Source of the DNA: an uncultured bacterium | GTDB taxonomy: Bacteria > JAAXHH01 | Direction of reading: 5' to 3' | Assembly: GCA_913051705.1 (NCBI GenBank) | Contig: CAJXCW010000010.1 | Span: 1 to 43,643 of the forward strand | DNA: 43,643 bases | In this document: in pieces, positions 1 to 43,643 of the stretch | Layout of the letters: the number at the start of each line of letters is the position of its first letter | How positions within the stretch are numbered: the first letter of the stretch is position 1 | The notes under the pieces: generated by a model | Told to the model about the DNA's origin: nothing | What the model saw: the letters and a program-made list of their open reading frames with translations, nothing else | The model's database searches: none | Translations under genes and position numbers: made by a program

Positions 1-1131
1 GATATAGGATATCTGGCCCTGCGAGTTCAATGTAAAGATGACATCATTCAGTTGCTCGACCAGATTACGGTACCGGGCTTCGGACGCTCTGGCTTCGCTG
101 TAGAGTCGGGCTCTGCCGATAGCTGCGCCGATATGCTCACTCAACGCGATCATCATTGTTAAATCCGATGCGGAAAGTATATTATCACCGACACTTTCTA
201 TATTAAGCGTTCCGAGGACTGCCCCCTGATCTATGATAGGCACAACCAGATCGGATAACGTCCCCTCTGTTGAGCTGATATGGTCCGGATCATCGGATAC
301 ATCTTCCACCAACGCCGGCTCACCGGTGCGAACAACGCGTCCTGTTATCCCTTCCTTAAGAGGAATCGGCGTAACAACCTGTTGATAGCCGATAAAATAC
401 TGGGCATGTAGATAGTCGTCTTTGAGCAAATATAACGAGATATGCGTATAGCCAAAGGTGTCGGCTACGGCCTCGACAATCGTACGATAAACAATCTGCA
501 GGTCCATTTCCTTTGCCAGGATCGTACGAACGCGATCCAGAAGCGCCATTTCCTGGGCCTGACGTTCGGATGCGGTAATCAGGTTATCGAATTGAAACTC
601 TCTTGATTGTAACGCATCTTCCGTCTGCTTTCGATTCGATATATCACGATCAATGGCGAACGCCACTCTGCGCCCTTACCACTCGACCATCCGGGCGGTG
701 ACTTCGACTGGAAACGGCGTGCCATCCTTACGGCGACGTTCCTCCTCAAATGTAAGCACTTCACCGGAGCGTAATTTATCTAACCGGGAATCTGACTTTC
801 GTGCTTCGTCCTCCTTGTCCAGTTCGTTGATAGACCGGCCGATCATTTCTTCGCGCGTGTACCCATGAATACGACAGGCCGCGTCGTTGGTATAAATGAT
901 CTTACCCGGCACATCCTGATCGTCCAGATCCAATAAATACATGGAATCCGGCAATTGTTCGGAAAACAAACCAAAAAGATCTTCTTCTCTAAGCTCAAAA
1001 GTATTAGATAGAAGCGATTGACTTGAAGGGGAGGTTGTTTTGTTCTGTTCTTGCCTCATAATGGACATACCGATATGAAGGTAATAACCAACGATTTCCA
1101 GACAGAAAACAGACCGTAGAATACTCGACAC
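1..1131 (-). pseudogene. PAS-GAF(-PAS) sensor protein, interrupted by one in-frame TAA (codon at 676-678); continues beyond the window start
   Basis: ORF 676..1131 ends in a PAS domain (..RRKDGTPFPVEVTARMVEW*). Manual translation of the same frame continues without another stop to base 1: GRRVAFAIDRDISNRKQTEDALQSREFQFDNLITASERQAQEMALLDRVRTILAKEMDLQIVYRTIVEAVADTFGYTHISLYLLKDDYLHAQ..., a GAF domain. Confidence 0.8.
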
Positions 1132-1317
1132 TGGACCAAATATACTATATTATACCTGAATGTACGGTAACTGGAATCAAGCGAATTACACGAAAGAAAG
1201 TATATATTAATCATGGAAAATGTCAAGCGGATAGCAAATTACAAATTGATGATTTGTAATTTGGAATATAGTTTTGACCATAAGGAGTACAATCATTTTC
1301 AGGGATCGGTATATTAA

Positions 1318-2511
1318 GTGAATACACGCCAATCACTCTGCGAACTTGCCAACTCGCGTTTTCTTCCAGTTTGGCTCGCCACATTTTTACTCGGATTATT
1401 GGATGCGCCGGTCAATGCGTTGCTTCCCATCTATGTAGAAGTCGAACTGGAGGCTTCTCCGTTATTAGCAGCCGGTTTACGGTCTACTTTTTTGTTTCTG
1501 GGTGGATGTTTTGCTGTTCCGGCAGGATACTTTTGCGATAGAATCGGAATTAAGCCAGCTTACCTTTTAGGGGTAACCGGCACGATAGCCGCAGGTGCCG
1601 TATTTATATTGCACCAACCCGTCTGGTTATTTGCGCTATGCCTGTACATCGGTATGGCCGCAGGATTCAGTACCACAGCCAGTCAGGCTTATCTGATCCA
1701 TGCCGCCCCACGGACGAGCATGGGCCTTGGCGCTGCCGCCTTCTTTTTAGGTATGACGTTAGGTTCAGCTATAGGCAGCCGTTTGGCTGGACAGATAGCT
1801 GATGCATATGGGTTTGCCAGCGTAGGCGTCGGTGTCATCATCGGCGTTTTTATAGTGATCACAGGTATGATCGTCTTCATGCCCGAGATCTCCAACCGGT
1901 CGATACCTGCCGAAGAAACGAAAACGAATCATCTTGTTTTATTGGCACGACCGAATGTCCGGTTGCTGTTAGCCATCCGTTTTCTTCCGACCTGTTACTG
2001 GGGCACCGCAACGCTTCTCATCCCACTATTGATCTATCGGGCGTCCCACTCGCTCACTTTAGCCGCTGATTATTCAGCAGTCAGCCTGACCATAGCCGCG
2101 GTCACCCAGTTAATCACTGGACGGTTAGCGGATAAATTCGGCCCCAGACGCCCCACGTTGATCGCCAGTTCATGTGTAGCGGTCAGCGCGATCTGTATCG
2201 GTATCTGGTCCGATTCCGTGGCAGGACTCTTCCTGTTCGGCACAACGGGTGCTGCCGCTGCCTGGTCCGTATCAACGATGATGCCCCGCTTGATAGATGC
2301 AATAACGGGCCCTCTGGAAAAAGGTCGAATGGTCGGTATGGCGCATTTGGCGTGGAGCCTGGCCATGCTCGGCGGTTCCCTGTGGGGGGGGCGTGCCGTT
2401 GAATGGGACGCGGGACTGCCGTTTTTTGTCGTGGCGGTAGGCTGTGTAGCGACGGTAGGATGTCTTGTAATATTCTTCCGGCGAATGGAAAGGCAGCAGG
2501 TAATCGGATAG
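1318..2511 (+). CDS. MFS transporter (GTG start)
   Basis: 397 aa, 12-TM-like hydrophobic protein with MFS-type loops (GRLADKFGPRRPTL). Confidence 0.85.
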   Translation: MNTRQSLCELANSRFLPVWLATFLLGLLDAPVNALLPIYVEVELEASPLLAAGLRSTFLFLGGCFAVPAGYFCDRIGIKPAYLLGVTGTIAAGAVFILHQPVWLFALCLYIGMAAGFSTTASQAYLIHAAPRTSMGLGAAAFFLGMTLGSAIGSRLAGQIADAYGFASVGVGVIIGVFIVITGMIVFMPEISNRSIPAEETKTNHLVLLARPNVRLLLAIRFLPTCYWGTATLLIPLLIYRASHSLTLAADYSAVSLTIAAVTQLITGRLADKFGPRRPTLIASSCVAVSAICIGIWSDSVAGLFLFGTTGAAAAWSVSTMMPRLIDAITGPLEKGRMVGMAHLAWSLAMLGGSLWGGRAVEWDAGLPFFVVAVGCVATVGCLVIFFRRMERQQVIG

Positions 2512-2528
2512 GGTTGGGATTACCGGTC

Positions 2529-3335
2529 TCACCCGGCCAACGCCTTCTCCACCTCATTCTCCCAGGCGCCTTCTACATGGATGCCGTATTCAGCCTTACC
2601 GCCTGTCGCATGGGGGCCGGTAACATACGGTCGGTAATCCCGGCCATCTTCAATCAAATCCTTTTGGGCATAGTCTGTATGGAGAAAGTGGAAGGCGATG
2701 CCTGCCCGCTCCTTATCCGTCTTATTCTGTCCGGTACAATGTGCGGTGCCATAACAGAAGAAAAGTGCGCCGCCGGCCTCCAGTTCGATCGTCTTCGCCT
2801 GTTCTTCGGGAGGATAGCAACGGATATGGTGATCGCTGTATGGATCGCGATCATGCCCATAGGCGGTTTTATAGCTTTCGGGCACAACCCGTATTGTTCC
2901 ATTGGCTATCGTAGCATCATGTACCGCTACCCACATCGCTGTCCCTTTGAGTGGGTCGCGGATCTTAAAATACGCATTATCCTGGTGCCAATTGGTCCCC
3001 ATTCCATCGCCGCCTGGTTTTAGAAACACCTGATCCAGATGTAAAATAAAAGGGTCACCTATTAATTCGGAAATAGCCGAAACCACGGTGGGGTGAAACG
3101 GCAATGCCCGGAACATGGTACTGTGATTATACATCGGACAGAGTTGCAGGTTACGCAGCTTGGTAGAATGGGTTTCACCGTCGCCGTCCGTCGCTACGTT
3201 CCGCAAAGCCCCCACGTCCATCAGCCTGGTGATTTCCATCTGGAGTGCGGTGGTCTCCCGTTCGGAAAAAAAATGAGGCTTAGCGACATAGCCATGGATT
3301 CTAAATTGGCTCCGTTCATCCGCTGTAAATACCAT
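2529..3335 (-). CDS. Phytanoyl-CoA dioxygenase (PhyH) family protein
   Basis: NWHQDNAYFKI (HxD) motif and later H/R motif; N-terminal 'F..hGYvakphff'. Confidence 0.85.
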   Translation of the reverse strand: MVFTADERSQFRIHGYVAKPHFFSERETTALQMEITRLMDVGALRNVATDGDGETHSTKLRNLQLCPMYNHSTMFRALPFHPTVVSAISELIGDPFILHLDQVFLKPGGDGMGTNWHQDNAYFKIRDPLKGTAMWVAVHDATIANGTIRVVPESYKTAYGHDRDPYSDHHIRCYPPEEQAKTIELEAGGALFFCYGTAHCTGQNKTDKERAGIAFHFLHTDYAQKDLIEDGRDYRPYVTGPHATGGKAEYGIHVEGAWENEVEKALAG

Positions 3336-3375
3336 GACATCAATCCTTTCACGTTCTATCAGTGTTCATTTTACC

Positions 3376-4593
3376 TTAGAGTGCGGGGCTCAGGATTTCG
3401 CGTAACGCAGTCATAAAGGCTTCCGCTTCCTCTTTGGTGCCTACAGACACGCGTGTCCATCCCTTCAACCCCCAGCGCCGCTCGGCATCTGCTACATATA
3501 TATTTTGTTTGGCCAGCTGTCGGCCAACAGGTTTAGCAGGACGCTTGAGGTTAATTAGCATGAAGCAGCCTTCGCTCTTTACATATTCCAGCCCCATGCC
3601 TTCGCATTCTTTCTCGTAGTAGCGTTTAACTTCTATTGCCAGTTCCTTGGAACGGCGAGGATGCTCGGCATCCTGTAAGGCGGCTTCAGCCGCTACCATA
3701 CCGTACAACCCGACGCCATTTGTGTAATGGTAATTCATCATCCGCTCATGTATATCTTTATGGGCGACAGAATATCCCACACGGACACCTGCCAGACCAT
3801 AGATTTTGGAGAAGGTACGAATGGCGATGACATTCTCCCGGGTTGCAGCCAGATCTATAGCCGTTTTGTAACCATCATCTTCCACAAACTCGACATAGGC
3901 TTCGTCTACGGCTATTAGAACATGTTTCGGTGCCGCATCCACCAGCGCTTCTATTTCATCATGCGTTACAATGGTGCCGGTCGGATTGTTCGGATTACAT
4001 ATGGACACCACTCTGGTTTTCGGGGTAATCGCCCCCAGCATCGCATCCAAGTCGTGTTTGTAATCGGGAGTCAAGGGTACGAGTCGAACCACCCCCTTAT
4101 TATCTTCCCATTTCCGTTCTATAGAACCGTAAGAAGGAGAGGCGGCTACCATCTCATCACCCTCTTTTTCCAGGAAAGTGTGCGCGATGGATTCGAGCGT
4201 TTGCCCTGAACCCGCAGCCATGAGAATCGGTCCAGCCTGTCTCGACCGACCGGGCTGCCGCGGAGCCGGTTTGTAATCTATGCCGTGATAGTGAGCGAGC
4301 GCTCCCACCAGACTCTGGGATCGGTAATATCGGTTGCTGGATCCCATATGCCTGAGGACGGATTCTATGGCTCTCGGCGAAGCCCCGAGGGGGTTTTCAT
4401 TACTGCTGATCGCGACGACCCCCGGTTTTACGCCCACACCGCGGATGGTTCTGTCTTTGGCCTCGCCAGCAACCAGCGCTTCCACCATCTCCCAGGGGGA
4501 TAGAACAGCCACAGCGCTTCCGGTGGCGGCACCTTTTAAAAACCTGCGCCGGGATAAGATCGTGGCATTTTGGTCATGGTGTGTCTGAGACAT
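3376..4593 (-). CDS. Histidinol-phosphate aminotransferase-like class I/II PLP aminotransferase with Tat signal peptide
   Basis: SRRRFLKGAATGSAVAVLSPWEM twin-arginine signal; PNNPTGT, DEAYVEF, TFSKIYGLAGVRVGY motifs. Start placed at MSQTHHDQ rather than the ORF-track start at 4680. Confidence 0.85.
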   Translation of the reverse strand: MSQTHHDQNATILSRRRFLKGAATGSAVAVLSPWEMVEALVAGEAKDRTIRGVGVKPGVVAISSNENPLGASPRAIESVLRHMGSSNRYYRSQSLVGALAHYHGIDYKPAPRQPGRSRQAGPILMAAGSGQTLESIAHTFLEKEGDEMVAASPSYGSIERKWEDNKGVVRLVPLTPDYKHDLDAMLGAITPKTRVVSICNPNNPTGTIVTHDEIEALVDAAPKHVLIAVDEAYVEFVEDDGYKTAIDLAATRENVIAIRTFSKIYGLAGVRVGYSVAHKDIHERMMNYHYTNGVGLYGMVAAEAALQDAEHPRRSKELAIEVKRYYEKECEGMGLEYVKSEGCFMLINLKRPAKPVGRQLAKQNIYVADAERRWGLKGWTRVSVGTKEEAEAFMTALREILSPAL

Positions 4594-4678
4594 GGCTATG
4601 CTCCTTATTGTAAAGTTTGATCTACACAATCTGTATGATGGAGTATGTAACCTGTATCGGTATGAATTACCATGTGCC

Positions 4679-4700
4679 ATATCGCTCGCTGGAGCGATAT
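4679..4700. promoter_or_regulatory. Perfect 9-bp inverted repeat ATATCGCTC-GCTG-GAGCGATAT upstream of the Tat aminotransferase
   Basis: Direct reading; intergenic, about 86 bp upstream of the predicted start. Confidence 0.5.
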
Positions 4701-4922
4701 CTTATACTGCTAAATTACAGCATGAAACACCAAATATCCGTTTCATGGGGCGACCATATAAAAAGGGTCATATCTATTACTTATCGGTGCATCACAGCTT
4801 ATCCGAAATCCGTTGGGCCGTCAAGAATTTTCTTTTTTTGATATAAGCCTGCAGGATAGGAATATTGACAAAAGAAAATAGAGAGGCTAATTTAAAACTC
4901 AATGCGGGTTACGGGTTAATGA

Positions 4923-5591
4923 TTGTCGGATAAGCGAATATATATGAAGCTGGGCTGGAGACCTTTCATGGAGCAATTTGTCAACTGGATCATCGAATAT
5001 GGATATTACTGTGTCATGCAATATGGTTACATCGGGATTTTTGTTCTGCTCTTACTGGGCGTTTTCGGACTTCCCGTGCCAGATGAGATTCTGCTGGCAT
5101 TTGCCGGGTATTTAATTTTTAAAGGCGATCTTCAATTTATTCCCACCCTCGCTTCCGCCTGCGTAGGGGCTATGTGCGGCATCTCGTTGAGTTACGGTCT
5201 GGGACATACCGCCGGTATATATTTAATTGAAAAATACGGTGCGCACATTAATTTAACCCGGGATAGGATGGATAATGTGCATCACTGGTATAGGCGGATG
5301 GGACGCTGGGTCTTGTTATTCGGCTACTTTTTACCAGGTTTTCGCCATCTTACAGCGCTGGTAGCAGGGTCATCCAACCTGCAGCTTCCGATATTTGCAG
5401 TCTTTGCCTACTCCGGGGCGCTGCTCTGGACCGGCACCTATATTTCCCTCGGTTACTTTGTTGGTGAACAATGGGCGACTATATCCGGAGAAATACATAA
5501 CCAAATGGTTATCGTCGGCGGCGTGTTGATTGTGTTGTCGATTCTGTACTATCTCGTCTGGCAACGAAGACAGCAAAAAACCTCCTCATAG
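4923..5591 (+). CDS. DedA/SNARE-associated family membrane protein
   Basis: YIGIFVLLLLGVFGLPVPDEILLAFAGYL and GYFLPGFRHLTALVAGSSNL, characteristic of DedA. Confidence 0.88.
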   Translation: MSDKRIYMKLGWRPFMEQFVNWIIEYGYYCVMQYGYIGIFVLLLLGVFGLPVPDEILLAFAGYLIFKGDLQFIPTLASACVGAMCGISLSYGLGHTAGIYLIEKYGAHINLTRDRMDNVHHWYRRMGRWVLLFGYFLPGFRHLTALVAGSSNLQLPIFAVFAYSGALLWTGTYISLGYFVGEQWATISGEIHNQMVIVGGVLIVLSILYYLVWQRRQQKTSS

Positions 5592-5918
5592 TGTAATGCT
5601 TCGATAATTTGTGACGGCGGCGGCCCAATCATAGAACGGGGATCGATGGATCTTGTGTAATCCCATATAGCCCCAGGCACTCCAGAAAAATAATAACACC
5701 AGCACCCAATCGGACGCATATCTCAGTGCCACCACAATGGCCAGGAGCGCCGCTATAAATTCAAGCCCGATATGCAGCGACTGAGGACCTTGCCAGAACT
5801 CGATAGGCGTCGCCCAAAGGCCGGCAAGGAGAATCAATCCCAACCCCATAGCCTGGCCTGTTACGGTGCTGTACGCTTTGACCGGCTCAACTTTTTCGCT
5901 GGTATCCGTGGTACTCAT
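5586..5918 (-). CDS. Small membrane protein of unknown function
   Basis: 110 aa, several hydrophobic segments; tail overlaps DedA stop. Confidence 0.6.
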   Translation of the reverse strand: MSTTDTSEKVEPVKAYSTVTGQAMGLGLILLAGLWATPIEFWQGPQSLHIGLEFIAALLAIVVALRYASDWVLVLLFFWSAWGYMGLHKIHRSPFYDWAAAVTNYRSITL

Positions 5919-6246
5919 GGTTCCACTTCCCCATCAGGGATTTCACGTTGATCAATCAATGACAAGTAGTAAAATTAAGGGTAGAGATCGCGTTGGATGA
6001 AATGTAGATGAAGTAGGATAACATGTCAATAATCTAGTGCGGAGAGCAGGTGATAGATTGGGTATTACAAGTCGGTAATAAATTTCAGATTTTTTTCTTG
6101 CCTTTCCCCTTCAAATAATTCATTTTGAAACTGATGATCCTGTCATGTATTATCTTTACATTTTTTAATTCTTTACTTAAACGAATATCCTTAATAACGG
6201 CGTAATGGTTTGTTATGCGCCTTGCCGACATTCTGACGGGGTTGGT

Positions 6247-6552
6247 ATGGGGCGATGGATTCGGGTCGCCAAAGCCTACGATATTCCAGCGGGCGAGCAG
6301 GCGACTGTTGATGCAGAAGGCACACCCATTGCTATCTTTAACATCGATGGCGTATATCATGCTATTTCCGATATATGCATTCATCTGGGCGCCTCTCTTG
6401 GAGAGGGATGGATTGACGACCATCTAATTATATGCCCCTGGCACGGCTGGCGATTCGACGTACGCACCGGGGCCTCTGATTTTTCCGATCAGGTCTGTAT
6501 AAAACGCTACGAAGTGACCGTAAAGGAAACGGAACTGTACGTACATTTATGA
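6247..6552 (+). CDS. Rieske [2Fe-2S] ferredoxin-like protein (NirD-type)
   Basis: CIHLGASLGEG...CPWHGWRFD Rieske ligands; start at MGRWIRVAK. Confidence 0.85.
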   Translation: MGRWIRVAKAYDIPAGEQATVDAEGTPIAIFNIDGVYHAISDICIHLGASLGEGWIDDHLIICPWHGWRFDVRTGASDFSDQVCIKRYEVTVKETELYVHL

Positions 6553-6607
6553 GTTATGATTGTTGAATGATGAATGATGGACTTTTCAATCAACAATCAT
6601 AATTCAT
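6549..6607. terminator. 18-bp inverted repeat (17/18) overlapping the Rieske stop codon; terminator-like hairpin
   Basis: 6549-6566 ATGAGTTATGATTGTTGA versus 6590-6607 TCAACAATCATAATTCAT. Confidence 0.5.
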
Positions 6608-8577
6608 ATTTCATAAAGTTTTTTATGCCTGTACACACCTTTACATCAACAATCGACTTATCTCTCTGCACGCATGACCACCATATTGAAATTGTGGAGG
6701 GACAGGTGCGGTTGAAACCCCGCATCCTTCTGGCGGATGATATCGGCGCCGTAACCCAAAAAACGTATGAAGTTATCCGTGGTAATGTGTGTGCCAGGAA
6801 AACATTCAGGTTGAGTTATACGGACATCCGGCAAGCGGAAGCCGTTCTACGTATTGATCCTATTACCGATGATAGGCGGAATTTAGAGATAGATCATACC
6901 TTACATCTCGAAATAAACGGGCATAAAATAACACATCAATACACGTCCGAGAACAATTCGTTTCAGGGGGATATCGACAAATACTGGTCGAGCGGCTGGG
7001 AAGTTGTCGCTTTACCGGTCAAAGCACTTAAAGCCGGCCTGAATAACCTGGTTATTAAAGACGGCGGAGGTGGATGGCGACTTTATATAGATACTATGCG
7101 GCATTATGAGTATAGCGCTAAATCCATAGACGGTGGAAATACGTGGGTCGTTGAGCGACTGGGCGACAACGATTTTTGTACTGGAGAATATGTGGTACGC
7201 CTGAACTTGCGTCGTCATCCGCCAAGCGGTATCGTGACTTCTCCGTCGATCGATATGGCCGCCGCCGTAGATGAAAATGGAATCACACCGAGAGTAATGG
7301 TAAAAAGCGTGTGCTTCATCCCTGATCTTTCCCGGCCAAGAGGCACCGGCATCATGATCAAATGGCGAAGTGGCAGTGGCCCTGTCTATAGCCCGGATAC
7401 CTGGGGGCACTGGCAGGACGCTTCGGGGCCGGCCTGTATCCCCAAAAGTCACCGTTTTATTCAATGGCAAGCCACATTAACCACAGCCCATGGAAAATCT
7501 ACCCCCGTTTTGCGTAGTCTCTCGGTGGAAATGAGCGGTCAGATTATTAAAAAAACCAATGGCAACCTGACGCTTACCGAAGCTGATAACGCCCCTCTCG
7601 TTCGAAGCAGTTATCCCTTTGCCCATCAACTGGCGGATGAACCCAGGCTGGCCGTCCTGCGTGAACGGTGGCGCCTGGATAAAGTCGTTGAAGGAGCGAA
7701 AACGGAATTCGAAAAGTTCATGCGACTGAAACGTTGGACCAGGCAACAATGGGAAGATGGTTGGAGTGATGGTGAACTGGCCTTTGTCCCGCCGTGGGAC
7801 GCCATGGTCGTACTGGAACTGGCCAGTAAAAAACTCTCGTTGGGGATGTGTACGCATTATGCCAGCACGTTCGTGCAGTGTTGTCTATCCCTTGGGCTAC
7901 AGGCGCGAGTGTGTATTACCACCGCCCATTGTGTGGCCGAAATCTGGTCCAATGAACATAAAAAATGGGTTATGATGGACCCGGGTTGCGATTTTGACGA
8001 CGGCCGTAAGGGGACACGACATTTCGAAAGAAACGGCATGCCGATGAGTGCCCTTGATTTACACCGAGCTTCTGCAGATCAAGATTTCGACGGGGTAGTC
8101 GAAATTTGCGATCCGGAGTCCATATCCGGGACAGATATAGAAAATGCCTCACGATATTATCAGTTCTGCGCAACATTAAGAAACAACTTTTCAACTTCCC
8201 TCTACCCGGAAGAGCCGGAGCACGGCCGGGTATCCTATACCTACGATGGGCATGTCTGGTATGAATCCGAAAACATGCCGCTGCCTCAGTTTTCCACCCT
8301 CTCTTCCCGCACCGGTGATTTTGACTGGTCGGTTAACCAGACTCATATTTCCCTTCAGCAGGGTTCCGAACCGAATTCGTTGACGATCCTCCTGGATACC
8401 GTCACACCGAATTTCGACACCTTTCTGATCCAGATCGACAGTGGCAAGTGGAAAACTTCCAAAGAGCGCTTTGTCTGGAAACTCACCAAAGGCAAAAATA
8501 CCCTGCGGGTTAAATCATCCAACCTGTTCGGTGTGGAAGGGATCGAAAGCCATGTCGTGGTGCGGAGAGGGCAGTAA
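6574..8577 (+). CDS. Transglutaminase-like cysteine protease-fold protein with N-terminal carbohydrate-binding-like region
   Basis: GMCTHYASTFVQCCLSLGLQARVC...AHCVAEIWSNEHKKWVMMDPGCDF gives Cys/His/Asp triad. True start may be downstream (e.g. MPVHTFTST). Confidence 0.8.
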   Translation: MMDFSINNHNSYFIKFFMPVHTFTSTIDLSLCTHDHHIEIVEGQVRLKPRILLADDIGAVTQKTYEVIRGNVCARKTFRLSYTDIRQAEAVLRIDPITDDRRNLEIDHTLHLEINGHKITHQYTSENNSFQGDIDKYWSSGWEVVALPVKALKAGLNNLVIKDGGGGWRLYIDTMRHYEYSAKSIDGGNTWVVERLGDNDFCTGEYVVRLNLRRHPPSGIVTSPSIDMAAAVDENGITPRVMVKSVCFIPDLSRPRGTGIMIKWRSGSGPVYSPDTWGHWQDASGPACIPKSHRFIQWQATLTTAHGKSTPVLRSLSVEMSGQIIKKTNGNLTLTEADNAPLVRSSYPFAHQLADEPRLAVLRERWRLDKVVEGAKTEFEKFMRLKRWTRQQWEDGWSDGELAFVPPWDAMVVLELASKKLSLGMCTHYASTFVQCCLSLGLQARVCITTAHCVAEIWSNEHKKWVMMDPGCDFDDGRKGTRHFERNGMPMSALDLHRASADQDFDGVVEICDPESISGTDIENASRYYQFCATLRNNFSTSLYPEEPEHGRVSYTYDGHVWYESENMPLPQFSTLSSRTGDFDWSVNQTHISLQQGSEPNSLTILLDTVTPNFDTFLIQIDSGKWKTSKERFVWKLTKGKNTLRVKSSNLFGVEGIESHVVVRRGQ

Positions 8578-8684
8578 AAAAGTGGTGATTTGGTGATTGA
8601 AAAGAAAAAATCATCATTCAATAACCAGGCCTGATTTTCTCGAAATCCTGGTTACCTCCGATAATATAGCCGACCGGTCGACCA

Positions 8685-8716
8685 GTGAGTTGGTGAATTT
8701 TAACTCACCAACTCAC
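8685..8716. terminator. 12-bp perfect inverted repeat between convergent genes
   Basis: GTGAGTTGGTGA (8685-8696) / TCACCAACTCAC (8705-8716). Confidence 0.6.
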
Positions 8717-8719
8717 CAT

Positions 8720-10774
8720 TTACCCTATCTTCCACTGGTCCAGCATGAACGCATAGTCCAGGGCTATCTCGCGCAAATGGTCATATCGGCCTGAGGCGCC
8801 GCCGTGTCCTGCACCCATGTTGGTAACGAGTAAGAGCGGCCGGCCATCTTGTTTCAATGTGCGTAATTTAGCGACGTATTTCGCCGGCTCCCAGTACATC
8901 ACCTGGCTATCATTCAAAGACGTTTTAATCAGCATAACCGGATATTCCATGGCGCGCAAGTTGGTATACGGGCAATACTGCTTCATATACAGATAGTCGT
9001 CTTCGATATTCGGATTGCCCCATTCCTCGTATTCACCGACAGTCAGCGGCAGGGAAGCATCCAGCATGGTGTTGAGCACATCAACAAACGGCACGTGGGA
9101 AACTACGGCTTTGAACAGGTCGGGTCGCATATTGGTGACAGCGCCCATGAGGAGCCCGCCGGCGCTGCCGCCTTCTATGATCAGGTGTTGTGGCGAGGTA
9201 TATCGCTGAGCTATCAGAACCTCCGCGCAGTCGATAAAGTCCGTGAAGGACCTCATTTTATGCATCATGCGGCCCTGGTCGTGCCACGCTTTTCCCATTT
9301 CACCGCCGCCGCGAACATGTGCGATACCGATGGCCACACCGCGATCCAGCAGACTCAATCGTAAGGATGAGAACGTGACCGGATAGGACCAGCCGTAAGA
9401 ACCATAGCCGATCAGAAGCAACGGCGCCTGACCATTTTTTTGAAATCCGTTTTTGTATACTAGAGATATCGGTACCTCTACGCCGTCCCGTACGGTCGTC
9501 GACAGACGTTCGGACGTATATCCCGACCCGTCATAACCGCCCAGTACTTCGGTCTGTTTGAGCAATGCGCTGGTTCGGGTGTCCAGATCATACTCCAGTA
9601 CCGAGTTCGGCGTAACCAGCGACTGATAATTGTATCTTAGCTTACGCGTCTCCCATACCAGATTGATGGAAGAGAAGACTTCATAAACCGGTTCTGCAAA
9701 AGGGATGGTATGCGATTCTTCATTTTCAAATCCGACAATCCGGATTTCGGGAAGCCCGTTACGCCGTTCATACAACACGTAGTGGTCTGAGAATACGTCC
9801 ACATCTTCCAGCATAACCTCTTCCCGATGCGGCACAATTTCCAGCCAATGTTCTTGAGCCGGATTGTGTATCGGCGTCCGGACCAATCTAAAATTACGAC
9901 CCGTATCATTAATGCGTAGATAAAACGCATCCTCCCTGTGATCGGCGTCGTACTCCCGATCCTGTATACGTTCGGCCAGGGTCTGCCATGTCCCCTCGGG
10001 CTGATCCGCCCGAAGATACCAGACTTCGGTGGTGGTATGACTACCTGCGGACAGAAAAATATATTCCCCGCTTCTGGCACGCCGGGCGAAGAGATAAAAG
10101 AGTTCATCCTTCTCTTCATAGATGAGCGTGTCATTCGGCTCACCAAGCGTATGTCGATACAGGCGATATTGCCGTTTGGTATGATCTTCGGTCGTATAGA
10201 AGATGGTTCGATTATCCGCCGCCCAGACTACGGCGCCGACTTTCTCGATGGTATCCGGCAAGAGTTCTCCGGTGCGAAGATCCTTAATATACAGTGTATA
10301 TTCCCGGAACCCGGTCTCATCGGTCGCATAGGCCAGCAGCTGGTTGTCATCACTTACGGTATAGGGACCGAGCGACATGTATTCCTTACCCTCTGCCAAT
10401 TCGTTCAGATCGAGCGTCACTTCCTCGACTGATTCGATCGACCCTTTCTTACGGCAGTAGATCTCGTATTGTTTCCCTTCTTCCGTACGATGATAGTAGT
10501 AATAACCGCGATTAAGATACGGCACGGATAAATCCGTCTCTTTGATCCGGGCGAGCATTTCGTCATAGAGATCGTTCTGAAATGCTTTGGTATGCGCCAT
10601 GATGTTATCGGTATAGGCGTTTTCCGCTTCCAGGTAGGCAGTGACTTCCGGTTTCTCTTTTTCTCTCAGCCAGAAATAGTCATCCTGACGCGCGTCACCG
10701 TGTATGGTGTCAGACTTCGGGTGCTTCGCCGCCACCGGGGGGGCTAAGGGGCTATCTGAGGTTTTATTGGTCAT
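8720..10774 (-). CDS. ptrB: S9A prolyl oligopeptidase family protein, oligopeptidase B-like
   Basis: PPVAAKHPKSDTIHGDARQDDYFWLREKEKPEV N-terminus; IEGGSAGGLLMGAV nucleophile motif; GAGHGGASGRYDHLRE. Confidence 0.88.
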   Translation of the reverse strand: MTNKTSDSPLAPPVAAKHPKSDTIHGDARQDDYFWLREKEKPEVTAYLEAENAYTDNIMAHTKAFQNDLYDEMLARIKETDLSVPYLNRGYYYYHRTEEGKQYEIYCRKKGSIESVEEVTLDLNELAEGKEYMSLGPYTVSDDNQLLAYATDETGFREYTLYIKDLRTGELLPDTIEKVGAVVWAADNRTIFYTTEDHTKRQYRLYRHTLGEPNDTLIYEEKDELFYLFARRARSGEYIFLSAGSHTTTEVWYLRADQPEGTWQTLAERIQDREYDADHREDAFYLRINDTGRNFRLVRTPIHNPAQEHWLEIVPHREEVMLEDVDVFSDHYVLYERRNGLPEIRIVGFENEESHTIPFAEPVYEVFSSINLVWETRKLRYNYQSLVTPNSVLEYDLDTRTSALLKQTEVLGGYDGSGYTSERLSTTVRDGVEVPISLVYKNGFQKNGQAPLLLIGYGSYGWSYPVTFSSLRLSLLDRGVAIGIAHVRGGGEMGKAWHDQGRMMHKMRSFTDFIDCAEVLIAQRYTSPQHLIIEGGSAGGLLMGAVTNMRPDLFKAVVSHVPFVDVLNTMLDASLPLTVGEYEEWGNPNIEDDYLYMKQYCPYTNLRAMEYPVMLIKTSLNDSQVMYWEPAKYVAKLRTLKQDGRPLLLVTNMGAGHGGASGRYDHLREIALDYAFMLDQWKIG

Positions 10775-10842
10775 AGTTAGTGTATCGGTTATCCTTAATG
10801 GGGCGGGCTTGTAGGCCTGCCGCTACAGGGTTTTGGTGTTGT

Positions 10843-10878
10843 TATGGATCCTCGCTTAAAGCCTGCGGGGATGACAAC
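10843..10878 (-). repeat. 36-bp dispersed hairpin repeat, copy 1
   Basis: Reverse complement GTTGTCATCCCCGCAGGCTTTAAGCGAGGATCCATA matches 42914-42949 at 33/36. Confidence 0.8.
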
Positions 10879-10882
10879 CATT

Positions 10883-11869
10883 TCAACTTTTGTCGCGTAC
10901 GTATGATATTTCATAGCATTTATGGGCCAGCGTGATCAGGTCATCATAGGTCCAGGTCCCCCGGTCGTTAACCAGGCGTGTCCAATCCGCTGGTACCGCA
11001 TCCAGACTGAGGTGCGCGCCAGACAGGGCGCCGGTCATGGCGGCCGTGGTGTCCACATCACCGCCGCCTGCCATCGCTGTCGTGATGGCATCCACATAAG
11101 AGGACGGCGATTTTAGAAAAGCATACAGACTCCACAGCACACTGGGCGTAATAAAAACGGGGATGCCCGGCCACCCGGTCCATTCCGCTGGACAATCCCC
11201 TATGGACTTCACCTCTTCAAGTACCACATCGAGAGGATTATCGAGCCATCCGGGCAATCGAAGCAAGGCATCAGCCAGCACCGGGTCAAACGGTCGGCAC
11301 CAATCCGATACCTGTTCCGCTACGACCTCCGGTACAATATCTCCTTCATACGTCAGGGTCACCGTACCGGCTATTGCTATCGCCCCGGCCGTACATCGCG
11401 GGTCCAGGTGGGTAATCCGTGCCTGTTGCTCTGCGGCGCGGATCAGGGCGGTATGATCATGGGCAAAGAACAGGCCGATGGGAGCCACCCGCATCGCCGT
11501 ACCGTTGCCTGCTGAGGGGGCGGGTGTCCCGGCCTGATCCCAGGGTACCCCGGCTTCCAGACGGGCTGCCGCCTCCAGCGCGCCGCGCCCCGACCCTACG
11601 ATGCGGCCTTCCGAAAAAATAGCACGGATACGATCGGCATAATCTACCGGATTAAACGCCCCGCAGTCTGCATAGCTGATCATCAACTCACGTGCCAGTT
11701 GTGAATCATCGGAATACTGCCCGGACCAATCGGCTAACTGATTGGTTCTGATTTTGTTATCCACATAGGCCCGACATTCTTCAGGCGGTTTGCTCTCGAT
11801 CACGTAACCGAGCGCATCACCGACGCATTGGCCAAGCAGACAGCCGGTGAACTGTTGTAACGTGGGCAT
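10883..11869 (-). CDS. ADP-ribosylglycohydrolase family protein
   Basis: GQCVGDALGYVIES, YSDDSQLARELM, GGDVDTTAAMTGALSGA motifs. Confidence 0.88.
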   Translation of the reverse strand: MPTLQQFTGCLLGQCVGDALGYVIESKPPEECRAYVDNKIRTNQLADWSGQYSDDSQLARELMISYADCGAFNPVDYADRIRAIFSEGRIVGSGRGALEAAARLEAGVPWDQAGTPAPSAGNGTAMRVAPIGLFFAHDHTALIRAAEQQARITHLDPRCTAGAIAIAGTVTLTYEGDIVPEVVAEQVSDWCRPFDPVLADALLRLPGWLDNPLDVVLEEVKSIGDCPAEWTGWPGIPVFITPSVLWSLYAFLKSPSSYVDAITTAMAGGGDVDTTAAMTGALSGAHLSLDAVPADWTRLVNDRGTWTYDDLITLAHKCYEISYVRDKS

Positions 11870-11908
11870 AATCTGTCTGGTCTCCGGGAGGTGGGTCAGG
11901 TCTTGAAA

Positions 11909-13189
<1,281 letters not shown>

Positions 13190-13192
13190 TTA

Positions 13193-13780
13193 GTGGTTGA
13201 TGGCCATGCCGAATTTTGGAATAACATAACAAATATAGCCGGCCCTGTACTATCGTGCAATAATAACGTTTGCGTTATGGACCGAGATGATTACAATAAA
13301 AATAGTGCCTTGACGTCAGCGGCTGTGCCTAAGTACCCTGTTTCACAATCAAGGTTGAAAAAACTACCTAAGACTCGTATAGGCGGCGATCTGTCCTACC
13401 ATGTTGCCGGCTTTTTGTTCGAAAGTGATGTGATCAAAGTTAATGTTGAAGAAGATATTCAGGGGCTTGAACAGGATCTCGACTTCTATTATGCGATCCT
13501 GGGCTATCATGTGACGGAGCAACTTCTAATTTACGGTAGCTACTGGTTTCTGGATGCGCATACTGCGTTACCAGTACCCGGAAATGCAACCATTGAAGAT
13601 GATGAGCTGGAAATTTTCACCCTTGGCGCTTCCCATGATTTAATGGACAGGATCAGACTCAAAGCCCAGTATTCCAGGGTAACAATAGATGGAAAATTGC
13701 AAAAACTTTCACAGGGTATCGTCATTAACGAACCCGATAAAGGCAGTATTTTCGGGGTCACTGTTTCCGTAATTTTCTAA
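13193..13780 (+). pseudogene. C-terminal fragment of an outer-membrane beta-barrel (porin-like) protein
   Basis: Amphipathic alternating strands and terminal Phe (..GSIFGVTVSVIF); no signal peptide, N-terminus does not look like a barrel start. Confidence 0.5.
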
Positions 13781-13815
13781 AAGCTTATCCAAATCCATCA
13801 GCAGAAAAAATAAAC

Positions 13816-14241
13816 ATGAAACTTGCGATTGTAACCCTATTACTCCTGCTCAGTTGGCCGGAGGCCTCCCTTTCACAAGTGGCGGTAATCGCGCACAAAT
13901 CAGTGCCGATAGACCACATTGAGAAGTCTGAGTTACTCGATTTTTTTACCGGTGACATCAAAAAATGGAATGACGAGCAACCCGTAGTGATCCTGGACCT
14001 CAAACCCCGCGGTGACATAAAGAAAGCGTTTTACAAGTTCCTGGGTAAAAGCCCCTCTCGAATGAAATCCATCTGGTTGAAAAAAATGCTATCCGGTGAA
14101 GGGGATCCGCCTTTATCGATGAAATCTGAAATGGAGTTGTTGGAGAAAGTCGCTTCAACCCCGGGTGCTATCGGGTTCGTGGGGCAAAGACAACCCACCG
14201 GCGATGTCAAAATGCTCTTATGGATCGAAGAAGAGAAGTAA
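13816..14241 (+). CDS. Periplasmic phosphate-binding-like (PBP/PstS-type) protein with signal peptide
   Basis: MKLAIVTLLLLLSWPEASLSQ signal; ELLDFFTGDIKKWNDEQPVVILDLKPRGDIKKAFYKFLGKS; TPGAIGFVGQ. Confidence 0.75.
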   Translation: MKLAIVTLLLLLSWPEASLSQVAVIAHKSVPIDHIEKSELLDFFTGDIKKWNDEQPVVILDLKPRGDIKKAFYKFLGKSPSRMKSIWLKKMLSGEGDPPLSMKSEMELLEKVASTPGAIGFVGQRQPTGDVKMLLWIEEEK

Positions 14242-14344
14242 TACCAATTGCAAAATTAAAGACCTTATTATGAATGTTTATAATTGGCTGGAAATAATAA
14301 GGTTTTCACTCATAAATCATAATTTATAAACCAACAATTGGTAT
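14241..14344. mobile_element. Possible MITE-like or structured element with nested inverted repeats
   Basis: ATACCAATTG (14241-14250) / CAATTGGTAT (14335-14344); inner ACCTTATTAT (14262-14271) / ATAATAAGGT (14294-14303); AT-rich. Confidence 0.4.
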
Positions 14345-14433
14345 AACGTGCCAGTAAAAACATACCCCCCATATTAAAAGATCTAAAGCTCCGTACGAAA
14401 CAGTGGATCGGTTTCGGTATCCTCCTCATTATC

Positions 14434-15474
14434 ATGGCAGGTGTCCATAGTTATTCAGCAAGAACCATGGCTGAATTAAAAGCCGGCATTGACGGGGTAA
14501 CGGCAAGCTGGTTGCCAAGAGCCATCGCGATCTCAGACCTCAACGTCCAGGGGGAGACCCTGGCCGCGAAGGCCGGCAGCATCCTCAAGGAGGAACCCCA
14601 ACCCATCCGAGCGCTGAAACCGGATGCGCCTTATATGCTCGAGCGGCTGATCAGTCATTGTCTGAACAAAGACGCCGATAAAAGACCTCAGACCGCCCGA
14701 GACGTGCGGAATGAACTGGATGAAATAAAGGATAGCTTAGAGGCAGGAGAGGTGATCATCAAGAGTGATTCAGACGAGCTGTCTGCTGAGCAAACGCGGT
14801 CCGGCATACTTCGGGCCCCTGTGATATTTGCCGGCGCCGTGTTGGTTTTTCTGACGGCGCTCACCGTCTGGTTTACGGCTGAGCGACAACTGAAACAGCC
14901 CTCACATCCGGAACGTCAATTCCAGTTTCCCATGAGCGCCACCGCTGGAAATCTCTTCGGTGGGCCCGCCATCTCGCCCGACGGAAAGTTGGTTGCCTAT
15001 CCCTATGAGAGTCGTCTCCGGATCCGCGATTTGGAGCGGGGAACCAGCTGGCCGATACCGGATACCGAAGGCGCTGTATACCCTTTCTGGTCACCGGACG
15101 GTAATTTTATCGGCTACGAGCGGACCAATGCCCGCTGGCAGATATCCTTTAATGGTGGTATGCATCCTCGCTGGAGCTCGAGCGGTGATGCGCTTTTTAT
15201 CGTTGAAATAAGCGATGAAGGAAACAATCTCATGGCGGTCAAGGTCAAGGTTGATACCGAGCACGGATTCAGGAGGGATGAACCGGTACGGCTATTCAAC
15301 GCAGATCAGGCAGGTATTGTATTAACCCGGCCCGGTGTGACGCTGGCTTTTATCCCCAACTACGACGTAGCCCCCGATGGTCAGCATTTTGTAGCGGTAC
15401 GCCATATCGGCGGTGATGCCGACGCCGGTGCGACGCTGCATATTGTACTGAACTTGCAGGTCCCCGAGAAGTAG
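14434..15474 (+). pseudogene. Chimeric ORF: methyl-accepting-chemotaxis/4HB sensor N-terminus fused to Ser/Thr kinase C-lobe, TM segment and TolB-like propeller
   Basis: Frame upstream reads LKDLKLRTKQWIGFGILLIIMAGVHSYSARTMAELKAGIDGVTASWLPRAIAISDLN (MCP-like) then GETLAAKAGSILKEEPQPIRALKPDAPYMLERLISHCLNKDADKRPQTARDVRNELDEI (kinase C-lobe). Confidence 0.7.
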
Positions 15475-15631
15475 GGATTGGGATATTTAATATTCGGGCT
15501 GTTTGTGAGAGGTGATCTCTCTGGTTTCCCAGTACCTCCCTGGACACGGCACCCGTTCTTGTTGTTTCGTAGTTTCGTAGGTTGCGTTTCGCGATTCGTA
15601 GCAACGTAGTTTCTTACACCCAGGAGCAAAC

Positions 15632-16888
15632 ATGTCTGCAAAAGATTTCGAAATCAAATCAGTAGAACGGATTCCGTTACACGTGCCCTTTCATCCCCGG
15701 TGCGCGGACGTGATGGAAATTCGTGTGCCCTTCTGGTCGTTGATAGATCTGTACAGGGTGACGACCGCCTCGGGCATCGTGGGCTATGGGGAGTTGTTGA
15801 CCAGAGATACGTGGTTCCGGGCGGCGGACCCTACTATCGATAAGATAATCGGGAAGAACCTGTTCGATATTTTGTGGGACGACAGTCTGAGGTCCGGCAT
15901 ACAGATCGCATTGTTCGATGCGGCGGGCAAGGCTCTGGGCGTACCCTGTCACCGGCTATTTGGCTCGCACCATCGGGACGAGTGTCCTGTCTCCTGGTGG
16001 GCGCAGGAAGCGAGTCCGGCCACATGGGCCTCGGAAGCAAAAGCAGCCGAAGAACAGGGCTATACGTCCATGAAGGCCAAAGCAAGGCCCTGGTTTGACG
16101 TCGACGAACAATTGACGGCTATTGACGGGGTGACGTCACCTCGATTCAAGGTAGACCTTGATTTCAACCAGCTTCTTCTGGGCGTAGACCAGGCCGCGAA
16201 GATAATTGCCGCTTTGGAAGCAAAGCACCACCGGTTGGCCATTGTGGAATCACCCATCCCTCAGAATGATGTGTCGGGAAACACCCTGTTGAGGCAAAAA
16301 ATCAGCACGCCTATTGCCATGCATTACGGCAGTCCGCCCATCATGACTGCGATTCGGGAAGGGGTGTGTGATGGCTTTGTCATCGGCGGCGGCGCCGAGA
16401 AAGTATTGAAAGATGGTAGGCTGGCCGCCCAGGCCAATATGCCCTTCTGGTTGCAACTGGTAGGCACCGGCCTCACCACCCTGTTCTCCGTACACCTCGG
16501 CGCCGTGCTGTCCCACGCGCGCTGGCCCGCTATTCCTTGCATCAATATCTGGACCCATCCTTTGATCAAGGGTTTTAAGGTGGAAAGCGGCCACATCAAG
16601 GTCCCTGAAGGACCAGGACTCGGTGTCGAACTGGCCTGGGACGTGATTGAAAACTATACCGTAGATCTGGATTTCAAGCTTCCCAGAAGGCGGCAGATCC
16701 ATACGATCCTCTGGCCGGACGGAAAACGGACGCCCTATCCCGACGCCGGCTATCGTCAGGAGTTCCTCGCAGGCAAACGGGTGGGGTTTTTGCCGGGCAT
16801 CTCCCTGGAGCACCGGCTGGACGACGGCACAGAGAATTTTGACCGCGCATACCGGGCTTTGTTCTCAGAGCCGTATAGTGCGACATAG
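15632..16888 (+). CDS. Mandelate racemase/muconate lactonizing (enolase superfamily) protein
   Basis: GYGELLTRDTWF, IQIALFDAAGKALGVP, KVDLDFNQ, IVESPIPQ. Confidence 0.85.
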   Translation: MSAKDFEIKSVERIPLHVPFHPRCADVMEIRVPFWSLIDLYRVTTASGIVGYGELLTRDTWFRAADPTIDKIIGKNLFDILWDDSLRSGIQIALFDAAGKALGVPCHRLFGSHHRDECPVSWWAQEASPATWASEAKAAEEQGYTSMKAKARPWFDVDEQLTAIDGVTSPRFKVDLDFNQLLLGVDQAAKIIAALEAKHHRLAIVESPIPQNDVSGNTLLRQKISTPIAMHYGSPPIMTAIREGVCDGFVIGGGAEKVLKDGRLAAQANMPFWLQLVGTGLTTLFSVHLGAVLSHARWPAIPCINIWTHPLIKGFKVESGHIKVPEGPGLGVELAWDVIENYTVDLDFKLPRRRQIHTILWPDGKRTPYPDAGYRQEFLAGKRVGFLPGISLEHRLDDGTENFDRAYRALFSEPYSAT

Positions 16889-17316
16889 ATTTAAGCGCGT
16901 CAGGCGGAGGAAAGTGGCCTGTCCCATGAACCCTGAGCCTGGCACCTATGTACTGGTCCTTTGTTGCCGTGCGCATAAGGTGTTTATGTTCCGAGAAGCC
17001 ATAGAGAAAGAAGTTGCGGGGCATGATCGGATTTATGTGTGGACACCGGACAAAATCCGCCTTCAACACCATTGATAACCGAGGTGTTAGACAGATCACC
17101 TCGACTGACAGAGTCGCACACGTCAAGCCGCCTCTGATGTGCCCCTCAGTTCAGGAAAATGCCTCCCCATGTAGTAAATTGACATATCTGCCCACAAATA
17201 GTATATTTGAAGCTTCCCCGTAGCCCGTACGTGTTTAGCGTTACGACAATTGAGATTGAACTGGAATCATTTTCTGTCGTTCAACCGCCCTATTGACTCA
17301 ATCGAAAGGAGTTACC

Positions 17317-18459
17317 ATGCGCAAGTTCCTGTTACTCACGATTTGTTTAACCCTTGCCGGCTATACTGCCGTCCGGGCACAGGGCGGTCCTATGGCCGTC
17401 AGTGCCGAGCCGTTCAAAGTCGGCACCTTCGAAATCCAGGGCGAGCCGACGGTCGGTGTGGTACTGCGTGACACCCTGATCGTACATCTTGCCGCAGCGA
17501 ACCGAGTCCTGGAAAGAAGCCCGATGTATCCCCCCGTACCCATGCCGGCGGATATGATCGCGCTGATTGAACGGTACGAATACGGCTTGAAGTATCGTCT
17601 GTATGAGTTGGTCACCCATCTGGTGAATACCGACCAGCTTACGGGCAGCCTTCCGGATTACATCTATAGATATCAGGATCTGCGTACCCTGCCGCCTATC
17701 ATGTACCCCGGTAAAATTCTCAATGCGGCGGTCAACTTCTACAGCCATGTGAATGAATCCGGCAACGAGGAAGAGCGGGCGGAGACGCGCAGACAGCGAC
17801 GGGAAAATCGCGGCGTGCCTTATCTGTTCATTAAACCCGCCCGGGGCGCGGTGATCGGCGCCAGCGATGCGATCATCATCCCCTATGGTCGTAACCGCAC
17901 GGACTGGGAAGTGGAACTCGGCACGGTCATAGGCCGTCCGGCCAAGTACGTATCCGCCACGGATGCACAAAATTATGTATTCGGTTACACGGTTACCATG
18001 GATATTTCAGACCGGGGCGGTCGCCCGCCCGGCGGCTACGGTCTACGGTCCGACTGGTTTGTCGGTAAAGGCCACGATACCTTCGCCCCCATGGGCCCGT
18101 GGATCGTGCCAAAGGAGTTCTATGGCAATCCCATGGAAAATTTGCGGCAGACGCTCAGTGTGGATGGTGAGACCATGCAGGAAGCCCGCGCCGGCGATAT
18201 GATCCACACGCTGTGGGAACTCGTTGAATACGCCTCCTCCATCGTCACCCTGTTTCCCGGTGATGTCATCAATAACGGGACCTCGGGAGGCACCGGGGTG
18301 GGAACGGCCGTACGGGGCGCCCAGCGTTTTCTGCAACCCGGCGAAGTGGTCGAAGCCAGTATCGATGGTATAGGCACCATGCGAATCAACGTCGAAGGGG
18401 AAGCGGTGCCGGCCGGTGGCACGGGGGCAAGGCTGCCGCCGGTGGATAGTTACAGGTGA
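17317..18459 (+). CDS. Fumarylacetoacetate hydrolase family protein with N-terminal signal peptide
   Basis: MRKFLLLTICLTLAGYTAVRAQG signal; DWEVELGTVIGRPAKYVSATDAQNYVFGYTVTMDISDRG; GDVINNGTSGGTGVG; GAAAGGAGTT ribosome-binding site ahead of ATG 17317. Confidence 0.85.
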   Translation: MRKFLLLTICLTLAGYTAVRAQGGPMAVSAEPFKVGTFEIQGEPTVGVVLRDTLIVHLAAANRVLERSPMYPPVPMPADMIALIERYEYGLKYRLYELVTHLVNTDQLTGSLPDYIYRYQDLRTLPPIMYPGKILNAAVNFYSHVNESGNEEERAETRRQRRENRGVPYLFIKPARGAVIGASDAIIIPYGRNRTDWEVELGTVIGRPAKYVSATDAQNYVFGYTVTMDISDRGGRPPGGYGLRSDWFVGKGHDTFAPMGPWIVPKEFYGNPMENLRQTLSVDGETMQEARAGDMIHTLWELVEYASSIVTLFPGDVINNGTSGGTGVGTAVRGAQRFLQPGEVVEASIDGIGTMRINVEGEAVPAGGTGARLPPVDSYR

Positions 18460-18518
18460 TATCGATTTCGGGTTTCGGATTTATAACCAAGGCCATAGTA
18501 GATAAGAGCTCTATTTGT

Positions 18519-18571
18519 CATCTCGACCGAGCCCTTCGACTGCGCTCAAGACAGGCTACGCTCGAGATGAG
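18519..18571. repeat. REP-like imperfect palindrome TCATCTCGA...TCGAGATGA
   Basis: TGTCATCTCGACCGAGCCCTTCGACTGCGCTCAAGACAGGCTACGCTCGAGATGA, a pattern common in bacterial intergenic repeats. Confidence 0.65.
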
Positions 18572-18695
18572 ATTGGACAGCGGTCCCCTCCAGGATATCA
18601 AAGTCCTTCAGAATATATCGTTTGTGATGAAGGAAGGGATTGTGTATAAAATCGAAAACGAAATGGTTCCGGTTATCAGTCCTGAAAAGAATTAA
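18572..18695 (+). pseudogene. C-terminal remnant of an amidohydrolase (imidazolonepropionase-like)
   Basis: LDSGPLQDIKVLQNISFVMKEGIVYKI resembles the conserved amidohydrolase tail (GDPL.DI.vL....FVMKgG.vyk). Confidence 0.65.
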
Positions 18696-18740
18696 AGGAC
18701 TGATGTGACGCAAGACCGGCATATGTTTTTAGCATGTGTT

Positions 18741-18777
18741 CTGGTTTGTCATCCCGGCGAAAGCCGGGAACCAGCGT
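18741..18777. repeat. REP/dRS3-like hairpin repeat
   Basis: CTGGTTTGTCATCCCGGCGAAAGCCGGGAACCAGCGT; stem CCCGGC-GAAA-GCCGGG. Confidence 0.7.
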
Positions 18778-19016
18778 CTTTGGACAGTAGTGGCGTCATT
18801 ACATCACCTCGTATGAAGGTCACTGGAACTATGGTACCAACGGGATACAATAGATAGCCTTCACCGGGGTGACGATTTATTTCGTCGCGTTACATCAGGG
18901 TATAACAGAGTACAAAGCACAAAGTACAAATTTTTTGAGAACATTTTATCGCGTTGACGCAACTAAATGAGACATAAGGATACACAATATCTTTATGTCC
19001 TGGTGCAGATGGGTTC

Positions 19017-19685
19017 ATGGGGACGATTGATTTTGAGGGGCTTCAGCAGAATGATGCAGCGGCCTGGGGGTATTTTTTCGAAACGTACGCCGAAACGTTT
19101 TACCGGGTAGCACGGGGATATATCCCTGATCCGAGTGATGCGGAAGAAATGGTCAGCGAGACATTTATGAAGATCTAAGACAAAGTTTGTCTCGAGGGCC
19201 GGCAGCCGGATGATATGGGCAAGCTGCACTACTGGTTCATAGGATTCTGTAAAAATATCTGCCGGGACCGGATTCGGCGGATCGACCGGGAGCTTACGTA
19301 TTTAAGGAATCAAAAGCAACCGGCCTCGGATTTTGACGCGTTTAAATCGGATCGGTCGTATTTCGCCCTCATGGATTGTATGGAACCTCTGGAACCGGCG
19401 CTTCGGAAAGTCGTCGATTATTCCCTGGCGCTTGTGGTCGATCCCCTTGAGGATAAAGAGCCGTTGATGTCTCAAGAGCCGCAACATATCGACGACCGGC
19501 TTGTCTGGTCATTACCGGCGGCGGAGCATCCTTTTTCGGCCAGTGAATTTCATCTGGCCTTCTACTACGCTCATACGAAACGGGAAGAATTGGGGTTGCA
19601 GACCGCCACCGGTGAGGCCGAGTTTGCGCACCGTCTGAACGTAGATTTACGCTATCTGAAAGCCGAAACGAAGAATATAATGTAA
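19017..19685 (+). pseudogene. ECF-like RNA polymerase sigma factor interrupted by in-frame TAA (19176-19178)
   Basis: MGTIDFEGLQQNDAAAWGYFFETYAETFYRVARGYIPDPSDAEEMVSETFMKI*DKVCLEGRQPDDMGKLHYWFIGFCKNICRDRIRRIDREL...; region-2-like, frame otherwise open. Confidence 0.75.
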
Positions 19686-19718
19686 CTTAGTCTGTTGTAT
19701 ACCGGTCATACCTTTGTG

Positions 19719-19880
19719 ATGTTTAAAGGACACCTGGACCAGATGCTGGAAGGTATTCAATATGAAGTGGTTGCAGAAAACGCGGACGACGGATGTATTG
19801 ACCTGAGCATTGATCTACAGAAAAAACAGGGGAATGAAACATTGATCAATCGCGTTGTTCTTCAATTTCAACCGTCGTAG
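19719..19880 (+). CDS. Small protein of unknown function
   Basis: MFKGHLDQMLEGIQYEVVAENADDGCIDLSIDLQKKQGNETLINRVVLQFQPS; co-directional with the flanking sigma-like locus. Confidence 0.4.
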   Translation: MFKGHLDQMLEGIQYEVVAENADDGCIDLSIDLQKKQGNETLINRVVLQFQPS

Positions 19881-19932
19881 GCGTACGGCGTGCTGTGCGG
19901 CTGCCTTTTAACGCAAACGAAGGTATACAACC

Positions 19933-20741
19933 ATGAAGCATCCGCCCGTTGATATTCCGGTCATTGCCGGACAAATATCAGACCTGATATTTACCTCCTC
20001 CTACACGGCCGACAAACAGTTGACCGGTCTGCAGAGCGTTCGGTGGCTGGCGCGTCAGCAGAAACTAATCGTACATAAAGAAGAAGGGTTTCGTGCTGAT
20101 GGAACGAATTAACATATCGCCCTTTTCTGCACCGGATTTCCGGAAGAACTTCAGCAGCCGTTCAACCGGATGGTCATCCGGCAGACGAACGCCGCCCGGA
20201 TGATTGATCCCAACAAGCATGATCTGTTAAACTTTACCCTGTTAAAGATCTGGATGCCCGAGGCCTGTTACAGCATCTATGTTCTGCCCTCCACCGCGTC
20301 TCTGAATACATTACGTGTTGACCCCCGGACTTGCTGGCGGCTCTTGAAGATTGCCGTATTAACACGTGCAGCGGGCGTCCCGTCGACTATATCATCTCCT
20401 CCATATTCCCCGGCGACGATACCGGTATCTTACAAGATGAGACGCTCTTCATACATAGTGGGGGGCGGACGATGCTTTCATTGTGGCCGACCGGCAATTT
20501 TAAAGGTCATGGACAGCGGCAGCTTGGTTTTTCTGTGGCCGATGCGGTGCTGTTATCCGGGCAGGTGGATCAATTATCGAACGGGCGCCGTGTGCTTATC
20601 GCCCAGGAACAATGGCCGCCCAAGGCGTTCATCCTGTGCCTGACCAACGATCTGATCTGGTGGATACCGTTTGGCTTGTATCTGTATGATGCCTGGAAAC
20701 CGTTTTTTGCGGATGTCGAAGACCTCCATACAAACACTTGA
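19933..20741 (+). pseudogene. Protein of unknown function, interrupted by in-frame TAA (20110-20112) and a frameshift at a C5 run (20322-20326)
   Basis: MKHPPVDIPVIAGQISDLIFTSSYTADKQ...GFRADGTN*HIALFCTGFPEELQQPFNRMV...TLRVDP / PDLLAALEDCRINTCSGRPVDYIISSIFPGDDTGIL... Confidence 0.6.
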
Positions 20742-20815
20742 CAGGATATTTCCCGATCATTATTCTTTCTCATTATAGATCAGGAAGCGTTTCATCATTA
20801 TCCACAGAAAATATA

Positions 20816-22387
20816 ATGAAAATTCTATTAATATATCCTAAAGCGCCGGGTGTGTTTTGGTCTATGAAACATGCAATGAAACTCATCGGCAAAAAAACCG
20901 TCTATCCGCCGCTGAGCCTGTTAACCATCGCGGCCATGCTTCCCGCCGACTGGCACAAGCGTCTGGTTGATCTGAATGTGCAATCCCTTGGAGAAAACGA
21001 ACTGATATGGGCGGATTATGTTTTCTTAAGCGGCATGTATATCCATCGGACCTCTATGGAAGATATTATAGAGAAGTGTAATCTTGCAGGCGTCAAGGTG
21101 GTCGGCGGCGGCCCGTTTCTTACCCATGAATATGAAAATATAAGCGGCGTAGACCACTTTATCCTGAATGAAGCGGAAATAACCCTGCCTCCATTTCTTT
21201 CAGATCTGGAAGCAGGATGTCCCAAACCTGTTTACACGTCTTCCGAATTCGCTGACGTCAGCCAGACGCCCATTCCTATGTGGGATCTGGTGAATCTGGA
21301 TTATTATGCAGAAGGGCTGATACAATATTCGCGGGGTTGCCCTTATCAGTGCGACTTTTGCGATGTGACCTCTCTGTTCGGCCGGCTGCCGCGCACCAAA
21401 ACGCCGGAGCAGGTCATTGCAGAGCTGGAAAGTATGGGTGATCTGAAAAAATTCAGGGCGATCTTTTTCGCGGATGATAATCTCATCGGCAATAAAAAAC
21501 AACTGAAAACAACTTTACTGCCGGCCCTGATCAAATGGCGAAAAACAAACGGCGTCACGATTCCGTTTCGTACGCAGGTCACCATCAACCTGGCAGACGA
21601 TCAGGAACTGATGGATCTGATGATTGAGGCGGGTTTTAAAGGTATTTTTATCGGCATTGAAACACCATCTGTGGACAGCCTGATCGCATGTAAAAAGAAA
21701 CAGAACACCAAACGAGACTTGATCGAAAATGTAAAACACCTGCAACGTTCGGGGTTTGATATATATGCCGGGTTTATCGTCGGTTTTGATACCGATACCG
21801 CTTCCATCTTCCAGCAACAGGCCGAATTCATTCAGGAAAGTGGGATTGTTGTTGCGCTTGTAAATATCCTGAAGGCTCCTCCCGGAACGGAATTACGGGA
21901 ACGTATGGCCAGGGAAGGACGTTTGTTTGAAGGAGAAAGAAACGATATCTCGGGCAGTGAAGGAGAGATTGATTTTACGCCCATGATGGGAGAGGAAACC
22001 TTATATCGCGGCTTTAAAGAAGTGGTCCGATATATATACAAACCCACCCACCTGTATAAACGGGTATTAACCTTTCTTACGCGTTACAGGGCGCCGGAAG
22101 AGGTTCATCTTTCCGGTCAGTCCCTCCTTGATGATGTCGGTCCTTTTCTAAAATCGGTGTATTATCTCGGCATTATAGACAGCGGACGGTTTTATTACTG
22201 GAAGCTCGTCCTATGGACCCTCCTGAAACGGCCCAAACTGTTTCAGCTCGCCATGGAGCTCTGGATCGTCGCCTATCATTACCGTAAAATATATGAGGAC
22301 GATCCTTCCTTTGTCTTGGAAGAACAATATCACGAGGCGCAGCCTTCGGCGTTAATCGATGAAGAAAAAATCCTCACGCCCGTTTAA
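20816..22387 (+). CDS. B12-binding-domain radical SAM protein (DUF4070-like)
   Basis: MKILLIYPKAPGVFWSM; GVKVVGGGPFLTHEYE; YSRGCPYQCDFCDVTSLFGRLPRTKTPEQVIAEL (CxxxCxxC). Confidence 0.88.
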   Translation: MKILLIYPKAPGVFWSMKHAMKLIGKKTVYPPLSLLTIAAMLPADWHKRLVDLNVQSLGENELIWADYVFLSGMYIHRTSMEDIIEKCNLAGVKVVGGGPFLTHEYENISGVDHFILNEAEITLPPFLSDLEAGCPKPVYTSSEFADVSQTPIPMWDLVNLDYYAEGLIQYSRGCPYQCDFCDVTSLFGRLPRTKTPEQVIAELESMGDLKKFRAIFFADDNLIGNKKQLKTTLLPALIKWRKTNGVTIPFRTQVTINLADDQELMDLMIEAGFKGIFIGIETPSVDSLIACKKKQNTKRDLIENVKHLQRSGFDIYAGFIVGFDTDTASIFQQQAEFIQESGIVVALVNILKAPPGTELRERMAREGRLFEGERNDISGSEGEIDFTPMMGEETLYRGFKEVVRYIYKPTHLYKRVLTFLTRYRAPEEVHLSGQSLLDDVGPFLKSVYYLGIIDSGRFYYWKLVLWTLLKRPKLFQLAMELWIVAYHYRKIYEDDPSFVLEEQYHEAQPSALIDEEKILTPV

Positions 22388-22410
22388 TGAACGTCTAAGG
22401 CATGATTAGA

Positions 22411-22428
22411 ACGGGCTTCGCCCGCTGG
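22411..22428. terminator. GC-rich hairpin near the radical SAM/glpK convergent junction
   Basis: ACGGGC-TTC-GCCCGCT at 22411 onwards; AT-rich/T-rich tract nearby. Confidence 0.45.
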
Positions 22429-22447
22429 ATTTTGGTGGGTTCTTTCG

Positions 22448-23956
22448 TTAATTTTTTACTTTGTTGACTTCCCTTTCCCAGCCCCGGCTGCGGCGGACGG
22501 CTTCCTGCCAGCCGTCGTAGAGCTGATCTCGCATGGATTCGGCCATGTGGGGGGTATACCGATGAATATCCTGATTAACCGGTAAATCATCCCGGCTTTG
22601 CCAGAATCCGACGCCGAGACCGGCCAGGAACGCGGCACCGCGAGCGGTTGATTCTGCTACGGCCGGGCGGTCTACAGGGACCTGGAGTATATCTGCCTGA
22701 AACTGCATCAGGAATTCATTGGCAGCCGTGCCGCCGTCAACGCGTAGGCTATTTATTGGTATCTGAGTATCCTTTGTCATGGTTTCTACGACATCGCGGG
22801 TTTGATAGGCAATGGATTCCAATGCGGCACGTACGATGTGAGCACGCGTGGTACCCCGCGTAAGGCCGATCATCAAGCCCCGAGCATACATATCCCAGTA
22901 CGGGGCACCAAGACCTACAAAAGCAGGTACCAGATACATCCCACCGCTATCCTCTACAGACAATGCCAGCGCTTCGCTGTCTGCGGCCTGTTCGATCAGC
23001 CCAAGCTGATCGCGAAGCCACTGAATGGCGGCGCCCGCTACGAAGATGCTGCCTTCGAGCGCATATTCTATATGACCATTAATGCCCCAGGCCACCGTTG
23101 ATAACAGACCACCGGAGGAGGCCACCGGGCGATCTCCCGTATGCATCAGCAGAAAACATCCGGTGCCATAGGTATTCTTGACTTCTCCCGGTGCAAAACA
23201 CCCCTGTCCGAATAACGCGGCCTGCTGGTCGCCGGCGATGCCTGCAATCGGTATAGACGTACCGAATAATGAGACATCCGTCTCGCCTATGACACCACTT
23301 GACGGCACGACATCGGGCAAAAGCGCCTCAGGGATATGAAACGTTTCAAAAATCTGTCTATCCCACCGGTGTTCAGTGATATTATAGAGCAACGTCCTGG
23401 ACGCATTCGATGGGTCGGTCACATGCAATCGTCCCCCCGTTAACCGATAAACAAGCCAGGAATCCACGGTACCGAAAGCCAGGTCTCCCTTCTCGGCACG
23501 GGTTCTTATACCGGGTATATTATCCAGCATCCATTGTATCTTCGTGCCGGAGAAATAAGCGTCTATAACCAAACCTGTTCGGGTGCGGATCATCTCCTCG
23601 TACCCTTCTGCACGAAGCCGATCACATATCGCCGCCGTACGGCGGCACTGCCAGACAATCGCATTGCAAACAGGCCGACCGGTCTTTCGATCCCAGAGAA
23701 GGGTGGTCTCTCTTTGATTCGTAATGCCGATTCCTGCAATGTCGTGTGCCGTAATACCGCTTTCACGGATTACCTCCCGGGCGGCTTTCATCTGACTTTC
23801 CCAGATCTCATCCGGATCATGTTCTACCCAGCCAGGCTGTGGAAAATACTGGGGGAACTCATACTGGGCTACGGCGACTGGTGCGCCGCTTCTGTCAAAT
23901 AAGATAGCGCGAGAACTGGTTGTTCCCTGATCTAAAGCAAGGATATAGGAAGGCAT
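22448..23956 (-). CDS. glpK: Glycerol kinase
   Basis: [84 protein letters not shown]. Confidence 0.96.
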
Positions 23957-24103
23957 AGGTTTTAAGAGCGGATGGGCGGCGTATTATCCGGCATACTCGA
24001 CAATAGCCAGAGTGACATCATTTAGGGGTTTCATGCCGGACGTAAAATCTGATATGGGATCTACAATAGAGTTTTTCATAGCGTCAGCGCCCTGATGAGT
24101 ACG

Positions 24104-24502
24104 TTACGCTATCCAGGCTTCAAGCCTCGCCGTTCCATACGATTCCCCCTCCGGGATGGTCTCACCCATACGGATGTGATCGCCCGGAGTCAGGCGAACT
24201 TCATGTTGAAGCTTCTGATTATTGAGATACGTGTCGTTACGACTCGTGTCGGTCAGGATATAACCGTTTTCATCGGCCCGAAGCCGGGCATCTTCTCTTG
24301 AGACTCCGTCTCCTCCAAGCACCAGATTCGCCTGCTTGGAACGACCAAGGACCATGGCATCCCGGGTGAGCGGATGGGCCTGTTGGTCTGCCGCATTTAT
24401 AGATTTTAAGTAAGGAATGGCCTCTCTCTGGTCGATGCGATACATAAGACGCTGTAGCGTCGCGAAGGTCACCATGGCATCGGTGTTTCTGTCAGCCGCC
24501 AT
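24104..24502 (-). CDS. FHA-domain protein
   Basis: MVLGRSKQANLVLGGDGVSREDARLRADENGYILTDTSRNDTYLNNQKLQHEVRLTPGDHIRMG; 11-bp overlap with upstream gene. Confidence 0.85.
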   Translation of the reverse strand: MAADRNTDAMVTFATLQRLMYRIDQREAIPYLKSINAADQQAHPLTRDAMVLGRSKQANLVLGGDGVSREDARLRADENGYILTDTSRNDTYLNNQKLQHEVRLTPGDHIRMGETIPEGESYGTARLEAWIA

Positions 24503-27500
24503 GGGCATCTCGAATTTGTTCGATGGTCTGTCGGGTCTGCCGGGTGATTTCCTGATATAAATCATAGTTGGTTTCCCGTCCCTTACGGCGGCGGTATGCC
24601 TCTATGTCGATCGGTGCTTCGAATACGACCTCTATAGGCCGGCGATGTGGCAGGTTCCGTCCTTTGGGCAAAGCGGCATAGGTGCCCCGGATATAAGTCG
24701 GTACAACCGGCACACCGAGTTCCAGCGCCAATAAACCTAAACCGACCTTGAACGCCTGCAATTCACCGGTTACAGAACGGGTTCCTTCCGGATAGATCAA
24801 CAATGGCGTAGCCGGTGATAAAACCTGAGAAGAGGCGCGAAGCCCCTCGAAAATCTGGTCGTGACGGTCAAACGGGACGACATGCATGATCGAACCGAAA
24901 AACCAGGCCTTGAAAGGCGAGTTAAAGAAATAATCCTTAGCGCCTAACGGATGGACGCGATCCACCCGATCCCATAATGCCACGATAATAGCGCCGGAAT
25001 CGAGATGGCTGCAATGATTGGCCGCAATAAGAAACGGCGTGTCCGTGGGGATATGCTCAAGACCTTGGCAGGACAGATTGAAATATTTTCTGTATAACAA
25101 GCGGCCAGCGGTCCAGATGATTCGTTGCAACATACTTTTTTTATGCGATACGGGTTCGGCGCTTAAAGACATTTTTTCCGATTCGAGCATTCTGGCCCAA
25201 TAATCGGATGTATCCACCGGCTGGTCCACGACCGGGGCCTCCAGGTCGCTGATATACCGGCGGACCGTATCCAGCACATCTTGCACCGTATGAATCTTTA
25301 ATGCCTCTGCATCGGGAATGGTCGTGTCAAAACGGGTTTCCAGCGCAGCCATCAGTTCCACGCGCATAAGCGAATCCATCAGATCTTCAACAGGCCGTTC
25401 CGGATGGTCGGAAATATCGGAGACCGGCTGCCGGGTCAGACGGGCCATCACCCGGTATACGACCTGATCCCAGGGCAATGTTCCGGATTCCTGCGGGTCT
25501 GATGCCGCGTCGGTTGATGGTTCATGGACCTGCGCCATCAGTAGCCTCCGGTATTCTGCACGGCGTTCTTTTGGTTCGCCGTTGGCAGGGAGCGGCTCAT
25601 CCCATACATGCACCTGTTGAATACGCTGATAGGAAGGTAATGACTTGGAAATCCTCTGTACGGATGAAATCACTTCACGGCGTACATCCTCCGTCTCCCC
25701 GGTGAATGAATGCCAGTCGGGCACAACGACCGCATGGACATCTTCGCCCATGGAATCGAGCGGACGGATACCTACGATCCGGAATTCTTTCATATGCGGC
25801 AGAGACCGATAGTGCCACTCCACTTCATCGGGATACACATTTTTTCCGGCGCCGGTGACGATCAAATCCTTTGATCGTCCCGTAATATATACATAGCTGT
25901 CTTCATCCTGATAGCCGATATCTCCGGTATACAACCACCCATCCCGGAGATATTCCGCCGTTGCTACGGGATTATGGTAATACCCGCTCATCACATTCGC
26001 CCCGCGCACCACGATCTCCCCATTCCCCGTATCATCTGGATTATCTATACGCAGTTCTATCTCCGGTAACGGCAGGCCCACAGAGGCCGCCTTACTCTGA
26101 TCCATGGGATTGACGGTCAATATAGGCGCGGTTTCCGTCAGGCCGTAGCCTTCGTAAATGGTCAGGCCGATCTGCTGATAGGCATCATAGAGCGTCTTGT
26201 CGAGCGCCGCCCCACCGCTGACCAGCAAACGAATCCGTTCGATCACCTTATTATCCGATACTTCCGCCGTTCGGCGTAAGCGCTCGTAGAGTAATTTTAA
26301 AATCCGGGGGACTGCCAGAATGCATGTGGTTTCCGTTTCCGCCATCAAATCGATCAGATGACGTGATTTGAGCGTATCGGAATACGTGATGGTCGCACCG
26401 GCATAAAAAGGCATCAGGAAACCTGCCGTAAACTCGAGGGCATGGTTGAGAGGCAAGACCGACAGAAACTGATCTGTTTTGTAAGCCCGTAAAACCTCGG
26501 CCAGGGAAAGCAGGTTCGACACAAAATTGCGATGGGTCAATACGGCGCCACGAGGGTCTACCGATGTGCCTTTGGTAAATATGATGGACGCAACCGTCTC
26601 CGGCTCGACAGGCGCCCAGGCCGGTGGTTCTTCATCTGTAGTGACCGGAGAAGCTGTCAGCCGGGCTTCATCAAAGGCCAGGCCATAGTTGTCGATATTC
26701 CACAGGAAGATATCCTGAATAGGTTCTGTAGGCGCTTGATCTGCCTCAGGCGTTTCATCCATGAGGATGCGATATCCGCTTTCCGAACACAGTATAGCGC
26801 GGGCACTGGTAAATCGGGCGACGGCCCAGATTTCATGTACCGGCGTCTGTCTGTCAACAGGGATAATGGCCACGCCGGCCACCATGGCGGCAAAACAGGC
26901 GATGCCCCATTCCGGTTTGTTTTCTGAAAACAACAGCACCCGATCCCCTGGATGTAATCCGTTTTGACGCCAGTGCCAGCCGATATGGCCGGCTAAATCG
27001 TGTACCTCTCTGTACGTATAACGAACCCATCCGTCATCGCGCTTCATCTGTAAGGCCACCTGATCGCTGTACATCTCTGTACTTTTTTCCAGTACGTCGG
27101 TCAGCGTATCCAGATGGGGCAGCATATCCTCCTCTACCTGATCGAAACCGGAACGATCCACCACGTCTTCTTCTTCCGTCTTTTCACGATCCGACGTATC
27201 GGTTTTCAGAACATGTCGTTTCAAGCCGGGTATGTGTATATCCTGAATGTATTTCTGCCAATGAATCCGAGAAACATCACAATTGAACAACAGCTGATCT
27301 TCCGGATCGAGACTTTCATGAAGTTTCTGTATACGGTCCGTCTCAAAGGTGCAATCCATAGAGGTGTACGGACTGTATATGGTCGCATAATACAACATAC
27401 GCGTGATCGCTGATTTCATCACCGTAATCTTTTGTCTCCAACGATTTAACACGGATATCCACGACAGCCGGTCGATACACCATAGGGCGGCGGACATAGG

Positions 27501-28790
27501 CCAGATATACCGGTGCGTATACCGTCTACGAAATTGCTCCAGCGTGGGATAAGACCATTTTTTTACGAGAATCGGCTCGTTGCGTTTGTCCAGACGCGGA
27601 TTTTTCAGAAAATATTCATACACCAGGTTGAATATCTGATGAAATTGAATCGGATTCTTATCGCCTGTCGATACGTGATAAACGGTGATTCCCTTTTCCT
27701 GAGCCACACGCGGCATAGCCGCCAGGATCGTATTCACTACAATGTCAACGGGAATCACATCAAGGGTAGCGTTTTTATCGCCGGGGAAGTCCGGTAAACG
27801 GCCTCTGCTGATGGCATCGATAAGCGGGTCAGCGACTTTCAGGCCCTCAATCCATCCCGGTTCAGGATCGACCAGACTGCTCTCCACAACGGATGGTCGT
27901 ATAATGGCGGTAGGGAGCTCATCTCTATACTTGACGACGAGTTGCTCTCCCATGGCTTTCGTCATCGTATAACTATCATGCCAACCCCACTGTTGCCCTC
28001 GACGCATACCCTCTTCAATGAGTTGTTCTTTGAGCCACAGCTTGCGATAGGTTTCGATCTGAGCATCCAGCCACCGCTGTGAGGGCTTTCTGTTTTGTCG
28101 CCACGCCATCTTTTTAAATTGGGCCTGCTGTTCCTCCGAACGGGAGGCATCATGAATACTGCTTGCCGTCGTCAGGATATCTTTAATCTCATGTTCGACA
28201 TCGAATGGAGTCCGGCTACGCCCGATCTCCTGGGCCATGGATCGGTCAGGGGTAGGCGGGACTTCGGGCGCCCGGCCTTTGCGTTGCCCGCTGACATAGG
28301 CTGTGGACACGTGGATGAGAATCGTGTCGTCGCAGGCCTTGGCAAATTCCAGGATGCGCCGGACGCCGAGGGTATTAAGCTGCAAGGCGGCGTCAATCTC
28401 TTCGTCGAACGTGACCGACGCAGCACAGGTCACCACAATCTGCACCTCGCGCATGAGCCGTTCATATAAATCCGGCTCAAAGCCGAGATGATCGAGCGTC
28501 AGGTCACCGGTCAAGGCATGGATTTTCTCATGCATGACCGTCATGAACCGGTCGCCATGCGTTTCACGCAAACGCGCAAATGCGGAGGAAGGCAGAATTT
28601 CGTTATCCAGCCGATCTGCGGCCGTCAAAATGGTGCCGTCCCGCTGTCGTTTGGTGCGAATGAGCAAATACATCCGCTCGATTTCCGGCGCGTATCGGAG
28701 GATTTTCTCGATAAGTCCTTTGGCCAAAAATCCAGTTGTACCGGTAATCAACAGTGTTTTGCCGTGTAAATAGGTGGCGATTTCGCTCAT
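24492..28790 (-). CDS. Multidomain fatty acyl reductase - AMP-binding acyl ligase - acyl carrier protein - PlsC acyltransferase (ElbD-like architecture)
   Basis: N-term LLITGTTGFLAKGLIEKIL and YTMTKAMGEQLV (NAD-binding reductase); FTKGTSVDPRGAVLTHRNF, YEGYGLTETAPILTVNP, GRSKDLIVTGAGKNVYPDEVE (AMP ligase); DLMDSLMRVELMAALE (ACP); NHCSHLDSG and YPEGTRSVTG (PlsC). Confidence 0.9.
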   Translation of the reverse strand: MSEIATYLHGKTLLITGTTGFLAKGLIEKILRYAPEIERMYLLIRTKRQRDGTILTAADRLDNEILPSSAFARLRETHGDRFMTVMHEKIHALTGDLTLDHLGFEPDLYERLMREVQIVVTCAASVTFDEEIDAALQLNTLGVRRILEFAKACDDTILIHVSTAYVSGQRKGRAPEVPPTPDRSMAQEIGRSRTPFDVEHEIKDILTTASSIHDASRSEEQQAQFKKMAWRQNRKPSQRWLDAQIETYRKLWLKEQLIEEGMRRGQQWGWHDSYTMTKAMGEQLVVKYRDELPTAIIRPSVVESSLVDPEPGWIEGLKVADPLIDAISRGRLPDFPGDKNATLDVIPVDIVVNTILAAMPRVAQEKGITVYHVSTGDKNPIQFHQIFNLVYEYFLKNPRLDKRNEPILVKKWSYPTLEQFRRRYTHRYIWPMSAALWCIDRLSWISVLNRWRQKITVMKSAITRMLYYATIYSPYTSMDCTFETDRIQKLHESLDPEDQLLFNCDVSRIHWQKYIQDIHIPGLKRHVLKTDTSDREKTEEEDVVDRSGFDQVEEDMLPHLDTLTDVLEKSTEMYSDQVALQMKRDDGWVRYTYREVHDLAGHIGWHWRQNGLHPGDRVLLFSENKPEWGIACFAAMVAGVAIIPVDRQTPVHEIWAVARFTSARAILCSESGYRILMDETPEADQAPTEPIQDIFLWNIDNYGLAFDEARLTASPVTTDEEPPAWAPVEPETVASIIFTKGTSVDPRGAVLTHRNFVSNLLSLAEVLRAYKTDQFLSVLPLNHALEFTAGFLMPFYAGATITYSDTLKSRHLIDLMAETETTCILAVPRILKLLYERLRRTAEVSDNKVIERIRLLVSGGAALDKTLYDAYQQIGLTIYEGYGLTETAPILTVNPMDQSKAASVGLPLPEIELRIDNPDDTGNGEIVVRGANVMSGYYHNPVATAEYLRDGWLYTGDIGYQDEDSYVYITGRSKDLIVTGAGKNVYPDEVEWHYRSLPHMKEFRIVGIRPLDSMGEDVHAVVVPDWHSFTGETEDVRREVISSVQRISKSLPSYQRIQQVHVWDEPLPANGEPKERRAEYRRLLMAQVHEPSTDAASDPQESGTLPWDQVVYRVMARLTRQPVSDISDHPERPVEDLMDSLMRVELMAALETRFDTTIPDAEALKIHTVQDVLDTVRRYISDLEAPVVDQPVDTSDYWARMLESEKMSLSAEPVSHKKSMLQRIIWTAGRLLYRKYFNLSCQGLEHIPTDTPFLIAANHCSHLDSGAIIVALWDRVDRVHPLGAKDYFFNSPFKAWFFGSIMHVVPFDRHDQIFEGLRASSQVLSPATPLLIYPEGTRSVTGELQAFKVGLGLLALELGVPVVPTYIRGTYAALPKGRNLPHRRPIEVVFEAPIDIEAYRRRKGRETNYDLYQEITRQTRQTIEQIRDAHGG

Positions 28791-28798
28791 GGCTCCTC

Positions 28799-29266
28799 TT
28801 AGCCGGTAGGCTGCGTGGTCGCATTTTCCATGCTCGGCGCTTCAGTCAGTTGGAGCTGTAATTTATCTCCGACCGTGCATCCCATATCGGTGGCGGCATT
28901 ACCGAAGCTGATGGCCAGTTGCAGACGGTTATCTTCTTCATCGATCCGCGCGATCCATTCACCCCTGGCTACATCGCCGTAATCTTTACCCATCAACATC
29001 GGATAGGACTTGTCCTTATATGTTACGGTAATCCAGCTATTTTCAACAATGCCCTTTTCAGCCAGTTCCTCACGCGTAATGCTCGTATTGATGTTGGCGA
29101 ATTCTTCACTGATATGGAGGATTTCCACCTCGATTTTTTCAGGCATCGCCTTAGTCATTTCAGGAGCTGCTGCTACTGGTTCCGGCGGGTCTTCCGGGGC
29201 ACCACATCCGGCTATCCCGATGAAACCGATACAGGCCGTAAGCAAATATGCCATGAATCTGGTCAT
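28799..29266 (-). CDS. Putative lipoprotein resembling the C-terminal domain of SAM hydroxide adenosyltransferase (DUF62)
   Basis: Signal with IAGC lipobox; YGDVARGEWIARIDEEDNRLQLAISFGNAATDMGCTVGDKLQLQ resembles the SAM_HAT C-terminal pattern. Confidence 0.6.
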   Translation of the reverse strand: MTRFMAYLLTACIGFIGIAGCGAPEDPPEPVAAAPEMTKAMPEKIEVEILHISEEFANINTSITREELAEKGIVENSWITVTYKDKSYPMLMGKDYGDVARGEWIARIDEEDNRLQLAISFGNAATDMGCTVGDKLQLQLTEAPSMENATTQPTG

Positions 29267-29317
29267 GATTCTATCCTTTCATCATTCCCTGGCTTGTCGT
29301 CAGGGAGGGTAAACGGG

Positions 29318-30328
29318 TTAGAGTCCCAAGCCCCTCAGGTCAGCGACGACCCCGTGCTGTTCTGCTTCATACAGTTTCCAGATGACACGCAGACTTTGCA
29401 AGCTGTGCCGACCATCGGTGATGGGACGCGTCCTATTTTCAATACATTCAACGAAGTGGATTAATTCATTGTGTACATGTTTACCTGGTTCCGCTTCAAA
29501 AAGAAGTTGTTCCCGCCCTGTGGCCTCTTTGGCCGCATTCCGGTGCAGAATCAGGCGGCCCTGGCTGATCTGACCTTCCAGCATCCCACCGGTACAGTGG
29601 GCGTGAAACGAATATTTCAACCGGGTCCCCTGTGCGCCCCATGTGCCGAAATGATACCCCAGCGCGCCATTGCCGAATTTGATCGATACGTTGGATGTGC
29701 CTTCGCCTTCCATCCACGGGGTGCCGAAGTTGCTGCCGATGTGCGTTCCTTCAACGGGTTCGCCCATCCAGTGCAGCAGGATATCGATGTAATGGCACCC
29801 GTGGCTGAACAACTGGCCGCCGCCAAGCGTGTCCTTGCGGTGCATCCAACTACCCGGTTCCCGCTGCGTATGTTGTTCGGTCCATATGGAAAGTTGGAAT
29901 ACATCGCCGTATGATTGGCGCTTAATCAATTGTTCCATTTGAACGACGACGGGATGAAACCGCATGCAGTAGGCGACCATGAAGGTGGCCTCCCTCATAT
30001 CCGCCTCGTGAATCAAGTCCAGACACTGCGCTTCGGTGTTGGCCATGGGCTTTTCCATCAGCACATGCTTGCCGGCGCGAAGCAAATCCATGCCGATGGG
30101 ATGATGCAGATGATGAGGCACGGCGACAATAGCGGCATCCGTGGTCTCCATGACCTCATGGTAATCACATGCTGTCCGGTCACATCCGAGTGTTTCCGCC
30201 ACTTTTCGGGCACGATCCAGGTCCCGATCGATGACCGCCACCACACGCGCCCGGTCTTTTAGCAGATGAAGGGCTTGACGGTGGGCATTGCCCATACCGC
30301 CACAGCCGATTAATACGATGTTCAGCAT
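29318..30328 (-). CDS. Gfo/Idh/MocA family oxidoreductase
   Basis: VLIGCGGMGNAHRQAL; AIVAVPHHLHHPIGMDLLRAGKHVLMEKPMANT. Confidence 0.93.
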   Translation of the reverse strand: MLNIVLIGCGGMGNAHRQALHLLKDRARVVAVIDRDLDRARKVAETLGCDRTACDYHEVMETTDAAIVAVPHHLHHPIGMDLLRAGKHVLMEKPMANTEAQCLDLIHEADMREATFMVAYCMRFHPVVVQMEQLIKRQSYGDVFQLSIWTEQHTQREPGSWMHRKDTLGGGQLFSHGCHYIDILLHWMGEPVEGTHIGSNFGTPWMEGEGTSNVSIKFGNGALGYHFGTWGAQGTRLKYSFHAHCTGGMLEGQISQGRLILHRNAAKEATGREQLLFEAEPGKHVHNELIHFVECIENRTRPITDGRHSLQSLRVIWKLYEAEQHGVVADLRGLGL

Positions 30329-30430
30329 CCGGGTTCCTTATGATTAGGCTTGATTTACCGGCGGGTTCTGATTATACTGGCTTGGTTTGATAAATGCAAC
30401 AGGTTTGGTGCAGGATATCGGGATGATCAC

Positions 30431-31684
30431 ATGAACATATTTGATATAGCGGCGGTGTTGATCGGCTTATCCGCCTTATTCGGCTTTATTAACTACCGCT
30501 ATCTGGGTTTGCCTCATACGATCGGGCTGGTGGTGATGGCCATGGTCTCCTCACTGGTCATCATCGGTTTCGACCTGATCGCGCCATCGGTGCATGTCGG
30601 TAAGATTGTCTCCGATGTGCTCTCCCGGATCGACTTTCACGAAGCGTTGATGCACGGCATGTTGAGTTTTCTATTGTTCGCCGGGGCGTTGCACGTTGAT
30701 ATCTCAGAGCTGGCCAGCCGGAAATCAGCCATCGGCGTGATGGCGACGGTCGGGGTGTTGATGTCCACGTTTATTGTGGGCGGCCTCCTGTGGGCGGTTC
30801 TGATATTTTTTGGTCTTCCGATCCCCTTTATCTGGGCGCTGGTTTTCGGCGCGCTGATCAGTCCAACCGATCCGGTGGCTGTGCTCAGTATCCTGAAGAC
30901 CGTAAAGGTGCCCAAATCTCTGGAAGCCAAGATTGCCGGCGAATCGCTGTTCAACGACGGCGTCGGGGTGGTAGTATTCACCATCGTTCTTGCCATCGCC
31001 GTTGGGGGCGAGCACGGCACGGTCGGTGTTGGTGATGTTGTCGAACTATTCGTAACAGAAGCCATCGGCGGCGCCATCCTGGGCATCGGAGCCGGATATC
31101 TGGCCTTTCGGGCTATGCGCACGATAGATGAATATTCTCTGGAAGTGTTAATTTCTCTGGGGTTGGTGATGGTGACGTATGCCATCGCCAATGTCCTGCA
31201 TCTCAGCGGACTCATCGCCGTAGTCGTCGCCGGCCTGTTCATCGGTAACCATGGCGTACAATTCGCCATGAGCGAGACCACGCGGGATCATCTATTGAAA
31301 TTCTGGACGCTGACCGATGAAATGCTCAATTCCATTCTGTTTCTGTTAATCGGTCTGGAAGTGCTGGTGATGAATTTCGAAATGGCCTATTTTGAATCCG
31401 CGCTGCTGGCAATCCCCATTGTACTGCTCGCCCGGCTTATCAGTGTCTCGGTGCCGATGTTGATTCTCTCCTTACGCCAGCAGTTTACCAAAGGCGCTAT
31501 TCCGGCGCTGGTCTGGGGCGGGCTGCGTGGCGGCATCTCTGTCGCCCTGGCGTTCTCTCTGCCTGACAATGAGCACAAACCTCTCATCCTGGCGGTCACC
31601 TATAGCGTGGTCGTATTTTCCATTATTGTGCAGGGCCTGACGGTCAAGTCCTTGATGGAGAGGGTGGTTGAAGGGATTGACTGA
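30431..31684 (+). CDS. Na+/H+ antiporter, CPA1/NhaP family
   Basis: [54 protein letters not shown]. Confidence 0.92.
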
Positions 31685-31775
31685 TTTGTTGATTTGGTGA
31701 TTGGAAAATCAGTCAACCCCGAACGGCTCGCATCGTGAACCGCAGGACACATGCCATCAGTCAATCAACAAATCA
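31676..31775. terminator. Inverted repeat spanning the 3' ends of two convergent genes
   Basis: ATTGACTGAT (31676-31685) / ATCAGTCAAT (31756-31765); TGATTTGTTGATT (31682-31694) / AATCAACAAATCA (31763-31775). Confidence 0.55.
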
Positions 31776-32563
31776 AAAAATTTCTCCTGCATCTCCGCCC
31801 ACTGCCTTCTTCCTAACTCTTTGACCCGGCTGTCATCCCATTTTTCCAGTGGTCGATAACTGGGATGACCCGCTCTATCCAGGCATGGGTTGTGTTTCGT
31901 ATTGTAGCAGCAGATAAGGCTCCAGCGCGGATCGTCGCTCTCATTGGGATTAGAGCTATGCAGCAAATTGGCGTGAAAGAACAGCGCCGTGCCGGGCGCC
32001 ATCTCACAATATACATGATCCAGATGCTGCTTTGCCAGTTCCACACGTTTCGGATCAGCACCGGTCTGGGTGCCAAAGCGGCCATGTTCGACGCGGCCTA
32101 ATTTGTGGGAACCCCGTAAGACCTGCAAGCACCCGTTACCCCGGTACGCCCGGTCCACGGCGATGTAGCAACTGGCCATATCGGGATACAACGCCTGGTT
32201 ATGATACCAGTAACCGTAGTCCTGATGCCATTCCCACGCGCCGCCGATCTTGGGTTCCTTCACCATCATCTTGTAATGGTATAAATACACTTCGTCGCCC
32301 ATGACCCGTTCCATGGTATCTACGATACGTCGCCCATGGACAAATCCGTTATAAATATCCTCCTGATCGATATCTGAGGTCAGCCACAATTTGCTCTCAC
32401 GGCCGGCAGCATCATTAGCCGAATGGACGAGTTCCTCCTTCTCCTGATCTGCTTTACCGATCTGGAGAAGGAGATCCATCTCTTCCTGATCGTACAGGCC
32501 TTCCACCATCAGATAGCCGTCTTCTTGGAACTGCGTAATGTGTTTTTCTGTGAGTTGAAACAT
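31757..32563 (-). CDS. Phytanoyl-CoA dioxygenase (PhyH) family protein
   Basis: WEWHQDYGYWYHN; AVDRAYRGNGCLQVLRGSHKLG; ALFFHANLLHSSNPN. Confidence 0.9.
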   Translation of the reverse strand: MFQLTEKHITQFQEDGYLMVEGLYDQEEMDLLLQIGKADQEKEELVHSANDAAGRESKLWLTSDIDQEDIYNGFVHGRRIVDTMERVMGDEVYLYHYKMMVKEPKIGGAWEWHQDYGYWYHNQALYPDMASCYIAVDRAYRGNGCLQVLRGSHKLGRVEHGRFGTQTGADPKRVELAKQHLDHVYCEMAPGTALFFHANLLHSSNPNESDDPRWSLICCYNTKHNPCLDRAGHPSYRPLEKWDDSRVKELGRRQWAEMQEKFFDLLID

Positions 32564-32584
32564 GTTAATACTCCGTAGTGTGCC

Positions 32585-33922
32585 TCAATGAAACTCTGCA
32601 ATCACCAGATGATTCTCCTGGGCGGACCAGGACTGAACAGTAATCGATTCAAAACCGAATACGGCGACGACAGAACGCCTGAGCGCGGGTTCAAGTTTCA
32701 ACTTGCTGGTCGAATCGACAGGGAGACCTTCCCGCACATCTTCGGGAATCTGGCCATCCAGCGTAAAGGTATCACGGCCGTGGCCGAAGTATCCCCGTGG
32801 TCTACTCATGACAACCACGCTACCGGCCTCCGCATCGCCCTCGGCGAAGACGCCTGGCCGCAGATGAATCACATCGCTTGAACGTGGAAAGGGAGATCGG
32901 TAAATATGCGTGATTGGATGGCCTTCGATCGTGATGATGAACTCGTAATACACCTCCGGATCAGCAGTAAAAGGTCCCCACAGACCGTCTTCTTCGGTTG
33001 TCTGCGTGTGTTTGGCTTCTCCTTCCCGCTCACCGGTTTCTTCCGATACTTCATAGATTTCAACCGAAGCCCCCACCACACCGATGTTGGTCGGCGTTGT
33101 TCCCATCATGCCGTTGACTTTTCCATTCAATACCGGTTCTTCTTCCAAAATGGCGCCAAAGTGGTTTGGCTTTGCACCGGTAATAAACTCATACATATGC
33201 AGAAAGGCCAGGCCATGAAATGCCACTTCTCGGTGATCCAGCATGGGCGTGACCTTATTTTCAGCCCCGTCCAGCGCGGGGCCGTCGTAACCCACACCGG
33301 TCGGCATGCCAGGGAAACCGAGTCCAGCCCCGTCCGGCTGGGCGTATTTATCCAGACGGTTGCTGCGAATCGTCATAAACTTCACGCCGTCAACGACTTC
33401 AGAACCTTCATTCAACCCTTTGAGGAACGGCTGCGTCCCGTTGAACTCACTATCGGGCATGATGCTGTCCAGAGCGACGATGCCATGATTCGGTGTGCCG
33501 CAGAGGATGGCATGGGAGACCTTGACGGTCCCGCCGCCGTTTTTGATGTAATTTCGTATGGCGTTGCCGCCACGCGACGAGCCGATGAGTATAACTGTGT
33601 CCTTGCCTGTCTCGTCCAAAACCGTATCGACAAATTCACTGAGCTGATTCATCTGATCGGTTGTGGAGGAACGTCCTTCCTCCGGGACTGCGTCATTGGT
33701 CAGTGAACTCGGGTAGGTAAAATCAATAGCGAACAGATAGTCACGCGGATACGCGTTGGACTCGAACCGCCACATGGTCGTGTGCCACACGGCCGCCGTG
33801 TCCCCGTTGCCATGGACAAAGACAATCGGTGTCTCATCCAGTGGAAAAAAAGAACAGCTCAGGGGGAGAAGGAGGAGGGCGGTTATGAGGGTCAGGATTT
33901 GCAGGCGTATTTTGGGTAGCAT
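32585..33922 (-). CDS. Secreted/lipoprotein alpha/beta hydrolase (lipase-like)
   Basis: MLPKIRLQILTLITALLLLPLSCSFF lipoprotein signal; PIVFVHGNGDTAAVW; VILIGSSRGGNAIR; ILCGTPNHG. Start moved from 34003 to 33922. Confidence 0.82.
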   Translation of the reverse strand: MLPKIRLQILTLITALLLLPLSCSFFPLDETPIVFVHGNGDTAAVWHTTMWRFESNAYPRDYLFAIDFTYPSSLTNDAVPEEGRSSTTDQMNQLSEFVDTVLDETGKDTVILIGSSRGGNAIRNYIKNGGGTVKVSHAILCGTPNHGIVALDSIMPDSEFNGTQPFLKGLNEGSEVVDGVKFMTIRSNRLDKYAQPDGAGLGFPGMPTGVGYDGPALDGAENKVTPMLDHREVAFHGLAFLHMYEFITGAKPNHFGAILEEEPVLNGKVNGMMGTTPTNIGVVGASVEIYEVSEETGEREGEAKHTQTTEEDGLWGPFTADPEVYYEFIITIEGHPITHIYRSPFPRSSDVIHLRPGVFAEGDAEAGSVVVMSRPRGYFGHGRDTFTLDGQIPEDVREGLPVDSTSKLKLEPALRRSVVAVFGFESITVQSWSAQENHLVIAEFH

Positions 33923-34018
33923 ATTATATCTCAAGGGGATTGGATGAGAGGGTGGTGAAGTGGAAAGTTTTCGATTTTCACCTCCACCCCTCCACCCTCC
34001 CATCCTCCCATCCTGCGT

Positions 34019-34705
34019 TTAACCCGTTCTCAAAATCTTCCACTGCCGACCATTACCGCCCGGCACCGTCGCTTCCTGATAGGAGACGATAAACGCCCGG
34101 CGGCGCTGATTCGTCCGGTTACCGGCGGAACCGTGCCAGAGCAGTGAGCTGAACAGAATCATCGTACCGGCCTTAACGGGACAGAATACGCGCTCATTCA
34201 TATCGATGTCAATATCCATAGCCAGGGTACAGAGCCCCTCTTTACGCGTACTGGTCGGCTGAAGGCCGCGTTTATGGCTACCGGGTATGACTTCAAGACA
34301 ACCGTGTTCGATGATCGTATCCTGCAAGGAGGTCCAGATAGACATGCGGTGTTCACTCTGCGAGTGCTTCGTGTAGTAGGCATCATCCTGGTGCCAGTGG
34401 CATATAGCATCATCATTCGGCTCTTTGGAGACCAGCTTGGAGGAAAAGATGGCAATGCCGGGGTAGACCAGCGGGGCGATGAGATCCAGAATACGATCAT
34501 CGGCGCAGAAGGCTTCGGTGGTTTTGCTGACCAGTCCCAGTTGCATGATCCATCCCTTGCCGTGGGCGTCCTTTCCGGCCCCTTCGTCCATCAGCCGATC
34601 CAGCTCTTCATTCATGTCATCCAGTTCGGATTGGGGAAACATATCTTCTACGAGGGTGTACCCCTGTTCGTGGTAGTCGTGGATTTGGTCTTGGGTTAAT
34701 GTCAT
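34019..34705 (-). CDS. Phytanoyl-CoA dioxygenase (PhyH) family protein
   Basis: MTLTQDQIHDYHEQGYTLVEDMF; CHWHQDDAYYTKHSQ; CLEVIPGSHKRG. Start at 34705; the ORF-track extension to 35059 is antisense-free read-through over the next gene. Confidence 0.9.
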   Translation of the reverse strand: MTLTQDQIHDYHEQGYTLVEDMFPQSELDDMNEELDRLMDEGAGKDAHGKGWIMQLGLVSKTTEAFCADDRILDLIAPLVYPGIAIFSSKLVSKEPNDDAICHWHQDDAYYTKHSQSEHRMSIWTSLQDTIIEHGCLEVIPGSHKRGLQPTSTRKEGLCTLAMDIDIDMNERVFCPVKAGTMILFSSLLWHGSAGNRTNQRRRAFIVSYQEATVPGGNGRQWKILRTG

Positions 34706-34718
34706 AGTATCAGGCCCT

Positions 34719-35510
34719 TTATCTGTTTGCCTGCTGCGCCCGCTCGGCGCGGGCAGTCTGCTGATTACGAGACCAGTAATTGTCGATGGGCGTCTCTCGT
34801 TGGTCCGGTGGTAAACGGAAGGCCAGCGTGTAGGCGCGACGAGACTGGTCGGTCCGGTTCGGTCCCGCATAATGGAGCATAAAGGCCGCATGTAGGGTCG
34901 CCCCGCCCGCCGGCACCGGGCAGGCGATGCCTTTTGACGCCCATTTCTCAGGATCATCCACCTCCAGCCCGTGAATGCGCGGGTCATGGTTGATACTATG
35001 GTGCGGCAACACATCCAGTTTGTGGCTACCCGGTACGAAATGCAGACAGCCTGATTCAACTGTCGCGTCGTCCAGCGGCATCCAGAAGTTGACGCCGTAC
35101 GCCCTGATCGTGGGGTCGTGGTACGCCTGATCCTGATGCCAGGGAGTCGCCGCGCCTATACCCGGCGGTTTATAGATCATATGTTCCCCATTCCGGGGCA
35201 GCATCTCCTCACCCAGAAGCTCCCGGGCCATCCCTTGCGCATTTCGTAGATACCGTGTTTCTTTGAGTTCTGGTGCGTATTGACTCGGCCCCAATATTTG
35301 CGGCAGGGTGGCCTGATCTCCTTCATCTGTCCCTGCCAGGTCAAATTGGTTGCCGGACGCCCAACCGATCTTATCGGAAAACAACCGATCATAAATCAAC
35401 CTTAAACGTTCCACCTCTTCCTGAGCCGTGATCGCGTCAAGCACCAGATATCCCTCTCGGTGGAAGGCCGCGATTTGTTCTTTTGTTAAAGAGGTGGTCG
35501 GCGATGTCAT
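34719..35510 (-). CDS. Phytanoyl-CoA dioxygenase (PhyH) family protein
   Basis: LTKEQIAAFHREGYLVLD; TPWHQDQAYHDPTIRAYG; CLHFVPGSHKLD. Confidence 0.9.
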   Translation of the reverse strand: MTSPTTSLTKEQIAAFHREGYLVLDAITAQEEVERLRLIYDRLFSDKIGWASGNQFDLAGTDEGDQATLPQILGPSQYAPELKETRYLRNAQGMARELLGEEMLPRNGEHMIYKPPGIGAATPWHQDQAYHDPTIRAYGVNFWMPLDDATVESGCLHFVPGSHKLDVLPHHSINHDPRIHGLEVDDPEKWASKGIACPVPAGGATLHAAFMLHYAGPNRTDQSRRAYTLAFRLPPDQRETPIDNYWSRNQQTARAERAQQANR

Positions 35511-35593
35511 AGTTATGATCCTGTATTAATATGATAAGACGACGGTAATAAAAGTATGAAAATGAGGCGGTTGTTGTAAAGGGTTATCTGTGT

Positions 35594-35680
35594 AGATATT
35601 TTCACAGTACACGACAAAAATCGATATACTTGTCATGCCCGAAGGCTTTAGAATTTTTGTCGGGTACTGTGAGATATTTT
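35594..35680. mobile_element. MITE-like element, 69 bp (35603-35671) with imperfect terminal inverted repeats, flanked by 9-bp direct repeat AGATATTTT
   Basis: TSD 35594-35602 and 35672-35680 identical; TCACAGTACACGACAAAAAT (35602-35621) versus ATTTTTGTCGGGTACTGTGA (35653-35672), 19/20. Confidence 0.75.
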
Positions 35681-35726
35681 ATATCAATGAATTCCGATGC
35701 TTCAGCATCGAAACCAGGCGGATAAC

Positions 35727-36285
35727 ATGATCCAGGCTTATCAGATAAAAGCCGTGCATGTATCACCGCCCTCAAAGCGATGGAACTGAAAGACAGCGCC
35801 GGCCAGTCGCTGGTGAAAGTGGAAACCGATGCCGGTCTGGAAGGGTATGGGGAGGCCGGAGCCTCCGGGCCTGTGGTGCGGGCCCACTTGAAGGATATGG
35901 AGCCGGTTTTGTTGAATGAGGACCCTCTATCTGTGGAGCGGCTCTATGATACGATGGCATCAAGCCAGCACACCTATCGGGCGCATATCCCGACGGTAAG
36001 CGGTGTGGATATCGCCCTGTGGGATCTGGCCGGCAAGATTTTGAATCAATCGATTTCTGAATTAATCACCGGCCGGTATCGGGATGAGATCCCGCTGTAT
36101 TATACCGAAAATCCGCCGGATATGCTGGATCGGTCTGTCTATCAGGATTGGGTGGATAACATCAAGGCGCATCCTGACGGCTATCGCACGCTCAAGTTCG
36201 GTTTCGAGTCACTGTGTGGTCATGGGGTCCATGCCTTCAAAGGCGCGATCCCCTCTCAGACACAGACGGCGATGGAAGTAGAGGT
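35727..36285 (+). pseudogene. N-terminal fragment of an MR/MLE enolase-superfamily protein, frameshifted near its start and 3'-truncated
   Basis: MIQAYQIKAVHV then frameshift into ITALKAMELKDSAGQSLVKVETDAGLEGYGEAGASGPVV...VSGVDIALWDLAGKILNQSISELI...GYRTLKFGFES; downstream of about 36285 the ORF reads antisense to a cysteine synthase. Confidence 0.75.
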
Positions 36286-36916
36286 CATTCGTATCGACGC
36301 CGGGAAGCCGTTCCGGAATGACGCAATGCAGCTCGATGTCGGGATTGTATTCTTTCAGGCGACGCCCCACCCCGGTAATCGTCCCACCGGTACCCACGCC
36401 CGCCATGAATTTTGTGACCCGCCCGCCGGTCTGCTCGAGGATTTCGACCGCGGTGGTGTCATAGTGGGCCTGCCAGTTGTGTTCGTTCGCGTATTGATCG
36501 CAGAAAAAATACCGATCGGGATCCGTCTCCGCTCGTCGATGTACTTCACGGAGCGCTTCGTCATACCCTTCGGATGGATCGGTAAAGATGATGCGGGCTC
36601 CGTGGGCTTTGATCCGTTTTTTTCGTTCCATACTGGCATTACCGGGAATGACGAGTTCAACCGGATAGCCCAGCACCCGGCCGATCATCGCATACGCAAT
36701 CCCCGCATTCCCGGATGTCGAATCCAGAATCGTCTTGCCGGACGAGAGGGCGCCCGACACGATGGCTTCTGTCAACATCCGGAGAACGGATCGGTCCTTG
36801 ATCGATCCGCCCGGGTTGAACATCTCGGTTTTGGCATACACTTCGACATCCGGAAACTCGTCACGAAACAGGTCGATCCGCACCAATGACGTATTCCCGA
36901 TTAAGTCCAGGATGGA
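36209..36916 (-). pseudogene. Cysteine synthase/cystathionine beta-synthase family PLP protein, 3'-truncated and without an evident ATG start
   Basis: KTVSILDLIGNTSLVRIDLF...KTEMFNPGGSIKDR...DSTSGNAGIAYAMIG...GVGTGGTITGVGRRLKEYNPDIELHCVIPER then unrelated tail. Confidence 0.75.
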
Positions 36917-36919
36917 TAC

Positions 36920-36941
36920 CGTTTTATGACATCATAAAACG
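36920..36941. promoter_or_regulatory. 22-bp palindrome CGTTTTATGA-CA-TCATAAAACG
   Basis: Perfect 10-bp arms, between bacilliredoxin-like gene and cysteine synthase remnant. Confidence 0.55.
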
Positions 36942-36962
36942 TTTCGTACATTAGGTTTCCTC

Positions 36963-37511
36963 TTAATTCGTATTATCACCAAACCTGGGTATTGAAGAGC
37001 CACAAGCTATCGCATGCACTAATTCAGCATAAGCTTCAGGCGTAATGGAGGGGCCTTGCTTGCTACATTCTTGATCAAATGCCCCCGTAAGTCTACTTGC
37101 TATCTCTTCCGGGTTTCTTCCTTCAATATCCTGACGATCGAGGACGAACAGCACCTTGCTATTTTTCGTCACGGCCACAAATGGGGATGAAGGTAAAAAA
37201 TCGCCCAGATATTCCTGACGCAAATGGGATAGAGCGGCCTTGTCCTGACCGGCAAAAACTGTGGCCAGACGATCAGGAATAGTGCCATGCTGTAAAGCCA
37301 GGGTTACGCCGGGCCTGGCACTGCCTGCGGCACAGCCGCACACAGAATTAACCATGACGATAACCGTTTCATCATCCTGACTTCCCATCACTCTATCCAC
37401 GTCGTCTGGTGTGAGTAATTCTTCAAAACCAGCTGAGGTCAGTTCATCTCGCATAGGCTGTACAGCCACAGGATCATAGGTAGGCTGTTGTTGTGCCATA
37501 GGAATTTGCAT
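36963..37511 (-). CDS. BrxA/BrxB (YphP/YqiW) bacilliredoxin family protein
   Basis: VIVMVNSVCGCAAGSARPGVTLAL CGC motif; FVAVTKNSKVLFVLDRQDIEGR. Confidence 0.9.
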   Translation of the reverse strand: MQIPMAQQQPTYDPVAVQPMRDELTSAGFEELLTPDDVDRVMGSQDDETVIVMVNSVCGCAAGSARPGVTLALQHGTIPDRLATVFAGQDKAALSHLRQEYLGDFLPSSPFVAVTKNSKVLFVLDRQDIEGRNPEEIASRLTGAFDQECSKQGPSITPEAYAELVHAIACGSSIPRFGDNTN

Positions 37512-37860
37512 TATACTTTCTCCTTAAATGTTTTAGGTCACAGGTTGAGAATAGCTCATATCCCTGACACCCTTTGATGATGTTGAAGATACCATTACTT
37601 CTATAGCACAAAATTGCTATAATGTAAGTCATACGGGCGGTTTTTCATTATTAGCTTAATCTTATGTCGGTCAATAAGATAGAAAACATGACAACTTTGT
37701 CAAGTTTTAAATTTACAATAAGTACAACGCTTTAGGAGAATTATAAATTCATGCTTTCAATATAACTCAGCCATATTATCTTTCTCTACAAGTAGGTCAT
37801 GGGTGGTGTCTGCATGAGGCATCGGCCGATGTTCGATTCAGCAGTTACGTTAGCTACCTT

Positions 37861-37884
37861 GCCCACCTGCCCACCTGCCCAATC
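37861..37884. repeat. Period-8 tandem tract (GCCCACCT x2 + GCCCAATC)
   Basis: Direct reading. Confidence 0.6.
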
Positions 37885-38015
37885 AACCTTTTCCCTCTCC
37901 TCCCCATCTCAGTATAAGAGTTTCCCTTGACACCCTATTTTCTTGCCGGTTATGTTACGGCTAATCCTGCACTGAAGAGGCGGATCTCTGTACGAACCCC
38001 ATCCTGAGGAGATAT

Positions 38016-38711
38016 ATGCACACCCCTCTAAACATAGCTCACCGTGGTGCCTCGGGCAAAGGCCTGGCACCGGAGAATACTCTCGCTGCATTCCGGTTGG
38101 CGCTTGAACACGGCGCGGATATGGTGGAGCTGGATGTGCACCGGACTAAAGACGGCCAGGTGGTGGTCATGCATGATGCCACATTAGACCGTACGACCAA
38201 TCAGACCGGTGCCATTCGCGATCTTACTCTGCATGATCTTGTCGAAGCGGATGCCGGAGACGGTGAACGCATCCCGACACTTTTAGAAGCGCTTGCATTG
38301 ATACGTGACAGGGCTGTTGTGCTGATCGAGATAAAGCCGGACGACATCACCGATACGGTAATGGAGACCATCATGGAGACCGAAGCCGCCGATTTTACCG
38401 TTATCCAATCGTTTCATCCGCAGGTGATTGCCGATGCCCGACGTTTGTTGCCTCATGTGCTGCGTAGTTTGCTGATCGGTCGCGAGGGGGATATGATCCA
38501 TCAGGCAGAATCTGTCGGCGCCGGGATTGTGACGCCTGCGTATACGCTCGTGACAGAGGCGCTCATCGACGACGTGCATGCCCATGGTCTCGATCTATGT
38601 ACCTACACCGTCGACGACGAATCCGATATGCTCCGGATGATCGATCTGGACGTAGACGGCATTATCACCAATTATCCGAACAGGCTGAAAGCGTTACAGA
38701 GTTCTGACTAA
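38016..38711 (+). CDS. Glycerophosphodiester phosphodiesterase
   Basis: NIAHRGASGKGLAPENTLAAFRLALEHGADMVELDVHRTKDGQVVVMHDATLDRTT. Confidence 0.95.
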   Translation: MHTPLNIAHRGASGKGLAPENTLAAFRLALEHGADMVELDVHRTKDGQVVVMHDATLDRTTNQTGAIRDLTLHDLVEADAGDGERIPTLLEALALIRDRAVVLIEIKPDDITDTVMETIMETEAADFTVIQSFHPQVIADARRLLPHVLRSLLIGREGDMIHQAESVGAGIVTPAYTLVTEALIDDVHAHGLDLCTYTVDDESDMLRMIDLDVDGIITNYPNRLKALQSSD

Positions 38712-38724
38712 CCCGGAGGGTTCC

Positions 38725-39870
38725 ATGCTATCTACCGAACGTTGTCGTGAGCGGTTGCGTCGGTTTGCGGCAGGATGTGCAGAGCAGGGTCTGGATCTGG
38801 CGGTCGTGTCGGATACCAGAAACATTGCGTATCTGACCGGTTTTCTAAGGCCGGATGTGGGCATCTCCGATATGAAAGTCGTCCTGCTGCTTGTGTATCC
38901 CGACCGAGGCCCTGTTCTGCTCAACAGTCAGATGTTCAAACCGCTGGCGGATAAGGTCTACCGTGATGAGATGATTGTCTATACCGACTATGACATTCAC
39001 CATAAAATGGTGACTCATCTCGACGATGCCCTGGCGGTGTTGCGTGAGCATCTCGTAAGCGACAGCAGCAAGCCTCAGAAAATAGGTATTGAAAGCAGAT
39101 ATCAAGCGACTGCGGTGACGATGTTGCTTCAGGCATTGTATCCATCTGCATCCATGACGGATCTTTCGAACACCATTCTCCACATGCGACGTGTAAAGGA
39201 AGACGATGAACTGGCGCTCATCAGGCGGAGCGAATCGCAGATTGCACTGGCCTACAAGACCGTTAAAGAGACGATTGCCGAAGGAAGAACAGAGCTGGAT
39301 GCGTTGCTGGCAGGCAGCGCGGCGCTCACAAAATCTGCCGGGGAGCGCACCTTCTTCTACGGCGATTTTGTATCCGGCGAACGGTCTGAAGGGATTGGCG
39401 GGTGGCCGACGGGACGTGTGCTGCAAAACGGGGATCTGTTTATCTTCGATCTCTGGACGACGACCGAGGGCTACTGGGCGGATACGTGTCGGACCTTTGT
39501 TGTCGGCGGCGCGCCTACGGCTGAACAGACCAGGATGCATGATGTTGTGCTTAAAGCGGTGGATGCAGGGGAACAGTTGTTACGTCCTGGTACACCGGCG
39601 CGTGAGGTGTATCAAGCCATGTACGACGCCATTGTGGCCGAGGGATACGGCGACTACTTTCCACACCATGGCGGCCACGGTTTCGGACTCCATGCCCATG
39701 AAGCGCCTTTCTTCATTCCTGCCAGCGATGAGATGCTCGAGGAAGGGATGACCTGTACTCTTGAACCAGGGATCTACATACCGGGAAGCGGTGGTGTGCG
39801 TTCCGAGGATAATTATCTGATCACAGCGACCGGCTTCGAGAATCTGACGCCTTATCCACGGGGGTTGTAA
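38725..39870 (+). CDS. M24 family metallopeptidase (Xaa-Pro aminopeptidase/dipeptidase-like)
   Basis: DTRNIAYLTGF; FDLWTTTEGYWADTCRTFVVGG; FPHHGGHGFGLHAHEAPF; TLEPGIYIPGSGGVRSEDNYLIT. Confidence 0.93.
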   Translation: MLSTERCRERLRRFAAGCAEQGLDLAVVSDTRNIAYLTGFLRPDVGISDMKVVLLLVYPDRGPVLLNSQMFKPLADKVYRDEMIVYTDYDIHHKMVTHLDDALAVLREHLVSDSSKPQKIGIESRYQATAVTMLLQALYPSASMTDLSNTILHMRRVKEDDELALIRRSESQIALAYKTVKETIAEGRTELDALLAGSAALTKSAGERTFFYGDFVSGERSEGIGGWPTGRVLQNGDLFIFDLWTTTEGYWADTCRTFVVGGAPTAEQTRMHDVVLKAVDAGEQLLRPGTPAREVYQAMYDAIVAEGYGDYFPHHGGHGFGLHAHEAPFFIPASDEMLEEGMTCTLEPGIYIPGSGGVRSEDNYLITATGFENLTPYPRGL

Positions 39871-39913
39871 TATCGTTTTTAGTATTTTTTCAACAGTAAG
39901 CCGTCTACAATAC

Positions 39914-40147
39914 TTATGTGATCTTCCGGATATCCTCCTCCGATAACCCGGTGATCGCAGCAATGTCCAAAATGGCCATATCTCTGGCCAACATTGTCCG
40001 GGCAATCTGTCGTTTCTCTTTCATCTCTCCTTCTTTGAGCTCTTCTTGCTTTCCTTCTTTGAGCCCTTCCTCGTACATCCTCTTCCTGGCAAGATTGTCC
40101 ATAACTGGATCAAAGAATCCGACGGCCAAAAGTGACCGCCTGTCCAT
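39914..40147 (-). pseudogene. C-terminal fragment of an Rpn/PD-(D/E)XK-type recombination-promoting nuclease/transposase-like protein
   Basis: RKRMYEEGLKEGKQEELKEGEMKEKRQIARTMLARDMAILDIAAITGLSEEDIRKI, typical family tail. Confidence 0.6.
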
Positions 40148-40355
40148 GAAACCTGTGCACCTGGCCCGGTGACAGGTGCCCGATGCTCATGATGCTACCC
40201 GCATCGATTTCACCTCAGTGAGCAGCCCCATAGCTTCAACGGCGTTGGGATGTCTGCTCCCATTAGTATCATCTATGTAATAATTTTGAAATGTGAGAAT
40301 TAACCCTACGAGCGCAACATGTTGCGCTTTATTTTTGTCCTGCAGGTTATTTAAA

Positions 40356-40745
40356 ATGGTATCGTATCTATATGACAAGTTTGTAGATCTGCGCTATTTC
40401 AGCGACTTGACAGGTGAGATCCACGGGGAGGGATCGGGCCTTTCCGATATGGCCATCGATAGTCTTGTCATGGCGCGATCTCCCTCCGGATTCGATCCGC
40501 GCCTCCTCCTTCAGGAGTTATCTATCCCAGGTCTATGGTTGTTCGGGAGTGAGGACTCCTCTGTCCCTGTGGCAAAAAGTAAAGTGGTGCTGGACTCGCT
40601 GGTGACCCGGTACAACCGACGATATAGCTATGTCATTTACCCCGAAGCTGAACACCTCGGATTCGTCATGCAATGGCCATTTGATATGGCTCCAGGCTTC
40701 TCTGACGAACTCACAGGATGGATTATCCACCAAACCGGTTCGTAA
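40356..40745 (+). pseudogene. C-terminal fragment of an alpha/beta hydrolase
   Basis: FDPRLLLQELSIPGLWLFGSEDSSVPVAKSKVVLDSL...YVIYPEAEHLGF; lacks N-terminal half. Confidence 0.6.
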
Positions 40746-40829
40746 CCTCAACCCCTACGTTCCCCAAAAACAACCGGATCATCATTGCTTTTTCCCACCA
40801 AGATCCCTATCATTACTTAAACGCTTTTC

Positions 40830-40861
40830 CAATCAGACAATCAGACAATCAGACAATCACC
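40830..40861. repeat. Period-8 tandem tract (CAATCAGA x3 + CAATCACC) immediately upstream of XRE-cyclase gene
   Basis: Direct reading. Confidence 0.8.
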
Positions 40862-40867
40862 ATTTCC

Positions 40868-41593
40868 ATGTCCCTCCAATTCCTCAGCCGTCGCATCCGT
40901 TTACAACGTGAAAAACGCGGCCTCAAACAGCATGACATCGCCCATGCCTTACAGATAAGTCCGCAGGCTGTATCCAAATGGGAACGAGGGGAGAATGCCC
41001 CCGATATCGCCTTGCTGCGGCCGCTGGCGGGTTTGCTCGGGGTGTCTATCGACTGGCTGATGGGTGGGGATGCGGATGATCCGGATGTGATGGCAGCCAC
41101 GGTGCTGGCCTCCGGCGTTCAGACCGCACGAAGTAAATCCGAATCGCTGCCTCCGAAAGCCTTTGCAGACTGGATCAATGCCCGTTGTTATCAAGCAACC
41201 GAATCGGTCCTGCGGCATGATGGTATTCCGATCAAATATAACGGTCCCGGTATCCTGTGTTTTTTTTCCGGCGCAGGCCATGCGGCACGGGCGGTGCGTA
41301 CGGCGCTGCACATGCGCCTGATCGAAACGGAACCTCTCAAGATCGGTGTTTGCTCCGGAGACGTATATTTCGGCTCGGTCGGCCATCCGGATTACGCCCG
41401 CCCGGATGTGATTGGTGAGACCGTCAGCATCGCCCTGCTGGCCATGGACTGGGCGGTAGAACATACAAAAACCGGCGTAGTCGTTACCGCCTCCACCATG
41501 GAAGCGATGGACAACACAGTCACCGCCGGTCCTTATACAGACGTTCATCTCAGCGGCATCTCACATGCGGTGTCGTTAATAGAAGTGAGTTGA
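40868..41593 (+). CDS. XRE-family HTH protein fused to a degenerate class III adenylate/guanylate cyclase-like domain
   Basis: FLSRRIRLQREKRGLKQHDIAHALQISPQAVSKWERGENAPDIALLRPLAGLLGVSIDWLMGG (XRE); KAFADWINARCYQATESVLRHDGIPIKYNGPGILCFFSG..HAARAVRTALHMR...KIGVCSGDVYFGSVGHPDYARPDVIGETVSIALLAMDWA (cyclase fold). Confidence 0.8.
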   Translation: MSLQFLSRRIRLQREKRGLKQHDIAHALQISPQAVSKWERGENAPDIALLRPLAGLLGVSIDWLMGGDADDPDVMAATVLASGVQTARSKSESLPPKAFADWINARCYQATESVLRHDGIPIKYNGPGILCFFSGAGHAARAVRTALHMRLIETEPLKIGVCSGDVYFGSVGHPDYARPDVIGETVSIALLAMDWAVEHTKTGVVVTASTMEAMDNTVTAGPYTDVHLSGISHAVSLIEVS

Positions 41594-41606
41594 CTGGAGG
41601 CATATC

Positions 41607-42893
41607 GTGTCCGTAACTGCAATAGTCGGTGCAAACTGGGGAGATGAAGGCAAAGGCAAGATGGTCGATATCATGGCGGCTGAGGCCGATATGGTCGTGC
41701 GATTTCAGGGCGGGAGCAACGCCGGTCATACCATCATTAACGATTACGGCAAGTTTGCACTGCACCTGCTGCCGGCCGGTGTGTTTTATCCGCACACGGT
41801 TAATATGCTCGGACCGGGCGTCGCCTTGAATGTACATGCTTTTACAAAAGAGCTCGATATCTTGAAAGAGCGCGGGGTTCCAACGCCCGATATTCGGATT
41901 TCAGACCGGGCGCAACTGGTGATGCCGTACCATCTCCTGCTGGACGAGTATGAGGAGAACCGCCGCGGCGCCCAGGCCTTCGGGTCAACCCGTCAGGGTA
42001 TCGCGCCGTTCTATGCCGATAAATATTCGAAAGTCGGCGTGCAGGTGGCCGATCTGAAGTATCCGGATCGTATGAAAAGGCAGATTGAAGGCGCGCTGGC
42101 GACAAAAAACGTGCTGTTCGAGCATCTATACCACCAGCCTTCTTTATCTGCGGATACACTGGTAGATGAAATGCTGGAGGCCGCACAGGGCATTCTGCCT
42201 TTTGTAGACGACACCGTGACCCTGATTCATGACGCCCTTTCAGACGGCAAACATATCTTGTTGGAGGGTCAGTTGGGCGCCTTGCGTGATCCGGATCATG
42301 GGATTTATCCCTATCCGACCTCCTCGTCGCCTCTGGCCGGTTTCGCATCGGTGGGGGCTGGCATACCACCTTCGGCCATTCAGCAGGTGCTCACCGTGAC
42401 CAAAGCCTATTCCAGTTGTGTCGGTACAGGACCGTTTGTGACAGAGTTGCAGGATCCCGAAGCTCAGGAGCTACGCAACCGGGGCGGCGATGCCGGCGAG
42501 TACGGCGCTACGACGGGCCGACCCCGCCGCGTAGGCTGGTTTGATGTGGTCGCCACCCGATACGGTTGCCGGATACAGGGTGCCACCGAGGTAGTTCTGA
42601 CGAATCTCGATGTGCTTGGCTATCTCGATACGATCCCGGTGTGCGTCGCCTATGAAACCGGATCAGAACGTACAGAATCCTTCCCGCCGCCCGCTCAACT
42701 CGACCAGGCGAAACCTGTCCTGACGTCCTTACCTGGATGGCGACAGGATGTTGCCGAGGTGCGCACGTTTCAAGACCTGCCCGCCCAGGCGCAACAATAC
42801 GTCTTGCAACTGGAGGAGTGGATCGGTATTCCCATCACCTGGATCGGGGTCGGTCCCAGGCGGGATCAGATAATTCAAAGGGAGAAAGCATAG
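41607..42893 (+). CDS. purA: Adenylosuccinate synthetase
   Basis: VGANWGDEGKGKMVDIMA; FQGGSNAGHTI; GTGPFVTEL; EYGATTGRPRRVGWFD. Confidence 0.96.
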   Translation: MSVTAIVGANWGDEGKGKMVDIMAAEADMVVRFQGGSNAGHTIINDYGKFALHLLPAGVFYPHTVNMLGPGVALNVHAFTKELDILKERGVPTPDIRISDRAQLVMPYHLLLDEYEENRRGAQAFGSTRQGIAPFYADKYSKVGVQVADLKYPDRMKRQIEGALATKNVLFEHLYHQPSLSADTLVDEMLEAAQGILPFVDDTVTLIHDALSDGKHILLEGQLGALRDPDHGIYPYPTSSSPLAGFASVGAGIPPSAIQQVLTVTKAYSSCVGTGPFVTELQDPEAQELRNRGGDAGEYGATTGRPRRVGWFDVVATRYGCRIQGATEVVLTNLDVLGYLDTIPVCVAYETGSERTESFPPPAQLDQAKPVLTSLPGWRQDVAEVRTFQDLPAQAQQYVLQLEEWIGIPITWIGVGPRRDQIIQREKA

Positions 42894-42913
42894 TACGCGA
42901 TAAAAGTTAAAAA

Positions 42914-42949
42914 GTTGTCATCTGCGCAGGCTTTAAGCGGGGATCCATA
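42914..42949 (+). repeat. 36-bp dispersed hairpin repeat, copy 2
   Basis: GTTGTCATCTGCGCAGGCTTTAAGCGGGGATCCATA, 33/36 to reverse complement of 10843-10878. Confidence 0.8.
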
Positions 42950-43004
42950 GTCTGGAGAGGCTGGATGAAAGGAGCCTTCACCCGCTGCGCGCCCCCCACC
43001 ATCA

Positions 43005-43643
43005 TCAATACACATCCGGAATAAACGCCTGATCTTCCTTCGGTGGACGGATATACCCCATGTCGACCTGGCGGTCAGGAAGGTCAATGGAGGCAGGTTC
43101 CTCGTAGGTGTAGGGGAACAGACTGAGCAGGTGGCTGATGCAGTTTAGCCTGGCGCGTCGCTTATCATCGGATTGGACTACATGCCAAGGGGCCTGCTTG
43201 ATGTCCGTGTAGGCCATCATCTCGTCTTTCGCACGAGAATAATCGTCCCATTTCAGATAGGACTGCAGGTCCATATCACTGAATTTCCAGCGTTTGGCCG
43301 GACTATTTATTCGTTTTTCAAACCGCCTGAACTGTTCATCGGAGTCTACAGAAAACCAGTATTTGATAAGATGAATGCCGTCCCGTACCAGCATGCGCTC
43401 AAATTCCGCGCATGACCTTAGAAATTCCTGGTATTCCTCTTCCGTACAGAACCCCATCACTCCTTTTCCGCCGGCCCGGTTGTACCAGCTCCGGTCAAAC
43501 AAGGCAATTTCACCCGCTGCCGGCAGATGCATTACATATCGCTGAAAGTACCATTGGGTCTTCTCACGCTCTGTCGGTTTGGCCAGGGAAACGACCCGGC
43601 ATACGCGTGGATTCAGGGTCTCCGTGATACGGGTGATGGTGCT
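43005..43643 (-). CDS. ppk2: Polyphosphate kinase 2 family protein (partial, 5' end outside window)
   Basis: GEIALFDRSWYNRAGGKGVMGFCTEEEYQEFLRSCAEFERMLVRDGIHLIKYWFSVDSDEQ; frame open to window end (TITRITETLNPRVCRVVSLAKPTEREKTQWYFQRY). Confidence 0.94.
   Translation of the reverse strand, partial: STITRITETLNPRVCRVVSLAKPTEREKTQWYFQRYVMHLPAAGEIALFDRSWYNRAGGKGVMGFCTEEEYQEFLRSCAEFERMLVRDGIHLIKYWFSVDSDEQFRRFEKRINSPAKRWKFSDMDLQSYLKWDDYSRAKDEMMAYTDIKQAPWHVVQSDDKRRARLNCISHLLSLFPYTYEEPASIDLPDRQVDMGYIRPPKEDQAFIPDVY

Follow-up and report, generated by a model that had tools for sequence, protein, structure and literature searches.

S-adenosylhomocysteine hydrolase, the product of sahH, removes S-adenosylhomocysteine (SAH), a by-product of methylation. 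SahR belongs to the ArsR type, recognizes a 20-bp motif and acts as a repressor. Class III nucleotide cyclases work as dimers, and a cyclase-like domain is found together with a helix-turn-helix (HTH) in the mycobacterial cyclase-LuxR proteins. In the Proteobacteria, SahR and SamR control the SAH hydrolase gene at the level of transcription, with autoregulation and a palindromic operator (PMC4239095). In class III cyclases the adenine base is recognized by a Lys, which reads N1, and an Asp, which reads the 6-amino group (PMC4215837). Bacterial cyclase-like proteins with or near an HTH are described in PMC4886424.

Here we analyze a 43,643-nt stretch of DNA from an uncultured bacterium (the window), which encodes a protein with an XRE DNA-binding domain and a class III cyclase-like domain (Table 1). 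Judged from the sequence and its conservation, there is a good probability that this protein is a one-component regulator that senses an adenine-containing metabolite through its ex-cyclase domain. The family to which it belongs numbers about 40 members as found here, spread over some nine uncultured phyla. A scan of species genomes yielded 24 loci, all from uncultured bacteria, and later searches added 14 new ones, making a total of 40 with the window protein and L014, a second member in the window genome. The scan patterns were placed in the cyclase part, so that gene neighborhood played no role in the selection, although a member lacking those motifs would escape. All members come from metagenome assemblies, and the window genome has an estimated contamination of 5.7%. 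No description of a family of XRE-cyclase regulators was found in the part of the literature covered; the family looks previously undescribed.

Table 1. Features of the regulator locus (window coordinates)
Feature	Position	Strand	Basis or remark
XRE + class III cyclase-like regulator	40868..41593	+	241 aa ORF
XRE/HTH_3 DNA-binding domain, residues 6–64	40883..41059	+	PF01381, E 7e-16
Class III cyclase-like domain, residues 74–240	41087..41587	+	Profile, AlphaFold, Foldseek, alignment
Predicted operator CAACCGGATCATCATTG (CAAC-N9-RTTG)	40771..40787	+	Conserved upstream motif
Predicted -35 box TTGCTT	40785..40790	+	Overlaps 3' half-site of operator
Predicted -10 box TATCAT	40808..40813	+	17-bp spacer from -35
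purA, adenylosuccinate synthetase	41607..42893	+	PF00709, E 1e-157; GTG start after GGAGG

Domain architecture and fold

The start codon of the regulator falls where the family alignment begins, and homologues in many phyla rule out a chance ORF. At its N-terminus, the HTH_3 model of Pfam scores 58.4 bits against a curated cut-off of 23, and the PDB matches of this domain include the P22 c2 and 434 repressors. The C-terminal part is more diverged. Thus, the Pfam Guanylate_cyc model gives only 12 bits on the window protein alone, below its cut-off of 21.9, a threshold which three homologues of the same architecture exceed (25.5–28.6 bits). Cya2 (2w01) was aligned by phmmer to residues 75–235 with an E-value of 8e-5, and a profile of the cyclase domain searched against the PDB has class III cyclases as its only matches at E < 0.01, the best at 4e-9. 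The AlphaFold2 model, a monomer, has a mean pLDDT of 90, and its best 50 Foldseek matches in the PDB are class III cyclases, headed by Cya2 2w01 (E 2e-13; TM by target 0.72–0.75). The initial annotation had seen an XRE HTH followed by a region laid out like a class III cyclase and had named structure prediction as a check; both the domain scores and the predicted structure agree with that reading, and within the limits of prediction the class III cyclase fold is established.

Catalytic and adenine-recognition residues

The residues were aligned with cyclases of the same and one related genome in which every catalytic residue is present. The first metal-binding Asp corresponds to Gly83 (beside Ser82) and the second to Pro127, while the transition-state Asn and Arg are replaced by Ser187 and Leu191, respectively. 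A displaced Asp does not account for this: the few residues to either side of the first metal site include no acidic one, and no Asp lies near the second site. The earlier reading that both Asp appear to be absent is confirmed. What that annotation left unmentioned is the loss of the catalytic Asn and Arg, and the retention of the adenine-specifying pair, Lys123 and Asp180.

The family follows the same trend to varying extents. Among its aligned members, the first metal Asp is lost in 37 of 38, the sole keeper being L031, which has both. The second metal Asp is kept in 25/39. Together with the Asn, it is present in all 25 members outside the window protein's subclade and lost in all 14 inside. 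The subclade (support 99/96) also holds L086, L030, L039, L103 and members from the Opitutales. By contrast to these partial losses, the transition-state Arg is present in none of 39 members, L031 included, and the adenine Lys and Asp are kept in 38 and 39 of the 39, respectively. L014, which is 40% identical to the window protein, falls into another branch with proteins of Zixibacteria and Latescibacterota; the two are therefore old paralogues within one genome.

Descent from class III cyclases is clear, and one member keeps both metal Asp, so one might ask whether the window protein retains weak nucleotide cyclase activity alongside its HTH. As none of the four metal-binding and transition-state residues survives in it, and the Arg is missing even from L031, we regard this as extremely improbable. 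Catalysis lost and the base-recognition pair retained across the family, as the alignment indicates, is rather the pattern expected of an adenine receptor. The kept Lys and Asp make an adenine-containing metabolite the most likely ligand, and the missing metal ligands argue against a triphosphate, which would point to SAH, adenosine, SAM or AMP.

We propose a receptor that works without metal. The XRE domain would bind the 17-bp palindrome CAAC-N9-RTTG over the -35 box in the promoter of the regulator itself, the cyclase-like domain presumably holding the regulator as a dimer, and binding to this operator would control the regulator's own gene and the gene downstream. The cyclase-like domain would make no cyclic nucleotide; with the adenine Lys and Asp retained, metal-free binding of an adenine metabolite such as those listed above would alter DNA binding. 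The initial annotation had suggested a cyclase fold repurposed as a ligand-sensing or dimerization module that controls DNA binding. The fold and the loss of both Asp are borne out, and the predicted operators fit the use of the protein as a DNA-binding regulator; the conserved Lys/Asp pair and the missing Asn and Arg are now added to this picture.

Predicted operator, neighboring genes and regulon

An unsupervised palindrome search of the upstream regions in the first locus set found CAAC-N9-ATTG 58–97 bp before the start codon, a candidate operator of 17 bp. The background of CAAC-N9-RTTG is 0.094 per kb on both strands. In the later set, which lay outside the discovery, the exact site is present in 8/9, with L091 off by one base, and among the sahH-linked regulators with upstream sequence, 17 of 20 have it over the -35 box. 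Its orientation never changes: the TTG of the site forms the beginning of the -35 box, followed by a 16–18 bp spacer and TAnnnT. When operator and promoter were combined into one pattern, 728,282 strand-bases gave 16 matches, of which 12 are regulator promoters, three sahH promoters and one a stray. The stray, CAACGCGATCATCATTG, lies at 142–185 (+) of the window, inside an ORF on the opposite strand (1–666, -), and shares 15 of 17 bases with the window regulator's own site. A genome-wide search of the window genome with the looser pattern CAACN8CATTG gave 33 matches vs 24 in the control and thus mostly chance hits. Riboswitch control at the promoters in question was rejected, these regions having no Rfam match.

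Within the window protein's subclade, the operator is kept in only three lineages (the window, L030 and L039); it is absent from the upstream regions of L086, L103 and the Opitutales members. L014, L017 and L018 also have no operator in their own promoters and instead share AAAGTCAAG about 40–65 bp before the start. In the window, a perfect tandem repeat of CAATCAGA (3.8 copies, 40830–40859) lies between the regulator's promoter and its start codon, making the leader longer than in most relatives.

What follows the regulator differs between clades. sahH lies directly downstream in 21 of the 40 members: it was the next gene on the same strand at 12 of the 24 first-scan loci, in several phyla, and it directly follows the regulator in all nine further members from Hydrogenedentota and Sumerlaeota. 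None of the 14 subclade members is so linked. This association bears on the idea that the cyclase-like domain is a dimerization scaffold only, in a constitutive autoregulator that senses nothing. The family-wide loss of catalytic residues would suit it, and a dimer domain suffices for many XRE repressors; however, in a mere scaffold there would be little reason for the adenine Lys and Asp to persist across phyla at the frequencies given above while the catalytic residues disappear, or for the gene to follow one adenine-metabolite enzyme. We consider it unlikely.

If sahH is under the control of the regulator, the site would be expected at the sahH promoter even in genomes that have the regulator at another locus. 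An exact, in-register site was found at this promoter in all four main-clade genomes that have the regulator elsewhere (G000, G001, G015 and G063; G000 is the window genome), as opposed to 0/15 genomes without a regulator, three from the window's own family included (Fisher p = 1/3876, the related genomes being not fully independent). In the sahH-linked members, SAH or adenosine is the likeliest signal, the gene context pointing to adenine and SAH metabolism. The canonical sahH of the window genome is on contig C17, and its promoter carries a second site 21 bp upstream of the first. Because the five subclade genomes checked (four Opitutales and G064) have no operator at sahH, these sites are probably read by L014 rather than by the window protein. 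Nevertheless, the recognition helix of the window protein is nearly the same as that of L014, and the window protein, with a site in its own promoter, may compete with L014 at sahH.

The window also encodes a second, shorter SahH-like protein (11909–13165, -), 39–40% identical to canonical ones, whose match to PF05221 is split in two, some 32 positions of the model being absent; no site lies upstream of this gene, and it was rejected as a target. Phytanoyl-CoA dioxygenase-like ORFs at 2529–3335, 31757–32563 and 34019–35510 (all -) were named by eye from their HxD motifs.

How the site acts is a separate question. The same protein and operator might form a class II activator that touches sigma region 4, as lambda cI does at PRM. 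The center of the site near -42 suits activation, operator and promoter keep one register wherever they were found, and beyond the TTG many of the -35 boxes match poorly. On the other hand, the RTTG of the operator is itself similar to a -35 box, which can produce a constant overlap even without activation, and the unlinked sahH promoter of the window genome (TTGACC-17-TATAAT) is near consensus and would need no activator. Activation is a real possibility, though we would not bet on it. Because of that near-consensus promoter, and because the same logic is at work in SahR, repression through occlusion of the -35 box, relieved by ligand, is slightly favored.

In the window protein's subclade, where the Asp of the second metal site and the transition-state Asn have gone too, the regulator would have left the sahH operon, and here it precedes purA, whose product catalyzes the committed step from IMP to AMP. 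This is the only purA found in the window genome; it starts 13 bp after the regulator's stop codon, a spacing from which we presume a common operon. As the subclade is never sahH-linked, SAH sensing by the window member becomes less probable, and it probably recognizes a different adenine compound. The purA neighbor suggests a signal from the AMP branch, although one neighbor is weak evidence: purA lies beside none of the other family loci examined, and was ruled out as a conserved neighbor. Elsewhere in the subclade, L039 and L103 (Armatimonadota, without metal ligands) are directly upstream of an aconitase-like gene, and a class II aldolase-like gene comes after L086 (2269–3009, genome G062), both named by eye; G062 also has a second, sahH-linked member, L026. 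There is perhaps an even chance that the multi-phylum family as a whole records a cyclase turned into a metal-free adenine receptor, first for SAH at sahH and then re-assigned, to purA here and to aconitase in Armatimonadota.

Significance and relation to known systems

If true, this would be a new sensor fold for one-component regulators, namely a catalysis-free cyclase kept for its purine pocket, and SAH control would extend to mostly uncultured phyla, in which we know of no SAH regulator of such kind. The graded series of members with both metal Asp, one or none would allow a reconstruction, residue by residue, of how an enzyme became a receptor, and the operator would make the regulon predictable in unculturable genomes.

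Control of sahH at the level of transcription, autoregulation and a palindromic operator, all predicted for the present family, are what it has in common with SahR/SamR and the SAH riboswitches. Unlike SahR, it combines an XRE domain with a cyclase-fold sensor and a 17-bp site, and it occurs in mostly uncultured phyla; no ArsR model is among the Pfam matches of the window protein, whose HTH is HTH_3. The family would work like SahR but is no member of it. With the class III cyclases Cya2, CyaC and CyaB it shares the fold, the order of strands and helices and the adenine Lys/Asp pair, whereas the metal Asp, the Asn and the Arg were lost to varying extents and the XRE fusion was gained. The HTH_3 fold and the short palindrome over the -35 box, predicted here, recall the XRE repressors 434 cI, P22 c2 and lambda cI, except that the C-terminal domain is cyclase-derived instead of a LexA-like peptidase or a cupin. 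Finally, the proteins of PMC4886424 and the mycobacterial cyclase-LuxR proteins have another HTH class and belong to other bacterial groups, and, in the text covered, they are reported with neither a sahH association nor an operator.
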